Of a DNA stretch of 64,000 bases, positions 1-64,000 are shown piece after piece. Location of the stretch: contig NZ_MASU01000014.1 in the NCBI RefSeq assembly GCF_003202235.1, positions 62,001 to 126,000 on the forward strand. The letters run 5' to 3'. The translations under genes were made by a program, and so were the position numbers. Numbering within the stretch: position 1 is the first letter of the stretch; each line of letters starts with the position of its first letter. The notes under the pieces were generated by a model. The model searched no databases and was not told where the DNA came from. It saw only the letters and a program-made list of their open reading frames with translations. Origin of the DNA: Prauserella flavalba. Lineage in GTDB: Bacteria > Actinomycetota > Actinomycetes > Mycobacteriales > Pseudonocardiaceae.

Positions 1-28
1 TGAGCTCGACCTTGCCGAACCGCGCCAT
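1..28 (-). CDS. 5' end of an unidentified gene leaving the window
   Basis: Only the first nine codons are visible on the minus strand, reading MARFGKVEL, so no function can be assigned. The start is supported by a strong ribosome binding site (TAGGAGG) a few bases upstream, in the short gap after the stop of the neighbouring histidine phosphatase gene. The close spacing and shared direction suggest it is the third gene of an operon with the SDR and phosphatase genes. Confidence 0.6.
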
Positions 29-37
29 GCCGTCCTC

Positions 38-700
38 CTAGCGGTAGCTGAGTAGCTTCCTGGCCTCTCCCTCGAAGTGTCCGTGCTCGTTGAACGACAG
101 CAGCGTCGTTCCCGACCGGCCCGTGACGAACTTCGTGATGCCCGCGTTCACCACCACGCGGTTGAACGTGATCAGCCCCTCCGCCGGGTCGCCGGTGAGC
201 AGGCCGCAGAGCGTGGCGATCACGCCGCCGGAGGTGAAGACCACCGCTTGCTCGCCCTTGCCCACCCGCGCGGCCAGCTCCTCGAAGGCGCCACGCACCC
301 GCGCGAGGAAGGCGGGCCACGTCTCATCGGCGCCGGAGCAGGCGCCCGCGGCGGTCCACGCGGCGAGCGCGGACTCCAGCGCGGCCTGGTACGCCCTCGG
401 GTCGGCGCTGTCCTGGGCCGCTCCCCCGCCGTGGTGGGCGGCGATGTCGACGTGGTCGTACTCGTTCCAGCGCGGGTCCTCCTTGGCGACCACGCCGGGT
501 GCGAACCCGGCGAGCGCCTCGGCCGCGGTCGCGCGCTGGCGCGAGAGGGTGCCGCACCACGCCTCGTCCGCGCGGACGCCCCGCCTGCCGAGCTCGGCGC
601 CCGCCAGCCGCGACTGCTCGTGGCCGCGCTCGGAGAGCACGTCGTAGTCGGCGGCGCCGAAGGACGCCTGCCCGTGCCGCACCAGGTAGATGGCGCCCAT
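38..700 (-). CDS. Histidine phosphatase family protein
   Basis: The 220-residue product begins MGAIYLVRHGQ, which carries the RHG phosphohistidine motif of the phosphoglycerate mutase-like histidine phosphatase superfamily. The length fits small cytosolic members of that superfamily. A longer reading frame exists upstream, but its extra 47 residues are arginine/cysteine-rich and lie over the neighbouring SDR gene, so the internal ATG next to the SDR stop was chosen. The SDR stop and this ATG are separated by one base, so the two genes are probably translationally coupled. The substrate cannot be told from sequence; a phosphatase is more likely than a mutase. Confidence 0.85.
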   Translation of the reverse strand: MGAIYLVRHGQASFGAADYDVLSERGHEQSRLAGAELGRRGVRADEAWCGTLSRQRATAAEALAGFAPGVVAKEDPRWNEYDHVDIAAHHGGGAAQDSADPRAYQAALESALAAWTAAGACSGADETWPAFLARVRGAFEELAARVGKGEQAVVFTSGGVIATLCGLLTGDPAEGLITFNRVVVNAGITKFVTGRSGTTLLSFNEHGHFEGEARKLLSYR

Positions 701-701
701 G

Positions 702-1454
702 TCAGGTGAACCTCCGCAGCAGCCCCGTCGGCAGCACGCGCAGCACCACGCTGAGCGGTGCCCACGGCACCGTCGGCACGTAGGCCTTGGCCTTCTCGCT
801 CTCAATGGCCTTGACCAGCGCCTTCCCGCCACGCTCCGCACTCGCGAGCAGCGGCGTCCGGCCGGCCCTTCCGGTCATCTCGGAGGCGATGTAGCCGGGC
901 AGCAGCGTCGTGACGGCGATGGGCGTGCCGTGGACGTCGGCCCTGATGCCGTCGGCGAGCGTTGCGACGCCCGCCTTCGACGCGGCGTAGGCGGTGAGGT
1001 TGCGTGGCAGGCCCCGCAGGGCGCTGAACGACGACACCACGACAAGGTGGCCGGCACGCTGCTCGCGGAAGATCTCCAGCGCCGCCTCGCACTGGGCGAG
1101 CGCGGCGACGAGGTTGGTCTCCACGGTCTGCCGGTTCGCTGTGAAGTAGCCGGTGCCGATGGGCTGGCCCTTGCCGAGCCCCGCGTTGACGATCACGCGG
1201 TCGAGGGAGCCGAGCTCGTCGCGGAACTCGCGGAACACCGTGAAGACGCGGTCGTGGTCGTTGACGTCGAGCTCGCGGGTGACGACCCGGATGCCGGGGT
1301 ACGCGGCGGTCAGCTCCTCGGCGAGCGCGTCGAGCCGGCCGGTGCGCCGCGCACACAGCGCGAGGTTCCTGCCGTCGGCGGCGAACCGCCTGGCCATGCC
1401 CTCGCCGAGGCCCGCGCTGGCGCCGGTGATCACGATGTTCTTCCGGTAGACCAT
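702..1454 (-). CDS. SDR family NAD(P)-dependent oxidoreductase
   Basis: The product has 250 residues, the usual size of a classical short-chain dehydrogenase. It starts with a Rossmann glycine motif (TGASAGLGEG, about residues 10-19). It has the catalytic serine in VVVSSFSALRG and the YxxxK pair in YAASKAG. It should oxidise or reduce a hydroxyl/keto group with NAD(P), but the substrate is unknown. It is the first gene of a short minus-strand operon with the histidine phosphatase. The protease gene upstream is on the same strand but is separated by a strong hairpin, so it is probably a different transcript. Confidence 0.85.
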   Translation of the reverse strand: MVYRKNIVITGASAGLGEGMARRFAADGRNLALCARRTGRLDALAEELTAAYPGIRVVTRELDVNDHDRVFTVFREFRDELGSLDRVIVNAGLGKGQPIGTGYFTANRQTVETNLVAALAQCEAALEIFREQRAGHLVVVSSFSALRGLPRNLTAYAASKAGVATLADGIRADVHGTPIAVTTLLPGYIASEMTGRAGRTPLLASAERGGKALVKAIESEKAKAYVPTVPWAPLSVVLRVLPTGLLRRFT

Positions 1455-1481
1455 GCGCTGACCCTACCGCCTGGTAACACG

Positions 1482-1518
1482 CCGGTGGCCCGGCGCGAAG
1501 CTCGCGCCGGGCCACCGG
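1482..1518 (-). terminator. Hairpin terminator after the subtilisin-like protease gene
   Basis: Two perfectly complementary 17-base arms (1482-1498 and 1502-1518) flank a 3-base loop. The hairpin lies 18 bases beyond the stop codon of the minus-strand protease gene and upstream of the SDR gene. There is no T tract, which is common for terminators of high-GC actinobacteria. Confidence 0.7.
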
Positions 1519-1535
1519 ATCCGACTGCTGTCAGC

Positions 1536-2723
1536 TCATTCGCCCACGAAGAGCAGGCGGTTCGGCGTGCCCGCGCTCGGGTTGGTGATCTTGTCAGGGG
1601 TGGCGGCCGAGGTCAGGGCGCTCTCCACGTCGGCCGGGGCGGCGTCCGGGTTGGCCGAGAGGTACAGCGCGGCCGCGCCGACCACGTGCGGCGTGGCCAT
1701 CGAGGTGCCGCTGATGGTGTTCTCGCCGCCGTCGTTCCAGGCCGAGGTGATGTCCACGCCCGGGGCGTACAGGTCGACGACCTCGCCGTAGTTGGAGAAG
1801 TCGGCCTGGGCGTCCTGGTTGTCGCTCGCGGCGACCGTGATGCCCTCGGTGACCCTGGCGGGCGAGGTGTTGCCGGCGTCCTGGCCCTCGTTGCCCGCCG
1901 CGATGCCGAACGTGACGCCCGCGGAGATCGCGCCGCGCACGGCGTCGTCGAGCGCCTGGTCGGCGGTGCCGCCGAGGCTCATGTTGGCGACGGACGGCCC
2001 GCTCGCGTTCTGCGCGACCCAGTCGATCCCGGCGACGACCTGCTCGGTGGTGCCGCTGCCGTTGGCGTCGAGCACGCGGACAGGGACGATCTGCACACCC
2101 TTGGCCACGCCGTAGGTCTCGCCGCCGATGGTGCCCGCGACGTGGGTGCCGTGGCCGTTCTCGTCGGTCGGGTCGTCGTCGTTGTCGATGAAGTCCGCAC
2201 CGCCGGTGACGCGGCCACCGAAGTCGGGGTGGTCGGCGGTCACGCCGGTGTCGATGACGTAGGCCGTGACGTTGTCGGCCTTGTTGGTGACGTTGTAGGC
2301 GTCGTCCAGCGGCAGGTCCGTCTGGTCGATGCGGTCGAGTCCCCACGAGGCCGTCTGCTGCGTGTGGATCCGCTGGTTCTGCACGACGTAGGCCACGTCG
2401 CTGTCGGCGGCGAGCCGCTTGGCCTCGGCCTCGCTCGCCTTGATGGAGAAGCCGTCGAGCGCGCTGCCGAAGGTGCGCGTGACGCTGGCGCCGTAGTCAC
2501 CGGCGAGTGAGTTCGCCAGCGAGGAGACGGTGGAAGTGACGACGTTGTCCTTCAGGACCACGATGTAGCTGTCCGAGACCGCGTTCGGCGTGTCGGCCGA
2601 CAGGATCGTGCCTTCGGCCGGGGCCGCCTGTGCCGCTCCCATGTTGACGGCGACCACGCCCGTGATGCCCGCGAGCACCGCTCCCGTGGTGAGGCTCCGC
2701 CGTAGCTTCCGTGAGTTGCCCAT
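1536..2723 (-). CDS. Secreted S8 family serine peptidase (subtilisin/proteinase K type)
   Basis: This 395-residue preproenzyme has a Sec-type signal peptide (basic MGNSRKLRR, a hydrophobic core, cleavage near AQAAPA). An I9-type inhibitor prodomain follows at about residues 50-118 and an S8 catalytic domain at about 145-390. The catalytic triad is visible: Asp158 in VIDTGV, His191 in HGTHVAG and Ser341 in GTSMATPHV, with the oxyanion Asn278 in AAGNEG. It should be exported, process itself and degrade extracellular protein. It is divergent from an XRE-like regulator gene across a 222-bp gap, which may hold its promoter. The start ATG is preceded by a purine-rich AGGAAG. Confidence 0.95.
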   Translation of the reverse strand: MGNSRKLRRSLTTGAVLAGITGVVAVNMGAAQAAPAEGTILSADTPNAVSDSYIVVLKDNVVTSTVSSLANSLAGDYGASVTRTFGSALDGFSIKASEAEAKRLAADSDVAYVVQNQRIHTQQTASWGLDRIDQTDLPLDDAYNVTNKADNVTAYVIDTGVTADHPDFGGRVTGGADFIDNDDDPTDENGHGTHVAGTIGGETYGVAKGVQIVPVRVLDANGSGTTEQVVAGIDWVAQNASGPSVANMSLGGTADQALDDAVRGAISAGVTFGIAAGNEGQDAGNTSPARVTEGITVAASDNQDAQADFSNYGEVVDLYAPGVDITSAWNDGGENTISGTSMATPHVVGAAALYLSANPDAAPADVESALTSAATPDKITNPSAGTPNRLLFVGE

Positions 2724-2945
2724 TGGCTTCCTTCCTCGTCCCCAGCAGTACGTGAGCCATGCAAACTGGACGGGATGCAGTTGGGCAATAATTCACAGTT
2801 ACCAGTTGTAGGCTGTTTGGCCCACACGTGGGTAGACCGTTAGGGTGTATGGTCACCCTGCGCAGCCAGACCCACGGTCGTTACAGAGCGCTGCTAACCT
2901 TGTCCATATCGTTATGGCCGCTATCGTCGGGGGGCGAGCCGGAAA

Positions 2946-3797
2946 TTGGGTGGCACCGCATTCTCGTCGGCCCTCAGAGGGGCCATTTCGACGAGCGGCC
3001 TCGGACTCGACCGCATTCAGGCCCGGCTGCAGGAACACGGTATTACCGTGAGCGTCACCGCCTTGAGCTACTGGCAGTCCGGAAAACGTCAACCGGAACG
3101 GCAGAGCTCCATTTCCGCGGTCCGCGCGCTGGAACAGATCCTCGAACTGCCCTCAGGCGCCCTGCTCGGGCTGCTGCCACCGCCCCGGCCGCGGGGCACG
3201 TCGTCCTCCCGCAGGCGCGCGGAGGACACCGCGCGCCCGCTGACCCTCGACGCGCACTCCGACATCACCCTCGTCGGGCTGCACGACCGATGCGAGATCT
3301 CCGCCGACGGCGGGCAGAGCGCGGTCACGGCCACCGCCGTCTTCAAGGCAGGCGCCGACGGGCAGGACCGCTGGCTGCTCGCCTACCGCCAGGACGGCTC
3401 CGGCGAGCGCGCACCGGCGCTGAAACCCCTGCGCAACTGCAGCATCGGCAGGGTCGAGGTCGACGCCGACGCGGGGCTCACCCTCGCCGAACTGCTTTTC
3501 GGCCACCCCATCGACACCGGCGAGACCTACCTCGTCGAATACGCCCTCCGCTACCACCACGCGCCCGGACCGGAATCCCACAAAGCGCATTTCCGCGAAT
3601 TCTGGCACCCCATTCCGGAATACCTTCTGGAGGTGCATTTCGGAATGGGGGCGACGCCCTCACAGTGCTGGCAGTACGCCCGTCCCGAGGACACCGAGGA
3701 GGCCGAGTCGCGCGCGCTCAAGATCGACGAGGGCAACAGCGTGCACGCCATCGCGCTGGACTTCGGCCCCGGCGTCTTCGGGATCGGCTGGGCCTAG
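2946..3797 (+). CDS. XRE-like helix-turn-helix transcriptional regulator
   Basis: The 283-residue protein has an N-terminal DNA-binding region (about residues 10-70) with the pattern LGLDRIQARLQEHG...ALSYWQSGKRQPER, typical of an actinobacterial family of XRE-like regulators. A beta-rich C-terminal domain of unknown ligand follows (about 95-283). The likely start is TTG at 2946, because the next in-frame candidates would remove part of the DNA-binding region. It is divergent from the secreted protease gene and could control it, but that is inference from position only. It converges with the acyl-CoA synthetase gene. Confidence 0.75.
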   Translation: MGGTAFSSALRGAISTSGLGLDRIQARLQEHGITVSVTALSYWQSGKRQPERQSSISAVRALEQILELPSGALLGLLPPPRPRGTSSSRRRAEDTARPLTLDAHSDITLVGLHDRCEISADGGQSAVTATAVFKAGADGQDRWLLAYRQDGSGERAPALKPLRNCSIGRVEVDADAGLTLAELLFGHPIDTGETYLVEYALRYHHAPGPESHKAHFREFWHPIPEYLLEVHFGMGATPSQCWQYARPEDTEEAESRALKIDEGNSVHAIALDFGPGVFGIGWA

Positions 3798-3816
3798 CGA
3801 CTTTCGTCGGGCACGC

Positions 3817-5442
3817 TCAGCTCAGCTCACCGCGCAGCAGCTTGCCCGTGGCGTTGCGGGGCAGCTCGGCGAGGAACTCGACGTCGCGCGGCACCTTGTA
3901 GCGGGCCAGGTTGCGCTTGACGAAGTCGCGCACGGCGTCGGCGTCCAGCGAGGCGCCCTTGGTGAGCACCACGAACGCCTTGAGCCGCTGCCCGTACTCC
4001 TCGTCGGGCACGCCGATCACGGCGGCCTCGGCCACGTCCTCGTGCTCGACCAGCAGGTTCTCCACTTCGACGGGGTACACGTTCTCGCCGCCGGAGACGA
4101 TCATCTCGTCGTCGCGGCCGTCGATGAACAACAGGCCGTCCTCGTCGAAGTGCCCGACGTCGCCGCTGGAAAGCAGGCCGTCGATGATCTCCTTGTGCCT
4201 GCCGTCGGTGTAGCCCTCGAACGCGAGCCCGCTGCCCACGAACACCCGCCCGGTGACGTGCGGCTTCGTGATGCGGTTGCCCTGCTCGTCGTACAGGGCG
4301 ACCCGGCAGCCGACCGGCGGCCTGCCCACGGTGCCCGGTGCCTTGCGCCAGTCCTCGGGCGTGGCCACGGTGGCCACGGCGACCTCCGTGGAGCCGTAGA
4401 GGTTGTGGATCACGGGGCCGAAGATCTCGGTGGCGCGGTTGCCCACGTCGGGCGGCAGCGCCGAGCCCGCGACGAAGATGATCCGCACGCTGGAGGTGTC
4501 ATAGCGGCCGATGACCTCGGGACCGAGGTCGATGATCCGCTGCAGCATCGTCGGCACCAGTACGACCGCCGTGCACCTGTGCTCGGCGACCTGGCGCAGC
4601 GTCTCCTCGGCGTTGAACCTGCGCCGCAGCACCACCTTGCAGCCGAGCGCGAGCGACAGGATGAACTGCGAGATGCCGGTGCCGTGGAACAGCGGCGCGC
4701 CCATGAACGTCGCCTCGCCGACCCGCAGCGGGATGCGGTCGAGGAACTGCGCAGAGTGCAGCGGCGAGATCCTGGGCCGCGGCGCGCCCTTCGGGGTGCC
4801 CGTGGTGCCGCTGGTGAGCAGCACCAGCCCACCCGGCCTCTCCGGCGCGGGCAACGGCCGGTCGTCGGTGCTCGCGATGATCTCCTCGAGCACCGGCAGC
4901 TGGTGCCCCGCCAGGTCGGAGTCGGTCCCCGCGAGGTAGCGGTCGACGCCCTCGATGCCGTCGAGCAGCGCGGTGAACTCCTCGTCGTAGACCAGCACCT
5001 CCACCTTTTCGCGCGCGGCGACGTCGGCGAGCTGCGGTTTGGCGAAGCCGGTGTTCATCAGCAGCAGCGGCGCGCCCAGCTTGCCGGCGGCGAGCATGGT
5101 GACCACCAGGCCGCGGTGGTCGCGGCACAGCGCCGCGATGGCCGAGCCCGGCCGCACGCCGCGCTCGGACCACGCGCGGGCGAGCGCGTTGGACTGCTGG
5201 TCGAGCTGGGAGAACGTGAGCGGGCCGCGCTCGTCGACGATGCCGACGGCCAGCGGGTCGCGGTGGGCCGCGATGCGCACGGCACCGGCGAGCGGGCCGT
5301 AGCGGCGGGTGGCGAACAGCGAGCGGATGCCCTCGTCGACCCGTGGGATCGGGACGAGTCCCGCACGCCACAGCACCTCGACACTGCGGGCCGTCTCCGA
5401 AACCCGGCCTGCCAACTCGGCCACGGTGGGCGGCCTTCTCAT
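3817..5442 (-). CDS. AMP-binding acyl-CoA synthetase (FadD-like)
   Basis: The 541-residue protein has the ANL-superfamily signatures in order: the P-loop LLTSGTTGTPKGAP (about residue 210), the A5 motif YGSTEVA (about 350), the hinge region GRDDEMIVSGGENVYP (about 425) and the C-terminal catalytic lysine in LPRNATGKLLRGEL. It should adenylate a carboxylic acid and transfer it to CoA; the size and style fit fatty acyl-CoA ligases. It starts 95 bp from the divergent polymerase-like gene and ends convergent with the XRE-like regulator. The acyl substrate cannot be stated. Confidence 0.9.
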   Translation of the reverse strand: MRRPPTVAELAGRVSETARSVEVLWRAGLVPIPRVDEGIRSLFATRRYGPLAGAVRIAAHRDPLAVGIVDERGPLTFSQLDQQSNALARAWSERGVRPGSAIAALCRDHRGLVVTMLAAGKLGAPLLLMNTGFAKPQLADVAAREKVEVLVYDEEFTALLDGIEGVDRYLAGTDSDLAGHQLPVLEEIIASTDDRPLPAPERPGGLVLLTSGTTGTPKGAPRPRISPLHSAQFLDRIPLRVGEATFMGAPLFHGTGISQFILSLALGCKVVLRRRFNAEETLRQVAEHRCTAVVLVPTMLQRIIDLGPEVIGRYDTSSVRIIFVAGSALPPDVGNRATEIFGPVIHNLYGSTEVAVATVATPEDWRKAPGTVGRPPVGCRVALYDEQGNRITKPHVTGRVFVGSGLAFEGYTDGRHKEIIDGLLSSGDVGHFDEDGLLFIDGRDDEMIVSGGENVYPVEVENLLVEHEDVAEAAVIGVPDEEYGQRLKAFVVLTKGASLDADAVRDFVKRNLARYKVPRDVEFLAELPRNATGKLLRGELS

Positions 5443-5537
5443 CAGGGCACCTCCTCGAGCTCGACGAGCACAACCTACCGGCTAGTAGCCACGACCGTCG
5501 ACCGTAACCTGTCGGTGCCCGCACGCAGAATCGGACC

Positions 5538-7214
5538 GTGCAGCTGATCGTCGCGCGGGAAGCGGAGGGTGTCCATGCCGTGCGCGCACTCGAGGGAGAG
5601 CTTCCCGTCCCACCCCGGCTCTCGCCCGGTGAGCTGGTGGAATACGCCGCCCGCTGGGAGCGGGAGCTACGCCCGCGCTGGGTGTTCGCGTCGGTCGAGC
5701 ACGACTATCCGGTACTGCTGGAGGGCGGCGTCCGGGTGCGCCGCTGTCATGATCTTTCCCTGATCGAGGGAATCCTGCTGGCCCACGAGGGCCGGCACGA
5801 GCAATCTCGCAGCCTGGCCGCCGCCTACGCCAGGGCCCGAGGGCTCGAACCGCCCGCCGAACCGAGGGCGGCTCACCCGGATCTCGACGAGCAGCCGACG
5901 CTGTTCGACCCGCGCGGCTCGGGGCTCCCGCCCGGCGTCAGCGCGCTGGAGGCGATGGAGGTGGTACTCGCCGAGCAGGAGCGCCGGATCGGCCTGCTCC
6001 CCCACCCCGAGCGGATCCGCCTGCTCGTGGCCGCGGAGGCGGCGAGCGCGCTCGCGGCGGCGGAGATGTCGGCCGACGGGCTGCCGTGGCGGGCCGACCT
6101 GCACGACGCGCTGCTGACCGAGCTGCTCGGGCCGCGCGTGCCCAGCGGGCAACGGCCGCGCAGGCTGGCCGAACTCGCCGAGCGGGTCCAGGACGCCTTC
6201 GGCGGCCGGGCGCTCAACCCCGACCACCCCGGCAGCGTCGTGCGCGCGTTCGGCCGGGCCGGAATCGCGATCCCCTCGGCGAGGGCCCACGTGCTGCGCG
6301 GCGTCGACCACCCCGCCGTCGCTCCGTTGCTGGAGTACAAGGAGCTCGCGCGGCTGCACTCGGCGCACGGCTGGGCGTGGCTGGAGCAGTGGGTGCACGG
6401 CGACCGGTTCCGCCCGGTGTACGTCGTCGGCGGCGTGGTGTCGGGGCGCTGGGCCAGCCGGGGCGGCGCCGCGTTGCAGATCCCGCGCGTGCTGCGTTCG
6501 TGCGTGCGCGCGGACCCTGGCTGGAAGCTGGTGGTCGCCGACGCCGCGCAGCTGGAGCCGCGCATTCTCGCCGCGCTGTCCGGCGACCGGCAGCTCGCCG
6601 ACGTCTCCGCCTCGGCCGACCTCTACACGAGCCTCGCCGAGGCGATGTTCCCCGGCAAGGGGGCCGACGGCGAGAACAGGGGCCGCGCGAAGATCGCGAT
6701 GCTCTCGGCGATGTACGGCGGCACGGCGGGCGAGGCCGCGTCGCTGCTCGCCCTGCTGCGGCAACGGTTCCCAGCGGCGGTGTCCTATGTGGAGCACGCC
6801 GCGCTGGCGGGCGAACGCGGTGAGATCGTCCGCTCGCGGCTGGGCCGCACCTCGCCTCCGCCCTCGGCGGCGTGGCGGGCGCTGACGGGTGGCACGGCGA
6901 ACGAGGACCAGGCGCGCAGGGCCGCGCGCGACTGGGGCAGGTTCACGCGCAACTTCGTCGTGCAGGCGAGCGCGGCGGACTGGACGGCGGTGCTGCTGGC
7001 CACCCTGCGCCAGCGGCTTCCCGAGCCCGCGCACCTGGTGTTCTTCCAGCACGATGAGGTGCTCGTGCACACCCCGGCCGCACTGGCCGAGCGCGTGGGC
7101 GCGTGCCTGGCCGACGCGGTCGCGGAGACCACGGCGCGCGTGTTCGGCGCCGCCTGCCCGGTGCGCTTCCCCATGCCGGCGGCGATCGTGGACGCCTACT
7201 CCGACGCGAAGTAG
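5538..7214 (+). CDS. Stand-alone family A DNA polymerase-like protein (3'-5' exonuclease/polymerase)
   Basis: The 558-residue protein starts with GTG. The C-terminal half carries the three family A polymerase palm/finger motifs: motif A as DAAQLEPRILAALSGD (about residue 333), the O-helix motif as RGRAKIAMLSAMYGG (about 381) and motif C as HDEVLVH (about 505). The N-terminal 150 residues look like a diverged 3'-5' exonuclease-like domain without clear catalytic acids, and no 5' nuclease domain is present. It is therefore not PolA, which is about 900 residues, but matches the type annotated in actinobacteria as bifunctional 3'-5' exonuclease/DNA polymerase. A role in repair or lesion tolerance is inferred. 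Confidence 0.85.
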   Translation: MQLIVAREAEGVHAVRALEGELPVPPRLSPGELVEYAARWERELRPRWVFASVEHDYPVLLEGGVRVRRCHDLSLIEGILLAHEGRHEQSRSLAAAYARARGLEPPAEPRAAHPDLDEQPTLFDPRGSGLPPGVSALEAMEVVLAEQERRIGLLPHPERIRLLVAAEAASALAAAEMSADGLPWRADLHDALLTELLGPRVPSGQRPRRLAELAERVQDAFGGRALNPDHPGSVVRAFGRAGIAIPSARAHVLRGVDHPAVAPLLEYKELARLHSAHGWAWLEQWVHGDRFRPVYVVGGVVSGRWASRGGAALQIPRVLRSCVRADPGWKLVVADAAQLEPRILAALSGDRQLADVSASADLYTSLAEAMFPGKGADGENRGRAKIAMLSAMYGGTAGEAASLLALLRQRFPAAVSYVEHAALAGERGEIVRSRLGRTSPPPSAAWRALTGGTANEDQARRAARDWGRFTRNFVVQASAADWTAVLLATLRQRLPEPAHLVFFQHDEVLVHTPAALAERVGACLADAVAETTARVFGAACPVRFPMPAAIVDAYSDAK

Positions 7215-7231
7215 CCGTCTCCCGCCCGACT

Positions 7232-7284
7232 GCAGTGAAGGCCACCTTCACTGCGTTGAACGCAAGCATGGTGGCCTTCACTGC
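7232..7284. repeat. 53-bp palindromic intergenic repeat, copy 1
   Basis: The element starts and ends with the inverted halves GCAGTGAAGGCCACC and GGTGGCCTTCACTGC, with a central loop containing GCGTTGAACGC. It lies between the convergent polymerase-like and amidohydrolase genes, as does copy 2 about 60 bases on. It could fold as a hairpin in RNA from either strand. Confidence 0.85.
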
Positions 7285-7344
7285 GTGGAACCCGGCACAG
7301 CGGCGCGGAGCCTCCGGTTGGGTGCCGGTGGGAGCCCGGCGGGC

Positions 7345-7397
7345 GCAGTGAAGGCCACCTTCACTGCGTTGAACGCAGGCAAGGTGGCCTTCACTGC
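7345..7397. repeat. 53-bp palindromic intergenic repeat, copy 2
   Basis: Nearly identical to the copy at 7232-7284: the same outer arms and the same GCGTTGAACGC centre, with a few changes to the right of the centre. It ends two bases before the stop codon of the convergent amidohydrolase gene, so it probably acts as, or sits at, a transcription end. Confidence 0.85.
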
Positions 7398-7399
7398 GG

Positions 7400-8842
7400 T
7401 CAGGCGACGGGCGTGCCGCGCGTGAGGAAGTCGCTGTCCGCCAGGTCGAGGACCCGGTGCGGGATGCGGCGGGCCCGCAGCGCGGCTGTGCCGTGCTCGG
7501 TGGTGAGCACCGTGCCGCCGGTACCCACCACGCGCTCGCCGTCGAAGATCACCTGGCCCATCGCGACGGTCAGCCGCACCGACCTCCGTCCACTGTCGAC
7601 GGCGACGAGGTCGGCGTCGAAGCCGGGTGCGATGCGGCCCTTGCCGGGCACGCCGAACAACGCGGCGGGCGCGCGGCTCGTCTTGTGGGCCAGCTGCGGC
7701 AGGCTCAGCGCGCCAAACTGGACGAGCGCGAGCCCCTGGTCCAGCACGAGGTTTCGCCAGTAGCCGCCGTCGGAGGAGATGGCGTCCACCACGAAGTCGC
7801 CCGCACCGTCGAAGCGCAGCGTCCCGTTCGCGTCGCGGCGGGCGCAGCTCTGCATGAACCCCGACAGCCGCCGGTTCACCGGGAAGCACAGCGACGCGCG
7901 GGCGGGGTCGCTCTCCCACACCTCCCGCCCGGCGTCACCGGTGACGGGCACCGCCTGCCCCGCCTCCTGCCGCAGGCAGTGGGCGAAGCCGTCGGCGAAC
8001 GCCCGCACCAGGCCCGCCCTGTCCGTGGAGTAGCCGCCGATGCGCAGGCAGTTGACCACGATGTGGTCGGTGAAGCGGTCGCCGTCGAGCCCGCCGAGGC
8101 ACAGGTTGAGCGGCGCCAGGTGCGCCTCGCTGACCACCTCGGGATGCTCCTGCAGCAATGCGAGCGCGATCCGGTTCTCCTCGACGAGGTCGGTGACGGC
8201 GCCGCGCAGATAGGCGTTGGTGTGCGCGAGGTGCAGGGGCCTGCCGTCGGCGAGCCGCAGGGCCTCGCGCATGCCGTCGAGGTTGCTGCCGTTGGCGGTG
8301 GTGCCCGCGTGGAAGGCGACGTAGCAGCCCGCGTCGGCGCCCTCCGCGATCGCGCGCGCCGAGGCGTCCGGCGTGCTCGGGAAGTGCCCGCCGAGCAGCT
8401 TGATGCCGATGGCGCCCTCCCGCAGCGCGGCGCCGACGTCGTCGCGGATGCGGCCCGCCGGGGTGCCGTCGGTGTAGGCGGGCAGCCCCTGCAGGCCGAG
8501 GATCGTGAGGCCCGCTGCCGAGGCGTGCCACTGGTCGAGCACGGTGCGGAAGTCGAAGAACTCGACGGCCGTGGTCACGCCCGCCCGCGCCAGCCGCTCG
8601 TGCGCGGGTGAGCGGCCAGCCGGATCGCTGCCGGCGAGGTCGGTGAGGTGCACATGGCTGTCCACGACTCCCGGCAGCAGCACGAGCCCGTCGGCGTCGA
8701 CCTCCCTGGCGGCGGTGGCTGACAGTTCCGGCTCGACCGCCGTGATCATCCCGTCCGCGACGCCGACGTCGGCCACCCCCCGCTCTCCTTCGGCGTCGGC
8801 GACGTGGGCGCGGCGGACGATCAGGTCGAGCGTGCGGGTCAT
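7400..8842 (-). CDS. Amidohydrolase family protein (dihydroorotase/hydantoinase-like)
   Basis: The 480-residue protein has the metal-binding HxH of the amidohydrolase superfamily in VVDSHVHLTD (about residue 62), a lysine in IGIKLLGG that could be the carbamylated bridging ligand, and further His ligands in FHAGTT and LHLAHTNAY. It is cytosolic and should hydrolyse a cyclic or N-acyl amide bond; the exact substrate is unknown. AGGAGG lies just before its ATG. It is divergent from a multi-pass transporter gene across 139 bp containing a candidate operator, so the two probably form an uptake-and-hydrolysis unit. Confidence 0.85.
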   Translation of the reverse strand: MTRTLDLIVRRAHVADAEGERGVADVGVADGMITAVEPELSATAAREVDADGLVLLPGVVDSHVHLTDLAGSDPAGRSPAHERLARAGVTTAVEFFDFRTVLDQWHASAAGLTILGLQGLPAYTDGTPAGRIRDDVGAALREGAIGIKLLGGHFPSTPDASARAIAEGADAGCYVAFHAGTTANGSNLDGMREALRLADGRPLHLAHTNAYLRGAVTDLVEENRIALALLQEHPEVVSEAHLAPLNLCLGGLDGDRFTDHIVVNCLRIGGYSTDRAGLVRAFADGFAHCLRQEAGQAVPVTGDAGREVWESDPARASLCFPVNRRLSGFMQSCARRDANGTLRFDGAGDFVVDAISSDGGYWRNLVLDQGLALVQFGALSLPQLAHKTSRAPAALFGVPGKGRIAPGFDADLVAVDSGRRSVRLTVAMGQVIFDGERVVGTGGTVLTTEHGTAALRARRIPHRVLDLADSDFLTRGTPVA

Positions 8843-8904
8843 GCGGATCCCTCCTGTTGCGTCGAGGTGACGCTACGGCAGCCGGAAACAAGAATGCAAT
8901 ATCT

Positions 8905-8930
8905 GTTGCGTAGCTTCTTGCAGACGCAAC
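8905..8930. promoter_or_regulatory. Candidate operator between amidohydrolase and transporter genes
   Basis: A 7-bp inverted repeat, GTTGCGT and ACGCAAC, is separated by 12 bases. A third GTTGCGT lies at 8856-8862. All are in the shared divergent promoter region, fitting a binding site for a dimeric regulator. The regulator is not identified; the nearby LuxR-type protein at 11349-12380 is one possibility. Confidence 0.45.
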
Positions 8931-8981
8931 TTTAGCCAGCTAACGTCCCCGTCCAGCAACCGAACCGAGGGAGACCACCTC

Positions 8982-10412
8982 ATGTCCGACGTCCAGCAGC
9001 AGGCGGCACCGCCGCAACCCGAGAGCGGCGAACGGATCTCCCCCGCGCGCAGAGCGACCCAGATCGCACTCACCGCGCTCGCGCTCGGGATGAGCCTGGT
9101 GGTCGGGTTCACTGTGGACGGACCGACGCTGTGGGGGCTCGCCCCGATCGCGATCTACGCGATCCTCGTGCTCGTCGGCCTCGACATCATGCTCGCCAGC
9201 GTCGCCGCGCTCGTGTCCGGTTTCCTGCTGCTCCACAGCGATCCGATCGACGCGGCCGGCATACTCGGCACCGCGCTCGGCTCGGACATCGTCGAAATCG
9301 GACTCATCATCATGCTCGGCGCCGGGCTGGGCGAGGTGCTCACCCGCACGCGCGGCGCGACGTATCTCGTGCGCATGATCGTGGACCGGTTCGGGGTGGA
9401 CACCGCCGTCCGCGCCCAGCTGAGCATCATGATCGCCTCCGGCGTGCTGGTGATCGCACTGGGCACGCTCATCGGCGCGTTCGCCATCGCGGCGCCGATC
9501 GTGATCCCGATCGCCGCCCGGCTTGGCTTCACCCGCTCCAGCACCGCGCTGATGATGTTCATCGGCGGCGCGTGCGGCATGTTCGTCGCCCCGTTCGTGG
9601 GCTCGATGGTCGCGATCCGCGAGTACTCCGGCGTGAGCTACCCCGAGTACGTGCTCACCGCGGGCGGCCCGCTGACGATCGTGTGCTTCGCCGTCGGCTT
9701 CGTGGTGATCCGCTGGTGTCAGCGGCATCCCGTCTCGGCCGACGACTACTACGACGAGCGCGAGATCGGCGACCAGGACACGGCACTCCCGCCGAGCGCG
9801 CGCCGGAGCACGATCGCGTTCCTGCTGACCTTCGCGGTGCTCGTGGCCTACGGCGTCGTCACGCGCGCGGGCACGTCGTTCGCCGTCGTCGCCCTCATCG
9901 TGATGGCGGTGGTCACCGGTGTCGCGGCCCGCATGCCCGTCAACGAGATCCTCAAGGCGATCTACGAGGGCTGCGGCCGCCTTGTCGACATGTTCCTGTT
10001 GTTCTGGATGCTGGCCGCGCTCCTTGCCGTGGTCGAGGAGCTCAAGCCCTACGACGTGCTGCTGGAGCGCTTCGGCGCGGACCTCAGGGCGCTCGGGGTG
10101 CTGGGCTTCCTCATCGTGGTGGCGCTCATCGGCTGGCTCGGCATCTCCGGTGCGTCGGCGGCGCAGGTGATCGTGATCGACCGCGTGTTCGGCCCCACCG
10201 CGGAGGCGCTGGGCGTGCCGGTGCAGGCGTGGGCGGTGGTGCTGCTGTGCTCGTGCCAGGCCGACACCTTCGGCCCCTTCCCCGGGCCCAACATGATCTC
10301 GCCGATGGCGTTCGCGAGGTCCACGGCGCTCAAGCGCATGATCTACTGCGGCTGGATCCTGCTCGCCGCGTCGCTCGCCGTGTACGTCATCCAGCTCGCC
10401 CTGCTCTCCTAG
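8982..10412 (+). CDS. Multi-pass membrane transporter (ion transporter / Na+:H+ antiporter-like)
   Basis: The 476-residue protein has about 12 hydrophobic segments after a short cytosolic N-terminus. The two halves look related to each other. The half-loops GAFAIAAPIVIPIAARLG and SCQADTFGPFPGPN resemble the re-entrant loops of ion-transporter-superfamily carriers, in which NhaC-, DcuC- and YfcC-like proteins fall. The substrate cannot be read from sequence; the divergent amidohydrolase suggests an amide or organic acid rather than sodium. The start has GGGAG nearby. Its stop overlaps that of the convergent DUF1304 gene by 4 bp. Confidence 0.7.
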   Translation: MSDVQQQAAPPQPESGERISPARRATQIALTALALGMSLVVGFTVDGPTLWGLAPIAIYAILVLVGLDIMLASVAALVSGFLLLHSDPIDAAGILGTALGSDIVEIGLIIMLGAGLGEVLTRTRGATYLVRMIVDRFGVDTAVRAQLSIMIASGVLVIALGTLIGAFAIAAPIVIPIAARLGFTRSSTALMMFIGGACGMFVAPFVGSMVAIREYSGVSYPEYVLTAGGPLTIVCFAVGFVVIRWCQRHPVSADDYYDEREIGDQDTALPPSARRSTIAFLLTFAVLVAYGVVTRAGTSFAVVALIVMAVVTGVAARMPVNEILKAIYEGCGRLVDMFLLFWMLAALLAVVEELKPYDVLLERFGADLRALGVLGFLIVVALIGWLGISGASAAQVIVIDRVFGPTAEALGVPVQAWAVVLLCSCQADTFGPFPGPNMISPMAFARSTALKRMIYCGWILLAASLAVYVIQLALLS

Positions 10413-10819
10413 AGAAACGCCGTGGCGAAGACGACGAGCGGCGGCCCGAGCTGCCCGGCGGCGCCGCTCAGCCCCGCTCCCCTCGGCCTCCCGAGCGCCA
10501 TCCGGTCGGCGGCGAACAGCACGACACCGGAGAGCGCCATGAACCCGCAGGTATAGAACACCAGTGCTCTGCCGACCGCCTCGTCGCCGGTGTTCACCAG
10601 CACCAGCCCGAGCACCGTGCCCGAGGCGAGGAACAGGTTGTAGAAGCCGACGCCGAACGACCACAGCAGCACCGCGGGCACGTCCTCCCCGGCGACCCGG
10701 AAGATGCCCTGGTGCACCGAGGGGCGGCGGAACAGCAGGGCCTCCCACACGAACACCAGCACGTGCGTGAACGCGGCGAGCCCCGCGAAGGCCTGCGCGA
10801 CCACGTTCACGGCGACCAC
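10409..10819 (-). CDS. DUF1304 family small membrane protein
   Basis: The 136-residue protein is predicted to have four transmembrane helices and carries features of the DUF1304 family, including FTHVLVFVWEALLF near the N-terminus and QGIFRV followed by GFYNLFLA in the middle. The biochemical function of the family is not known to me. It overlaps the upstream cupin gene by 13 bp, so the two are likely cotranscribed. Its stop codon overlaps that of the convergent transporter gene. Confidence 0.8.
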   Translation of the reverse strand: MVAVNVVAQAFAGLAAFTHVLVFVWEALLFRRPSVHQGIFRVAGEDVPAVLLWSFGVGFYNLFLASGTVLGLVLVNTGDEAVGRALVFYTCGFMALSGVVLFAADRMALGRPRGAGLSGAAGQLGPPLVVFATAFL

Positions 10820-11262
10820 TCCGCGAGCGTCACGCCATGCCGGGCGACGACCTCGCCCAGCAGTTCGGCGGCCTTCTCCAGCGGGGTGCCGCGCGGCACG
10901 GTCTCGTGGACGTCGCGGAAGAAGCGGCTCATCGCCTCACCCGTGCTGAGCGCGAGAAAGCGCACCGACGGCGTGTGGACGGTGAAGGTGTGCGGCGTGC
11001 CCGCGGGGATGGTGACGGAGGAGCCGGGGCCGAGGTCGTGGATCTCCCCGTCCACGAACACGCCCATGCGCCCGTGCAGGACGTAGTGGGTGACGAGCCA
11101 CGGCGTGCGGTGAGGCGGCACGGTCGGGCCCCTCGGCGCGTCGATCTCGAACAGCTCGTAGGCGCCACCGGTGTGCTCGGCGCCCACCTTCACGGTCACG
11201 GTCGCGTCGGGTGAGTCGAGTTCGGCACCCTCGCCTGCCCCGGAGAGGTATATCGTGGTCAT
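10807..11262 (-). CDS. Cupin domain protein
   Basis: The product is a 151-residue single-domain cupin. A beta-barrel fold is indicated by the motif THYVLHGRMGVFVDGE, the glycine-proline turn DLGPGSSVTIPAGTPHTFT, and histidines placed as in metal-binding cupins (PPHRTPW and TPHTF). It could bind a small molecule or metal, and enzymatic activity is possible but unproven. The start at 11262 gives a compact cupin. An upstream ATG at 11298 would add 12 residues and is less likely. It is divergent from the LuxR-type regulator, which may control it. Confidence 0.8.
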   Translation of the reverse strand: MTTIYLSGAGEGAELDSPDATVTVKVGAEHTGGAYELFEIDAPRGPTVPPHRTPWLVTHYVLHGRMGVFVDGEIHDLGPGSSVTIPAGTPHTFTVHTPSVRFLALSTGEAMSRFFRDVHETVPRGTPLEKAAELLGEVVARHGVTLAEWSP

Positions 11263-11348
11263 GGGCCGACGGTAGGAACCACTCAGAGCAGGCTCCATCC
11301 CGGAAATGTGGGGTGCCGCTGGGCGCGCGCGAGGCGCATACTTCGGCC

Positions 11349-12380
11349 ATGTGGGAGGGTCGGGCGCTCGGCGCGCGGCGCGACATCGCCGCGCTGGCGA
11401 CCACCGGACTCGGGGTCACCGAGCTGCACAAGGCGGCCATCGAGCTGGTCGGCCGGGTCGTGCCGGCCGAGCTGACCTGCTGGGCTTCGCTGGACCCCGA
11501 CACCACCGTGATCAGCTCGATGACCAGCGGCCCCGCCCTCATCCCCCGCCGGTACGAGCCGCTGCTGGCGACCTACGAGTACGACGGCACCGAGCCGCAC
11601 ACGTTCGCCGAGCTGGCCACCCGGCCGGTTCCCGTGGCGAGGCTGTCGGAGCTGCCCCGCCGCGACCGCGAACGCAGCGGCCGGGTCAACGAGGTGTGGC
11701 GGCCGCTGGGACTGCACCACGAGCTACGCGCCGTGTTCCGCGTCGACGGCACGTGCTGGGGCGGGGCGGGCATGGTGCGGCGTGGGGATTTCACCGAACG
11801 CGAGGTGGAGTTCGTGACCTCGGTGGCTCCCGCGCTCGCGACGGCCACGCGTGTCGCGGCGCGCGCCGGAAGCTCCCGCGGCCCGGACGAGCAGGCGATC
11901 TTCGTCGTCGGCGCCGACGGTGTCCCGCGTTCGGCGACGGCGGCGGCCGGCTCGTGGCGGGTGGAGCTGGACGAGATCGCGCCGGGCCGGTGTGCGGTGC
12001 TGCTGCGCGCGGTCGTCGCGGGGGCGCGGGCGGCGGCCACGGGCACGTTCCGGGCCAGGGCGCGCGACGCCTCCGGCGGCTGGATCCTGTTGCGCGCCAG
12101 CACGTTGCTGTCCGACGACGAGGGCGCCGAGACCGTGGTGACCGTGGAGCGCGCGTCCGGCTCGGAACTGCTCGGCCTGCTGCTGGCCGCGTACGGCCTC
12201 ACCGCGCGCGAACGCGACATCTGCCACGAGGTGATCGCCGGAAGGTCCACATCGGACATCGCGGACCACCTGGCCATCTCCGCCTACACGGTCCAGGACC
12301 ACCTCAAGTCCGTCTTCGCCAAGGCAGGGGTACGCAGCAGGGGCGAGCTCGTCGCGAAGCTCCGGCCCGAGCTCGACTAG
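11349..12380 (+). CDS. LuxR-type helix-turn-helix transcriptional regulator
   Basis: The 343-residue protein ends in a LuxR-type DNA-binding domain: LTARERDICHEVIAGRSTSDIA, with the recognition helix region in AYTVQDHLKSVFAK. The N-terminal 280 residues resemble a GAF-like sensory region of unknown ligand. The ATG at 11349 was chosen; an upstream extension would run into the divergent cupin gene. Its TAG overlaps the hrpA stop by 4 bp. The likely targets are the cupin/DUF1304 pair or the transporter/amidohydrolase pair, inferred from position. Confidence 0.85.
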   Translation: MWEGRALGARRDIAALATTGLGVTELHKAAIELVGRVVPAELTCWASLDPDTTVISSMTSGPALIPRRYEPLLATYEYDGTEPHTFAELATRPVPVARLSELPRRDRERSGRVNEVWRPLGLHHELRAVFRVDGTCWGGAGMVRRGDFTEREVEFVTSVAPALATATRVAARAGSSRGPDEQAIFVVGADGVPRSATAAAGSWRVELDEIAPGRCAVLLRAVVAGARAAATGTFRARARDASGGWILLRASTLLSDDEGAETVVTVERASGSELLGLLLAAYGLTARERDICHEVIAGRSTSDIADHLAISAYTVQDHLKSVFAKAGVRSRGELVAKLRPELD

Positions 12381-15300
12381 GTCGCTGCGTCGTCGAGCGC
12401 GCGCAGCACGCGCTTGACCGACACCGGGTAGGCCGTGCGCAGCGTCTGCGCGAAGAAGCTCACCCGCAGTTCCTCGATCATCCAGCGGATCTCCGCGAGC
12501 TCGGGGCTCGGCGCGGTGCGCGGCGGCACCGTGTCGAGCACCGCCTGGTACTCCTGGCGCAGCCAGTCGACCTCCCGCAACCGCTCGACGTCGCGTGCCG
12601 GGTCGCTCGGCAGCTTCTCCAGCCTGCGCTCGATCGCGCGCACGTATCGGACGAGATCGGGCAGCCGGTCGTAGCCGGTCTCGGCGATAAAACCCTTGTG
12701 CACCAGAGAGTCCAGCTGCGCGCGGACGTCGGCGAGGGACTCCCGCAGCGCGTCGCCGCGCGTGTCGGCGAGCCGGGCCTCCACGTCGTGGGCGGCGCGC
12801 AGCACGTTCTCGACCTCGCGCAGCACGGTCAGCACCGTCCCGTTGAGACTCGTGCGCACCCGCTCCAGCAGCGCGGCGAAACCGGCCTCGTCCCACACCG
12901 GGCCGCCGCCCTCGGCGATGAGCTTGTCCACCGCGCAGTCCACGCAGTCCTCCAGCAGCCCGGCGACGCTGCCGTGCGGGTTGCGGGTCAGCACGAGCTT
13001 GGCGGTGTTGCTCAGGTTGCGGTTGAGGTACTTCATCGGCGAGGGCACGTTGAGCCGCAGCAGCCGTCGCGTGCCCTCCCACATGGCCTTGCGCTGCTGG
13101 CCCGGGGTGTCGAGCATCCGCACGGCGACGCTGTCGCCCTCGTCGACCAGCGCGGGGTACGCCTTCACCTCGTGCCCTCGGCGTTTCGCCTGGAACACCT
13201 GCGGCAGCTCACCGAACTTCGCCGTGGTGAGCCCGGTCCGCTCGACACTGTCGGCCGCGGCGGAAATGGTCTTGCGCAGGCGGTCGCCGAGACGCTCACG
13301 CAGGGCCTCCAGGTCCTTGCCCTCGGCGAGCGTGCGTTTGCGCTCGTCGACCACGCGGAACGTCATGCGCAGGTGCGGCGGTATCGCCTCCGGCTGCCAC
13401 GCGTCGAACGGCACGGCCACGCCGCGCAGCGCCTCCAGTTCGTGGGCGAGCACGTCCAGGAGCGGTCCCCGCGAAGGGTCCACACGCGACAGTATCTCGC
13501 GCGCCGTGTCCGGCGCGGGCACGAAGTTGCGCCGCAACGCCTTCGGCAACGACTTGATGAGCGCCGTCACCAGTTCCTCGCGCAGACCCGGCACCTGCCA
13601 GTCGAAACCGTCAGCACTCACCTGGTTCAGCACCGGCAGTGGAATGTGGACGGTCACGCCGTCGGCGTCGGCACCCGGCTCGAACTGGTAGGTCAGCGCG
13701 AAGCGCAGCTGCCCCTGGCTCCACGTGTCCGGGTAGTCGGCCTCGCTCACCGCGTCCGCGGAGTCGTTGATGAGCATGGCCTTCTCGAAGTTGAGCAGGT
13801 CCGGCTGCTCCCGGCGCGTCTTCTTCCACCACGTGTCGAAGTGCCGAGCCGACACGACCTCGGCACCGACGCGCTCGTCGTAGAAGGCGAACAACGTCTC
13901 GTCGTCGACGAGGATGTCGCGCCGCCGCGCCCGGTTCTCCAGGTCCTCGACCTCGTCGAGCAGCGCCAGGTTCTCGCGGAAGAAGCGGTGGTCGGTGTCC
14001 CAGTCGCCCTCCACGAGCGCGTGCCGGATGAACAGCTCCCGCGACAGCTCGGGGTCGATGCGGCCGTAGTTCACCTTGCGGCCCGCGACGAGCGGGATGC
14101 CGTAGAGCGTCACGCGCTCGTTGGCCATCACCGCGCCCTGCTTGCGCTCCCAGTGCGGCTCCGAGTAGTTGCGCTTCACCAGGTGCTGCGCGAGCGGCTC
14201 GATCCACTCCGGCTCCACCCGCGCGTTGACGCGGGCCCACAGCTTCGAGGTCTCCACCAGCTCCGCGGAGGCGATCCAGCGCGGCTGCTTCTTGAACAGC
14301 GCCGAGCCGGGGAACACCGAGAACCGCGTACCACGCGCGCCGAGGTAGTCGCCCTTCGCCGGATCCTTGAGCCCGACGTGCGAGAGCAGCCCGGCCAGCA
14401 GCGACGTATGGATGTGCTGCGGGTCGCCCGGAACGCTGTTGAGAGTGATGTCGAGCTGCTTGGCGAGCTGACGCAGCTGGCTGTAGATGTCCTGCCATTC
14501 CCGCACGCGCAGGTAGTTGAGGAACTCCGCGCGGCACCGTTTGCGGAACTGGTTGTTGGACAGCGTCTTCTGCTGCTCGCGCAGGTAGTCCCAGAGCTTG
14601 AGGTAGGACAGGAAGTCCGAGTTCGGGTCGGCGAAGCGCGCGTGCTGCTGGGTCGCCGCCTGCTGCTGCTCAGCGGGCCGTTCCCTCGGATCCTGGATGG
14701 ACAGCCCGGCGGCGATGATCATGACCTCGCGCACGCAGCCGTTCTTCGCCGCCTCCACGATCATCCGGCCCATGCGCGGGTCCACGGGGAGCTGGGCGAG
14801 CTGCCTGCCCACCGGGGTCAGCCTGCCCGCAGCGGTGTCGAGAGCGCCGAGCTCCTGCAGCAGCTGCACACCCGCGGTCACCTGGCGGCGGTCGGGCGGC
14901 TCCACGAACGGGAACGCCGCGATGTCACCGAGTCCGAGCGAGGTCATCTGCAGGATCACCGACGCGAGGTTGGTGCGCAGGATCTCGGGGTCGGTGAACT
15001 CGGGCCGCGATTCGAAGTCGTCCTCGGAGTAGAGCCGGATGCAGATGCCGTCGGAGGTGCGCCCGCAGCGGCCCTTGCGCTGGTTGGCCGACGCCTGCGA
15101 CACCGGCTCGATCGGCAGCCGCTGCACCTTGGTGCGATGGCTGTAGCGGGAGATACGCGCGGTACCGGGGTCGATCACGTACTTGATGCCCGGCACCGTC
15201 AGCGACGTCTCGGCGACGTTGGTGGCGAGCACGATGCGGCGCCCGCGATGCCGCTGGAAGACCCGGTGCTGGTCGGCCGCCGACAGGCGCGCGTACAGCG

Positions 15301-16258
15301 GCAGCACCTCGGTGTTCGGCAGCCGCAGCGCCGTGAGCGCCTCGCTCGTGTCGCGGATCTCGCGCTCCCCGGACAGGAACACGAGGATGTCGCCCGGCCC
15401 CTCGGCCATCAGCTCGCGCGCCGCGTCGACGATCGCCTGCACCTGGTCCCGGTCGGGATCACCGTCCGGGTCGTCGGGGTCCACCACCGGCCGGTACCGC
15501 ACCTCGACGGGATACGTGCGGCCCGAGACCTCCACGATCGGCGCGTCACCGAAGTGCCGGGAGAACCGCTCCGGGTCGATCGTCGCCGAGGTGATGATCA
15601 GCTTGAGGTCTGGCCTGCGCGGCAGCAGCTGCTTCAGGTAGCCGAGCAGGAAGTCGATGTTGAGGCTGCGCTCGTGGCCCTCGTCGATGATGATCGTGTC
15701 GTACTGCCGCAGCATCCGGTCCTGCTGGATCTCGGCGAGCAGGATGCCGTCGGTCATGAGCTTGACGAGCGTGTCGTCGCCCGAGGTGTCGGTGAAGCGC
15801 ACCTTGTAGCCGACGACGGTGCCCGGCTCGGTGTCCAGCTCGCTCGCGATGCGCTCGGCGACCGTGCGCGCGGCGAGCCGCCGGGGCTGGGTGTGCCCGA
15901 TCTGCCCGCGCACGCCGAGGCCCAGTTCGAGGCACACCTTGGGCAGCTGGGTGGTCTTGCCGGAGCCCGTCTCCCCCGCGACGATCACGACCTGGTGGTC
16001 GCGGATCACCTCGGCGAGGTCGTCCTTGCGCTGGCTGACCGGCAGCTCGGCCGGGTACTCGATCTTCGGCACCACCGCGCGGCGCCGCTGGACCCGCTGC
16101 TCGGCGGTGTCGACGTCGGCGGCGATCCGGGCGGCCACCGCGTCGCGGTCCCGCGCCTTGCGTGCGCCGTCGATCCGGCGGCGGAGCCGGTGCTCGTCGC
16201 GCAGCGTGAGTCCGGGCAGCCGGGACCGCAGCTCATCGAGGGGGGATCGTGTGGACAT
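12377..16258 (-). CDS. hrpA: ATP-dependent RNA helicase HrpA
   Basis: The 1293-residue product is full length for HrpA. It has a DEAH-type helicase core with Walker A GETGSGKTTQ (residues 95-104), QPRRLAA (124-130), motif II as DEGH (192-195), motif III SAT, and motif VI as QRKGRCGR. HA2 and OB-fold regions and the long DUF3418-type C-terminus of HrpA follow. It should unwind or remodel RNA in the cytosol. The motif II alanine is replaced by glycine, which is unusual for a DEAH protein. A reading frame extends further upstream through the SARP gene, but ATG at 16258 starts at the conserved N-terminus. Confidence 0.95.
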   Translation of the reverse strand: MSTRSPLDELRSRLPGLTLRDEHRLRRRIDGARKARDRDAVAARIAADVDTAEQRVQRRRAVVPKIEYPAELPVSQRKDDLAEVIRDHQVVIVAGETGSGKTTQLPKVCLELGLGVRGQIGHTQPRRLAARTVAERIASELDTEPGTVVGYKVRFTDTSGDDTLVKLMTDGILLAEIQQDRMLRQYDTIIIDEGHERSLNIDFLLGYLKQLLPRRPDLKLIITSATIDPERFSRHFGDAPIVEVSGRTYPVEVRYRPVVDPDDPDGDPDRDQVQAIVDAARELMAEGPGDILVFLSGEREIRDTSEALTALRLPNTEVLPLYARLSAADQHRVFQRHRGRRIVLATNVAETSLTVPGIKYVIDPGTARISRYSHRTKVQRLPIEPVSQASANQRKGRCGRTSDGICIRLYSEDDFESRPEFTDPEILRTNLASVILQMTSLGLGDIAAFPFVEPPDRRQVTAGVQLLQELGALDTAAGRLTPVGRQLAQLPVDPRMGRMIVEAAKNGCVREVMIIAAGLSIQDPRERPAEQQQAATQQHARFADPNSDFLSYLKLWDYLREQQKTLSNNQFRKRCRAEFLNYLRVREWQDIYSQLRQLAKQLDITLNSVPGDPQHIHTSLLAGLLSHVGLKDPAKGDYLGARGTRFSVFPGSALFKKQPRWIASAELVETSKLWARVNARVEPEWIEPLAQHLVKRNYSEPHWERKQGAVMANERVTLYGIPLVAGRKVNYGRIDPELSRELFIRHALVEGDWDTDHRFFRENLALLDEVEDLENRARRRDILVDDETLFAFYDERVGAEVVSARHFDTWWKKTRREQPDLLNFEKAMLINDSADAVSEADYPDTWSQGQLRFALTYQFEPGADADGVTVHIPLPVLNQVSADGFDWQVPGLREELVTALIKSLPKALRRNFVPAPDTAREILSRVDPSRGPLLDVLAHELEALRGVAVPFDAWQPEAIPPHLRMTFRVVDERKRTLAEGKDLEALRERLGDRLRKTISAAADSVERTGLTTAKFGELPQVFQAKRRGHEVKAYPALVDEGDSVAVRMLDTPGQQRKAMWEGTRRLLRLNVPSPMKYLNRNLSNTAKLVLTRNPHGSVAGLLEDCVDCAVDKLIAEGGGPVWDEAGFAALLERVRTSLNGTVLTVLREVENVLRAAHDVEARLADTRGDALRESLADVRAQLDSLVHKGFIAETGYDRLPDLVRYVRAIERRLEKLPSDPARDVERLREVDWLRQEYQAVLDTVPPRTAPSPELAEIRWMIEELRVSFFAQTLRTAYPVSVKRVLRALDDAAT

Positions 16259-16353
16259 ACCGCGTCCCAGCTTAACGGGAAGTGTTGCGACCACCGGCCC
16301 GCTGGGACACGCTCGATGCGGAAGATCACGGAAAACCGGACGCTGGGGGCCAC

Positions 16354-19323
16354 GTGATCCGCTACGGCGTTCTCGGGCCGCTGACGGCCGACGGCGAGAG
16401 GGTGTCGCCCGGCCAGCACCGCACCGTGCTCGCCACCCTGCTGATCCAGGCCAACGAGGCCGTGCCCACGAGCACGCTCGTCGACGAGCTGTGGCCGGAC
16501 CGCGCGCCCGGCTCCGCCACGGTGATGGTGCAGATGTGCGTGTCCGGGCTGCGCAAGCTCCTCGCTCCCGGCGTGCCGGCGCGCGACCCGCGCCAGGTGC
16601 TGCGGACGTACCGGGGCGGCTACCGGCTGGAGGTACCGGACGATGCACTCGACCAGGCGAGCTTCCTCGCACTGGCCGAACGCGGGCACCGGCTCGCCGC
16701 CGAGCGCGATCCGAAGGGAGCCGCGCAGGCGCTGCGGGAGGCGCTGGAGCTGTGGCGGGCACCCGCGCTCCAGGACGTCACCGGCGGCGCCGTGGTGAAC
16801 GCGCACGCGACGTGGCTGGACGAACAGCGCGCCGCCGTGCTGGAGCAGCGCATCGCGCTCGACCTCACGCTCGGCGCCCACCGCGCGGTGATCGCCGAGC
16901 TGCGCGGGCAGGTGGCCGCCGAGCCGACCAACGAGGCGCTCGCCGCGCACCTCGTCACCGCGCTCGCCGCCGTGGGCCGTCAGGGTGAGGCGCTGGCGGT
17001 GTTCGAACGGACGCGGGCCGCGCTGGCCACGGAACTGGGCGTGCGGCCGGGGCGCAGGCTGCTCGGCGCCGTCGCCGGGCTGCGCCCCCGGGTCACCGCG
17101 GGCCGCCCGAAACGGGTCGTCCCCGCCCAGCTGCCGCCCGACATCGCCGACTTCACCGGCCGCACGGAGATCGTCGCCGAGATCGGGCGCGCGCTCACCG
17201 CACCGGCGAGCGCGCCGAGGGTGCTCGTGCTGTGCGGCCAGGGCGGGCTCGGCAAGAGCGCGCTCGCCGTGCACGTCGCCCACCTGCTGCGCGAGCGGTT
17301 CCCCGACGCGCAGCTCGTGGCGGGCGACGGGAGCGCGGCCGAGGTGCTGGGACAGTTCCTGCGCGCGCTCGGGGTCACCGACGACGAGCTGCCCTCGGCA
17401 CTGGTGGACCGGCAGCACCTGTGGCGCACCCGCACGGCGTCCTCCCGCGTTCTCGTGCTCGTCGACGGCGCGCGGGACGAGCAGCAGGTGCGGGCACTGC
17501 TGCCCGGCGGCAGCGGCTGCGCGGTGCTGGTGACCAGCCGCAGGCGCCTGCTCGGCCTCGAGGGCGCGCGGACCGTGGAGCTGCCCGAGCTGGCCGAGTC
17601 CGAGGCGCTCGACCTGCTCGCCGCACTGGCCGGGCGGGCCCGCCTCGACGCGGAACCCGGCGAGGCACGCGAGCTGGTGCGGCTCTGCGGTGGGCTGCCC
17701 CTGGCCGTGCGGATCGTCGGCGCGAAGCTCGCCGCCCACGCGCACGAGCCGATCGCCGACCTCGTGGCGAGGCTGGCCGACCGACACCGAGGGCTCGGGG
17801 AGCTGCGCGCCGGCGACCTCGACGTGCGCGCGACCGTGGACGTGAGCTACGCCGAATGCCCGGAACCGCAGCGGCGGGCGCTGCGGCTGCTCGGCCACGC
17901 CGGGCTGCCGACGTGCACGCGCTGGACGGTCGCGACGCTGCTCGACAGCGCCGCCGACACCGCGAGGGACGTGTGCGAGGGGCTCGTCGACGCCCAGCTG
18001 CTACAGGTCGGTGGACGCGACGCGGCCGGGCTCGTGCGCTACCGGCTGCACGACCTCATCGCCGCGTTCGCCGCCGAGCAGGAGGAACCCGGCGCCGCCG
18101 ACGCGATGGAACGGCTCGTGCACGGCTACCTCGCGCTCGCGGGCCGCGCGCACGACAAGCTCAGGGCCAGCCGGTTCCCGCCCGCCGCGCCACCCGCTCC
18201 CGCGACATCGGCGACCGAGCGCGCCGTGCAGGCCGATCCGGGCGGCTGGCGGCACGAGGAGAGCGGCAACCTCGTCGCGCTGACCCGCTGGACCTACCGC
18301 ACCGGCTGGTGGCGGCACACGTGGCAGCTCGCGGACGCGTTCGCGGGGCTGGCCGAGCGGCGCCCCGACGACCCCGGCGTGCGCGACGTGGCCGTGCTCG
18401 GGCTGCTCGCCGCCCGCCGCACCGGCGACCGCAGGGCCGAGGCGATGAGCCTGTGCGCGCTGGGCGACCTGCGCTGGGAGAGCGGGCGCGCCGGGGTCGC
18501 GGCGCGGTACTACGCGCTCGCGAGCACCGCCTTCGAGGAGCTCGGCGACGACCGCGGGCTCGCGCGGGTGCTCACCGCCCGCGCCGACGTCGACATCGAA
18601 CGCGGCAGGCTCGACCGGGCCCGCGAGGACCTGCGCAGGGCGCTGCTGCTCGCGCAGTTGTGCGGCGACCGCCAGTGCCGGGCCGACGCGCTGGACCAGC
18701 TCGGGTCGCTGCTGGCCGACATCGGTGACCTCGCCGCGGCCGAGGACTGCTTCACCAACAGCCGCCAGGTCGCCGAGTCTCTCGGCTCGCTGCGCGGGGT
18801 CGCGCGCGCCGAGAAGCGGCTCGCCGACGTGCTGCGCTGGCGCGGGGAGCACGAGCAGGCACGGGAGCGGCTGGAGACGGCGCTGGAGATCTCGCGCGAG
18901 CACGCCGACGTGCACTGGGAGGCCCACGTGCTGCGCTCGCTGGGCGAGCTGGACCGCGCCACCGGCGACCTCGCCGGCTCGGAACGGTCGCTCACGCGCG
19001 CGTGCGAGCTGTTCACGGAGCTGGGACACCGGCACGCCCGCGCGTACGTCCTGTACTCCCTCGGCGAGTTGTACGCCGACCAGGAACTGCCGGAACGCGC
19101 GGAGCTGAGCCTCGCCGCGTGCAGGCAGGTGTTCCAGGCTCTCGACGACCGGCGCGGGCAGGGGTACGCGCTGCTCGGGCTCGGCAGGCTGTGGGCGCGG
19201 CACGGCGACGGCGACGCCGCGATCGCCACCCTGCGTGCCGCGGCCGGGATCTTCGCCCGGCTCGGCCACCGCCGGTGCGAGCGCACCGCCCTGTCCGCGC
19301 TCGCCGCGGTGACAACGGTCTGA
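16354..19323 (+). CDS. AfsR/SARP family regulator with BTAD, NB-ARC and TPR domains
   Basis: The 989-residue protein starts with GTG (VIRYGVLGPL). The N-terminal winged-helix DNA-binding region and BTAD domain (about residues 1-250) match SARP regulators. An NB-ARC STAND ATPase follows, with P-loop CGQGGLGKSAL (about 297-307), Walker B VLVLVDGA and the GLPLAVRIVGAKL motif. The C-terminal third is TPR repeats. Such proteins activate genes of secondary metabolism or development after ligand- and ATP-driven assembly. No biosynthetic cluster is adjacent. The nearest same-strand targets are the cell-wall hydrolase genes 91 bp downstream, which is only a positional link. Confidence 0.9.
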   Translation: MIRYGVLGPLTADGERVSPGQHRTVLATLLIQANEAVPTSTLVDELWPDRAPGSATVMVQMCVSGLRKLLAPGVPARDPRQVLRTYRGGYRLEVPDDALDQASFLALAERGHRLAAERDPKGAAQALREALELWRAPALQDVTGGAVVNAHATWLDEQRAAVLEQRIALDLTLGAHRAVIAELRGQVAAEPTNEALAAHLVTALAAVGRQGEALAVFERTRAALATELGVRPGRRLLGAVAGLRPRVTAGRPKRVVPAQLPPDIADFTGRTEIVAEIGRALTAPASAPRVLVLCGQGGLGKSALAVHVAHLLRERFPDAQLVAGDGSAAEVLGQFLRALGVTDDELPSALVDRQHLWRTRTASSRVLVLVDGARDEQQVRALLPGGSGCAVLVTSRRRLLGLEGARTVELPELAESEALDLLAALAGRARLDAEPGEARELVRLCGGLPLAVRIVGAKLAAHAHEPIADLVARLADRHRGLGELRAGDLDVRATVDVSYAECPEPQRRALRLLGHAGLPTCTRWTVATLLDSAADTARDVCEGLVDAQLLQVGGRDAAGLVRYRLHDLIAAFAAEQEEPGAADAMERLVHGYLALAGRAHDKLRASRFPPAAPPAPATSATERAVQADPGGWRHEESGNLVALTRWTYRTGWWRHTWQLADAFAGLAERRPDDPGVRDVAVLGLLAARRTGDRRAEAMSLCALGDLRWESGRAGVAARYYALASTAFEELGDDRGLARVLTARADVDIERGRLDRAREDLRRALLLAQLCGDRQCRADALDQLGSLLADIGDLAAAEDCFTNSRQVAESLGSLRGVARAEKRLADVLRWRGEHEQARERLETALEISREHADVHWEAHVLRSLGELDRATGDLAGSERSLTRACELFTELGHRHARAYVLYSLGELYADQELPERAELSLAACRQVFQALDDRRGQGYALLGLGRLWARHGDGDAAIATLRAAAGIFARLGHRRCERTALSALAAVTTV

Positions 19324-19414
19324 CCAGCGGGTTTAAAGAAGCTTTAGGTTTCGTTTAGCGCCAGCCCCTTCTCTGGTGATCGCCGGCACACCGCGACAGA
19401 GAAAGGAGAGAAGC

Positions 19415-19951
19415 GTGCGCAAGACAGCGATCACCACCGCGGCGTCGATCACGGCCGCCGTCGTGCTGCCCTTGCTGGCCGCGGAACCTGCCGCGGCGGC
19501 CTCGCGGCAGGACCTGGCGAAGGACGTACTCGCCGACGACGGCATCACGCTGCTGGACAGCCACGTGAGCGGCAACGACCACCCGGAGTCCACCGCGAAG
19601 CGGAACGTCACCGACACCTCGGAGGGCGACCCGGCCAGAACCAGCCCGTGGAGCGACGTCGGCGTCACCGAGGTCCAGCTGTCGGCCGACATGCTCCGGG
19701 GCATGGTCTCGCTCGGCAAGGACTACTCGTTCCGCGTCACCACGATCGCGGGAGGCGACCACAGCTCCACGTCCTACCACTACGCGGGCACCGCGTTCGA
19801 CGTCGACCGCATCGACGGCGAGGCCGTGGGCTCCGGCAACGGCAAGGTCGGCGACTTCCGGAAGGCGTGCGAGGACCTGGGCGCCACCGAGGTGCTCGGG
19901 CCTGGCGACGCGGGCCACGACACACACATCCACTGCGCTTGGGGGTCCTGA
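19415..19951 (+). CDS. Secreted M15-like zinc peptidase (D-Ala-D-Ala/L-Ala-D-Glu carboxypeptidase-like)
   Basis: The 178-residue protein begins with GTG after a strong GAAAGGAGAG site. It has a signal peptide (RKTAITTAAS..., cleavage near AAAAS). The mature domain has the zinc ligands of M15-type peptidases: SYHYAGTAFDVDR (His and Asp) and the terminal HDTHIHCAW. It should cut peptide crosslinks of peptidoglycan outside the cell. Its TGA overlaps the ATG of the GH25 gene by one base, so the two enzymes are translationally coupled and likely act together on the wall. Confidence 0.8.
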   Translation: MRKTAITTAASITAAVVLPLLAAEPAAAASRQDLAKDVLADDGITLLDSHVSGNDHPESTAKRNVTDTSEGDPARTSPWSDVGVTEVQLSADMLRGMVSLGKDYSFRVTTIAGGDHSSTSYHYAGTAFDVDRIDGEAVGSGNGKVGDFRKACEDLGATEVLGPGDAGHDTHIHCAWGS

Positions 19952-21135
19952 TGGCCGGCAAGAAGCAGCTCTTCGCGCTCGGCTCGGCGACGGCCGTGCT
20001 GTTCGGGGTGCTCGGCGTGCCGGGCGCGCGGGCCGTGGGGAACGCGGAGGACGCGCCCGGCATCGACGTGTCCAACCACAACGGCACGGTCGACTTCGAG
20101 GCGGTCAAGGCCGACGGGCAGGAGTTCGCGTTCGTGCTCGCCACCGACGGCACGTCGTTCACCAGCCCCGAGTTCGACACCCAGTACCAGGGCGCCGCCG
20201 ACGCCGGGCTGATCCGCGGCGCGTACCACTTCGCCAGGCCGGGCAGCGGCGCCGCGGCCGACCAGGCCCAGCGGTTCCTGGAGACCGTGGGCTACTCGGC
20301 CGACGGCACGTCCCTGCCGCCGGTGCTGGACATGGAGGCCAACCCGGACGGCGCCGCGTGCTACGGCCTCAGCGCCGGCGAGATGCGCGACTGGATCAAG
20401 GCGTTCCTCGCCGAGGTCAAGGAGCAGACCGAGCGCGACGGGATCATCTACACCAGCCCGGGCTTCTGGAAGGACTGCACGGGCGACACGAAGGAGTTCA
20501 GCGAGAATCCACTGTGGATCGCCGACTGGGGCGTGGACGAGCCGTCCTCGATCGGCGGCTGGGACGCCCACACGTTCTGGCAGTACAGCGACTCCGGCTC
20601 GGTCGACGGCGTGGACGGCCCGGTGGACGTCAACCGCTTCAACGGCACCGTCGACGAGCTGAAGGCGCTGGCGGCGGGCGCGGCGGCGCGGGGCTCGGCC
20701 GCGCCGGGCGGTGACGTGGCGACGACGGCGGCGATCACGCGCGACGAGGTGATCGACCGGGCGAAGAAGTGGTCCGACGATCCGGTGCCGTACAGCATGG
20801 AGAACTACCACGACGGCTACCGCACCGACTGCTCCGGCTACGTGTCGATGGCCTGGCAGCTGGACACCAGCCTGAGCACCGTGACGCTGCCCGACGTCTC
20901 GCACCCGATCGAGAAGAGCGAGCTGAAGAAGGGCGACATCATCGGCAACCTCGGGCCGGGCACCGGCGGGGCCGCCGGGCACGTCGTGATCTTCGAGAAG
21001 TGGGCCAACGACGACAAGACCGAGTACTGGGCCTACGAGCAGACGCCGCCGGAGACGGTGCACCGCAAGCTGACCTACCCGTACCCGGGCAAGGACGACT
21101 TCGCGCCGCACCGCTTCGACGACATCACCGACTGA
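19951..21135 (+). CDS. Secreted GH25 lysozyme fused to an NlpC/P60-like amidase domain
   Basis: The 394-residue protein has a signal peptide (residues 1-28), then a GH25 muramidase domain at about 35-245 with catalytic acids in GIDVSNHNG and LDMEANPD. An alanine/glycine linker leads to a C-terminal domain with an NlpC/P60-like Cys-His pair, in TDCSGYVSMAW and GHVVIFEKW. It should cut both the glycan strand and an amide or peptide bond. It follows the M15-like peptidase with a 1-bp stop/start overlap. The domain pairing in one chain is unusual. The GH25 assignment is firm; the C-terminal one is good but less certain. Confidence 0.85.
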   Translation: MAGKKQLFALGSATAVLFGVLGVPGARAVGNAEDAPGIDVSNHNGTVDFEAVKADGQEFAFVLATDGTSFTSPEFDTQYQGAADAGLIRGAYHFARPGSGAAADQAQRFLETVGYSADGTSLPPVLDMEANPDGAACYGLSAGEMRDWIKAFLAEVKEQTERDGIIYTSPGFWKDCTGDTKEFSENPLWIADWGVDEPSSIGGWDAHTFWQYSDSGSVDGVDGPVDVNRFNGTVDELKALAAGAAARGSAAPGGDVATTAAITRDEVIDRAKKWSDDPVPYSMENYHDGYRTDCSGYVSMAWQLDTSLSTVTLPDVSHPIEKSELKKGDIIGNLGPGTGGAAGHVVIFEKWANDDKTEYWAYEQTPPETVHRKLTYPYPGKDDFAPHRFDDITD

Positions 21136-21149
21136 GTGAGGCCGGGGGT

Positions 21150-21179
21150 GCGCGGCGGGTCCCTCCGGGCCCGCCGCGC
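21150..21179. terminator. Bidirectional hairpin terminator
   Basis: Ten-base complementary arms (GCGCGGCGGG and CCCGCCGCGC) at 21150-21159 and 21170-21179 flank a 10-base loop. The hairpin lies in the 46-bp gap between the convergent GH25 lysozyme and hydroxyacid oxidase genes. It can serve both strands. Confidence 0.7.
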
Positions 21180-21181
21180 TC

Positions 21182-22345
21182 TCACGCCTTGCGCAGCACG
21201 GAGCCGCTCAGCTCGGCGACCCGCCGATGCCCGGAAAGCCCCATCGTCAGGTCGAAATCGGCGAGCAGGCTGCGCAGCACGTGCCGCACGCCGTCCTCGC
21301 CGCCGTGCGCGAGCCCGTAGACGTACGGCCTGCCCAGCAGCACCGCCCTCGCACCGAGCGCGAGCGCCTTGAGCACGTCGGCACCGGTGCGGATGCCCGA
21401 GTCGAACAGCACCTCGATGCGGTCGCCCACCGCGGCCACGATTTCCGGCAGCACGTCGAGCGACGCGACCGCCCCGTCCACCTGGCGCCCGCCGTGGTTG
21501 GACACCACCACGCCGTCCATTCCGGCGTCCACCGCCCTGCGGGCGTCGTCGACGTGCTGGATGCCCTTCAGCACGATCGGCCCGTCCCAGTGCTCGCGCA
21601 GGAACGGCAGCGCGTCCCAGGCGCGGTCGGTGCCCGTGATCATGCCGATCCAGCGCAGCACCGCGGAGGGCAGATCGTCCTCGGGCGCCTTGTCGAGCCG
21701 CGAGCGGAACACCGGGTCGGTGAGCGCCACCGCCATGCCCTCACCCTTGAGGAACGGCAGGTAGCCGCTGTCGAGGTCGCACGGCCGCCACGCGAGCGTC
21801 CACGTGTCGAGCGTGACGACGAGCGCCGTGTAGCCGGACTCCTTGGCTCGGCGCAGGATGCTGCCGCACACCTCGGGGTCGTTCGGCCAGTACAGCTGGA
21901 ACCAGCGCGGGCGCTCGCCAGAGGCGGCGGCGACGTCCTCGATGCTCGTGGACGAGGCCGTGGACAGGATCATGGGCAGCCCGAGCGCGGAGGCGGCCCT
22001 CGCGGTGGCGCGCTCCGCGTCGGGGTGCACGATCGACTGCACGCCCACGGGCGCGAGCAGCACCGGCGCCGGCATCGGCGTGCCGAGCACGGTGGTCGAC
22101 AGGTCGCGCTCGGTGGCGTCGGTGAGCATCCTCGGCACGATCTTCCAGCGGTCGAACGCCTCCCGGTTGGCCCGGTTGGTCGCACCGGAGCCCGCGGCAC
22201 CGGCCACGTACCAGAACGGCTCCGGTGCCATGACCTTCGCGGCCGAGTCCTCGAGCCGGGTGGCGTCGGTGGTGAACGCGGGCGCCGTCCCGCCGTAGCC
22301 CTGCAGGTAGATCTCGTTCTGGTAGAAGCCGAACCGCTCGGCCAC
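21182..22345 (-). CDS. FMN-dependent alpha-hydroxy-acid oxidizing protein (lactate 2-monooxygenase-like)
   Basis: The 387-residue protein has the family active-site signature SNHGGRQVDGA (about residue 287), the FMN phosphate region near FDSGIRTGADVLKAL, and an N-terminal extension (FGFYQNEIYLQGYGG) typical of lactate 2-monooxygenase-like members. It should oxidise a 2-hydroxy acid with FMN in the cytosol. GTG at 22345 was chosen because GGGAGG lies five bases before it; the longer upstream frame has no such site. It is divergent from the MerR/clamp fusion gene. Lactate as the substrate is inferred. Confidence 0.88.
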   Translation of the reverse strand: MAERFGFYQNEIYLQGYGGTAPAFTTDATRLEDSAAKVMAPEPFWYVAGAAGSGATNRANREAFDRWKIVPRMLTDATERDLSTTVLGTPMPAPVLLAPVGVQSIVHPDAERATARAASALGLPMILSTASSTSIEDVAAASGERPRWFQLYWPNDPEVCGSILRRAKESGYTALVVTLDTWTLAWRPCDLDSGYLPFLKGEGMAVALTDPVFRSRLDKAPEDDLPSAVLRWIGMITGTDRAWDALPFLREHWDGPIVLKGIQHVDDARRAVDAGMDGVVVSNHGGRQVDGAVASLDVLPEIVAAVGDRIEVLFDSGIRTGADVLKALALGARAVLLGRPYVYGLAHGGEDGVRHVLRSLLADFDLTMGLSGHRRVAELSGSVLRKA

Positions 22346-22441
22346 GTGCACCTCCCGCGTCGCCCACGTCCTCGTGTGGCGCGATCCTACGCGGAAACCG
22401 CCTGTTGACCTTCGAGTCGGTCGAACGCCCAGAATCACCGC

Positions 22442-23470
22442 ATGCACAGCATCAGCGCGTTCGCGCGCCGCGTCGGCCTCACCCCGAGCGCCCTGCGCTT
22501 CTACGACGACTGCGGTGTCCTCGCCCCCGCCAGGGTCGACCCGCTCACCGGCTACCGCTACTACAGCGACGACCAGGTGGAGCGGGCGGTACACCTGCGC
22601 GGGCTGCGGGCCGCGGGGGTTCCGCTCGCCGACGTCACGGCGGTGCTCGACGGCTCTCCCGGGACGGCACGGGAGGTGCTGACCGCGCACGCCGAAAGGC
22701 TGCGTGCGGAGTCCGACGCCGCGCACGCCGCGCTCGGCGCGTTGCTGCGTGGCCTGCCGCCGTCCGGCCCGGTCCGCGTCCGCGTCGGCGGCCCCGAGCT
22801 CGCCAGTGCCGTGCGCCAGGTCGTGCCCGCCGCGGCCCGCGACGGGGAGTTCCCCGAGCTGCGGTGCGTGCTCGTCGAGCTCGCGGACGCCCAGGTGCGC
22901 CTGGTCGCCACCGACCGTTACCGGCTCGCCGTGCGCGAACTACGGCCGCTGGCCGCCGACGGCGGACCGGCCGAGCTGCTGGTGCCCTCCGGCGCGCTCG
23001 TGACGGCCGCGGCGTGGGCGACCCGCAGGCCCGAGGTGACGATCGAGGCGGGACCGGACCCGTGTCTTCGCGCCGATGGCGAGGCCCACCCGCTGCCCGG
23101 CGCCGACGGCGTCTTCCCCGCCTACCGCGAGATGCTGCGTGCCCTCCACGCACCGGTGCACCGCGTGCTCACGGGCCGCGCCGCTTTGCGCGACGCGCTC
23201 GCGGGTCGCGTCCGCTCTGTCCTGCTCGATGTTCGCGCCGACGAGCTCGTGGTCGGCGACGTGACGCTGCCCGCCGTGTGCGCGGGGCCGGTGCGGATCG
23301 CGTTCGACCCGGCGGTGCTCGGTGCCGCGCTGGAGGCGGGTGTGGGGCCGGACGTCCTGCTGGAGATCGCCGCCCCGGACCGCCCCGTGGTGGCGCGCTC
23401 GGCCGACCAGGGCAGCTTCACCACCCTCGTCATGCCCGTCGCCCTTCCCGGAAAGGACAACCGCCCGTGA
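22442..23470 (+). CDS. MerR regulator fused to DNA sliding-clamp (DnaN) domains 2 and 3
   Basis: The 342-residue protein has a MerR helix-turn-helix (residues 1-70; FARRVGLTPSALRFYDD, then GYRYYSDDQ) and a short helical linker (75-105). The remainder resembles the beta clamp. LVELADAQVRLVATDRYRLA (residues 144-163) matches the domain 2 core of actinobacterial DnaN, VFPAYREML (224-232) resembles the domain 2/3 junction, and SFTTLVMPVALPG (325-337) resembles the DnaN C-terminus. Clamp domain 1 is absent and replaced by the MerR domain. A regulator using a clamp-like fold as its ligand or dimerisation module is inferred; a replication role is not shown. It overlaps the next gene by 4 bp (GTGA). 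Confidence 0.85.
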   Translation: MHSISAFARRVGLTPSALRFYDDCGVLAPARVDPLTGYRYYSDDQVERAVHLRGLRAAGVPLADVTAVLDGSPGTAREVLTAHAERLRAESDAAHAALGALLRGLPPSGPVRVRVGGPELASAVRQVVPAAARDGEFPELRCVLVELADAQVRLVATDRYRLAVRELRPLAADGGPAELLVPSGALVTAAAWATRRPEVTIEAGPDPCLRADGEAHPLPGADGVFPAYREMLRALHAPVHRVLTGRAALRDALAGRVRSVLLDVRADELVVGDVTLPAVCAGPVRIAFDPAVLGAALEAGVGPDVLLEIAAPDRPVVARSADQGSFTTLVMPVALPGKDNRP

Positions 23471-24123
23471 ACCCGGACAACCCCGTCGTGCGCCTCTGCG
23501 CAGAGGGCATGGCCGCCGAGGCGAGCGGTGACGACGACGCCGCCCGAGCCCTGTTCGAGCAGGCGTGGGCCGCCGCGACCGACGACTACGAGGCGTGCGT
23601 CGCCGCGCACTACCTCGCCCGGCACCAGCCGACACCCGAGCTGACGCTGCACTGGAACGCGGAGTGCCTGCGGCTGGCCGACCGCGTCGGCGACGAGCGC
23701 GTGGCAGGCTTCTACGCGTCGCTGCACGCCAACCTTGGCCGCTGCCACCGCGACCTCGGCGACCGGGCGGCCGCAGGCGAGCACTTCCGCCTCGCCGCAC
23801 GCCACCTCGCCGACGTGCCGGCCGGGCCCTACCGCGACTGGCTGCGCTACAGCATCGCCGACGGCCTGCGCGGCACCGGCGCGCTCGAACCGTCGGCCGC
23901 GTCGGCCGGTGCCGAGGCGCTGCTGCGTGACCTCTGCGCACGCGGCGACCTGCGGTCCCTGTGCCTGTTGCTGCCCGCCTACTACGGCGACACGGGCTCC
24001 GCAGGCGACCGGCGGCACCTGGCGGAGGCGGCGCGGATGCTGCACGCCGAACGGCGCCTGCCCGCGAGCGACCAGCAACGGCTGGGCGAGATCATCGGGC
24101 TGGCTACGTCTACTGTGGATTGA
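23467..24123 (+). CDS. Tetratricopeptide-like hypothetical protein
   Basis: The 218-residue protein is all-helical. Helix-turn-helix pairs resemble TPR repeats (for example EASGDDDAARALFEQAWAAA, and HANLGRCHRDLGDRAAAGEH). It has no signal peptide or enzymatic motif, and a scaffold or interaction role is inferred. Its GTG overlaps the stop codon of the MerR/clamp fusion gene by 4 bp, so it is translationally coupled and likely a functional partner. The exact family is not recognised. Confidence 0.7.
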   Translation: MNPDNPVVRLCAEGMAAEASGDDDAARALFEQAWAAATDDYEACVAAHYLARHQPTPELTLHWNAECLRLADRVGDERVAGFYASLHANLGRCHRDLGDRAAAGEHFRLAARHLADVPAGPYRDWLRYSIADGLRGTGALEPSAASAGAEALLRDLCARGDLRSLCLLLPAYYGDTGSAGDRRHLAEAARMLHAERRLPASDQQRLGEIIGLATSTVD

Positions 24124-24149
24124 CCTCCTGACGATCTCGGCACAGGTCG

Positions 24150-24293
24150 TCAGTCGCCGGAGACCTCTCCCGTGAGGAACAGCAGCACGAAGGCGATGAT
24201 GCCGAGGAAGAACCACCACGCGTCGGAGGCGACGATGGCCGCGACGATGCCGAGCCCCACGGCGGCGAAGGCGAGGATGCGGGAATGCTCCAT
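24150..24293 (-). CDS. Small membrane protein, hypothetical
   Basis: The 47-residue protein (MEHSRILAF...TGEVSGD) has two close hydrophobic segments with the turn SDAWWFF between them. The start at 24293 is supported by GGGGAGGG eight bases before the ATG; longer in-frame starts lack this. Its function is unknown. It converges on the TPR gene. Confidence 0.6.
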   Translation of the reverse strand: MEHSRILAFAAVGLGIVAAIVASDAWWFFLGIIAFVLLFLTGEVSGD

Positions 24294-24478
24294 CGGAGTG
24301 CCCTCCCCTGGGCGAACTGGGACGCGTCCCTCCAGTCTGCTCCTATTTCGGCGCGCGTGTCGGCGGCGCGGCGGCGGGCACGGGGGAGGCGGGCTCGGCG
24401 GCACCCCATCGGGCTAGGCTCGCAACCGGCGATCGCGCGCCGGAAGGTGGCGCGCCTGAGGACGGGAGGCGTCGGTCC

Positions 24479-25132
24479 GTGCGGCACAACGCGCTGAGGT
24501 GGGGGCCAGGGCTCGCGATGCTGCTACTGGTCCTGGCCGCCTGCACCGGCAACGACGAGCCGCCGCGCGCCACGGCACCGGTCACGGCCACGCAGGCGAT
24601 CGTGACCAACCCGTTCACCGAAACCGGTGAGATCTCGCCGGAGCTGACGATCCTGGAGGACGTGCGGGCGATCTGCTCGCCCTCGGTGGTGGTGGTCGCC
24701 AACCCGGTCGCGCGCCGCTGCACCAGCGAGCTGCAGGTGCTGCACGACCCGTGCTTCCTCGGGCCCCCGCAGGTGCCCCAGGTCGCCGTATGCGTGCAGA
24801 ACCCGGCGCGCAAGGAGGCCGTGCGCCTGACGCTCATCGAGGACAACACGCCCGTGGTTCCCGGCGTCCCGCCCGCCGCCGCGCCGGCGGCGCCCGCGCC
24901 GGAGGCGACGCCGTGGTTCATCGAGCTGGCCGACGGCCGCGAATGCGCGCGCGTGATCGGGCTGAAGGGCGACCCGCCGTCGCTGGAGGGTGACCCGCCG
25001 ACGTACGGCTGCGGTCACGCCGACTTCCTCTACGGGCTGCCCGACGTCGCCGAACCGGTGTGGACGATGCCCAACCGGAAGGGCGCCACGGCGAAGGTGC
25101 GCCCCGTCGACGTCCGCACCGCCTGGTACTGA
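24479..25132 (+). CDS. Putative lipoprotein, hypothetical
   Basis: The 217-residue protein begins with GTG and has a lipoprotein signal ending in the lipobox LAAC (cysteine at about residue 22), so it should be lipid-anchored outside the membrane. The mature part has several cysteines (for example AICSPS, ARRCTS, DPCFLG, AVCVQ), which could form disulfides, and a proline/alanine linker (PGVPPAAAPAAPAPEA). No family is recognised. A short palindromic repeat follows the gene, before the convergent PucR-type regulator. Confidence 0.7.
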   Translation: MRHNALRWGPGLAMLLLVLAACTGNDEPPRATAPVTATQAIVTNPFTETGEISPELTILEDVRAICSPSVVVVANPVARRCTSELQVLHDPCFLGPPQVPQVAVCVQNPARKEAVRLTLIEDNTPVVPGVPPAAAPAAPAPEATPWFIELADGRECARVIGLKGDPPSLEGDPPTYGCGHADFLYGLPDVAEPVWTMPNRKGATAKVRPVDVRTAWY

Positions 25133-25148
25133 GCCCGCGCCGCCGACC

Positions 25149-25171
25149 GCAGTGAAGGCCACCTTCACTGC
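25149..25171. repeat. Short (23-bp) form of the palindromic repeat
   Basis: This is one half of the 53-bp element. It is itself palindromic: GCAGTGAAGG and CCTTCACTGC flank CCA. It lies in the 48-bp gap between the convergent lipoprotein and PucR-type regulator genes and may act as a bidirectional terminator. Confidence 0.75.
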
Positions 25172-25180
25172 GCCCCGGTG

Positions 25181-26383
25181 TCAGCGCGCGCCGTCGCGGT
25201 GGGCGATCAGGGCGAGCGACAGGGCCAGCGCGGTCCGGTGGTCGTCGAGCGAGTGCCCGAACACGGCCTCCAGCCTGCGCAGCCGGTTGAGCACGGTGTT
25301 GCGGTGGCAGTAGAGCCGCGCGGCCGTGGCCGCCGCGGAGCGGTTGGTCTCCAGCCAGGCCGCGAGCGTCTCGAGCAGCACGTCACGCTCGTTCCCCGGC
25401 AGCCGCAACAGCGGACCCAGCACGCCCGCACGGAGCCGCCGCGCCAGCTCGGGTGAGCGGGCGACGAGCGCCTCGGGCAGCCGCTCGTCGAGCACGGCGA
25501 GCCCGGCCGCTCCGGACGGGAGCGTGCGCAGCGCCAGCAGCGCCAGGTCGTGCGCGACGCCGATCTCCGCGAGCCCCTGGACCTCCGGACTCACGCCCAC
25601 GCGGGCCCGCGCCCCTCCGCGCAGCAGCCCCAGCACGCAGCCCACGGCGCGGCGTTCGAGGGCCACCAGGCCGACCGTGTGCCGGTCCCTCGGTTCCCAG
25701 ACCGACCGGATCCCGTAACCGGCAAGGGTGTCCTGCGGCATGGCGAGCCCGGGCGTGCCGTCGGCGGCCGAGTCGGCCACGAACACCACGTAGGCGCCGT
25801 CGGGGGGAAGGCCCAGCTCGGCGGCGGCCTGCGCGGCGAAGCCGGCCTCCCGGCCACGGCCGCGCAGCAGGTCGCCGACCAGCGACTGCCGCCGGTGGTC
25901 GTCGAGCCTGCGCAGCTGCAGCTCGGTGTCGCGGTAGGCGCGCGCGACGACGGACGACGCCTCGTCCACCACCGTCCACAAGGTGGTCGCGAGGTCGAGC
26001 AGCCGGTCGCGGTCGATGTCGTCGCTCTCCTTCCCGATCCGCACGAGCCCCCGCCACAGGACGCGCCCGCCGAGCCGGAACGAACGCAGCACGGAGTCCA
26101 GCGGCACCCGCTGCTCGGCCCTGCGCGAGCCGGTGACGGCCGCCGCGTCGTAGGCGTCCTCGCCCCGGGGAACCGTGTCGCCGAGCAGTTGCAGCACGCG
26201 CTCCAGGTTGGCGCGGCACGACCTGTGCAGCTCGGCGAGTGTGACCAGCGCGGCGTCGTGGTAGCCGGGGTTCTCCGCGAGGATGTCGGCGACGAGCTCG
26301 TCAGCGAGCTGGTCGAGCCGGCCGACGAGGGCTCGCGCCAGCTGCTCGGCGAGATCGGCCACGCGGACTCCTCGGTTCGGCAT
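25181..26383 (-). CDS. PucR-type transcriptional regulator (CdaR/PucR C-terminal HTH)
   Basis: The 400-residue protein has an N-terminal RsbRD/GGDEF-like sensory region. Its C-terminal PucR helix-turn-helix is marked by LAAWLETNRSAAATAARLYC followed by HRNTVLNRLRRLE. Such regulators often control purine, sugar-acid or amino-acid catabolism. ATG at 26383 is preferred; a GTG at 26410 would add nine residues and cannot be excluded, because neither has a strong ribosome binding site. It is divergent from the Bcr/CflA efflux gene, its likeliest target. The ligand is unknown. Confidence 0.8.
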   Translation of the reverse strand: MPNRGVRVADLAEQLARALVGRLDQLADELVADILAENPGYHDAALVTLAELHRSCRANLERVLQLLGDTVPRGEDAYDAAAVTGSRRAEQRVPLDSVLRSFRLGGRVLWRGLVRIGKESDDIDRDRLLDLATTLWTVVDEASSVVARAYRDTELQLRRLDDHRRQSLVGDLLRGRGREAGFAAQAAAELGLPPDGAYVVFVADSAADGTPGLAMPQDTLAGYGIRSVWEPRDRHTVGLVALERRAVGCVLGLLRGGARARVGVSPEVQGLAEIGVAHDLALLALRTLPSGAAGLAVLDERLPEALVARSPELARRLRAGVLGPLLRLPGNERDVLLETLAAWLETNRSAAATAARLYCHRNTVLNRLRRLEAVFGHSLDDHRTALALSLALIAHRDGAR

Positions 26384-26541
26384 CGCAACGGGCCATCGAC
26401 GATAGGACACCTCGCCGGGCGGCCGCCCCCGCCACGGTCAGAAGGCCACCGGCACGTCAGCCCATTCATCGAGAACCATCGCGCGCCTCCTCGCCGGGGT
26501 CGTTCGCTCGAGGTGCCCCCACGGGTCCAAACGTGCTAGAC

Positions 26542-26561
26542 AATGAACCCGAGGTTTCATT
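26542..26561. promoter_or_regulatory. Candidate operator upstream of the efflux gene
   Basis: An imperfect 20-bp palindrome (AATGAACC...GGTTTCATT) lies in AT-rich sequence between the divergent PucR-type regulator and the MFS gene, about 75 bases before the MFS start. The location and symmetry suggest a regulator binding site. No regulator is proven. Confidence 0.4.
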
Positions 26562-26635
26562 AACTCAATAGGCTGAACGGAGTATCTCGGCCTCCCCCGG
26601 AATATTTAGTACCGGCACGCAAGTTCTTTACTCCC

Positions 26636-27886
26636 GTGAGCGCGAGCACGGACGTCGAACAGCCAGTGACCTCCCCGAAACGAATGCGCACCGCACGCTA
26701 CGCGCTCGTGCTCGGCGGGCTCACCGCGTTCGGCCCGCTGTCGATCGACATGTACCTGCCCGCGCTGCCCGCGATGGCGCGGGACCTGCACGCCGGCGAC
26801 GCCACGCTGCAGCTGACGCTCGCCGCGTTCGTGCTCGGCGTCGGCGCGGGTCAGCTCGTGCTCGGCCCGCTGTCCGACGCGTTCGGCAGGCGCAAACCGC
26901 TGCTCGCCGGCGTCGCGCTGTTCGTCGTCGGGTCCCTGTTGTGCGTGGTGAGTCCCTCGGTGGAGCTGCTGATCGCGGCCAGGGTCCTCCAGGCGTTCGG
27001 CGCCTCGGCCGGCATGGTGATCGCCCGCGCGGCCGTGCGCGACCTGTTCTCCGGCATCGCGATGGCCCGGTTCTTCTCGATGCTCATGCTGGTCACCGGG
27101 CTCGCCCCGATCCTCGCGCCCGTGCTCGGCGGGCAGCTGCTCTCGCTGACGTCGTGGCGGGGCATCTTCGGAGCGCTGGCCGCGTTCGGCGCGCTGCTGC
27201 TCATCGTCGCCGCGTTCGCCCTGCCCGAGACGCTGCCCGCGCACCGGCGCAGGCCCGCGAGACCCGCGAGCGTGCTGCGCGGCTACCTGAGCCTGCTGCG
27301 CGACCGCGTCTTCGTCGGCTACGCGCTCGGTCTCGGGCTGTCGTTCGCCGCGATGTTCACCTACATCTCGGCGTCGTCGTTCGTGCTCCAGGGCGCCTAT
27401 GGCCTCAGCCCGCAGCAGTACAGCCTCGTCTTCGGCGGCGGCGCCGTCGGGCTCGTGCTGGCGAGCCAGGTCAACGGCAGGCTCGTCGGCCGGTTCCGCC
27501 AGCACACGCTGCTCGTCACCGGGCTGCTGGCCGGCACCGTGGGCGCGCTCGCGATGGTCGTCGCCTCACTGTCCGGGCTCGGGCTGGGCGGGGTGCTGCC
27601 GCCGCTGTTCGTCGCGGTCGCCGGTGCCGGGTTCGTGATGCCCAACGCGACGTCGCTCGCGCTCGCCGACCACCCGGAGCTGGCCGGGTCGGCGTCGGCC
27701 CTGCTGGGCGTGCTGCAGTTCACCGTCGGCGGGCTGACCTCGCCCCTCGCCGGGCTCGCCGGCGGGGACTCGGCACTGCCGATGGCGCTGCTCATGGCCG
27801 CACTCGCCGGGCTGGGTCTGCTCAGCGTCGGCACGCTCGCCCGGCGGCGTGGCTCAGACCAGCTCGCCGAGGTCGGCGTCGCGTAG
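26636..27886 (+). CDS. Bcr/CflA family multidrug efflux MFS transporter
   Basis: The 416-residue integral membrane protein has 12 predicted transmembrane segments. Its N-terminal motif GPLSIDMYLPALPAMARDL is typical of Bcr/CflA drug:H+ antiporters. The MFS motif A follows as GPLSDAFGRRKPLL, and ARVLQAFGASAGMVIARA is the family's TM4 region. It should export drugs or metabolites using the proton gradient. It starts with GTG and no strong ribosome binding site is visible. Its 3' end overlaps the convergent flavin reductase gene by 33 bp. The divergent PucR-type gene may regulate it. Confidence 0.9.
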   Translation: MSASTDVEQPVTSPKRMRTARYALVLGGLTAFGPLSIDMYLPALPAMARDLHAGDATLQLTLAAFVLGVGAGQLVLGPLSDAFGRRKPLLAGVALFVVGSLLCVVSPSVELLIAARVLQAFGASAGMVIARAAVRDLFSGIAMARFFSMLMLVTGLAPILAPVLGGQLLSLTSWRGIFGALAAFGALLLIVAAFALPETLPAHRRRPARPASVLRGYLSLLRDRVFVGYALGLGLSFAAMFTYISASSFVLQGAYGLSPQQYSLVFGGGAVGLVLASQVNGRLVGRFRQHTLLVTGLLAGTVGALAMVVASLSGLGLGGVLPPLFVAVAGAGFVMPNATSLALADHPELAGSASALLGVLQFTVGGLTSPLAGLAGGDSALPMALLMAALAGLGLLSVGTLARRRGSDQLAEVGVA

Positions 27887-29077
27887 CCGCCCTGCCGACA
27901 CGGCGACGCGGCCGTCGACGAGCTTCTGCAGCTCGTCGCCGTAGTCCCACACGTTCACGTTCATCGCCGCGGTCACCTGCCCGTCGCGCAGCCAGAACGC
28001 GATGAACTCACGGCTCGCGAGGTCGCCGCGCACCACCAGCTCGTCGGTGGCGGGGTCGGCGATGCCGCGGTACTCGCAGCCGAGGTCGTACTGGTCCGTG
28101 AAGAAGTACGGGCTGCGCAGGTACGGCTCGTTCTCGCCGACCAGGTTCGCGGCGACGTGCGCGCCCTGGTTCTTGGCGTTGGCCCAGTGCTCGACGCGGA
28201 TCCGGTGGCCGTAGCGCGGGTGGAAGTGGGAGGCGATGTCGCCCGCGGCGTAGATGTCGGGCGCCGCCGTGCGCAGTCCCGCGTCGACCGCGACCCCGCG
28301 GTCGCCGGTCAGCTCGAGCCCCGCCGTCTCGGCCAGCTCCACCCTCGGCGCCACGCCCACCGCGAGGAGCACCACGTCCGCGGGCAGTTCCGTGCCGTCG
28401 CCCAGCCGCACGCCGCGCACACCGTCGGCGTCGCCGGTCAGCTCGGCGAGCGTCGCACCGAGGCGCCAGTTCACGCCGTGCTCGGTGTGCAGGTCACGGA
28501 ACACCGTCGCCACCTCGTCGCCCAGCACCGTGCGCAGGGGCAGCGTGACCTGGTCGACCACCGTCACCTCGGCGTCGTGCTTGCGTGCCGCGGCCGCGGC
28601 CTCGGTGCCGATCCAGCCCGCGCCGATGATCACCACCCGCGCGGCGTCCTGAAAGGCCGAGCGCAGGGAGAGCGCGTCGTCGAGGGTCCGCAGCGTGCGC
28701 ACCCCGGGCAGGTCCACGCCCGGCACGGGCAGCGAACGCGGGCGCGATCCGGTGGCCAGCAGCAGCCGGTCGTACCGGTGCTCACCGCCCTCGGCGTCGA
28801 ACACGATCCGCTCCCCCGGGTCGACGCGCGTGGCCGTGACGCCGCCGCGCAGGTCGATGTCGTGCTCGGCGTAGAACTTCTCCTCGCGCACCCAGTCGGG
28901 CTCGTCGGTGTCACCCAGCAGGAGCCCCTTGGACAACGGCGGTAACTCGTACGGGCGATGGGTCTCCGAACCCAGCACGAGCACCTCACCCGCGTAGCCG
29001 CGTTCCCGTAGCCGGGCCGCGGCCGTGGCACCCGCGAGTCCACTACCGACGATGACGATGCGCTTGGGCTCGGACAT
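27854..29077 (-). CDS. FAD-dependent ferredoxin-type reductase
   Basis: The 407-residue protein has two dinucleotide-binding motifs: the FAD site IVIVGSGLAGATAAARL at the N-terminus and the NAD(P)H site VVIIGAGWIGTEAAAAAR in the middle. The FAD-binding IYAAGDIAS and a C-terminal reductase domain follow. The architecture matches rubredoxin/ferredoxin reductases that feed monooxygenases. The start at 29077 has GGGGAGGG upstream; the longer frame lacks a site. No ferredoxin or P450 gene is adjacent in the window, so its electron acceptor is unknown. Confidence 0.88.
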   Translation of the reverse strand: MSEPKRIVIVGSGLAGATAAARLRERGYAGEVLVLGSETHRPYELPPLSKGLLLGDTDEPDWVREEKFYAEHDIDLRGGVTATRVDPGERIVFDAEGGEHRYDRLLLATGSRPRSLPVPGVDLPGVRTLRTLDDALSLRSAFQDAARVVIIGAGWIGTEAAAAARKHDAEVTVVDQVTLPLRTVLGDEVATVFRDLHTEHGVNWRLGATLAELTGDADGVRGVRLGDGTELPADVVLLAVGVAPRVELAETAGLELTGDRGVAVDAGLRTAAPDIYAAGDIASHFHPRYGHRIRVEHWANAKNQGAHVAANLVGENEPYLRSPYFFTDQYDLGCEYRGIADPATDELVVRGDLASREFIAFWLRDGQVTAAMNVNVWDYGDELQKLVDGRVAVSAGRLRDADLGELV

Positions 29078-29260
29078 CCCTGTTCCCTCCCCGATGGAAG
29101 CCGTGACGTGGGCCACTCGACGCTACACCCGCGGCGCGTAACACCGGAGCCTGAAAAACGGATATGTCAGTTTCGCGGTTTTCGCGTCATGGTCGCGGGG
29201 CACGCCCGTCGCACAGTCGCACGCACGAAGAACACCGGGACGAGACGAGAGGCGATCGAC

Positions 29261-29482
29261 GTGGCGGTGCGGGATGAATGGGCGATCTCCTGCCGGGACC
29301 TGGCAGGCAGGAAACGGGAGCTGACCGTCTTCGTCAGCAGCGAGCGGGTGGTGCTCGTCGCACCACCGGGTGAGGCCGCCGTCCTCGCCCCGCTGGACGT
29401 CGGGCGCCTGCGCGCCGCACTGCGTGACGCGGTGGTCCAGGTGGCGCGCTCCGGCGAGGAACCCGAGACCGAAGACGAGTGA
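29261..29482 (+). CDS. Small hypothetical protein
   Basis: The 73-residue acidic protein starts with GTG (VAVRDEWAISCRD) after GAGAGG. It is predicted to form a small beta sheet followed by a helix (LDVGRLRAALRDAVVQVA). No domain is recognised. The longer in-frame region upstream is arginine-rich and not convincing coding sequence. It lies 56 bp before the O-methyltransferase gene on the same strand and may be cotranscribed with it. Confidence 0.6.
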   Translation: MAVRDEWAISCRDLAGRKRELTVFVSSERVVLVAPPGEAAVLAPLDVGRLRAALRDAVVQVARSGEEPETEDE

Positions 29483-29538
29483 CCAGCGCGTTCCACTGTG
29501 GACGCTCAAGGCGTGCCCCGGTCCCCTAGGCTCGCCCC

Positions 29539-30201
29539 ATGACGCAGGAAATCTGGGACGCGGTGGACGGCTACTTCAGTGCGCGCCTCGCCCCGCCCGA
29601 CCCCGTACTCGACGACGCGCTCCGTGCCTGTGACGCCGCCGGACTCCCGCCCATCGCCGTCGCCCCCAACCAGGGCAAGTTCCTCTACCTCCTCGCCCGC
29701 ATCGCCCGCGCCCGCTCGGTGCTGGAGATCGGCACGCTGGGCGGCTACAGCACCATGTGGCTCGCCAGGGCCCTGCCGGCCGGCGGCAAGATCGTCACCC
29801 TTGAGGTCGACCCGGCGCACGCGGAGGTCGCGCGCCGCAACTTCGCGAACGCCGGGCTTTCCGAGGTCGTCGATCTGCGGGTCGGCCGCGCGCTCGACAC
29901 CCTGCCTCAGCTCCAGGGTGAGGCGCCCTTCGACCTCGTGTTCGTCGACGCCGACAAGCCCAGCAACCCGGAGTACTTCCGGTGGGCGCTGGAGCTGACC
30001 AGGCCCGGCAGCGTGATCGTGATCGACAACGTGGTGCGTGGCGGCGCCGTCGCCGACGAGCGCAGCGAGGACCCGTCCGTGCGCGGTACCCAGCACATGA
30101 CCGAGCTGATCGCCGCGGAGCCGCGCGTGGACGCCACCGCACTGCAGACCGTCGGCGTCAAGGGCTACGACGGCCTGGCCATAGCCCTGGTCACCGGCTG
30201 A
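29539..30201 (+). CDS. O-methyltransferase (family 3, caffeoyl-CoA type)
   Basis: The 220-residue SAM-dependent enzyme has motif I as LEIGTLGGYSTMWLARAL, the acidic loop LEVDPAHA, and the metal-site pattern FDLVFVDADKPSNPEY with the later VIVIDNVVRGG. It fits cation-dependent catechol-type O-methyltransferases, which methylate hydroxyls of small phenolics. Protocatechuate catabolism genes occur elsewhere in this window, but a link is speculative. A cluster of 21-bp repeats follows at its 3' end. Confidence 0.88.
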   Translation: MTQEIWDAVDGYFSARLAPPDPVLDDALRACDAAGLPPIAVAPNQGKFLYLLARIARARSVLEIGTLGGYSTMWLARALPAGGKIVTLEVDPAHAEVARRNFANAGLSEVVDLRVGRALDTLPQLQGEAPFDLVFVDADKPSNPEYFRWALELTRPGSVIVIDNVVRGGAVADERSEDPSVRGTQHMTELIAAEPRVDATALQTVGVKGYDGLAIALVTG

Positions 30202-30205
30202 CGCC

Positions 30206-30389
30206 CGCGAGTCGTGCGCTCAAGACCGCGAGTCGTGCGCCCAGGACCGCGAGTCGTGCGCCCAGGACCGCGAGTCGTGCGCTCAGGACGGCGAGTTGTG
30301 CGTTCCGGCGCCGGAGAGCGACCCGGAACGCACAACTCGGCGTCGGGAACGCACGACTCGCGAACGGGAACGCACGACTCGCGAACCGG
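30206..30389. repeat. Cluster of 21-bp repeats, five direct units facing three inverted units
   Basis: Five consecutive 21-base units of the type CGCGAGTCGTGCGCTCAAGA start at 30206, 30227, 30248, 30269 and 30290. After a short centre, three inverted units (GAACGCACGACTCGCGAAC type) start near 30326, 30347 and 30368. The cluster fills the gap between the convergent O-methyltransferase and GntR genes. The whole array can fold back on itself. There are no unique spacers, so it is not a CRISPR. Confidence 0.85.
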
Positions 30390-30391
30390 AG

Positions 30392-31141
30392 TCACTCCAG
30401 GAAGCCGCGCAGCAGCGACGCGGTGCCCTCCACGTGCTCGGCCATCGCGCCGCGCGCGGCGGCCGGGTCACCGGCCAGGATGGCGTCGACGATCGCCTCG
30501 TGCTGGGCGTTGGAGTGCTCCAGGTTGGGCTCCAGGAGCGGGATCTCGTCGAGCAGCTGGTTCACGCGCATGCGCACGTCGGCGAGCGCGGAGGTCAGCG
30601 ACGCCGAGCCGGTGACCTCCGCGATCGCCAGGTGCAGGCGCGAGTCGCGGCGCCGGTAGTCGTCGATGCTGGTGGTGCACGCCTCGGCGAGCGTGCCCGT
30701 GAGATGCCGCCGGTCGGCGGGCGAGAGCGAGCGCGCCGCCGCCAGCTCCGCCGCGCCGGTTTCCAGGACGTGCCGCAGCGCGAGGGTGTCCTCCAGCGCG
30801 CCAGGGTCCCGCTCGCGCGTCGGCGAAGGGGGCACGGGCAGGACCTCGTTGACGAACGTGCCGCCGTAGCGGCCGCGCCGCGACTCCACGTACCCGGCGT
30901 CGGCGAGTGCCCTGATCGCCTCGCGCAGGGTCACCCTGCTGACACCCAGCCGTTCGGCCAGCTCACGCTCGGCCGGCAGGCGCTCGCCCGCGCCCACCAC
31001 CCCGAGCCGCACCGCCTGCAGCAGCCGCTCGACGGTCTCCTCGAAGGCGTTGCCGGCCCGCACGGGGCGGAACAGCGCCTCGCCGGCGCTGATCCCGCCC
31101 TCGGCACCGTGGGCGACGTCCCTGCCGGGCTGAGCGCTCAC
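30392..31141 (-). CDS. GntR family transcriptional regulator (FadR subfamily)
   Basis: The 249-residue protein has an N-terminal winged helix-turn-helix (LPAERELAERLGVSRVTLRE, about residues 55-75). It is followed by an all-helical FCD ligand-binding domain with metal-binding-type histidines (for example DSRLHLAIAEVTGSA and SNAQHEAIVDAILAG). FadR-type regulators respond to small organic acids. It lies 46 bp after glyA on the same strand and so is probably transcribed with the glycine operon. It may link carbon supply to it or to the ethanolamine genes. The ligand is unknown. Confidence 0.85.
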   Translation of the reverse strand: MSAQPGRDVAHGAEGGISAGEALFRPVRAGNAFEETVERLLQAVRLGVVGAGERLPAERELAERLGVSRVTLREAIRALADAGYVESRRGRYGGTFVNEVLPVPPSPTRERDPGALEDTLALRHVLETGAAELAAARSLSPADRRHLTGTLAEACTTSIDDYRRRDSRLHLAIAEVTGSASLTSALADVRMRVNQLLDEIPLLEPNLEHSNAQHEAIVDAILAGDPAAARGAMAEHVEGTASLLRGFLE

Positions 31142-31187
31142 GGTGCCTCCTCGCGGTGTTCTTCCTCCCCGCGAGTGTAGGGCGGAC

Positions 31188-32459
31188 TCAGCCCTTGTCC
31201 GCGTACAGCGGGTGCTTCTCGGCCAGCACGTCCACGCGTGCCCGCAGGTCCCGCTGGGCCGCCTCGTCGAAGTCGGGGCGCAGCGCCAGCGCGATCACGT
31301 CGGCGACCTCGGTGAAGTCGTCGGCGCCGAAGCCTCGCGTCGCCAGTGCCGGCGTTCCGATCCGCAGGCCTGAGGTGACCATCGGCGGGCGCGGGTCGAA
31401 CGGCACCGCGTTGCGGTTGACGGTGATCCCGATCGAGTGCAGCCGGTCCTCGGCCTGCTTGCCATCCAATGTGGACTCGACGAGGTCGACAAGCACGAGG
31501 TGCACGTCGGTTCCTCCGGTGAGCACGCGAACCCCGGCGTCGGAACAATCCGGCTGGGACAGTCGCTCGGCGAGGATACGGGCGCCCTCCAGCACGCGCT
31601 GCTGCCGCTCGCGGAACTCCTCGCTCGCGGCGATCTTCAGCGCCACGGCCTTGCCCGCGATCACGTGCTCGAGCGGGCCGCCCTGCTGGCCGGGGAACAC
31701 CGCCGAGTTGATCTTCTTGGCGTACTCGGCGCGGCTGAGGACGATACCGCCGCGCGGGCCGCCGAGCGTCTTGTGCGTCGTGGTGGTCACCACGTCGGCG
31801 TGCGGCACCGGGCTCGGGTGCAGGCCGGCGGCGACCAGGCCGGCGAAGTGGGCCATGTCCACCATCAGCTTGGCGTCCACGGAGTCGGCGATGCGCCGGA
31901 ACTCGGCGAAGTCGAGCTGCCGGGGGTACGCGGACCAGCCCGCGATGATCAGCTTCGGCTTGTGCTCGGCGGCCAGGCGCTCGACCTCGGCCATGTCGAC
32001 GAGACCGGTCTCCTTGTCGACATGGTAGGCGACCACGTTGTAGAGCTTGCCGGAGAAGTTGAGCTTCATGCCGTGGGTCAGGTGCCCGCCGTGCGCGAGG
32101 TCCAGCCCGAGGATCGTGTCACCGGGCTGCAGGAGCGCGACCATCGCGGCGGCGTTGGCCTGCGCGCCGGAGTGCGGCTGGACGTTGGCGTGCTCGGCGC
32201 CGAACAGCTCCTTGGCCCGCTCGATGGCCAGCGTCTCGATCACGTCGACGTGCTCGCACCCGCCGTAGTACCGCTTGCCGGGGTAGCCCTCGGCGTACTT
32301 GTTGGTGAGCACGGAGCCCTGCGCCTCCAGCACGCCGGCGGGCGCGAAGTTCTCCGAGGCGATCATCTCCAGCGTCGACTGCTGGCGGTGCAGCTCGGCG
32401 GCGACGGCCGCGGCCACCTCCGGGTCTACAGTGGACAGATCGGCGTCGAACGAGCTCAT
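31188..32459 (-). CDS. glyA: Serine hydroxymethyltransferase GlyA
   Basis: The 423-residue protein has the PLP-binding lysine in [14 protein letters not shown] (lysine at about residue 228) and the family's N-terminal ENFAP and [15 protein letters not shown] motifs. It interconverts glycine and serine using 5,10-methylene-tetrahydrofolate. Here it completes glycine catabolism: the methylene group released by the glycine cleavage complex can be joined to another glycine to make serine. It lies seven bases after gcvH and is the fourth gene of the riboswitch-controlled operon. The start ATG is in a strongly conserved N-terminus. Confidence 0.97.
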
Positions 32460-32466
32460 GTCTTCC

Positions 32467-32841
32467 TCAGTCCTCCTGGGTCAGTGCGGCGTAGGCGGCG
32501 GCGTCCAGCAGCTCGGGCAGGTCCGCAGTCCGCACGCGGAACAGCCAGCCCTGATCGTACGGGTCGGCGTTGACGGCCTCGGGACCGTCGACGACGGACT
32601 GGTTGATCTCCGTCACCTCACCGCTGACGGGCGAGAACAGCTCGCTGACCGACTTCGTCGACTCGATCTCGCCGCAGGACTCGCCCGCGGTCACGGCGTC
32701 GCCCACCTCGGGCAGCTGCACGAAGACGACGTCGCCGAGCGACTCGGCGGCGAACGCGGTGACGCCCACGGTCGCGACGTCACCGTCGAGGCGGACCCAC
32801 TCGTGTTCCTTGGTGTAGCTGAGGTTCTCGGGAATGCGCAT
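32467..32841 (-). CDS. gcvH: Glycine cleavage system H protein
   Basis: The 124-residue lipoyl-domain protein has the lipoate attachment lysine at residue 63 in [13 protein letters not shown]. It begins [15 protein letters not shown], as is usual for GcvH. It shuttles the aminomethyl group between GcvP and GcvT. It sits between gcvT (33 bp upstream) and glyA (7 bp downstream) in the same operon. Full length. Confidence 0.97.
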
Positions 32842-32874
32842 GACGACCTTTCGGGGGAAGGAAGAAAGAAAGAC

Positions 32875-33954
32875 TCAGGAGCGCCGGTAGAACGGCAGCG
32901 GGACGACCTCGACGGGCTCTTCCCGCCCGCGCACGTCCGCGGACAGGGCCGTGCCCGGCTCGGCGTGGGCGGGCAGTACGTAAGCCATCGCGATGGGGTA
33001 GCCGAGCGTCGGCGACAGGGCGCCGCTGGTGATCTCGCCCACGTCCTCGCCGTCGGCGAGCAGCCGGTAGCCGTGCCGGGGTGCGCGACGGCCGCTGCCC
33101 TTGAGGCCCACGAGCACGCGGTCCGGGTCGCGGCGCGTGTCCAGCGCGGCCCTGCCGACGAAGTCGCCGGGCTTGTCGAACTTCACCACGCGGCCGAGGC
33201 CGGCGTGGAAGGGGGTCAGCTCGGTGCTCAGCTCGTTGCCGTACAACGGCATTCCGGCTTCCAGCCGCAGCGTGTCGCGGCACGCGAGACCCGCGGGCAG
33301 CAGCCCGTGCGGCTCGCCCGCCTCGGTGAGCACGCGCCACACGGCGGCGGCGCGCTCGCCCGGCACATACAGCTCGAAGCCGTCCTCGCCGGTGTAACCG
33401 GTGCGGGCCAGCAGCACGTCCTGCCCGCCGACCACGGCGGGCGTGCTGGCGTAGTACTTCAGCGAGGAGAGGTCCGCGTCGGTGAGCTTGCCGACGATGT
33501 CGACGGCGGCGGGACCCTGCACCGCGATGAGCGACGTCTCGGCGGAGCGGTCGGTCACCTCGGCGTCGAAGCCGCCTGCCCGCGCGGTCAGCTCGGCCGA
33601 GACGACGGCGGCGTTGCCCGCGTTGGCCACCACGAGGTAGTGCTCGTCGGCGAGCCGGTACACCACCAGGTCGTCGAGCACGCCGCCCTCGGCGTTGCAC
33701 ATCATCGTGTAGCGGGCGCGGCCGGGCCTCACGGCGGAGAGCCTGCCGACGAACGCGTAGTCGAGCGCGTCGCCTGCCTGCGGGCCGGTCACCTCGATCT
33801 CACCCATGTGGGAGAGGTCGAACAGCCCGGCCGCCTCACGGACGGCGCGGTGCTCGGCCAGCTCGCTGGAGTAACGCACGGGCATCGACCAGCCCGCGAA
33901 GTCGGTGAAGGAGGCGCCGAGTCCGGTGTGGACCTCGTGCAGTGCGGTCTTCAT
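32875..33954 (-). CDS. gcvT: Glycine cleavage system aminomethyltransferase (T protein)
   Basis: The 359-residue protein matches GcvT: an N-terminal folate-binding region (DFAGWSMPVRYSSELAEHRA, then LSHMGEIEV) and the C-terminal barrel with GAD-type loops (LEAGMPLYGNEL). It transfers the methylene group from the lipoyl arm of GcvH to tetrahydrofolate and releases ammonia. It is separated from gcvP by three bases. Full length. The downstream gene is gcvH. Confidence 0.97.
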   Translation of the reverse strand: MKTALHEVHTGLGASFTDFAGWSMPVRYSSELAEHRAVREAAGLFDLSHMGEIEVTGPQAGDALDYAFVGRLSAVRPGRARYTMMCNAEGGVLDDLVVYRLADEHYLVVANAGNAAVVSAELTARAGGFDAEVTDRSAETSLIAVQGPAAVDIVGKLTDADLSSLKYYASTPAVVGGQDVLLARTGYTGEDGFELYVPGERAAAVWRVLTEAGEPHGLLPAGLACRDTLRLEAGMPLYGNELSTELTPFHAGLGRVVKFDKPGDFVGRAALDTRRDPDRVLVGLKGSGRRAPRHGYRLLADGEDVGEITSGALSPTLGYPIAMAYVLPAHAEPGTALSADVRGREEPVEVVPLPFYRRS

Positions 33955-33957
33955 GTA

Positions 33958-36786
<2,829 letters not shown>

Positions 36787-36835
36787 GAGGAGCTCCTTGT
36801 CTCGCGCACGGTTGGGATACCCGTCCCGTGCTGGG

Positions 36836-37016
36836 AACTCCCCCTCTGTCATGGCACCTGAGAGTTTCACCGCACGTGAGCACGGCTTTCACCTTGGGTG
36901 AGGCTTACGAGAGCCTGCTTTCCAGAGTGGCCTCACCATGGGCGGTAGCGGTACCTGAGAGATTGTGGGGAGTTTGCTCCTTCGGTGCCCCGTCGCACGG
37001 GGGCTCTCCCGCCCTG
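36836..37016 (-). promoter_or_regulatory. Tandem glycine riboswitch upstream of gcvP
   Basis: On the minus strand this leader carries two glycine aptamers. The first starts with GGGAGAGCC, contains the conserved GCACCGAAGGAGCAAA core and closes with AATCTCTCAGG. The second begins at ACTCTGGAAAG and closes with AAACTCTCAGGTGCC followed by AGAGGGGGAG. This matches the known glycine riboswitch class, which turns on glycine degradation when glycine binds. About 50 bases to the gcvP start remain for the expression platform. The aptamer begins about 24 bases after the stop of the upstream SDR gene. The recognition is by motif, not by covariance search. Confidence 0.93.
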
Positions 37017-37038
37017 GCTCGAACAGCCTCGATATGGA

Positions 37039-37044
37039 CTTATA
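37039..37044 (-). promoter_or_regulatory. Candidate -10 element of the glycine operon overlapping the SDR stop codon
   Basis: TATAAG on the minus strand includes the TAA stop of the SDR gene. A start of transcription about seven bases downstream would put the RNA 5' end just before the first aptamer. No good -35 hexamer is visible at the usual distance, so it may be weak or regulated, or the operon may be read from upstream. Confidence 0.35.
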
Positions 37045-37807
37045 GGGGAGTAACGTACGCGCCCGAGATGCCACCGTCCACCAGGAACTGCGACGCAGTG
37101 ATGAACGACGCGTCGTCGCTCGCGAGGAAGGCCACCGCGGCGGCGATCTCCTCCGGCTCCGCGAACCGCCCCATCGGCACGTGCACGAGCCGCCGGGCCG
37201 CCCGCTCGGGGTCCTTCGCGAACAGCTCCGTCAACAGGGGCGTGTTGACCGGACCGGGGCACAGCGCGTTGACCCGGATGCCCTCGCGCGCGAACTGCAC
37301 ACCCAGCTCGCGGCTCATCGACAGCACCCCGCCCTTGGACGCGGTGTAGGAGATCTGCGAGGTCGCCGCGCCCATCACCGCCACGAACGACGCGGTGTTG
37401 ATGATCGAGCCCTTTCCCGCCCGCCGCATGTGCGGGATCGCGTACTTGCAGCACAGGTACACCGAGGTCAGGTTGACCTCCTGGACCTTGCGCCACGCCT
37501 CCAGCCCGGTGGTGAGGATCGAGTCGTCCTCGGGCGGCGAGATGCCGGCGTTGTTGAACGCGATGTCCACCGAGCCGAACCGGTCTGCCGCGGCCTGGAA
37601 CAGCGCCTCGACCTCGCTCTCCACCGTGACGTCGGCCTGTACGAACTCGCCGCCGACCTCCTCGGCGGCCGCCTTGCCGGTGGCGACGTCCACGTCGCCG
37701 ATGACGATCCGCGCGCCCTCGCTCGCCATGCGCTTCGCCGACGCGAGCCCGATGCCGCTGCCACCACCGGTGACCACGGCGACCCTGCCCTCCAGCCGCT
37801 GAGACAT
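37040..37807 (-). CDS. SDR family oxidoreductase, candidate dehydrogenase of the ethanolamine pathway
   Basis: The 255-residue classical SDR has the cofactor motif TGGGSGIGLA, NNAG (AFNNAGIS), a catalytic Ser in NTASFVAVMG and YTASKGG (Tyr-Lys). The acidic residue in IVIGDVDVATG suggests a preference for NAD. It begins one base after the stop of the aldehyde dehydrogenase gene, at the end of the GS-hydrolase-ALDH-SDR operon. In the gamma-glutamyl ethanolamine route an alcohol oxidation to the aldehyde is needed, and this gene is the natural candidate. That role is inferred from context; generic annotation would be 3-oxoacyl-ACP-reductase-like. Confidence 0.85.
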   Translation of the reverse strand: MSQRLEGRVAVVTGGGSGIGLASAKRMASEGARIVIGDVDVATGKAAAEEVGGEFVQADVTVESEVEALFQAAADRFGSVDIAFNNAGISPPEDDSILTTGLEAWRKVQEVNLTSVYLCCKYAIPHMRRAGKGSIINTASFVAVMGAATSQISYTASKGGVLSMSRELGVQFAREGIRVNALCPGPVNTPLLTELFAKDPERAARRLVHVPMGRFAEPEEIAAAVAFLASDDASFITASQFLVDGGISGAYVTPL

Positions 37808-39178
37808 CTACTGCTCCTCCGTGCTGATGAAAACGTTCTTCACCTCGGTGAACGCCTCGACGGCGTCCGGACCCAGCTCCCGGCCGAGGCCGGACTGCTT
37901 GAACCCGCCGAACGGCGTCCAGTACCGCACCGACGCGTGCGAGTTGACCGAGAGGTTGCCTGCTTCGACGCCGCGGGAGACCCGCAGCGCGCGCCCCACG
38001 TCGCGGGTCCAGATGGAGCCGGAGAGCCCGTAGGCGGTGTCGTTGGCCATCGCGACGGCCTCGGCCTCGTCGGCGAACGGCACCACGGCGACGATCGGTC
38101 CGAAGATCTCGTCGGTCACCAGCGGGTCGGTCGCTGATCTCGGCGTGACCACGGTGGGCGGGAACCAGTACCCGGCACCGTCGGGCGCGCTGCCGCGGAA
38201 GGCGACGTTCGCGTCGTCGGGCAGGTACGCGCGGACCCGCTCGCGGTGCTCCGCCGAGATCAACGGACCCATCTCGGTCGACTCGTGCGAGGGATCGCCC
38301 ACCACGACGCCCTTGACGGCGGGTTCGAGCAGCTCCAGGAACCGGTCGTACACCGAGGCCTGCACGAGGATGCGCGAGCGGGCGCAGCAGTCCTGGCCGG
38401 CGTTGTCGAATACGCCGTAGGGCGCGGTCGCGGCCGCACGCTCCAGGTCGGCGTCGGCGAAGACGATGTTGGCGTTCTTGCCGCCCAGCTCCAGGGTCAC
38501 GCGTTTGACCTGCGCCGCACAGCCCGCCATGATCCGCCTGCCGACCTCGGTGGACCCGGTGAAGACCACCTTGCGCACCAGCGGGTGCTCCACGAACCGC
38601 TGCCCCACCACACCGCCCTTGCCGGGCAGTACCTGGAAGACGTCCTCGGGGATGCCGGCCTCGCGGGCCAGCTCCGCCAGCCGCAGGGCCGTGAGCGGGG
38701 TGAGCTCTGCGGGCTTGAGCACCACGGTGTTGCCGGCCGCGAGCGCGGGCGCGAAGCCCCAGCCCGCGATCGGCATCGGGAAGTTCCACGGCACGATCAC
38801 GCCCACCACGCCGAGCGGCTCGGCGAACGTGACGTTCACGCCGCCCGGCACCGGGATCTGCTTGCCGATGAGGCGCTCGGGCGCGGCGGCGTAGTAGTGC
38901 AGGACGTCGCGGACGTTGCCCGCCTCCCAGCGTGCGTTGCCGATGGTGTGCCCGGAGTTGGCGACCTCCAGCCGGGCCAGGTTCTCGACGTCGGCGTCCA
39001 CAGCGTCGGCGAAGCGGCGCAGCAGCCTCGCCCGGTCGCCGGGCGCGACGGCCCGCCAGGCAGGCAGGGCCGCGTGCGCGCGCTCGATCGCCGCGTCGGT
39101 CCGCTCGGCCGAGGTCAGCTCCACCTCGCGGAGCACCCGCTCCGTCGCGGGGTTGCGCACCTCGAACGTCTGCGTCAT
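37808..39178 (-). CDS. Aldehyde dehydrogenase, candidate gamma-glutamyl-aminoacetaldehyde dehydrogenase
   Basis: The 456-residue NAD(P)-dependent aldehyde dehydrogenase has VIVPWNFPMPI, the NAD-binding FTGSTEVGRRI, the catalytic glutamate in TLELGGKNANIV and the catalytic cysteine in NAGQDCCARSR. It should oxidise an aldehyde to an acid in the cytosol. Its start overlaps the stop of the gamma-glutamyl hydrolase gene by 4 bp. Context fits oxidation of gamma-glutamyl-aminoacetaldehyde to gamma-glutamylglycine; betaine aldehyde or a polyamine-derived aldehyde are alternatives. Confidence 0.88.
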   Translation of the reverse strand: MTQTFEVRNPATERVLREVELTSAERTDAAIERAHAALPAWRAVAPGDRARLLRRFADAVDADVENLARLEVANSGHTIGNARWEAGNVRDVLHYYAAAPERLIGKQIPVPGGVNVTFAEPLGVVGVIVPWNFPMPIAGWGFAPALAAGNTVVLKPAELTPLTALRLAELAREAGIPEDVFQVLPGKGGVVGQRFVEHPLVRKVVFTGSTEVGRRIMAGCAAQVKRVTLELGGKNANIVFADADLERAAATAPYGVFDNAGQDCCARSRILVQASVYDRFLELLEPAVKGVVVGDPSHESTEMGPLISAEHRERVRAYLPDDANVAFRGSAPDGAGYWFPPTVVTPRSATDPLVTDEIFGPIVAVVPFADEAEAVAMANDTAYGLSGSIWTRDVGRALRVSRGVEAGNLSVNSHASVRYWTPFGGFKQSGLGRELGPDAVEAFTEVKNVFISTEEQ

Positions 39179-39885
39179 GCCTTCGCCGCCTCCCTCACCA
39201 GCGCGGTGAACAGCCTCAGCTCCTTGGCGTCTTGTTCCGGATGCCACTGCACGCCGACCACGAAGCGCTCCCCCGGCAACTCGACGGCCTCCACGGTCCC
39301 GTCGCCCGCCCAGCCGACCGCCCGCAGGCCCGGCGCGAGCACGTCGACGGCCTGGTGGTGGTAGCACTGGCACGTGGTCTCCTCGCCGAGGATCCCGGCG
39401 ACCCTGCTCCCCGGCTCCAGCGTCACGACCGTGCTGCCGTAGACGCCCGGCGAGGGCTGGTGGTCGCTCGCGCCGATGCGCTCGGGCAGGTGCTGGGCGA
39501 GTGTGCCGCCGAGCGCGACGTTGAGCACCTGCAGGCCCCGGCACACGGCGAGCACGGGAATGCCGCGGTCCAGTGCCGCGCGCAGCATCGCCAGCTCGGC
39601 GGCGTCGCGCTCGGGGCGGGACACCGTCGCGGGATGTGCCGTGGCGCCGTAGTTGCCGGGGTCCACGTCGGCGCCCCCGGCGAGCACGAGCCCGTCCACG
39701 GCGGCCACCGCGCGCTCGTGGCCCTCGCCCACCGGTGGCAGCAGCACGGGCACCCCACCGGCCCTGACCACACAGTCCACATAGGTCCGCGGCAGCAGCG
39801 CGGCCTCGGTGTCCCACACGCCCCAGGCCGCGCGCTCGGAGTAGGTGGAGATGCCGATGACGGGGTCAGAGCCGCTCGAAGCCAC
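39175..39885 (-). CDS. Gamma-glutamyl hydrolase of the PuuD family (class I glutamine amidotransferase-like)
   Basis: The 236-residue protein has the nucleophilic cysteine in LAVCRGLQVLNVALGG and the His-Glu pair in VGVQWHPEQD, as in PuuD-type gamma-glutamyl-GABA hydrolases. It should release glutamate from a gamma-glutamylated product. In this operon the expected substrate is gamma-glutamylglycine, giving free glycine and glutamate. The start overlaps the synthetase gene by 20 bp and the end overlaps the aldehyde dehydrogenase gene by 4 bp, so the three are translationally coupled. Confidence 0.9.
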   Translation of the reverse strand: MASSGSDPVIGISTYSERAAWGVWDTEAALLPRTYVDCVVRAGGVPVLLPPVGEGHERAVAAVDGLVLAGGADVDPGNYGATAHPATVSRPERDAAELAMLRAALDRGIPVLAVCRGLQVLNVALGGTLAQHLPERIGASDHQPSPGVYGSTVVTLEPGSRVAGILGEETTCQCYHHQAVDVLAPGLRAVGWAGDGTVEAVELPGERFVVGVQWHPEQDAKELRLFTALVREAAKA

Positions 39886-41230
39886 GGAGGCGCTCCCAGT
39901 CGGTCACCGCCGCGTCGTAGGCGGCCTGCTCGATGCGGGCGGCGTTGAGGTAGTGCTCCACCACGTCGTCGCCGAACGCCGCGCGGGCGATCTTGCTGTC
40001 GCCGAGCAGTTCCGCGGCGTCGCGCAGGGTCGTGGGCACGGTCGGCCTGTCGCTGTCGTAGGCGTTGCCGTGGAACTCGGGCTCCAGCGGCAGCTCGTTC
40101 TCGATCCCGTGCAACCCGGCCGCGACGAGCGCGGCGACCGCGAGGTAGGGGTTGACGTCGCCGCCGGGTACCCGGTTCTCCACGCGCAGCGAGTCGCCGT
40201 GGCCCACCACGCGCAGCGCGCACGTGCGGTTGTCGGTGCCCCACGCGACCGCCGTCGGCGCGAAGCTGCCACGCACGTACCGCTTGTAGGAGTTGATGTT
40301 GGGCGCGAAGAAGTACGTCAGCTCCCGCAGGCACGCGAGCTGCCCGGCGAGGAAGTGCTCCATCAGCGGGGAGAAACCGCCCGGCCCGGCCCCGGCGAGC
40401 ACCGGCTCGCCGTCGGCCGAGCGCAGGCTGATGTGGATGTGGCAGGAGTTGCCCTCGCGCTCGTTGTACTTCGCCATGAACGTGAGGCTCTTGCCCTCCT
40501 GCGCGGCGATCTCCTTGGAGCCGGTCTTGTAGATGCTGTGGTTGTCGCACGTGGACAGTGCCTCGGCGAAGCGGAACGCGATCTCATGCTGGCCCGGGTT
40601 GCACTCGCCCTTGGCCGACTCCACGTACAGTCCCGCCCCGCTCATGGCGTTGCGGATGCGCCGCAGCAACGGTTCCACGCGCGCCGTGCCGAGCATCGAG
40701 TAGTCCACGTTGTACTGGTTGGCGGGCCGCAGCTCGCGGTAGCCGCTCTGCCAGGCGCTCTCGTAGGAGTCGTCGAAGACGATGAACTCCAGCTCCGTGC
40801 CGACGTACGCGGTGAGCCCGCGCTCGGCGAGCCTCGCCAGCTGGCGGCGCAGGATCTGCCTCGGCGAGACGGTGACGTCGCCGCCCCCGACCCATTCGAC
40901 GTCGCACAGCACCATCGCGGTGCCTTCGTGCCAGGGCACGAGCCGCAGAGTCGCGAGGTCGGGCCGCAGCACGCAGTCGCCATAGCCGCGCTCCCACGAG
41001 GAGATCGCGAAGCCGTCCACCGTGTTCATGTCGACGTCCACGGCGAGCAGGTAGTTGCACGCCTCGGTGGCGTGGTCCACGACCTCGTTGAGGAAGTACC
41101 GCGCGGCGCAGCGTTTGCCCTGCAGCCGGCCCTGCATGTCGGTCATCGCCACCAGCACGGTGTCGACCGTGCCCGCGTCGACGAGTGCGCGGAGGGTGTC
41201 GAGGGTGAGCATGCCGTCGCTGTTGCCCAT
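39866..41230 (-). CDS. Glutamine-synthetase-like gamma-glutamyl ligase (gamma-glutamylethanolamide/polyamine synthetase)
   Basis: The 454-residue protein belongs to the glutamine synthetase family, with the active-site NSCHIHISL, the ATP/metal motif in ELEFIVFDDSY and the C-terminal NPYLAVAALVAAGLHGIE. It lacks the tyrosine loop sequence of canonical GlnA. Its neighbours are a PuuD-type hydrolase, an aldehyde dehydrogenase and an ethanolamine permease, which fits ATP-dependent gamma-glutamylation of ethanolamine, as described for GlnA4 of Streptomyces coelicolor. Polyamines are the main alternative substrate. ATG at 41230 with GGAAGGTG upstream was chosen over an earlier start without a site. 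Confidence 0.85.
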   Translation of the reverse strand: MGNSDGMLTLDTLRALVDAGTVDTVLVAMTDMQGRLQGKRCAARYFLNEVVDHATEACNYLLAVDVDMNTVDGFAISSWERGYGDCVLRPDLATLRLVPWHEGTAMVLCDVEWVGGGDVTVSPRQILRRQLARLAERGLTAYVGTELEFIVFDDSYESAWQSGYRELRPANQYNVDYSMLGTARVEPLLRRIRNAMSGAGLYVESAKGECNPGQHEIAFRFAEALSTCDNHSIYKTGSKEIAAQEGKSLTFMAKYNEREGNSCHIHISLRSADGEPVLAGAGPGGFSPLMEHFLAGQLACLRELTYFFAPNINSYKRYVRGSFAPTAVAWGTDNRTCALRVVGHGDSLRVENRVPGGDVNPYLAVAALVAAGLHGIENELPLEPEFHGNAYDSDRPTVPTTLRDAAELLGDSKIARAAFGDDVVEHYLNAARIEQAAYDAAVTDWERLRGFERL

Positions 41231-41315
41231 CGAAACACCTTCCCGCACGGCCGGAATGAACTCAAAGGCTCAAAAACGATCCATTGAAGCATTCCTACTG
41301 GGTGGCCGGATCTCG

Positions 41316-41330
41316 CGTCAACCCTTGACA
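41316..41330. promoter_or_regulatory. Back-to-back -35 elements in a palindrome of the divergent ethanolamine promoters
   Basis: GTCAACCCTTGAC (41317-41329) is a perfect 13-bp inverted repeat. It contains TTGACA reading right toward the permease gene (41325-41330) and TTGACG reading left toward the synthetase gene (41316-41321). The -10 elements are weak. The arrangement suggests shared control of both operons. Confidence 0.4.
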
Positions 41331-41402
41331 ACTCTACCGGCCTGCACCACCCTCAGCACACTCAAAGGACTGGCGAAGTACCCATTGCCGAGGAGCCTGG
41401 TT

Positions 41403-42842
41403 ATGGCCAAGCACGTGGAGTACAGCGAGGTTGACGAGAACTACCTGAAGGAACGCCAGCTCAAACGGGGCGCCGCGGGCTGGCTGCTGCTCGCGGGACT
41501 CGGCGTGTCGTACGTGATCTCCGGTGACTTCGCGGGCTGGAACTTCGGCCTCGACGAGGGCGGCTGGGGCGGGCTGCTCATCGCGACCGTCCTCATGGCC
41601 GTGATGTACAGCTGCATGGTGTTCGGCCTCGCCGAGATGTCCTCGGCCATGCCCGTGGCCGGAGCGGGCTACGGCTTCGCGCGCAGGGCGCTCGGCCCGC
41701 TCGGTGGCTTCGCCACGGGCGTCGCGATCCTCATCGAGTACGCGATCGCGCCCGCCGCGATCGCGGTGTTCATCGGCGGCTACATCGAGACGCTCGGCCT
41801 GTTCGGGCTCACCAGCAGCTGGCCGGTCTTCCTCGCCTGCTACGTGATCTTCATCGGCATCCACCTCTACGGCGTGGGCGAGGCGCTGCGGCTGATGTTC
41901 GCGATCACCGCCGTGGCGGTGCTCGCGCTCGCCGCGTTCGTCATCGGCATGATCCCGAAGTTCTCCGTCGACAAGCTGTTCGACATCGTGCCCGACGACG
42001 CTGCGGCCGGGGCGAGCGAGTTCCTGCCGTTCGGCTTCGCCGGCGCAATGGCCGCACTTGTGTACGGTATCTGGTTCTTCCTCGCGATCGAGGGCGTCCC
42101 GCTCGCGGCCGAGGAGGCGCGCGACCCGGAGCGCGACATGCCGCGCGGCATCATCGCGGGCATGGCCGTGCTCGTGGTGTTCGCGGCACTGATCCTGCTC
42201 ATCGCACCCGGGGCGGCCGGGTCGAGCGCCATCGCGACGTCCGACAACCCGCTGCCGGAGGCCGTGCGCGCGGCGTACGGCGGGGACAACGCGCTGGCCC
42301 AGGTGATCAACTACGTCGGCCTCGCCGGGCTCGTCGCCAGCTTCTTCTCGATCATCTACGCGTACTCGCGGCAGCTGTTCGCGCTCTCGCGGGCCGGGTA
42401 CCTGCCGCGCTGGCTCTCGCGCACGGGCAGGCGCAAGACGCCGTACCTCGCGCTGCTCGTGCCGGGCACGATCGGCTTCGTGCTGGCCGCCGCCACACAG
42501 GACGGCGCGCTGCTGATCAACATCGCCGTGTTCGGCGCGACGGTGTCGTACGTGCTGCTGAACCTCTCCCACATCGTGCTGCGAGTGCGGGAACCGGACC
42601 TGGAGCGGCCCTACCGCACGCCGGGCGGCGTGGTGACCACGGGGATCGCGCTGGTGCTCGCCGTCGCCGCCGTGATCGCGACGTTCCTGGTGGACAAGGT
42701 CGCGGCGGCCATCACCGCCGCCATCTTCGTGGCGGCCGTCGGGTACTTCTGGTTCTACAGCAGGCACCGGCTGGTCGCGGCCGCGCCCGAGGAGGAGTTC
42801 GCCGTGATCGCGAGCGCCGAACACGAACTCGACCGGGAGTAG
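41403..42842 (+). CDS. Ethanolamine permease of the APC superfamily
   Basis: The 479-residue protein has 12 predicted transmembrane segments. Its N-terminus (WLLLAGLGVSYVISGDFAGW, then GFARRALGPLGGF) is characteristic of the ethanolamine permease family. It should import ethanolamine across the cytoplasmic membrane. The ATG at 41403 is preceded by GAGGAG at suitable distance; upstream starts are not supported. It is divergent from the gamma-glutamyl ligase operon across 172 bp, which fits joint regulation. A different amine substrate is possible but less likely. Confidence 0.88.
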   Translation: MAKHVEYSEVDENYLKERQLKRGAAGWLLLAGLGVSYVISGDFAGWNFGLDEGGWGGLLIATVLMAVMYSCMVFGLAEMSSAMPVAGAGYGFARRALGPLGGFATGVAILIEYAIAPAAIAVFIGGYIETLGLFGLTSSWPVFLACYVIFIGIHLYGVGEALRLMFAITAVAVLALAAFVIGMIPKFSVDKLFDIVPDDAAAGASEFLPFGFAGAMAALVYGIWFFLAIEGVPLAAEEARDPERDMPRGIIAGMAVLVVFAALILLIAPGAAGSSAIATSDNPLPEAVRAAYGGDNALAQVINYVGLAGLVASFFSIIYAYSRQLFALSRAGYLPRWLSRTGRRKTPYLALLVPGTIGFVLAAATQDGALLINIAVFGATVSYVLLNLSHIVLRVREPDLERPYRTPGGVVTTGIALVLAVAAVIATFLVDKVAAAITAAIFVAAVGYFWFYSRHRLVAAAPEEEFAVIASAEHELDRE

Positions 42843-42879
42843 CCGCACCGCCCGCAGCCACCGACCGCAGCCACCGACC

Positions 42880-42932
42880 GCAGTGAAGGCCACCTTCACT
42901 GCGTTGAACGCAGGCATGGTGGCCTTCACTGC
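42880..42932. repeat. 53-bp palindromic intergenic repeat, copy after the ethanolamine permease gene
   Basis: It has the same outer arms as the copies at 7232-7284 and 7345-7397, with GCGTTGAACGC in the centre. It follows the permease stop by 37 bases and may terminate it. A short direct duplication (GCAGCCACCGACC) precedes it. Confidence 0.85.
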
Positions 42933-42993
42933 GGTCAGGTGTGCCCGACCTGGCGAGGGGTTTGGCTGGAGCGCCGCAGGGAAATCGGGCGGC

Positions 42994-43416
42994 ATGCCCT
43001 CGGAGATGTTCACCGTGCACACCCTGCGGGAGCTGAGCGAGCTCGTCGGGCTCGGCGTGGCGCCCTATCTGCGCTACTCCCCCGGCCCGGAGTCGGACGC
43101 CTCGCACCCGAGCACCGACCACGAGAGCGGGCTGCTCATGCCGGGCGTGTCAGTGAACCCGCTCGCCGCGCCCGAGTGGTGGAGCCTGCCGCTGGAGGAC
43201 TGGCTCGCCCGGCGCGTCTGCCAGTACCTGCGGGAGCTGCGCGAGGGCGCGCGGCCGTGGGTGCTCGACGGGAAGCAGGTGGACTTCGGTCCCGACAACG
43301 AACCGCTCCTGGTGGATCTCCAGCCGGTCGCGTGGATCAGTCCCGACCTGCTGGAGGAGGCGCGCGAGCGCTACCACGCGCGGCTGGACGCCGGGGCGGC
43401 GACGCACGAGGCGTGA
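42994..43416 (+). CDS. DUF6098-like hypothetical protein
   Basis: The 140-residue soluble protein has TLRELSELVGLG, PYLRYSPGPESD and PLLVDLQPVAWISPDLLEEARERY, which resemble a DUF6098-type actinobacterial family of unknown function. The likely start is ATG at 42994; the longer in-frame extension reads through the palindromic repeat and is rejected. An ATG at 43006 is a further possibility. Its stop lies seven bases from the end of the convergent FAD-dependent oxidoreductase gene. Confidence 0.65.
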   Translation: MPSEMFTVHTLRELSELVGLGVAPYLRYSPGPESDASHPSTDHESGLLMPGVSVNPLAAPEWWSLPLEDWLARRVCQYLRELREGARPWVLDGKQVDFGPDNEPLLVDLQPVAWISPDLLEEARERYHARLDAGAATHEA

Positions 43417-43423
43417 CCCGCGG

Positions 43424-44488
43424 TCAGCCGAGCGTGTCCAGCAGCTCCCGCACGGCGGTGCGGCCCGCGCGGTTGGCGCCGACGGTGCTCGCGGAAGGCC
43501 CGTAGCCGACGAGGTGCAGGCGCGGCTCGTCCACCGCCCGCGTGCCGTCCATGCGAATGCCCCCACCCGGCGTACGCAGGCGCAGCGGCGCGAGGTGGTC
43601 GAGGGCGGCGCGAAAGCCCGTGGCCCACAGGATCACGTCGGCCCGCTGCGTGGTGCCGTCGGCCCACTGCACGCCGTGCGGGGTGATGCGCTCGAACATG
43701 GGCTTGCGGTCGAGGATGCCTGCGTCGCGGGCCGCCCGGACCTCGGCTGTCAGGGGCAGGCCGGTGACGCTGACGACGCTGCGCGGTGGCTTGCCCTCGC
43801 GGACCCGCTCGTCCACCTTCGCGACGACGGACCGGCCGTACTCGGGGGTGAACTCGTGCTCGTGGAAGACGGGCGGCCTGCGTGTCACCCACGTGGTGCC
43901 CGCAGCGACCGGGGCGATCTCGAGCAGCTGCTGGACAGCGGAGGTGCCGCCGCCGACCACGACGACGTGCTTGCCGCGGAACTCGGCGGCACCGGTGTAG
44001 TCGGCGGTGTGCAACTGCCTGCCGAGGAAGGTCTCCTGGCCCGGGTAGTACGGCCAGAACGGGCGGTCCCACGTGCCGGTGGCGTTGATCAGCCACCGGG
44101 CGGCCCACGACTCGGTGACGCTCTCGACGAGGAACCGGCCGTCGGCGCCGCGGCTGACGGAACGCACGTCCACGGGACGGTGAACGGGCAGGTCGAAGGT
44201 GCGTTCGTACCGGTCGAAGTAGGCGGACACCACCTCGGAGGCGGGCTTGTCGCGGTCGGCGGGCGTGTCGCCGAGCGCGAGGCCGGGCAGGTCGTGGATG
44301 CCGTGAACCTTGTCGAGCTTCAGCGAGGGCCAGCGGTACTGCCACGCGCCGCCCGCGCGCTTGCCGTGGTCGAGGACCACGAACCCACTCTCGTTGGCGA
44401 GCCCGGCCCTGCGCAGGTAGAAGGCGGCCGAGAGCCCGGCCTGCCCCGCGCCGATGACGGCGACGTCCGTCTCGTGATCAGCCCGCAT
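43424..44488 (-). CDS. FAD-dependent oxidoreductase (flavin monooxygenase-like)
   Basis: The 354-residue protein has the N-terminal FAD motif VAVIGAGQAGLSAAFYLRRA, the flavin-monooxygenase-like region GGAWQYRWPSLKLDKVH, and a second nucleotide-binding motif HVVVVGGGTSAVQQL. It should use FAD and NADPH to oxidise a small substrate or a thiol, which is not identified. ATG at 44488 was chosen because the longer frame runs into the 21-bp repeat cluster upstream. It is convergent with the DUF6098-like gene. It is a separate unit from the cox-like cluster. Confidence 0.85.
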   Translation of the reverse strand: MRADHETDVAVIGAGQAGLSAAFYLRRAGLANESGFVVLDHGKRAGGAWQYRWPSLKLDKVHGIHDLPGLALGDTPADRDKPASEVVSAYFDRYERTFDLPVHRPVDVRSVSRGADGRFLVESVTESWAARWLINATGTWDRPFWPYYPGQETFLGRQLHTADYTGAAEFRGKHVVVVGGGTSAVQQLLEIAPVAAGTTWVTRRPPVFHEHEFTPEYGRSVVAKVDERVREGKPPRSVVSVTGLPLTAEVRAARDAGILDRKPMFERITPHGVQWADGTTQRADVILWATGFRAALDHLAPLRLRTPGGGIRMDGTRAVDEPRLHLVGYGPSASTVGANRAGRTAVRELLDTLG

Positions 44489-44546
44489 ACCGGGTACAAC
44501 CGCCACCCCGGCCGAGCCCTTCCCCGGCCGCGAGTGGCCCACCCCA

Positions 44547-44770
44547 CGCGAGTCGTGCACTCCCGACCGCGAGTCGTGCACTCCCGACCGCGAGTCGTGC
44601 ACTCCCGACCGCGAGTCGTGCACTCCCGACGGCGAGTCGTGCACTCCGGAACGCGGGTCCCTGTCCCCGTTCCGCCTTGCGCACTCGCGAACGCACAACT
44701 CGCCGTTCCGAACGCACGACTCGCGAGCAGGAACGCACGACTCGCGAGCCTGAGCGCACGACTCGCGGAC
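44547..44770. repeat. Second cluster of 21-bp repeats, direct units facing inverted units
   Basis: Five 21-base units of the type CGCGAGTCGTGCACTCCCGA start at 44547, 44568, 44589, 44610 and 44631. A spacer of about 45 bases follows, then four inverted units (CGCACGACTCGCGA type) to 44770. The core CGCGAGTCGTGC is the same as in the cluster at 30206-30389, although the unit tails differ. It lies between the flavin monooxygenase-like and CoxG-like genes, which are on the same strand. Confidence 0.85.
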
Positions 44771-44777
44771 CGGGGCG

Positions 44778-45491
44778 TCAGCGGCGGCGGAGCGCCCTCA
44801 CGATGGCGACCACGCCGAGCAGCGCGGCGAGACCGGCGAGCACGGGGGCGAGCCGCTTGGCCACCGAGGCGCCCGCGTAGTCGAAAAGGTCGATCGCCTC
44901 GGCCTCCTTGGCCGGCTTGACGGCCTCGAGCTTCGGCTTCTCGGCGTCGGCGGCGGTCGCCGCCGCACCGGCTCCGCTCGCGGCCGCCGAGGACGTGTCG
45001 GCGGGCTTCTCGCCCGCCGGCGCCTGGCCCGGGGTGGTGTCCTCGCCCTTGGCGCCGAGCTCCTCGGCGAGGTTGCCCGCGAAGGTGTCGAGGATCTTGC
45101 CGCCGACCTCGGAGATCATGCCGCGGCCGAACTGGGCCGGGCGGCCGGTGACGTTCAGGTCGGTGGCGACGGCTCCCTTGGTGGTGTCGCCTTCGGCCGC
45201 GAGCGTCACGGTGACCGTGGCGGCCGCGGTACCCGCACCCCGCGCGTCCTTGCCGGACGCCTTGATCTTGATCTGCCGGGCGCCCTCGTCCTTCTCCAGG
45301 AACTCACCGGAACCCTTGTAAAGCAACGAGACCGGGCCCAGCTTGACCTTCACCGTGCCCTTGAACGTGTCGCCCTCCACGGACGTGAGCGTGGCTCCCG
45401 GCATGCAGGGCGCGACCCGTTCCGGATCCAGCACCGCCTTCCACACCTCGTCGATGGGCGCCGGGACGGTGAACTCGTGGTCGAGCCGCAC
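44778..45491 (-). CDS. coxG: CoxG-like SRPBCC protein with C-terminal membrane anchor
   Basis: The 237-residue protein has an N-terminal SRPBCC/CoxG domain (DHEFTVPAPIDEVWKAVLDP, then CMPGATL and VKLGPVSLLYKGSGEF), an alanine-rich linker and a C-terminal transmembrane helix with a basic end (IVRALRRR). In CO dehydrogenase systems CoxG anchors or recruits the enzyme to the membrane. GTG at 45491 is supported by AAGGAGG; a longer start lacks a site. It is the last gene of the cox-like operon, after a palindromic element. Confidence 0.85.
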   Translation of the reverse strand: MRLDHEFTVPAPIDEVWKAVLDPERVAPCMPGATLTSVEGDTFKGTVKVKLGPVSLLYKGSGEFLEKDEGARQIKIKASGKDARGAGTAAATVTVTLAAEGDTTKGAVATDLNVTGRPAQFGRGMISEVGGKILDTFAGNLAEELGAKGEDTTPGQAPAGEKPADTSSAAASGAGAAATAADAEKPKLEAVKPAKEAEAIDLFDYAGASVAKRLAPVLAGLAALLGVVAIVRALRRR

Positions 45492-45525
45492 GGGCCGACC
45501 TCCTTCCTGAGTCGCGAACAAGCTG

Positions 45526-45576
45526 CCCCCAAGGGCACCTTAGTTGCGTTGAACGCAACTAAGGTGCCCTTGGGGG
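45526..45576. repeat. Perfect 51-bp palindrome sharing the centre of the 53-bp repeat
   Basis: Two perfectly complementary 25-base arms flank a single G (CCCCCAAGGGCACC at the left edge, GGTGCCCTTGGGGG at the right). Its centre GCGTTGAACGC is the same as that of the 53-bp repeats, but the arms differ. It lies between the CoxM-like and CoxG-like genes of one operon. It could terminate part of the transcript or act as a processing site. Confidence 0.85.
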
Positions 45577-45586
45577 CCGGAGAACT

Positions 45587-46441
45587 TCAGCCTGCCATGG
45601 CCGCGGAGATCGCGCGGCCCGTGAGGACGCGGGCGAGGTGCTGCCGGTACTCGACGTCGGCGTTGGCGTCGACGGTCGGGTTGGTGCCCTCGGCCGCGTG
45701 CTCGGCGGCGGCGCGGATCGCCTCGGCGGTGGCCGGCTGCCCGACCAGCGCCTCCTCGACGCCGCGGGCCCGCACCGGCACCGCCGACATGTTCGTCAGC
45801 GCCACCCGGGCCTCGGCGATGGTGTCACCGTCGGTGCGCACCGTCGCCGCGACGGCGACCATCGACCACGCCTGCGCGACGCGGTTGAACTTCTCGTAGT
45901 GCGCGGGCCAGCCCGTGTGCTTCGGCACCCGGACCTCGACGAGGATCTCGTCCGGCGCCAGCGACGTCGTGAAGAAGTCCTCGAAGAAGTCGGCCGCCGC
46001 AACCGTGCGCCTGCCGTCCATGCCCTGGATGACCATCTCGCAGTCCAGCGCGAGCGCCGGGGCGAGCAGGTCACCCGCCGGGTCGGCGTGCGCGATGGAA
46101 CCGCCGAACGTGCCACGGTGCCGCACCTGCGGGTCGGCCACCGTGTCGGTGGCCCGCGCGAGCAGCGCCGCGTGCTCGGCGATGAGCGAGTCCCGCTGCA
46201 CGTCGTAGTGCGTGGTCATGGACCCGATCACGAGGTGGTCGCCCTCCTCGCGCACGCCGCGCAGCTCGGCGATCTTGCCGAGATCGATGATCTTCGTCGG
46301 AGCGGCGAGCCGGACGCGCAGCACCGGAAGCAGGCTCTGCCCGCCCGCGAGGACCTTGGCGTCCTCGCCCGCGTCGGCGAGCGCCCGGACCGCGTCGTCC
46401 ACAGTGGACGGCGCGACGTAGTCGAACGGAGCGGGAATCAC
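45587..46441 (-). CDS. coxM: CO dehydrogenase / xanthine dehydrogenase family FAD-binding subunit (CoxM-like)
   Basis: The 284-residue protein has the FAD-binding motifs VLAGGQSLLPVLRVRL and RHRGTFGGSIAHADPAGD. It is the electron-transfer subunit of a molybdenum hydroxylase, passing electrons from the iron-sulfur subunit to a quinone or other acceptor. It starts with GTG and overlaps the stop of the large-subunit gene by 4 bp (GTGA), which is a standard coupled arrangement. Full length. Confidence 0.93.
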   Translation of the reverse strand: MIPAPFDYVAPSTVDDAVRALADAGEDAKVLAGGQSLLPVLRVRLAAPTKIIDLGKIAELRGVREEGDHLVIGSMTTHYDVQRDSLIAEHAALLARATDTVADPQVRHRGTFGGSIAHADPAGDLLAPALALDCEMVIQGMDGRRTVAAADFFEDFFTTSLAPDEILVEVRVPKHTGWPAHYEKFNRVAQAWSMVAVAATVRTDGDTIAEARVALTNMSAVPVRARGVEEALVGQPATAEAIRAAAEHAAEGTNPTVDANADVEYRQHLARVLTGRAISAAMAG

Positions 46442-48879
46442 TGAGCACCTCCGTGTGCCGCGTCGATCGAACCGAGACCGCCCCCGGCCTCGGCACCGGG
46501 TCCGCCCGCGGCCTTCTCGCCTGTGCGGATCGCCTGCCACACCCGCATGGGGCTGAGTGGCATCTCGATGTCGTTCACCCCGAAGTGGCGCACGGCGTCG
46601 ACCACGGCGTTCACCACGGCCGGGGTCGAGGCGATCGTGCCCGCCTCGCCGACGCCCTTGACACCGAGCGGGTTGGTGGTCGACGGCGTCTCGGTGCGGT
46701 CGGTGGTGAACGACGGCAGGTCGGCCGCCGAGGGCAGCAGGTAGTCGGCGAACGTGCCCGACGTGAGCGTGCCGCTCTCGTCGTACACGGCCTCCTCGTA
46801 CAGCGCCTGCGCGATGCCCTGGGCGAGCCCGCCGTGCATCTGGCCTTCCACGATGATCGGGTTGACCACCTTGCCGACGTCGTCCACGCAGACGTACGAG
46901 CGAATGCGCACCCGCCCGGTCTCGGTGTCCACCTCGGTGGCGCACAGGTGCGTGCCGTGCGGGAACGAGAAGTTCTCCGGGTCGTACACGGCCTCGGAGT
47001 CGAGCGTCGGCTCGACCCCCTCCGGCAGGTCGTGCGCGGCGAACACCGCGAGCGCGATGTCCCCGATGCCGGTGGAGCGGTCGGTGCCCTTCACCGTGAA
47101 CTTCCCGCCGCTGAACTCGAGGTCGTCCTCCGAGCACTCCATCATGTGCGCGGCGACCTTGCGAGCCTTATCGATGACCTTCTCCGCCGCCTTCACCACG
47201 GCGATGCCGCCGACGGCCAGCGACCGGGAGCCGTAGGTGTCGAGGCCCTTGTGCGACGACTGCGTGTCGCCGTGCAGCACCTCGACGTCCTCGAACGGCA
47301 CGCCCAGCTGGTCGGCCACGATCTGGCTCCACGCCGTCTCGTGTCCCTGCCCGTGTGCCGAGGCACCCGTGATCACCTCGACCTTGCCGGTCGGCAGCAT
47401 GCGGATCGCCGCGTGCTCCCAGCCGCCCGCACCGTAGTCGAGCGAGCCGAGCACCCGCGACGGCGCGAGGCCGCACATCTCGGTGAACGTCGAGATGCCG
47501 ATGCCGAGCTGCACGGGGTCATTGCGCTCACGGCGCTCCCGCTGCTCCTGACGCAGTGCCTCGTACCCGAACAGCTCCATGGCCTTCTGGGTGGCGGCCT
47601 CGTAGTTGCCCGAGTCGTAGGTCAGCGTGGAGACCGTGGTGTACGGGAACTCCTCGTGCTTGATCCAGTTCTTCTCGCGCAGCTCCATCGGGTCCATGCC
47701 CAGCTCGGCAGCCAGCTCGTCCATCATCCGCTCGATGGCGAACGTGGCCTCCGGCCGCCCGGCACCCCGGTAGGCATCGGTGAGCGTGGTGTTGGTGAAC
47801 ACGTTGGTGCACGCGAAGTGGTAGGCGGGGATCTTGTAGATCGCGTTGAACATGAACGCGCCGAGGATCGGCACGCCCGGCCCGACGAGGCCGAGGTAGG
47901 CGCCCATGTCGGCGAGCAGCTCGACCTTGAGCCCGGTGACCGTGCCGTCGCGGTTGGCCGCGATGGTCAGGTCCTGGATCTGGTCCCGGCCGTGGTGCGC
48001 GGCGACCATCGTCTCCGAGCGCGACTCGGTCCACTTGACCGGCTTGCCGAGCTTCTGCGCCACGAGAAGGCACATGATCTCCTCGGGCAGCACGGCGATC
48101 TTGCCGCCGAACCCGCCGCCGACGTCCGGCGCGATCACGCGGACCTTGTGCTCGGGCAGGCCGAGCGTCAGCGCCGACATCGTCTTGAGAATGTGCGGGA
48201 TCTGGGTCGCCGACCACATGGTGAGCTGCGCGGCGGTCGGGTCGACCATGCACGCGCGCGGCTCCATGAACGCCGGGACGAGCCGCTGCTGGCGGAACCG
48301 CCGCTTGACGACCACCTCGGCGTCGGAGATCGCCTGCTCCACGTTGCCGCCGGAGCCCGCCTCGCCGGAGTCGAACACCCACAGCGCGTTGCGGTTGGTG
48401 CCGAGCTCCTCGTGCACGAGCGGAGCGCCCTCGGCGAGCGCGTTCTCCAGCCCGAGCACCACGGGCAGGTCCTCGTACTCGACGTCGATCTCGGCGAGCG
48501 CGTCCTGGGCCTCGCCCGCACTACGGGCCACGACCACGGCGACGCCCTCACCGGCGAAGTTCACCGTGCCCTGCGCGAGAACCGGCCTGCGCGGCGACTT
48601 CATGTCCGGCGTGACCGGCCACGCGCACGGCATGCCGATCTTGCCCTCGGGGTCCAGGTCGTCGCCGGTGTAGACGGCGAGCACGCCCGGCATCTCCTTG
48701 GCGGCGGAGGTGTCGATGCTGACGATCTTGGCGTGCGCGACGGTGCTGCGCAGCACCGCGAGGTGAACCAGGCCGGGCAACGTCAGGTTGTCGGTCCAGC
48801 GGGTGCGGCCGGTGATGAGCCGCTCGTCCTCCTTGCGAAGCCGGCCCTTGCCGACCTCCGGTTCGATGGTGGCGGTCAT
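46438..48879 (-). CDS. coxL: Form II CO dehydrogenase-type molybdenum hydroxylase large subunit (CoxL-like)
   Basis: The 813-residue protein is the molybdopterin-binding subunit of the xanthine dehydrogenase/CODH family. It has GGGFGGKIAVLPEE and, at about residue 368, the active-site loop AYRGAGRPEA. Form I CO dehydrogenases carry AYXCSFR here, so this is a form II type: its real substrate (CO, an aldehyde or an N-heterocycle) is uncertain. It follows coxS directly and overlaps coxM by 4 bp. MCD cofactor synthesis would need the mocA-like gene at 55156-55728. Confidence 0.92.
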   Translation of the reverse strand: MTATIEPEVGKGRLRKEDERLITGRTRWTDNLTLPGLVHLAVLRSTVAHAKIVSIDTSAAKEMPGVLAVYTGDDLDPEGKIGMPCAWPVTPDMKSPRRPVLAQGTVNFAGEGVAVVVARSAGEAQDALAEIDVEYEDLPVVLGLENALAEGAPLVHEELGTNRNALWVFDSGEAGSGGNVEQAISDAEVVVKRRFRQQRLVPAFMEPRACMVDPTAAQLTMWSATQIPHILKTMSALTLGLPEHKVRVIAPDVGGGFGGKIAVLPEEIMCLLVAQKLGKPVKWTESRSETMVAAHHGRDQIQDLTIAANRDGTVTGLKVELLADMGAYLGLVGPGVPILGAFMFNAIYKIPAYHFACTNVFTNTTLTDAYRGAGRPEATFAIERMMDELAAELGMDPMELREKNWIKHEEFPYTTVSTLTYDSGNYEAATQKAMELFGYEALRQEQRERRERNDPVQLGIGISTFTEMCGLAPSRVLGSLDYGAGGWEHAAIRMLPTGKVEVITGASAHGQGHETAWSQIVADQLGVPFEDVEVLHGDTQSSHKGLDTYGSRSLAVGGIAVVKAAEKVIDKARKVAAHMMECSEDDLEFSGGKFTVKGTDRSTGIGDIALAVFAAHDLPEGVEPTLDSEAVYDPENFSFPHGTHLCATEVDTETGRVRIRSYVCVDDVGKVVNPIIVEGQMHGGLAQGIAQALYEEAVYDESGTLTSGTFADYLLPSAADLPSFTTDRTETPSTTNPLGVKGVGEAGTIASTPAVVNAVVDAVRHFGVNDIEMPLSPMRVWQAIRTGEKAAGGPGAEAGGGLGSIDAAHGGAQ

Positions 48880-49425
<546 letters not shown>

Positions 49426-49444
49426 TGGGCCTCCTGTGGTGGCT

Positions 49445-49505
49445 CGGCCCGCCAGGCGGGCCGCTGGGGAACGGCCTGAGCCGATCACCGTCGCCGGTGA
49501 TCGGC
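49445..49505 (-). promoter_or_regulatory. Two hairpins in the coxS leader
   Basis: Inverted repeats at 49445-49463 (CGGCCCGCC and GGCGGGCCG, nearly continuous) and 49480-49505 (GCCGATCACCG and CGGTGATCGGC around a 4-base loop) lie between the probable promoter and the start of coxS. Both would form stable hairpins in the leader RNA or dyad sites in DNA. Their function is unknown. Confidence 0.5.
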
Positions 49506-49676
49506 CTCACAGGGCGAGCCTGCTACTTTCGGCCCAATGGGACAACCCCCCGTCTGGAGAGGGAACCCGGCTCGATCCGCATCTGCGGCGCGACGTCCAT
49601 GATCATTTCCCGATCCGCGGAACGTGTCCCCCGATCGGTCACCAACTTTCCAGACGCACGCCATGTCCGCGTGGAA

Positions 49677-50801
49677 TCAGCGTTCCTGTTCGCCGTGAAT
49701 GCGGCCGTCGAGATCGGACAGCCGTCGCCCGCCGCCGCCCCACCGCAGCGCGATGATCTCCGCCCCGATCGACACCGCGGTCTCCTCCGGCGTGCGCGCG
49801 CCGAGATCGAGTCCGATCGGCGAGGCGAGCCGTTTCAGCTCGGCGTCGGTGATCCCGGCCTCGCGCAGCCGCGCGATGCGGTCGTCGTGGGTGCGCCGCG
49901 AGCCCATCGCCCCGACGTAGCCGACGTCCAGCCGCAGCGCGACCTCCAGCAGCGGCACGTCGAACTTCGGGTCGTGGGTGAGCACGGTGACCACGGTCCT
50001 GCCGTCGATCCGGCTCGCCTCGGCCTCGGCCTTGAGGTAGCGGTGCGGCCAGTCGACGACCACCTCGTGCGCCTCGGGGAACCGGGTCTTGGTCGCGAAC
50101 ACGGGCCGCGCGTCGCACACGGTGACCTCGTAGCCGAGGAACGTGCCCATCCTCGCCATCGCGGCGGCGAAGTCGATCGCGCCGAACACGAGCATCCTCG
50201 GCGGCGGCTCGAAGGTGTTGACGAACACCGCCATGCCCTCGCCCCTGCGTTGCCCGTCCGGACCGTAGTGCAGGGTCCCCGACCGCCCGCCGGCGAGCAG
50301 CCCGCGCGCGTCGTCGAGCACGGCGTCGTCGATCCGGTCCGAGCCCAGCGAGCCGCTCGCGCGGTCGGGCCACACGAGCATGCGCCTGCCCCGCAGCGCG
50401 GAGTCGGTGTGCTCGATCGTGGTCACGACGGCGACCGGCCTGCCGTCGCGCACGGACGTCACCAGCTCGTCCAGCTCGGGCATCGACTCGCGGTCGACCC
50501 GCTCCACGAAGATGTCGATGATCCCGCCACAGGTCAGCCCCACGGCGAAGGCGTCGTCGTCGCTCACGCCATAGCGCTGGAGCACGGGCGTGCCGTCCTC
50601 CACCACCTGCTGTGCCAGCTCGTAGACGGCGCCCTCGACGCAGCCGCCCGACACGCTGCCCACCGCGGAGCCGTCGGCCGCCACCAGCATCGCCGCGCCG
50701 GGCGCCCTCGGCGCCGACGAGAACGTGGCCACGACTGTTCCCACACCCACCGTCTCGCCCGCCGACCAGCGGCGGTGGAGCTCGTCCAACACGTCATGCA
50801 T
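49677..50801 (-). CDS. XdhC/CoxI family molybdenum hydroxylase maturation protein
   Basis: The 374-residue protein has the N-terminal XdhC_CoxI domain (VGTVVATFSSAPRAPGAAML, then GSVSGGCVEGAVYE and GLTCGGIIDIFVE) and the C-terminal Rossmann domain (MLVFGAIDFAAAMARMGTFL, then DVGYVGAMGSRRTHDDR). Such proteins bind molybdenum cofactor and insert it, after sulfuration, into hydroxylases. It overlaps the coxE-like gene upstream by 8 bp and precedes coxS on the same strand, so it serves the CODH-like enzyme. Confidence 0.92.
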   Translation of the reverse strand: MHDVLDELHRRWSAGETVGVGTVVATFSSAPRAPGAAMLVAADGSAVGSVSGGCVEGAVYELAQQVVEDGTPVLQRYGVSDDDAFAVGLTCGGIIDIFVERVDRESMPELDELVTSVRDGRPVAVVTTIEHTDSALRGRRMLVWPDRASGSLGSDRIDDAVLDDARGLLAGGRSGTLHYGPDGQRRGEGMAVFVNTFEPPPRMLVFGAIDFAAAMARMGTFLGYEVTVCDARPVFATKTRFPEAHEVVVDWPHRYLKAEAEASRIDGRTVVTVLTHDPKFDVPLLEVALRLDVGYVGAMGSRRTHDDRIARLREAGITDAELKRLASPIGLDLGARTPEETAVSIGAEIIALRWGGGGRRLSDLDGRIHGEQER

Positions 50802-51921
50802 CTCGGATCTCCCGGAGAAGTCGTTCCAAGGTGGCCAGGCTGTGGCCTGCCAGCAACCGGTCCACGTGCGGGAGCGCGGCGGCGATCCCGGACTGCACCG
50901 GAGCGTAACCCTCGTGGCCCGCGTGCGGGTTCACCCAGAACACGCGGTGGGCGAGCCTGCGCAGCCGAGCGGCCTGCTCACCGAGCAACGACACGTCGCC
51001 GCGTTCCCAGCCGTCGGAGAACAGCACCACCACCGCGCGCCGGGCCAGCCCGCGCTGGCCCCAGCGGTCGAGGAAGCCGCGCAGGGTCTCCCCGAGCCGC
51101 GTGCCGCCCGCGAAGTCGGCGACAGCGTGTGCCGCCGAGAGCATCGCGCGCTCGGGGTCGCGCTGGCGCAGCTGCCGCGACACCCGCGTCAGTCGCGTGC
51201 CCAGCGTGAACACCTCGACGCGCGCGGGCGCGGCGCGCACCACGACGTGGGCGAAGCGCAGCAGGGAGTCGGCGTAGGGCTTCATCGAGCCCGACACGTC
51301 GATGAGCAGCACGAGCCTGCGCGGGCGCGGACCGTGCCGGGAGTAGGCGAGCCTGCCGGTCTCGCCGCCGTCGGCGAGCATGGCGCGCAGCGTGCGGCCG
51401 GGGTCGAGCCGTCCCCGGCGGGCGGGCCGGTAACGCAGCGACGACCGGGACGGCAGCACCGGCCGCAGCGTGCTCATCAGTTCCCGCAGGTGCCTGCGCT
51501 CCGCCGCGGTCAGCTCGCCGAGGTCCCGTTCGCGCAGCACCTCGGCGTCGCTGGCGGCCACGGCAAGCTGCTCGCCCGCCTCACCGCCCTCGCCGTCGTC
51601 CTGCTCGCGGGCGATGAGCGCGGCGATGGTCGCCCGCTGCGGCTGCGGCACGGACGCCCGTTCCCGCAGCGGGGGCGCGGCGTTGAACCACGCGTCGAAC
51701 GCCTCGTCGTAGCGAGGCAGGTCGTCGGGGTCTGCGCACAGCGTGAGCCTGCCGGCCCAGTAGACCTGCGCCGGCTCGCTCGCGTCGAGACGCTCGACGG
51801 CGGAGAGGTAGGCCTGCACCCGGTGTGCGTCGCAGGGCAGCCCGGCCTCGCGCAACACGGCGGCGAAGCCGACGAGGCCGGGCAGCGGGTCAACGGTCAC
51901 CGGTGTGCCCATACCCGCCAT
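50794..51921 (-). CDS. coxE: VWA-domain protein, CoxE-like
   Basis: The 375-residue protein has a C-terminal von Willebrand A domain with the metal-site motif LIDVSGSMK (DxSxS, at about residue 215) and the N-terminal region of the CoxE family. With the MoxR ATPase CoxD it is needed for building the CO dehydrogenase active site. ATG at 51921 or 51912 could be the start. It overlaps the XdhC gene by 8 bp. A hydrolase gene separates it from the CoxD-like gene. Confidence 0.88.
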   Translation of the reverse strand: MAGMGTPVTVDPLPGLVGFAAVLREAGLPCDAHRVQAYLSAVERLDASEPAQVYWAGRLTLCADPDDLPRYDEAFDAWFNAAPPLRERASVPQPQRATIAALIAREQDDGEGGEAGEQLAVAASDAEVLRERDLGELTAAERRHLRELMSTLRPVLPSRSSLRYRPARRGRLDPGRTLRAMLADGGETGRLAYSRHGPRPRRLVLLIDVSGSMKPYADSLLRFAHVVVRAAPARVEVFTLGTRLTRVSRQLRQRDPERAMLSAAHAVADFAGGTRLGETLRGFLDRWGQRGLARRAVVVLFSDGWERGDVSLLGEQAARLRRLAHRVFWVNPHAGHEGYAPVQSGIAAALPHVDRLLAGHSLATLERLLREIRDA

Positions 51922-51947
51922 TGTGCCCTGGATCCCGCTCCAGGTGC

Positions 51948-53333
51948 TCAGGCCGAGGGCCGCAGGAACCGGGGCGGAAGGAAATGCGTGAACCCCGGCG
52001 GCATCGCCCTGGTCTCCAGGCTGACCAGGTCGAACACCTGCTGGTACGGCTCCACCGGGAACCCGCCGACCGCGCGGTTCAGCTCGCGTGGCCGCAGGTC
52101 CGGCCAGTGCCCGGACTCGACGCGGCGCAGCAGCGAGCGCAGCGCCACGATCTCGTCGGCGGCGCTGAACGAACAGTGTCCGCCCCGGTCGACGTAGAGC
52201 TGCCGCAGGTTCTTCGGGTCACCGAACCGACGCACCTGCCCGGCGTACCACCGCACCTGGTCGGCGACCGCGCCGCCGTCGCCGGTGGTGTGCATGGTGA
52301 GCACGGGTGCGGGCGTGGCGCCCCTGGGGTTGAGGCCGGTCAGCCACGCCCGGGCGCCCGGGTCCGCCGCGATGCGCGGGGCCGCGTCGAGGCGGGCGAG
52401 GTCGGCGCGCAGGTCCAGCCCGGCGGCCCGGTAGGCCTTCCTGGCCAGGCCGGCGTAGGCGGAGCGGGCGAACTGACGCGAGTAGTCGACGCCGGTGTTC
52501 CACGACGGGTTGCCGCCCGCGCGGGGCTCGAGGTCGGCGCGGCCGTTCGGCCCGATGCCCCAGAAGTACGCGTCCCTGGTCCAGCCTGCCTGCTGCGTGA
52601 TCCGCTCGACCAGCCCTGCGGGCTCCGGGTCGTGCGAGGAGTACCACGGCGGGATGTTGCCCAGCGCGCCGGCGAGCGCGAGCTTCGCGCGGCCCTCCGG
52701 TGTGGTGAGCGCGTCGTTGACGGCGGCGATGAGCAGGTCCGTGCTGCGCTGCGGGTCGGCGGCCTTCACCAGCTCGATGCCCGCGTCGGGCGCGAGCAGC
52801 TCCCGTACCACGAAGCCGAGGTCGAGGCCGGTGTTCCAGGAGCCGGCGAAGTCGTACTCGGCGCACTGGGCCAGCACACCGTCGATGCGGTGCGGGTTGC
52901 GCCCCGCCAGCACCGTCGCGATGCCGCCGCCCATCGACATCCCGCTCGACACCGTGGTGCGCGGCGTGCCGATGTTCTCCTCGAACCAGTCCAGCAGCGC
53001 GAGCTGGTCCTCGAGGGCCTCCTCGACGGCGAAGCCGACGCGGCCGCGGAAGTCCGACGCCGCGAGCGCGTAGCCGTGGTCCAGCAGCCACCGCTCGGTC
53101 GCGGGCACGGTCGACAGCGCGACTCCCGGCGGCAGTTCCAGCCCGGGCGGCAGGTAGCCGTGGCTGTACAGCACGAGCGTGCCGTTCCAGCGCTCCGGCA
53201 CCTCGACGCGGTACTCCGCGCCGTCGATCCAGCCGTGGTGGCTGCCCTGCCGCGGTTCACTCGCGGCCGTGGTCGCCGGCACGGCGAGCAGCACCGCCAG
53301 CACGGCCGCGAGCGCTCCCCAGAGTCTTCGCAT
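51948..53333 (-). CDS. Secreted alpha/beta hydrolase, possibly a peptidase
   Basis: The 461-residue protein has a signal peptide (MRRLWGALAAVLAVLLAVPA) and an alpha/beta hydrolase domain with nucleophile Ser133 in SSGMSMGGGIAT and a late histidine in VDRGGHCSFSAADE. The length and layout resemble secreted tripeptidyl-aminopeptidase or cutinase-like hydrolases, but the substrate is not clear. It lies on the same strand between the coxD- and coxE-like genes, with gaps of 70 and 26 bases. Nothing in CODH biology calls for it, so it may be an insertion into the gene cluster. Confidence 0.8.
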   Translation of the reverse strand: MRRLWGALAAVLAVLLAVPATTAASEPRQGSHHGWIDGAEYRVEVPERWNGTLVLYSHGYLPPGLELPPGVALSTVPATERWLLDHGYALAASDFRGRVGFAVEEALEDQLALLDWFEENIGTPRTTVSSGMSMGGGIATVLAGRNPHRIDGVLAQCAEYDFAGSWNTGLDLGFVVRELLAPDAGIELVKAADPQRSTDLLIAAVNDALTTPEGRAKLALAGALGNIPPWYSSHDPEPAGLVERITQQAGWTRDAYFWGIGPNGRADLEPRAGGNPSWNTGVDYSRQFARSAYAGLARKAYRAAGLDLRADLARLDAAPRIAADPGARAWLTGLNPRGATPAPVLTMHTTGDGGAVADQVRWYAGQVRRFGDPKNLRQLYVDRGGHCSFSAADEIVALRSLLRRVESGHWPDLRPRELNRAVGGFPVEPYQQVFDLVSLETRAMPPGFTHFLPPRFLRPSA

Positions 53334-53403
53334 CGGTTCGTCCTCTCTGTGTCCGAACGTCCCTTCCGGGAATCAGTCGGAGCGGAGGACGAAACGTCGA
53401 CAC

Positions 53404-54294
53404 CTACGCCAGCAATGCGTCCAAACGGGCGCGCACGCGGTCGAGGTCCTCGCTGTACTTGAGCACGGCGCCCAGTGTCGCGGCGGCCGACTCGGCGTCC
53501 AGTTCGTCGCGGTCGAGGGACAGCAGCGCCCTGGCCCAGTCGAGCGCCTCGGCCACGCCGGGCGGCTTGAGCAGCTCCATCGTGCGCAGCCGCTGCACCG
53601 CCTCGGCGACCTGCTCCGAAAGCCGTTCGCCGATGCCGGGGATGCGGCTGCGCAGGATCGCGATCTCGCACGACAGGCCGGGGTGCTCCAGCCAGTGGTA
53701 GAGGCAGCGGCGCTTGAGCGCGTCGTGCACCTCGCGCGTGCGGTTGGACGTGAGCACCACCAGCGGCGGCACGGTGGCGCGCACCTCGCCGTACTCGGGG
53801 ATCGTCACCGTGTTCTCGTCGAGCAGCTGCAGCAGGAACGCCTCGAACTCGTCGTCGGCGCGGTCGATCTCGTCGACGAGCAGCACGCACGGCGAGGACT
53901 GCAGCGCCCGCAGCAACGGCCTGGCCAGCAGGAACCGCTCGGTGTACAGCGACTGCTCGGCCACGTTGACGTCGAGCCGCCCGCCCTCGGCCGCCTCCAG
54001 CGCGCGCAGGTGCAGCAGCTGGCGGGGGAAGTCCCACTCGTAGAGCGCCTGCGCGGCGTCGATACCCTCGTGGCATTGCAGGCGGATGAGCGGCATGCCG
54101 AGGCTCTCGGCGAGCGCGACGGCCAGCGACGTCTTGCCGGTGCCCGGCTCGCCCTCGCAGAACAGCGGCCTGCGCATCCGCAGCGCCAGGAACGCGGCGG
54201 TCGCCACGCCCTCGTCGGCGAGATAACCGATGCCTTCGAGCAGCTTCGCCAGTTCCTCCGGTGAGCCGACCGCTGCGGTGCTGTCGTCTGTCAC
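53404..54294 (-). CDS. coxD: MoxR family AAA ATPase, CoxD-like
   Basis: The 296-residue AAA+ ATPase has Walker A CEGEPGTGKTSLAVAL, Walker B in SPCVLLVDEIDRADDEFEAFL and sensor residues in VLTSNRTREVHDALKRR. MoxR ATPases work with VWA proteins as chaperones. CoxD helps form the sulfurated copper-molybdenum site of CO dehydrogenase. It starts with GTG (54294) and is the first gene of the cox maturation block, before the inserted hydrolase, the coxE-like and the xdhC genes. Confidence 0.9.
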   Translation of the reverse strand: MTDDSTAAVGSPEELAKLLEGIGYLADEGVATAAFLALRMRRPLFCEGEPGTGKTSLAVALAESLGMPLIRLQCHEGIDAAQALYEWDFPRQLLHLRALEAAEGGRLDVNVAEQSLYTERFLLARPLLRALQSSPCVLLVDEIDRADDEFEAFLLQLLDENTVTIPEYGEVRATVPPLVVLTSNRTREVHDALKRRCLYHWLEHPGLSCEIAILRSRIPGIGERLSEQVAEAVQRLRTMELLKPPGVAEALDWARALLSLDRDELDAESAAATLGAVLKYSEDLDRVRARLDALLA

Positions 54295-54362
54295 ATCTGC
54301 AGAGCCTAGAGGGAGCTCACCGAATGCACGGAACTCACCGCGTCCAACCCCGGCTCGCGACC

Positions 54363-54415
54363 GCAGTGAAGGCCACCTTCACTGCGGTCAACGCAGTGAA
54401 GGTGGCCTTCACTGC
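54363..54415. repeat. 53-bp palindromic repeat between coxD and the MNT gene
   Basis: GCAGTGAAGGCCACC at the left edge and GGTGGCCTTCACTGC at the right edge. Apart from the central few bases it is a perfect inverted repeat over 53 bases. It lies in the region between the divergent MoxR and nucleotidyltransferase genes. Confidence 0.85.
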
Positions 54416-54482
54416 AGCGGGGCCGACCAGCAGGTCACCGGCTATGATCGCACCTGGATATGGGCATTCCGAGCGCACCGGC

Positions 54483-54815
54483 ATGCCAGTGACCCAGGCA
54501 AGGAGCGAGCAGCTCGTGGAGATCGACTTCGAAGCACTACGGCCGAGGCTCGTAGCGTTGTGCGAGGAGTACGGCATCGCCGAGCTCGCCGTCTTCGGGT
54601 CGGCGGCACGGGGCGAGCTGGAGCCGGCCAGCGACATCGACATCCTCTATGTGCGGGCCTCCGGCAACGACCTCGGCATGCGCTATTTCGATCTTCAGGA
54701 CGCTCTGGCCGAGCTGTTCGGCAGGCCGGTCGACCTGGTGCCCAAGGATGGGCTGCACTGGGTCGTGCGCGACGAGGTGCTCGCCGAGGCGAGGGAACTC
54801 TATGCCGCGGCGTGA
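54483..54815 (+). CDS. MNT-type minimal nucleotidyltransferase (antitoxin-like)
   Basis: The 110-residue protein has the polymerase beta-fold signature VFGSAARGELEPASDIDIL (G-S-x10-D-x-D, about residues 38-56). It is typical of MntA antitoxins that AMPylate the HEPN toxin HepT. A start at GTG 54516 with AAGGAG upstream is an alternative to ATG 54483. It overlaps the following HEPN gene by 14 bp, as in HEPN/MNT pairs. Its partner is damaged, so it may now be an orphan. Confidence 0.82.
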   Translation: MPVTQARSEQLVEIDFEALRPRLVALCEEYGIAELAVFGSAARGELEPASDIDILYVRASGNDLGMRYFDLQDALAELFGRPVDLVPKDGLHWVVRDEVLAEARELYAAA

Positions 54816-55159
54816 GGCTCTGTTCGTCGCGGATCTGGTCGACACCGTTCGCGATGTCGGGCTCTTTCTCGAAGGAGCCGATCGAGAACGCTGGATGGCC
54901 GATGATGCTCATCGGCGAGATCGCCGGCGCCGTCTCACCGGAACTACGCGATCGCTACCCGGACGTGCCGTGGCGCCGGATGAGGGGCTTTCGCAACATC
55001 GCTGTCCATCAGTACTTCGCGATCGACTGGGCCGTGGTCTGGCGTATCGCTACTGAAGACGTGCCGAAGCTGGAAGCGCAGGCCATGTCGATCCTGCGCG
55101 GAGAGTTCCCGGACATCGCGGCCCGTTACGAGGAACGGCCGGACGCGCCGACCAGCTAG
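54802..55159 (+). pseudogene. HEPN (HepT-like, DUF86) toxin gene with internal deletion and frameshift
   Basis: The first 35 codons (MPRREALFVADLVDTVRDVG, then EGADRERWMADD) match the start of HepT-like proteins. From about 54893 the similarity continues in the +1 frame (MLIGEIAGAVSPELRDRYP, then the HEPN Rx4H motif in RNIAVHQYF and IATEDVPKLEAQA). By comparison with family members roughly ten residues are missing between the parts. The first frame ends as an 84-residue product with an unrelated tail. The toxin active site is therefore not made as one protein. A sequencing error alone would not explain the missing residues. Confidence 0.75.
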
Positions 55160-55728
55160 CCGACTCCGTGGCCCGGGGTGTCCACGTCGGCGCCATCACC
55201 CAGGTCGCCGCACTCCACCAGGCGGACGTCCGTCCGGCCCGCCAGCCAGCCGCGGGCACCCCGGTCGCCGCTCGCCTGCGCCGCGATGTCCGCCCACCAG
55301 CGCCTGCCGAAGAGCACCGGGTGGCCGGGCACGCCGTCGTACGCCGCCCGCGCGACCACCTCCGGGGTTCCCAGCGCGGCCAGCCTCGCGATCACGTCGG
55401 CGCCTGCCCACGGCAGGTCCACCAGGTGCACGAGCGCCGCGTCCGGCGCCGGGTCGAGACCGGCCAGCGCGGTCAGGCCGGTTCTCAGCGACGCGCCCAT
55501 GCCCTCCGCCCAGTCCGGCGCGACGACCGTGCGCACATGCTCCGGCACGTGGGCACGCGCTTCCTCGGCCCGCGCGCCCAGCACGACCAGCACCGGGTCG
55601 CAGCCGCCCTCGGCGAGCACGCGCACCGCACGCGTCACCAGCGCCTCGCCGTCCAGCTCGGCCAACGCCTTCGGCTTGCCGAACCGCCTGCCCGCACCGG
55701 CCGCGAGCAGCACCCCCGCGACGCTCAC
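55156..55728 (-). CDS. mocA: Molybdenum cofactor cytidylyltransferase / NTP transferase (MocA-like)
   Basis: The 190-residue protein has the nucleotidyltransferase signature VLLAAGAGRRFGKPKAL and VHLVDLPWAGADV. It resembles MocA, which adds CMP to molybdopterin to make the MCD form used by CODH and xanthine dehydrogenase-like enzymes of bacteria. It overlaps the IclR gene by 4 bp at the end of the pca operon, not in the cox cluster, but the cox-type hydroxylase in this window needs such a cofactor. Confidence 0.85.
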   Translation of the reverse strand: MSVAGVLLAAGAGRRFGKPKALAELDGEALVTRAVRVLAEGGCDPVLVVLGARAEEARAHVPEHVRTVVAPDWAEGMGASLRTGLTALAGLDPAPDAALVHLVDLPWAGADVIARLAALGTPEVVARAAYDGVPGHPVLFGRRWWADIAAQASGDRGARGWLAGRTDVRLVECGDLGDGADVDTPGHGVG

Positions 55729-56546
55729 GACACGCGCGCCGGCGAGGTCGGCGACGTCGGCGAGGTCGGCGAGGTCACTGCCAGGTCCGCCTCGATCCGC
55801 TTCGCGGCGGCCAGCAGCGCGGGCAGCAGCTCGCCGCGCACCGACGCGGGCGTGTTGCGGCTCGCGTGCGTGGAGAGGTTGACCGCCGCCACCACGGCAC
55901 CGTCCGCGCCGTGGATCGGTGCCGCGACCGAGCGCAGCCCCTCCTCCAGCTCCTGGTCCACGAGCGCGTAACCGTTGGCGCGCACCGTGTCCAGTTCGGC
56001 CCGCAGGGCGTCGGCCGAGACGATCGTGTGCGACGTCAGCCGCTCGAACGACGCCTTCTCCAGGTATTCGTCCAGTTCGGACTTCGGCAGCCCGGCGAGC
56101 AGCACGTGCCCCATCGACGTCGCGTGCGCCGGGAACCGGGTGCCCACGTTGATCGTCACCGCCATGATCCGCGAGACCGCGACGCGCGCGACGTACACGA
56201 TGTCGGTGCCCTCCAGCACGGACACCGAACTCGACTCGTGCACCTCCGCGGAGAGGCGTTCCAGGTGCGGCTGCGCCACCTCCGGCAGCGACAGGCTCGA
56301 CAGGAAGGCGTAGCCGAGTTCCAGCACGCGCGCCGTCAGCGAGAAGTACTTGCCGTCGGTGCGCACATAGCCGAGGTCCACCAGCGTCAGCAGGAACCGC
56401 CGCGCCGCCGCGCGCGTGAGCCCGGTGACCTTGGCGACGTCACTGAGCGTCAGCGTCGGTGAGCCCGCGTCGAACGCCTTGATGACCGCGAGCCCGCGCT
56501 CCAGCGACTGCACGTGGTGCGCGCCGCGAGTGGCTTCCTCTTCCAT
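55725..56546 (-). CDS. pcaR: IclR family regulator of the pca operon (PcaR-like)
   Basis: The 273-residue protein has an N-terminal winged helix-turn-helix (LTLSDVAKVTGLTRAAARRF, about residues 32-51) and an IclR effector-binding domain (ending LRSVAAPIHGADGAVVAAVN). It is typical of PcaR/PobR-type regulators that respond to beta-ketoadipate or an aromatic acid. It is the ninth gene of the pca operon. It should bind the palindrome upstream of pcaI (see 63203-63244). Its C-terminus is a run of four TSP repeats. Confidence 0.88.
   Translation of the reverse strand: MEEEATRGAHHVQSLERGLAVIKAFDAGSPTLTLSDVAKVTGLTRAAARRFLLTLVDLGYVRTDGKYFSLTARVLELGYAFLSSLSLPEVAQPHLERLSAEVHESSSVSVLEGTDIVYVARVAVSRIMAVTINVGTRFPAHATSMGHVLLAGLPKSELDEYLEKASFERLTSHTIVSADALRAELDTVRANGYALVDQELEEGLRSVAAPIHGADGAVVAAVNLSTHASRNTPASVRGELLPALLAAAKRIEADLAVTSPTSPTSPTSPARVS
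55741..55776. repeat. 9-bp tandem repeat inside the IclR gene
   Basis: Four copies of GGCGAGGTC (one with a base change) encode the repeated Thr-Ser-Pro tail of the regulator. Such a run could change length by slippage without changing frame. Confidence 0.8.
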
Positions 56547-56555
56547 GACGTGACT

Positions 56556-56936
56556 CTAAGGCTCGTCCAGCTCGGCCAGCGTGCGCGACGCGATCCGGTA
56601 CGCCTCGTTGGCCGCGGGCACACCCGCGTAGACACCCGTGTGGAGCAGTACCTCGGAGATCTCCTCCGGGGTCAGCCCGTTGCCGATCGCGGCCCGCACG
56701 TGCATGGCGAGCTCGCCGTGGCAGTGCAGCGCGGTCAGCACGGCGAGGGTGATGCAGCTGCGGGTCTTGCGGTCCAGACCGTCGCGGGTCCAGACCGAGC
56801 CCCACGCCGAACGCGTGATGTAGTCCTGGAAGGGCCTGGTGAACTCGGTCGTGTTCGCCACGGCGCGGTCGACGTGCTCGTCGCCGAGCACCTCGCGGCG
56901 CACCCTCATGCCCTCGGTGTAGGCCTCGTCGCTCAT
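56556..56936 (-). CDS. pcaC: 4-carboxymuconolactone decarboxylase PcaC
   Basis: The 126-residue protein is a CMD-family decarboxylase with RSCITLAVLTALHCHGEL and HTGVYAGVPAANEAYR. It converts 4-carboxymuconolactone to beta-ketoadipate enol-lactone. Here it is separate from PcaD; some actinobacteria have a fused PcaL. It overlaps pcaD by 4 bp and is followed by the regulator gene. Confidence 0.95.
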   Translation of the reverse strand: MSDEAYTEGMRVRREVLGDEHVDRAVANTTEFTRPFQDYITRSAWGSVWTRDGLDRKTRSCITLAVLTALHCHGELAMHVRAAIGNGLTPEEISEVLLHTGVYAGVPAANEAYRIASRTLAELDEP

Positions 56937-57703
56937 CGAACCGCCTTCAGGTGCCCGGTGATCAGCTCGGAGAACCGCTCCGGCTGCTCGACGTTGCCCA
57001 GATGCGCCGCCTGCTCCACGACCTCCAGCCGGGCGCCGGGGATGCCCTTGGCGATCACCTCGCCGTGCTCCTGCGGCGGCGTCGCCGGATCGTCCGCGCC
57101 CGCGATCACCAGCGTCGGCGCGGTGATCTTCGGCAGGTCGGCCACCAGGTCCATCGAACCGATCGCGTGGCAGCACGCCGCGTAGCCGCCCGCAGGGGTC
57201 GCCGCGGTCATGTGGTGGTACTCGCGGCCGAGGTCGGGGTGCGCGACGAGCCAGTCGGCGGTGAACCAGCGGCCGATGCTGCCGTCGGCGATCGCCTCCA
57301 TGCCCTGCGCCCGCGCGTCCCTCGCCCGCTGCTCCCACGACTCCGGCGTGCCGAGCTTGGGCGAGGTGCAGCACAGCACGAGCCCCCCGATCCGCTCCGG
57401 CGCGTGCACGCCGAGCCACATGCCGGTCATGCCGCCCAGCGAGAGCCCCACGAAGTGCGCCCGCTCCACGCCGAGGGTGTCGAGCAGCTCCACGACGTCG
57501 CCGCCGAGCTCGTCGAGCGTGGCGGGATGGTCGGGGACGGGCGTGCGGCCGTGCCCACGCTGGTCGTAGCGCACCACGCGGTACCCGGCCGCCGTCAGCG
57601 GCCCGATCTGCGGGTCCCACATGCTGAGGTTGCTGCCGATCGAGCCGGACAGCACCACGACCTCACCGCCGGGCGGGCCCTCCACCACATGGTTCACCTT
57701 CAC
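56933..57703 (-). CDS. pcaD: 3-oxoadipate enol-lactonase PcaD
   Basis: The 256-residue alpha/beta hydrolase has the nucleophile in HFVGLSLGGMTGMWLG and VRYDQRGHGRT near the N-terminus. It hydrolyses beta-ketoadipate enol-lactone to beta-ketoadipate. It starts with GTG, overlaps the pcaB stop by 4 bp, and overlaps pcaC by 4 bp. Confidence 0.95.
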   Translation of the reverse strand: MKVNHVVEGPPGGEVVVLSGSIGSNLSMWDPQIGPLTAAGYRVVRYDQRGHGRTPVPDHPATLDELGGDVVELLDTLGVERAHFVGLSLGGMTGMWLGVHAPERIGGLVLCCTSPKLGTPESWEQRARDARAQGMEAIADGSIGRWFTADWLVAHPDLGREYHHMTAATPAGGYAACCHAIGSMDLVADLPKITAPTLVIAGADDPATPPQEHGEVIAKGIPGARLEVVEQAAHLGNVEQPERFSELITGHLKAVR

Positions 57704-59037
57704 GACCTCTCCTTCCGCTCCTGATGCGCGGCCAGTGCGCGCTCCACGAACACTCCGGCGCTGCCAAGGTAACCCGAAGGATCGAGCAGCTCCGCGATGC
57801 GTTCCCGGGACAGCCGCTCGCCCACCAGCGGATCCTCCGCGAGCAGGTCGGTCAGCTCTCCCTCACCCGCGAGCGCGCGCCGGCAGCACGCGGTGACGGC
57901 GTCGTGCGCGGCGAGGCGGCCCGTCTCGGCGGCCAGCTCCGTGGTGACCCGCTCGGTGAGCAGCACTCCCCCGCTGCGGTCCAGGTTCGCCCGCATCGCC
58001 TCGGCATCGACGTGCAGCCTTTCGAGGCTCGTGCGCAGCCAGTGGACCGCGGAACCCGTGGTGCGCAGCAGTTCCGTGAGCGGCCGCCACTCCGAGTGCC
58101 ACGCCCCGGCCGCGCGCTGGTGCTCCTGCTCCATCGCCGCGAGCAGGTCGGCGACCAGTCCCGGCGCCTGCTTGGCCGAGGCGAGCGCCGACACCGCCGC
58201 CACGGGGTTGCGCTTGTGCGGCATGGTCGACGAGCCGCCGCTGCCGGGCGGGCCCTGCTCGTGTACCTCGCCGACGTCGGTCTGCGCGAGCAGCACGATG
58301 GCCCTCGCGACGCCGGCCACCGCGCCGGCGGCCTCCCCCAGCGCACCGGCCAGCTCCGCGACGGGCGTGCGGTCGGTGTGCCACGGCAGCACCGGTTCGG
58401 CCAGCCCGAGCCGGGCGCTCAGCGCGATGAGGACGGCGGGTCCGTGCTCACCGAGGGAGGCGAGCGTCCCGGTGGCGCCGCCGAGCTGGGCGGGCAACCG
58501 CAGCGCGGCCAGCCGCTCTCCCGCGTTGCCGAGCGCGGTGAGCCAGCCGGCCGCGGTGAGCCCGAACGTCACCGGGGTCGCGTGCTGCAGCAGCGTCCGT
58601 CCCACTTGGACGGTCGCCGCGTGCTCCTCGGCGAGGCGGGCCGCCGCGTCGGCACACGCGCCGAGATCGGCGAGCAGCGGCGCGAGCGAACGCGTGGCGA
58701 CCAGCATGGCCGCGGTGTCCACCACGTCCTGACTGGTCGCCCCGCGGTGCACGTGCCTGGCCGCCTCACCACCGACGCGGTCGGTGAGCGCCCGCACCAG
58801 CGGGCCCGCCGGGTTGCCGATCCCGGTCGCGGCCCTGCCCAGCTCCGCGACCTCGTAGTCCGCGGGACGGCAGGCCGCACCGATCGCGTCGGCGTGCTCG
58901 CGGCCGATGAGACCGACGTCGGCCTGCGCGGAGGCCAGTGCGGCCTCGAAGTCCAGCATTCCCTTGAGCCACGCGGCATCGCCGGTCTCCTCGCGCACGG
59001 GGCCCGCAGCGAGGACGGGGTCGAACAGCTCAGACAT
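57700..59037 (-). CDS. pcaB: 3-carboxy-cis,cis-muconate cycloisomerase PcaB
   Basis: The 445-residue protein is of the fumarase/argininosuccinase superfamily with the signature GSSTMPHKRNPVAA and HRGATSQDVVDT. It converts 3-carboxymuconate to 4-carboxymuconolactone. It overlaps pcaG by 8 bp upstream and pcaD by 4 bp downstream. Full length. Confidence 0.95.
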   Translation of the reverse strand: MSELFDPVLAAGPVREETGDAAWLKGMLDFEAALASAQADVGLIGREHADAIGAACRPADYEVAELGRAATGIGNPAGPLVRALTDRVGGEAARHVHRGATSQDVVDTAAMLVATRSLAPLLADLGACADAAARLAEEHAATVQVGRTLLQHATPVTFGLTAAGWLTALGNAGERLAALRLPAQLGGATGTLASLGEHGPAVLIALSARLGLAEPVLPWHTDRTPVAELAGALGEAAGAVAGVARAIVLLAQTDVGEVHEQGPPGSGGSSTMPHKRNPVAAVSALASAKQAPGLVADLLAAMEQEHQRAAGAWHSEWRPLTELLRTTGSAVHWLRTSLERLHVDAEAMRANLDRSGGVLLTERVTTELAAETGRLAAHDAVTACCRRALAGEGELTDLLAEDPLVGERLSRERIAELLDPSGYLGSAGVFVERALAAHQERKERS

Positions 59038-59560
59038 CGAAGAACACTGTCTCGCCCTCGCCCTGCAAGCGCACGTCGAACGTGTAGCCGTCCTCGCTCT
59101 TGCGGGCCACGAGCGTGTCCCTGCGCTCCGCGGGTACGGCCGCGAGCACGGGGTCGGCCGCGTTGGCCGCGGTGTTCTCCGGGAAGTAGATGCGGGTGAC
59201 GACGCGGTGCAGCAGCCCGCGCGCGAACACCGACACGTTGATGTGCGGCGCCTCGCCGGGCAGCGCGCCCGGCACCACGGTGAGGATCCCGTACTCGCCG
59301 TCGTCGGTGGTCGGACAGCGGCCGAAGCCGCGGAAGCCCGGCTGGGCGCCGCGCGGGTCGTCGGGGTGGTCGAACCGGCCATGCGCGTCGGCCTGCCACG
59401 TCTCGATCAGCCCATCCGGCACCGGGGTGCCCGCGCCGTCGTAGACCACGCCGCGGATCCACACCGCGCCGGGCGTGCCCTCCTCCACCACCGTGGGGCC
59501 GTCGGCCCAGGGCAGGCCGAGCGCGAGGTAGGGGCCGACCGTCTGCGAAGGCGTGCTCAT
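59030..59560 (-). CDS. pcaG: Protocatechuate 3,4-dioxygenase alpha subunit PcaG
   Basis: The 176-residue intradiol dioxygenase subunit begins MSTPSQTVGPYLALGL and contains LIETWQADAHGRF and INVSVFARGLLHRVVTRIYF. The alpha subunit does not bind iron but completes the active site with PcaH. It follows pcaH by 79 bp and overlaps pcaB by 8 bp. Full length. Confidence 0.95.
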   Translation of the reverse strand: MSTPSQTVGPYLALGLPWADGPTVVEEGTPGAVWIRGVVYDGAGTPVPDGLIETWQADAHGRFDHPDDPRGAQPGFRGFGRCPTTDDGEYGILTVVPGALPGEAPHINVSVFARGLLHRVVTRIYFPENTAANAADPVLAAVPAERRDTLVARKSEDGYTFDVRLQGEGETVFFDV

Positions 59561-59639
59561 CAGTGCTCGTCCTCCTCTGTGTTCCGCGGGACACCCGCAC
59601 CCGGTCGGACTCCGCGAGCGGAGGGGCGAAGATTGTCGC

Positions 59640-60377
59640 TCACTCGTCCTCCTCGTTCTCGAACACCGAGGCCTCACGACCCCGCAACACGATGTCGAAC
59701 TCGAACGCCAGCGCCCACTCGGGCACCGTCCGGCTCAGGTCGAAGCGCGAGATCATGCGGTTGCGCGCCTTCTCGTCCGGCACCGAGTTGAAGATCGGGT
59801 CCTGGGAGAACAGCGGGTCGTCCGGGAAGTACATCTGCGTCACGAGCCGCTGCGTGAACGCCGTGCCGAACACCGAGAAGTGGATGTGCGCGGGCCGCCA
59901 CGCGTTGTCGTGGTTCTTCCACGGGTAGGCGCCGGGCTTGATGGTGGTGAACTCGTACCGGCCCTCGTTGTCGGTGATCGTGCGGCCCACGCCGTCGAAG
60001 TGGGGGTCCACCGGGCACGGCCAGTTGTCCCAGACGTGCTTGTACCGGCCGCCCGCGTTGGCCTGCCAGATCTCGACGAGCGAGTTGGGCACGGGCCGCC
60101 CGTCACCGTCGAGCAGGCGGCCGTGCACGATGATGCGCTGCCCCTGCGGCTCCTCGGGATGCTGCTTCGTCAGGTCGTTGTCGAGCTCGCCCAGCCTGCC
60201 GGGACCGAGCAGGGGCCCGGTGATCTCGGTGAGCTTGTGCGGCAGCAGCACGAGCGGCTGCTTGGGGTGCCGCAGCCCGGTCGACTTGTAGCCGGGCGAG
60301 TCGAGCGGGGGATGTGTCCCCTCCGGGTCCCGCCGGTACCTCGGCAGGATGAGCCCGGACTCCGACAACGCGGTCAT
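59640..60377 (-). CDS. pcaH: Protocatechuate 3,4-dioxygenase beta subunit PcaH
   Basis: The 245-residue protein has the non-haem iron ligands expected of PcaH: tyrosines in GGRYKHVW and GAYPWKN, and histidines in RPAHIHFSVF. It cleaves protocatechuate between the hydroxyl groups, giving 3-carboxymuconate. It lies between pcaF (14 bp) and pcaG (79 bp). AGGGAGG precedes the ATG. Full length. Confidence 0.96.
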   Translation of the reverse strand: MTALSESGLILPRYRRDPEGTHPPLDSPGYKSTGLRHPKQPLVLLPHKLTEITGPLLGPGRLGELDNDLTKQHPEEPQGQRIIVHGRLLDGDGRPVPNSLVEIWQANAGGRYKHVWDNWPCPVDPHFDGVGRTITDNEGRYEFTTIKPGAYPWKNHDNAWRPAHIHFSVFGTAFTQRLVTQMYFPDDPLFSQDPIFNSVPDEKARNRMISRFDLSRTVPEWALAFEFDIVLRGREASVFENEEDE

Positions 60378-60391
60378 GAAACCTCCCTGGT

Positions 60392-61567
60392 TCACGCCTC
60401 GAGGACGACGGCCAGCCCTTGGCCGACGCCGATGCAGATGGCGGCGAGACCCCAGCCGCCGCCCCGGCGGCGCAGTTCGTGCGCGAGCGCGCCGAGGATC
60501 CGCCCGCCGGAGGCACCCAGCGGGTGCCCGATGGCGATCGCGCCGCCGTTGACGTTCACGATCTCCGGGTCCAGCTTGGGCCAGTCGGCGAGGCACGCGA
60601 GCGACTGCGCGGCGAACGCCTCGTTCAGCTCCACCGCCGCCAGGTCCTCCCAGCCGATCCCGGCCCGCTCCAGCGCGATCTCGGCCGCCCGGACCGGGCC
60701 GATGCCGAACACGTGCGGGTCGACCCCCGCGGCTCCGCGGCCCGCGATGCGGGCGAGCTGGGTCACGCCGAGCCGGTCGGCACCGGCCTGGTCGGCCAGC
60801 AGCACCGCGGAGGCACCGTCGTTGAGCGGCGAGGAGTTCCCGGCCGTCACCGTCCCCTGTGGACGGAAGGCGGGCTTGAGCTTCGCGAGCTTCTCCAGGC
60901 TGGAGTCGGGGCGGATGCCCTCGTCGCGGGTCAGCTCCGTCCCGGGCACCGGCACCACGTGGCCGTCGTAGAACCCGGCGTCCCACGCCTTCGCGGCGTT
61001 GCGATGGCTGCGCAGCGCGAACTCGTCCTGCGCCTCCCTGCCGATCCCGTAGCGCTCGGCGAGGATCTCGGTGCTCTCGCCGAGCGAGACCGTCCACTGC
61101 TCCGGCATCTCCGGGTTCACCATTCGCCAGCCGAGCGTGGTGGAGTACATCGTCTCGTGGCCGTTCGGGAACGCCTTGCCCGGCTTGGGCAGCACCCACG
61201 GCGCCCTGCTCATCGACTCGACGCCACCGGCGACCACCACGGACGCGTCGCCGACCGCGATGGTGCGGCTCGCCTGCATGGCGGCGTCGAGGCCCGAGCC
61301 GCACAGGCGGTTCACGGTGCTGCCGGGCACGCTCGTCGGCCACCCGGCGAGCAGCGCGGCCATGCGCGCGACGTTGCGGTTGTCCTCGCCGGCCCCGTTC
61401 GCGTCGCCGAGGAGTACCTCGTCGACGGCCGAGGGGTCGAGGTCGGCGCGCCGCACGAGCGCGCTCAGCACGTGCGCGGCGAGGTCGTCGGGCCGCACCC
61501 CGGACAGGGCGCCGCCGTAGCGGCCGAAGGGCGTGCGGACGGCGTCGAGCACGAAGACGTCGTTCAC
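60392..61567 (-). CDS. pcaF: 3-oxoadipyl-CoA thiolase PcaF
   Basis: The 391-residue thiolase has the nucleophilic cysteine in VNRLCGSGLDAA, the histidine in NGGAIAIGHPLGASG and the C-terminal cysteine in AAICIGVGQG. It cleaves 3-oxoadipyl-CoA to succinyl-CoA and acetyl-CoA, the last step of the pathway. It starts with GTG overlapping the pcaJ stop by 4 bp. Full length. Confidence 0.95.
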   Translation of the reverse strand: MNDVFVLDAVRTPFGRYGGALSGVRPDDLAAHVLSALVRRADLDPSAVDEVLLGDANGAGEDNRNVARMAALLAGWPTSVPGSTVNRLCGSGLDAAMQASRTIAVGDASVVVAGGVESMSRAPWVLPKPGKAFPNGHETMYSTTLGWRMVNPEMPEQWTVSLGESTEILAERYGIGREAQDEFALRSHRNAAKAWDAGFYDGHVVPVPGTELTRDEGIRPDSSLEKLAKLKPAFRPQGTVTAGNSSPLNDGASAVLLADQAGADRLGVTQLARIAGRGAAGVDPHVFGIGPVRAAEIALERAGIGWEDLAAVELNEAFAAQSLACLADWPKLDPEIVNVNGGAIAIGHPLGASGGRILGALAHELRRRGGGWGLAAICIGVGQGLAVVLEA

Positions 61568-62340
61568 TTGCCCGCCTCCTTCAGTGCCCGCAGGGTGGCC
61601 AGCTCGGCCTCGCTGGGCGGGGCCGTGCGGGAGAGGTCGGGCGAGACCTTCAGGTCCCAGCCGGTCGCCTCCCGCACCTGCTCCACCTCGACGCCCTCGT
61701 GCAGCTGGCTCAGCACCAGCTCGGAGGTCTCCGGGTCGGGACGCAGGATGCCGAGGTCGGTGATCACCAGCGTCGGGCCCGCGCCACGCAGGCCGAGCCG
61801 CTCGCGGTCGCCCTTGCCGGAGCCGTGGCCAACCGAGGTCACGAAGTCGACCCTGTCCACGAAGCTGCGCTTGCTCTGCCGCACCACCACGAACACCTCG
61901 CGGCACGACGCGGCGATCTCCGGGGCGCCGCCCGCACCGGGCAGGCGCACCTTCGGGTTGGCGTAGTCGTCGCCGATCACGGTGGTGTTGATGTTGCCGA
62001 ACTTGTCCAGCTGGGCGGCGCCGAGGAAGCCGACGTCGATGCGGCCGGGCTGGAGCCAGTAGTTGAACACCTCGGGCACGCTGATCACGGCGTCGGCGGT
62101 CTCGGCGAGGATTCCGTCGCCGATCGACGCGGGCAGGCGGTCCGGTTTGGACCCGAGCGTGCCCGACTCGTAGATCAGCACCAGGTCCGGCGCGTGCGTG
62201 CGGCGCGCGAGGTTCGCGGCGGTGGACGGCAGGCCGATGCCGACGAAGCAGCGCTGCCCGTCGCCGAGGGCCCTGGCCGCGGCGATGGACATCATCTCGT
62301 CGGAGGTGTACGTCTGCTGCGCTTCGGTCGTCGCGGTCAC
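61564..62340 (-). CDS. pcaJ: 3-oxoadipate CoA-transferase beta subunit PcaJ
   Basis: The 258-residue subunit carries the catalytic glutamate of CoA transferases in LIYESGTLGSK. With PcaI it moves CoA from succinyl-CoA to beta-ketoadipate. It starts with GTG and overlaps pcaI and pcaF by 4 bp each. Full length. Confidence 0.93.
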   Translation of the reverse strand: MTATTEAQQTYTSDEMMSIAAARALGDGQRCFVGIGLPSTAANLARRTHAPDLVLIYESGTLGSKPDRLPASIGDGILAETADAVISVPEVFNYWLQPGRIDVGFLGAAQLDKFGNINTTVIGDDYANPKVRLPGAGGAPEIAASCREVFVVVRQSKRSFVDRVDFVTSVGHGSGKGDRERLGLRGAGPTLVITDLGILRPDPETSELVLSQLHEGVEVEQVREATGWDLKVSPDLSRTAPPSEAELATLRALKEAGK

Positions 62341-63167
62341 TTCCCCGTCACCTCCGAGTCCGTCCTGTCGAACACCTTCTCGCGAAGCCAGTCCTCGAAC
62401 GAGTCCCTCTTTCGCCCAATGGAATCCCAATGCTCGTAGTAGGCGTTGTCGCGGTCGTAGTAACCCTGCGCGTACGAGGGGTGGGCGCCGTGCGGCACCT
62501 CGGCGACGCAGGTGACCGCCCAGCTCGGCAGGACCAGCTGGCCGGGAACGGGCTCCAGCTCGTCCACGACCTCCTCCACGGTCACCAGGCTGCGCTTGGC
62601 GGCGAGCACCGCCTCCTTCTGGACGCCGACCAGGCCCCAGATCTGGACGTTGCCGGCGCGGTCGGCCCGCTGCGCGTGGATGATCGAGACGTCCGGGTTG
62701 AGCGCGGGCACGGCGGCGAGCTGCTCCCCCGTGAACGGGCAGGTGATCTGCTTGATCGTGTCGGTGTGCTTGGGCAGGTCGGTGCCGGAGTAGCCGCGCA
62801 GCACCGCGAACGGCAGCCCGGAGGCACCGGCGACGTAGCGGTTGGCCATACCGGCGTGGCTGTGCTCCTCGATCTCCAGCGGCACGGGCCAGCCGTTCTG
62901 CACGGCGTCGCGGAAGCGGTGCAGCGAGCCGACGCCGGGGTTGCCGCCCCACGAGAAGATCAGCTTCCGCGCGCACCCGGCGCCGATGAGCTGGTCGTAG
63001 ACGATGTCGGGCGTCATCCGCACGAGCGTGAGGTCCCTGCGCCGCTGCCGGATGATCTCCTGCCCGGCCGCGTGCGGGATCAGGTGCGTGAACCCTTCCA
63101 GGGCGACCACGTCGCCGTCATGTACGAGCCTGCCGACCCCCTCGGCAAGCGAAACGATCTCTGCCAC
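62337..63167 (-). CDS. pcaI: 3-oxoadipate CoA-transferase alpha subunit PcaI
   Basis: The 276-residue subunit has DGDVVALEGFTHLIPHAAGQ, similar to the glycine loop of CoA transferase alpha subunits, and FSWGGNPGVGSLHRF. It is the first gene of the pca operon. GTG at 63167 has GAGGTG upstream; a longer start (ATG about 20 bases up) lies next to the operator. Followed by pcaJ with a 4-bp overlap. Confidence 0.93.
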   Translation of the reverse strand: MAEIVSLAEGVGRLVHDGDVVALEGFTHLIPHAAGQEIIRQRRRDLTLVRMTPDIVYDQLIGAGCARKLIFSWGGNPGVGSLHRFRDAVQNGWPVPLEIEEHSHAGMANRYVAGASGLPFAVLRGYSGTDLPKHTDTIKQITCPFTGEQLAAVPALNPDVSIIHAQRADRAGNVQIWGLVGVQKEAVLAAKRSLVTVEEVVDELEPVPGQLVLPSWAVTCVAEVPHGAHPSYAQGYYDRDNAYYEHWDSIGRKRDSFEDWLREKVFDRTDSEVTGK

Positions 63168-63202
63168 GTTGCCACACCTCGTTGTTCGCATTACGCACAC
63201 AA

Positions 63203-63244
63203 GTTCTGCATAAGAACATATCCGCCTCCTCCCGCTCTCGTCAA
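63203..63244 (-). promoter_or_regulatory. Predicted pca operon promoter and operator
   Basis: On the minus strand, TTGACG (63239-63244) is 18 bases from TATGTT (63215-63220), giving a good promoter 36-77 bases before the pcaI start. A 15-bp palindrome, GTTCTTATGCAGAAC (63203-63217), overlaps the -10 element. This fits a site for the IclR-type regulator encoded in the operon. Confidence 0.6.
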
Positions 63245-63246
63245 CG

Positions 63247-63284
63247 GCAGTGAAGGCCACCGCAAGTAGGGTGGCCTTCACTGC
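63247..63284. repeat. Shortened (38-bp) palindromic repeat
   Basis: The outer arms GCAGTGAAGGCCACC and GGTGGCCTTCACTGC of the 53-bp element are kept, but the centre is replaced by an 8-base loop. It lies between the pca promoter and the divergent 2-hydroxyacid dehydrogenase gene. Confidence 0.85.
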
Positions 63285-63305
63285 AGTGATGAACAGGAGT
63301 GGTGG

Positions 63306-64000
63306 ATGACGCGGCCACGAATCGTGGTGACCAGGAAGATCCCGGAAGCGGCGATGGAGATCCTGCGGGAGGCCGGGGAGGTGTGGGCTCCGGAACCGGA
63401 CCGGGCACTGCCGGTCGAGGAGCTGCACCGGGTGGCGGCGGGCGCCGACGCGATCGTCGCCACCCTCCAGGACCGCGTCGACGGCGCGCTCGCCGACGCC
63501 GCCGGGCCACAACTCAAGGTCATCTCGACCGTCGCCGTCGGCTACGACAACGCCGACGTGCCCGCGCTCGCCGACCGCGGCGTCGTCTTCACCAACACAC
63601 CCGGCGTGCTCACGGACGCCACCGCCGACCTCGCGTTCGGCCTGCTGCTCGCGGTCACCCGCAGGCTCGGCGAGGGCGAACGACTGCTGCGCTCGCGCAC
63701 GCCGTGGTCGTTCCACCTCGGGTTCATGCTCGGATCCGGGTTGCAGGGCAAGACGCTCGGCATCGTCGGCCTCGGGCAGATCGGTCAGGCGATGGCGCGG
63801 CGGGCGCTCGCCTTCGGTATGGAGATCGCCTACTCCGGGCGCCGCCGCGCTCCCGAGGAGATCGAGAGCGAGCTGCGAGCGAGGTACCTGGACCGGGACG
63901 AGCTGCTGCGCACGGCCGACGTCGTGTCGCTGCACTGCCCGCTCACGCCCGAGACCCGTCACCTCATCGACGCGGGCGCGCTCTCGGCGATGAAGCGCTC
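63306..64000 (+). CDS. 2-hydroxyacid dehydrogenase (D-isomer specific), 3' end outside the window
   Basis: The 231 residues visible have the catalytic-domain start RPRIVVTRKIPEAAMEILRE, STVAVGYDNADVPA, and the NAD-binding motif LGIVGLGQIGQAMARRA. This fits glyoxylate/hydroxypyruvate or glycerate dehydrogenase-like proteins. ATG at 63306 has AGGAG upstream. The C-terminal catalytic part and the stop are beyond position 64000. It is divergent from the pca operon. A link to the glycine/serine genes is possible but far away. Confidence 0.9.
   Translation, partial: MTRPRIVVTRKIPEAAMEILREAGEVWAPEPDRALPVEELHRVAAGADAIVATLQDRVDGALADAAGPQLKVISTVAVGYDNADVPALADRGVVFTNTPGVLTDATADLAFGLLLAVTRRLGEGERLLRSRTPWSFHLGFMLGSGLQGKTLGIVGLGQIGQAMARRALAFGMEIAYSGRRRAPEEIESELRARYLDRDELLRTADVVSLHCPLTPETRHLIDAGALSAMKR

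What the first reader, a model, noticed from the sequence alone, without database searches (positions are those of the whole stretch)
22442..23470. MerR DNA-binding domain replaces domain 1 of a sliding-clamp-like protein
After a normal MerR helix-turn-helix, residues 115-337 align by eye with domains 2 and 3 of the actinobacterial beta clamp DnaN, including VATDRYRLAVREL and the C-terminal TTLVMPV. A clamp has three domains per chain; here one of them is replaced by a DNA-binding domain. This could be a regulator that uses the clamp fold to dimerise or to bind clamp-interacting peptides, tying gene control to replication or repair. I believe similar proteins are annotated in other actinobacteria but know of no characterised function.
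Basis: partly seen in the sequence, partly recalled or inferred. Interest (0 to 1): 0.75.

Follow-up and report, generated by a model that had tools for sequence, protein, structure and literature searches.

The report
MerR regulator with sliding-clamp sensor domain
A bacterial gene switch has a sensor built from two thirds of a DNA-replication ring: the sequence suggests that it has lost the ring's DNA-gripping and ring-closing features but kept much of the pocket where replication proteins and some antibiotics dock, so it may detect and mop up such molecules.

Summary
Window 22442-23470 (+) encodes 342 aa: a MerR helix-turn-helix (Pfam 9.4e-15), a long helix, then domains 2-3 of a beta clamp (DNA_pol3_beta_2 2.7e-8; AlphaFold pLDDT 93; best PDB folds mycobacterial DnaN, E 1.6e-17). 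It belongs to a widespread actinobacterial family; my literature searches listed no study of it. New here: (1) a MerR-type promoter (TTGACC, 19-bp spacer with dyad, -10) just before the start; TTGACC upstream in 77 of 78 loci; the site is unique in the 8.1-Mb genome. (2) A TPR gene, overlapping by 4 bases here, follows in 58 of 77 loci; in 4 of 5 genomes with only a distant detached TPR homologue, that gene has its own operator copy. (3) The clamp part kept subsite I of the peptide pocket (8 of 8 DnaN-conserved positions, against 5-6 of 14 others) but lost the channel's basic residues and most of the ring interface. Most likely it is a TipA-like autoregulated sensor, perhaps also a decoy, for clamp-pocket ligands; clamp-binding peptide antibiotics are my leading guess. 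Endogenous replication or repair proteins are a close rival: dnaB lies upstream in 22 of 78 loci. A ring is unlikely. The ligand is untested.

The parts
22405..22435 (+). MerR-type promoter/operator: -35 TTGACC (22405-22410), 19-bp spacer with dyad TTCGA-gtcgg-TCGAA (22411-22429), -10 CAGAAT (22430-22435); ATG follows 6 bases later, so the transcript is probably leaderless
   Evidence: Sequence. TTGACC in 77 of 78 upstream regions of 250 bp, window included; dyad 6.0 of 9 pairs against 2.3 in shuffles, first ATG/GTG (any frame) 7 bases after the -10 in 63 of 77. Only site in the own genome at up to 3 mismatches.
22442..23470 (+). MerR-clamp regulator gene, 342 aa (stop included in the coordinates)
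22442..22651 (+). MerR winged helix-turn-helix DNA-binding domain (residues 1-70)
   Evidence: Pfam MerR_1 and MerR; helices in the model
22658..22753 (+). Long helix (residues 73-104), expected MerR dimerisation coiled coil
   Evidence: Helix 73-104 in the model; dimer role inferred from MerR family knowledge
22772..23152 (+). Clamp domain 2 (residues about 111-237), with pocket residues L140, T157, R159, Y160, R161, L162, P226
   Evidence: (DNA_pol3_beta_2), (residue map); borders approximate
23159..23440 (+). Clamp domain 3 (residues about 240-333), with pocket residues L329, M331, P332, V333; subsite II altered (D289, V292, A334)
   Evidence: alignment, strands, residue map; borders approximate
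23467..24123 (+). TPR-like protein, 218 aa, start GTG overlaps the regulator's stop (GTGA, 4 bases)
   Evidence: homologue adjacent in 58 of 77 loci (some matches partial); weak TPR hits below cut-off; model pLDDT 96.5, all-helical; nearest folds TPR superhelices

Best explanation
It is an autoregulated MerR-type activator whose sensor is the peptide-binding pocket of a clamp half. SHOWN by sequence: MerR domain; clamp domains 2-3; conserved MerR-type promoter at its own start; a TPR gene directly downstream, and operator copies before 4 of 5 distant detached TPR homologues. INFERRED: the MerR helix makes a dimer that sits on the over-long 19-bp spacer; a ligand entering the kept clamp pocket changes the dimer and realigns -35 and -10, raising transcription of the regulator and the TPR protein. 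The extra regulator then also soaks up the ligand, as TipAL/TipAS does. MOST LIKELY LIGAND (guess): a molecule that inhibits the real clamp by filling the same pocket, such as the griselimycin/mycoplanecin peptides; the cell would sense the drug with a copy of its target. The TPR protein's job (protein-protein adaptor) is unknown.
For: Pocket: of 22 alignable clamp positions conserved in at least 26 of 29 DnaN (3 more were not alignable), subsite I keeps 8 of 8 in over 80% of 78 members, against 5 of 14 others (Fisher p 0.004); with a 50% cut-off p is 0.009, 0.02 and 0.095 in subfamilies A, B and C. Pocket positions score higher in conservation than the rest of the clamp part (17 against 188, p 4e-4). 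Channel positions 198 and 205 are basic in 25 and 27 of 29 DnaN but 5 and 2 of 78 here. Operator; B 15 of 16 and C 24 of 24 loci carry a TTGAC[C/T] site. TPR link in cis and in trans. TipA-class regulators are a 'minimal autoregulated' multidrug resistance system joining sensor, activator and neutraliser (PMC7762955, abstract and passages). Mycoplanecin A and griselimycins fill both subsites of the E. coli DnaN pocket (PMC10817943, passages).
Against: No ligand or DNA binding was tested. Subsite II is changed in A and B (in A: N320 to D in 76 of 78; Y/F323 to V in 72 of 78; R365 kept in 34 of 78), so binding may differ from DnaN's; only C keeps it. The pocket test is not significant in C alone (p 0.095). 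Transporter genes do lie in the flanks of some A loci (MATE 17, MFS 8, ABC 8, MacB-like 4 of 78), but none in B or C, and they go with local synteny; no dnaN-like gene was found at E 1e-20; antibiotic clusters were not searched for. dnaB in 22 of 78 loci points rather to replication. No conserved internal start for a clamp-only short form was seen. The TPR gene is absent at E 1e-6 from 13 of the 19 genomes lacking an adjacent one and from the fetched stretches of 24 of 24 C loci, so it is not required. A similar site lies before a different MerR gene (L202).
Confidence: 0.38

Rival explanations
1. The pocket senses the cell's own clamp-binding proteins (for example translesion polymerases ImuB/DnaE2/DinB, or free replication subunits), so the regulator reports replication stress or DNA damage and switches on the TPR protein.
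For: The clamp pocket's natural ligands are short motifs of such proteins (review PMC11139829, passages). A dnaB replicative helicase gene lies upstream on the same strand, 76 bp to 5.4 kb away, in 22 of 78 A loci: 20 Streptomyces, one Streptoalloteichus, one Actinorugispora. One plasmid copy (L194) has dnaE and a Y-family polymerase about 2.5 kb upstream. Subfamily C keeps the whole pocket.
Against: dnaB is absent from the flanks of the other 56 A, 16 B and 24 C loci, and a shared old gene order would explain it as well; the polymerase neighbour is 1 of 126 sequences. Subsite II is altered in A and B. The only operator found in the own genome is its own promoter, so no repair gene appears in the regulon there. 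Abundant clamp-binding proteins would be expected to keep it switched on (inference).
Confidence: 0.31
2. The clamp half is a scaffold or senses an unrelated small molecule; the pocket residues are kept for folding or for packing against the MerR part.
For: Family-specific invariant residues lie elsewhere too (R125, Q126, R241, R246, 302-304, 319-328 in A). Subsite II is not kept in A and B. pTM 0.77 leaves the domain arrangement open.
Against: 8 of 8 DnaN-conserved subsite I positions are kept against 5 of 14 others in A; M362, P242, T172 and R176 are kept in nearly all members of all three subfamilies (position 175 is Y or H in C), though they line a ligand pocket in DnaN.
Confidence: 0.22
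3. It forms a clamp-like ring (a dimer, or three two-domain chains as in PCNA) or caps the real clamp, tying transcription to replication physically.
For: Two clamp domains per chain is the PCNA count; hydrophobic position 272 is kept in 76 of 78 (A), 16 of 16 (B), 24 of 24 (C); 304 is still acidic in 10 of 24 C; R269 in 55 of 78 A.
Against: Position 273 is hydrophobic in 27 of 29 DnaN but 8 of 78 A, 0 of 16 B, 0 of 24 C; 304 acidic in 26 of 29 against 1 of 78 A and 1 of 16 B; 298 and 300 have no aligned column; channel basic residues lost in all three.
Confidence: 0.04
4. Ordinary or artefactual: a chance likeness or a mis-assembled fusion.
For: None found.
Against: 77 further loci with the same fusion, copies in four plasmid records marked complete, significant profile and fold matches.
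Confidence: 0.01

Closest known systems
TipA class of MerR regulators (TipAL/TipAS, SkgA; PMC7762955)
   Same: MerR DNA-binding domain, coiled coil, C-terminal ligand domain; operator at its own promoter; architecture suits a combined sensor and sink
   Different: Sensor is a beta-clamp half, not the TipAS fold (no PF07739 hit); drug binding unproven; no conserved internal start for a short form found
BmrR/AlbA-type MerR regulators with GyrI-like or other drug-binding domains (recalled; AlbA paper PMC6078987 seen only in the search listing with the start of its abstract)
   Same: MerR domain with a modular C-terminal ligand domain
   Different: No GyrI-like hit; the clamp domain is homologous to the very target of known antibiotics
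Bacterial beta sliding clamp DnaN (PF02767; TIGR00663)
   Same: Domains 2-3 and subsite I of the peptide pocket
   Different: Domain 1 absent, ring interface mostly lost, channel basic residues lost, MerR fused in front
GriR/MypR, second clamps linked to self-resistance to griselimycin/mycoplanecin (PMC10817943, passages)
   Same: A clamp copy outside replication proposed to deal with clamp-targeting peptides
   Different: Those are spare DnaN genes in or near the antibiotic clusters; this is a transcription factor with only two clamp domains

Membership tests
MerR family regulators | N-terminal MerR winged HTH | tested here: met
   PF13411 9.4e-15, PF00376 8.4e-9, both above cut-off
MerR family regulators | Target promoter with over-long 19-20 bp spacer holding a dyad (rule recalled) | tested here: met
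   Own promoter TTGACC-N19-CAGAAT; 77 of 78 loci carry TTGACC upstream, dyad test; that the protein binds it is not shown
MerR family regulators | Homodimer through a coiled coil, ligand-dependent activation | not testable with these tools
   Helix 73-104 predicted; no complex modelling or assay
Beta sliding clamp (DnaN) | Three clamp domains per chain | tested here: not met
   Only domains 2-3
Beta sliding clamp (DnaN) | Ring-closing interface of domain 3 (residues from PMC11139829) | tested here: not met
   273 hydrophobic in 8 of 78, 304 acidic in 1 of 78, 298/300 unaligned; but 272 hydrophobic in 76 of 78
Beta sliding clamp (DnaN) | Basic DNA channel | tested here: not met
   198 and 205 basic in 5 and 2 of 78 against 25 and 27 of 29 DnaN; choice of these two positions is recalled
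Beta sliding clamp (DnaN) | Peptide-binding pocket (residue list from PMC11139829) | tested here: inconclusive
   DnaN-conserved positions kept in at least half the members: subsite I 8 of 8 (A, B), 7 of 8 (C); subsite II 1 of 3 (A, B), 3 of 3 (C)
TipA class | TipAS ligand domain | tested here: not met
   No PF07739 match at E up to 1
TipA class | Autoregulation | tested here: inconclusive
   Operator at own promoter, unique in genome; not shown experimentally
TipA class | Short ligand-domain isoform from an internal start | tested here: inconclusive
   GTG or TTG at aligned residue 79 in 41 and GTG at 127 in 50 of 78, neither at the domain border; ribosome-binding sites not examined

The most novel reading that the evidence does not exclude
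A transcription factor made by grafting a MerR DNA-binding domain on two thirds of the replication clamp works as a target-mimic sensor and decoy: antibiotics that poison the real clamp bind the copy's pocket, switch on their own sink and a TPR partner. As far as my searches show it would be the first known sensor for clamp-targeting drugs and the first regulator with a sliding-clamp ligand domain.
Probability: 0.3. Interest if true: 0.85.

Novelty: new variant of a known kind. Interest (0 to 1): 0.62.

Why it matters
If the pocket is the sensor, a core replication part has been recycled as a ligand-binding domain, and a ready-made biosensor exists for finding new clamp inhibitors, a sought antibiotic class (griselimycin type), or for reading replication stress. 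The prediction is testable with one reporter: promoter 22405-22435 plus the gene. It also gives a family so far named only 'MerR regulator' in the records seen a concrete predicted regulon (itself plus a TPR protein).

Tried and rejected
Ring or PCNA-like trimer: disfavoured on interface and channel residues. Regulon of repair or efflux genes: the operator was searched for in the own genome and only the own promoter was found; in 25 other genomes at up to 1 mismatch, 19 have one site, 5 have two or three and 1 has none. I looked at some of the extra sites: a TPR gene in S. lavendulae, a different MerR gene in L202, a contig end in L201; three others were not followed. In G681 the single site is the one before the TPR gene. 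Neighbours (coarse GC-based gene calling, which missed the window's own regulator and TPR gene; families): an FMN-dependent dehydrogenase cluster (9 loci) and MFS transporter near the window and its relatives; in a Streptomyces group dnaB, MATE, a beta-lactamase-fold gene, an aminotransferase, GNAT and MarR genes; ABC and MacB-like genes in a few. By tblastn: dnaB 22, MATE 17, beta-lactamase fold 20, aminotransferase 16, MFS 8, ABC 8, MacB-like 4 of 78 A loci, none of these in 16 B or 24 C loci. I read these as mostly shared gene order, not as a conserved operon; some smaller clusters were not identified. TipAS-like internal start: no good candidate. Origin of the clamp part: the tree puts all DnaN (29 rows of the phylum plus E. 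coli) on one side of a branch (100/97) and the fusions outside, so the donor lineage stays open; 12 of 78 A, 10 of 16 B and 10 of 24 C rows were used. Polymerase neighbours: 1 of 126 sequences. A first TPR scan used a wrong frame and was redone.

Literature: the listings of full-text searches (25 of 36 papers shown; 20 of 47; 11; 2; 2; 8 of 29) showed no title on a MerR-clamp fusion; searches found no paper. The library lacks most subscription papers, so 'unstudied' is limited to these searches.

Dropped rows: of 80 loci, L081 (split frames), L086 and L087 (partial) were left out, giving 77 plus the window protein = 78. The structure alignment used 66 of the 77; the TPR alignment 50 of 58. DnaN comparison: 29 of 30 loci fetched. 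In one search, 113 of 394 genomes match, but by my reading of its table only 29 span both parts; most of the rest match only the clamp part (DnaN) or only the MerR part. In one search, 84 of 298 match and three of these match only the clamp part. (single sequence, E 1e-30): 9 of 396. In these searches at most 5-6 candidates per genome were scored, so counts are lower bounds.

Full report
OBSERVATION. The ORF at 22442-23470 (+) encodes 342 residues. Residues 3-70 are a MerR helix-turn-helix and 119-195 match the central domain of the DNA polymerase III beta subunit, both above Pfam's cut-off. Sequence search of PDB chains finds mycobacterial DnaN first (5ah2, 8e-12). A profile of 78 family members matches the genome's own DnaN, best stretch 129-374, and E. 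coli DnaN, best stretch 153-365. The AlphaFold2 model (pLDDT 93.0, pTM 0.77) has DnaN as best PDB matches (8djq, E 1.6e-17).

FAMILY. A scan of named genomes gave 80 loci, actinobacterial by their record titles; 77 are full-length. The nearest, at 86% identity, is from Prauserella endophytica, so the window is from a Prauserella-like organism (inference). In the same order 84 of 298 genomes match, three of them with the clamp part only; in the class 29 of 394 span both parts by my reading of the table. I sorted the sequences in three subfamilies: A (the window and the 77), B (16 loci) and C (24 loci). The B/C split follows which loci I fetched and their operators; the tree makes C one group (100/100) but puts one B row (L184) among A. 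The seven plasmid records with at least 80% coverage are annotated 'MerR family transcriptional regulator'. None of the 9 phage records matched covers more than the MerR part.

PROMOTER. Just before the ATG lies TTGACC-ttcgagtcggtcgaacgcc-CAGAAT: a 19-bp spacer with a dyad, the mark of MerR-activated promoters (the 19-20 bp rule is established knowledge). TTGACC is present in 77 of 78 upstream stretches of 250 bp (all but L012), and over these 77 the pattern TTGACCTTC-N2-G-N2-G-N2-YGAA-N5-A-N-AAT is nearly fixed. The dyad pairs 6.0 of 9 positions against 2.3 in shuffles (at most 2.66 in 200), and in 63 of 77 the first ATG/GTG in any frame follows the -10 by 7 bases, so transcripts are probably leaderless. 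B (15 of 16) and C (24 of 24) loci carry a TTGAC[C/T] site 47-83 bases before the aligned start, in C mostly TTGACCCTCGACC-N-GGTCGAG. In the own 8.1-Mb genome the window site is the only one at up to 3 mismatches or with a looser pattern at up to 2; the reversed-pattern control finds none.

PARTNER. The next gene (23467-24123) overlaps the regulator's stop by GTGA and encodes a 218-aa protein with TPR hits below cut-off, modelled as all-helical (pLDDT 96.5), nearest to TPR superhelices, the best at E 0.001. A homologue follows in 58 of 77 loci, some matches partial, and a TPR-model hit is present in 8 of 16 B and 0 of 24 C stretches. Of 19 genomes whose MerR-clamp locus lacks it, 13 have no homologue at E 1e-6, one (58% identity) has it beside a second MerR-clamp copy that is in pieces, and five have a distant detached homologue at 32-37% identity. 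In four of these five (Amycolatopsis thermalba, A. deserti, A. tucumanensis, Streptomyces lavendulae) the detached gene has a copy of the operator just upstream; in the fifth (S. milbemycinicus) none was seen. So the operator joins the two genes even when they are apart. A B-type paralogue might be the regulator acting there.

NEIGHBOURS. Beyond the TPR gene no neighbour is general. In 22 of 78 A loci a dnaB replicative helicase gene lies upstream on the same strand (20 Streptomyces, Streptoalloteichus tenebrarius, Actinorugispora endophytica; 76 bp to 5.4 kb), with a MATE transporter present in 17 of 78; the window and some relatives have an MFS transporter (8 of 78); none of these is in B or C stretches, and no dnaN-like gene was found at E 1e-20. 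This may be old gene order or a sign of a replication role; I cannot tell.

POCKET, CHANNEL, RING. Pocket residues were taken from a review (PMC11139829, passages). Of 22 alignable positions conserved in at least 26 of 29 DnaN of the phylum, all 8 of subsite I are kept in over 80% of 78 family members, against 1 of 3 in subsite II and 4 of 11 elsewhere (Fisher p 0.004). At a 50% cut-off A gives 8/8 against 6/14 (p 0.009), B 8/8 against 7/14 (p 0.02), C 7/8 against 7/14 (p 0.095). Subsite II is re-shaped in A (N320 to D in 76 of 78, Y/F323 to V in 72 of 78, R365 kept in 34 of 78), re-shaped otherwise in B, and DnaN-like in C. Channel positions 198 and 205 are basic in 25 and 27 of 29 DnaN but 5 and 2 of 78 in A, 0 and 0 of 16 in B, 0 and 1 of 24 in C. 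Interface position 273 is hydrophobic in 27 of 29 DnaN and 8 of 78, 0 of 16, 0 of 24; 304 is acidic in 26 of 29 and 1 of 78, 1 of 16, 10 of 24; 272 stays hydrophobic in 76 of 78, 16 of 16, 24 of 24. On balance the fold kept a binding pocket and lost most of what a ring on DNA needs.

MECHANISM. The anatomy is that of TipA regulators, described as a minimal autoregulated multidrug resistance system (PMC7762955, abstract and passages). I infer that a ligand of the clamp pocket switches the MerR dimer on its over-long spacer and raises its own synthesis. Clamp-binding peptide antibiotics fill both pocket subsites of DnaN (PMC10817943, passages), and griselimycins are made by a Streptomyces (PMC5676206, start of abstract in the listing), so a target-mimic sensor and decoy is the leading guess. 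Endogenous clamp-binding proteins are a close rival: dnaB upstream in 22 of 78, and a linear plasmid copy near dnaE and a Y-family polymerase (1 of 126 sequences). A scaffold role cannot be excluded. No binding, expression or ligand experiment was possible.

NOVELTY. Each half is known and the fusion is visible to annotation pipelines, but the searches told under Tried and rejected listed no study of it. I file it as a new variant of the MerR kind. The promoter, the TPR regulon in cis and in trans, and the contrast of kept pocket and lost ring were not seen in print in those listings.

Noticed in passing
L024, L025, L033, L034, L042, L049, L050, L051, L052, L057, L060, L061, L064, L069, L070, L073, L074, L075, L080, L082, L083, L088: dnaB (replicative helicase) lies upstream of the MerR-clamp gene on the same strand in these 22 of 78 loci, from three actinobacterial genera, often with a MATE transporter behind it.
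   Followed up: partly
L194 1-3469 (plasmid pADI95-16b, Streptomyces sp. ADI95-16): A plasmid-borne dnaE and a Y-family polymerase gene (IMS_C 1.5e-21) lie about 2.5 kb upstream of a MerR-clamp gene with its short TPR partner.
   Followed up: partly
L151-L170 and L187-L190: Subfamily C genes keep a DnaN-like pocket in both subsites; in 7 of 24 loci a seryl-tRNA-synthetase-like gene (recognised by eye) lies nearby, and no TPR gene is in the stretch.
   Followed up: partly
L203 (Streptomyces sp. ISL-87, also L086): A second MerR-clamp copy in pieces on several open frames, with a long TPR reading frame behind it.
   Followed up: no
L202: A similar TTGACCTTC operator-like site stands before a different MerR gene whose match to the family is confined to the MerR part, so related MerR regulators may share operator letters.
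   Followed up: no
window 16282-19323 +: AfsR/SARP-like regulator with BTAD, NB-ARC and TPR domains (1013 aa).
   Followed up: no
window 19951-21135 +: GH25 muramidase domain followed by a C-terminal part of about 170 residues with DCSGYV and HVVIF stretches that look like an NlpC/P60-type or amidase domain by eye, with no Pfam hit.
   Followed up: no
window 19376-19951 +: Putative secreted protein of 191 aa with no Pfam hit directly before the GH25 gene.
   Followed up: no
window 25181-26410 - and 26636-27886 +: PucR-type regulator (HTH_30) divergent from an MFS transporter.
   Followed up: no
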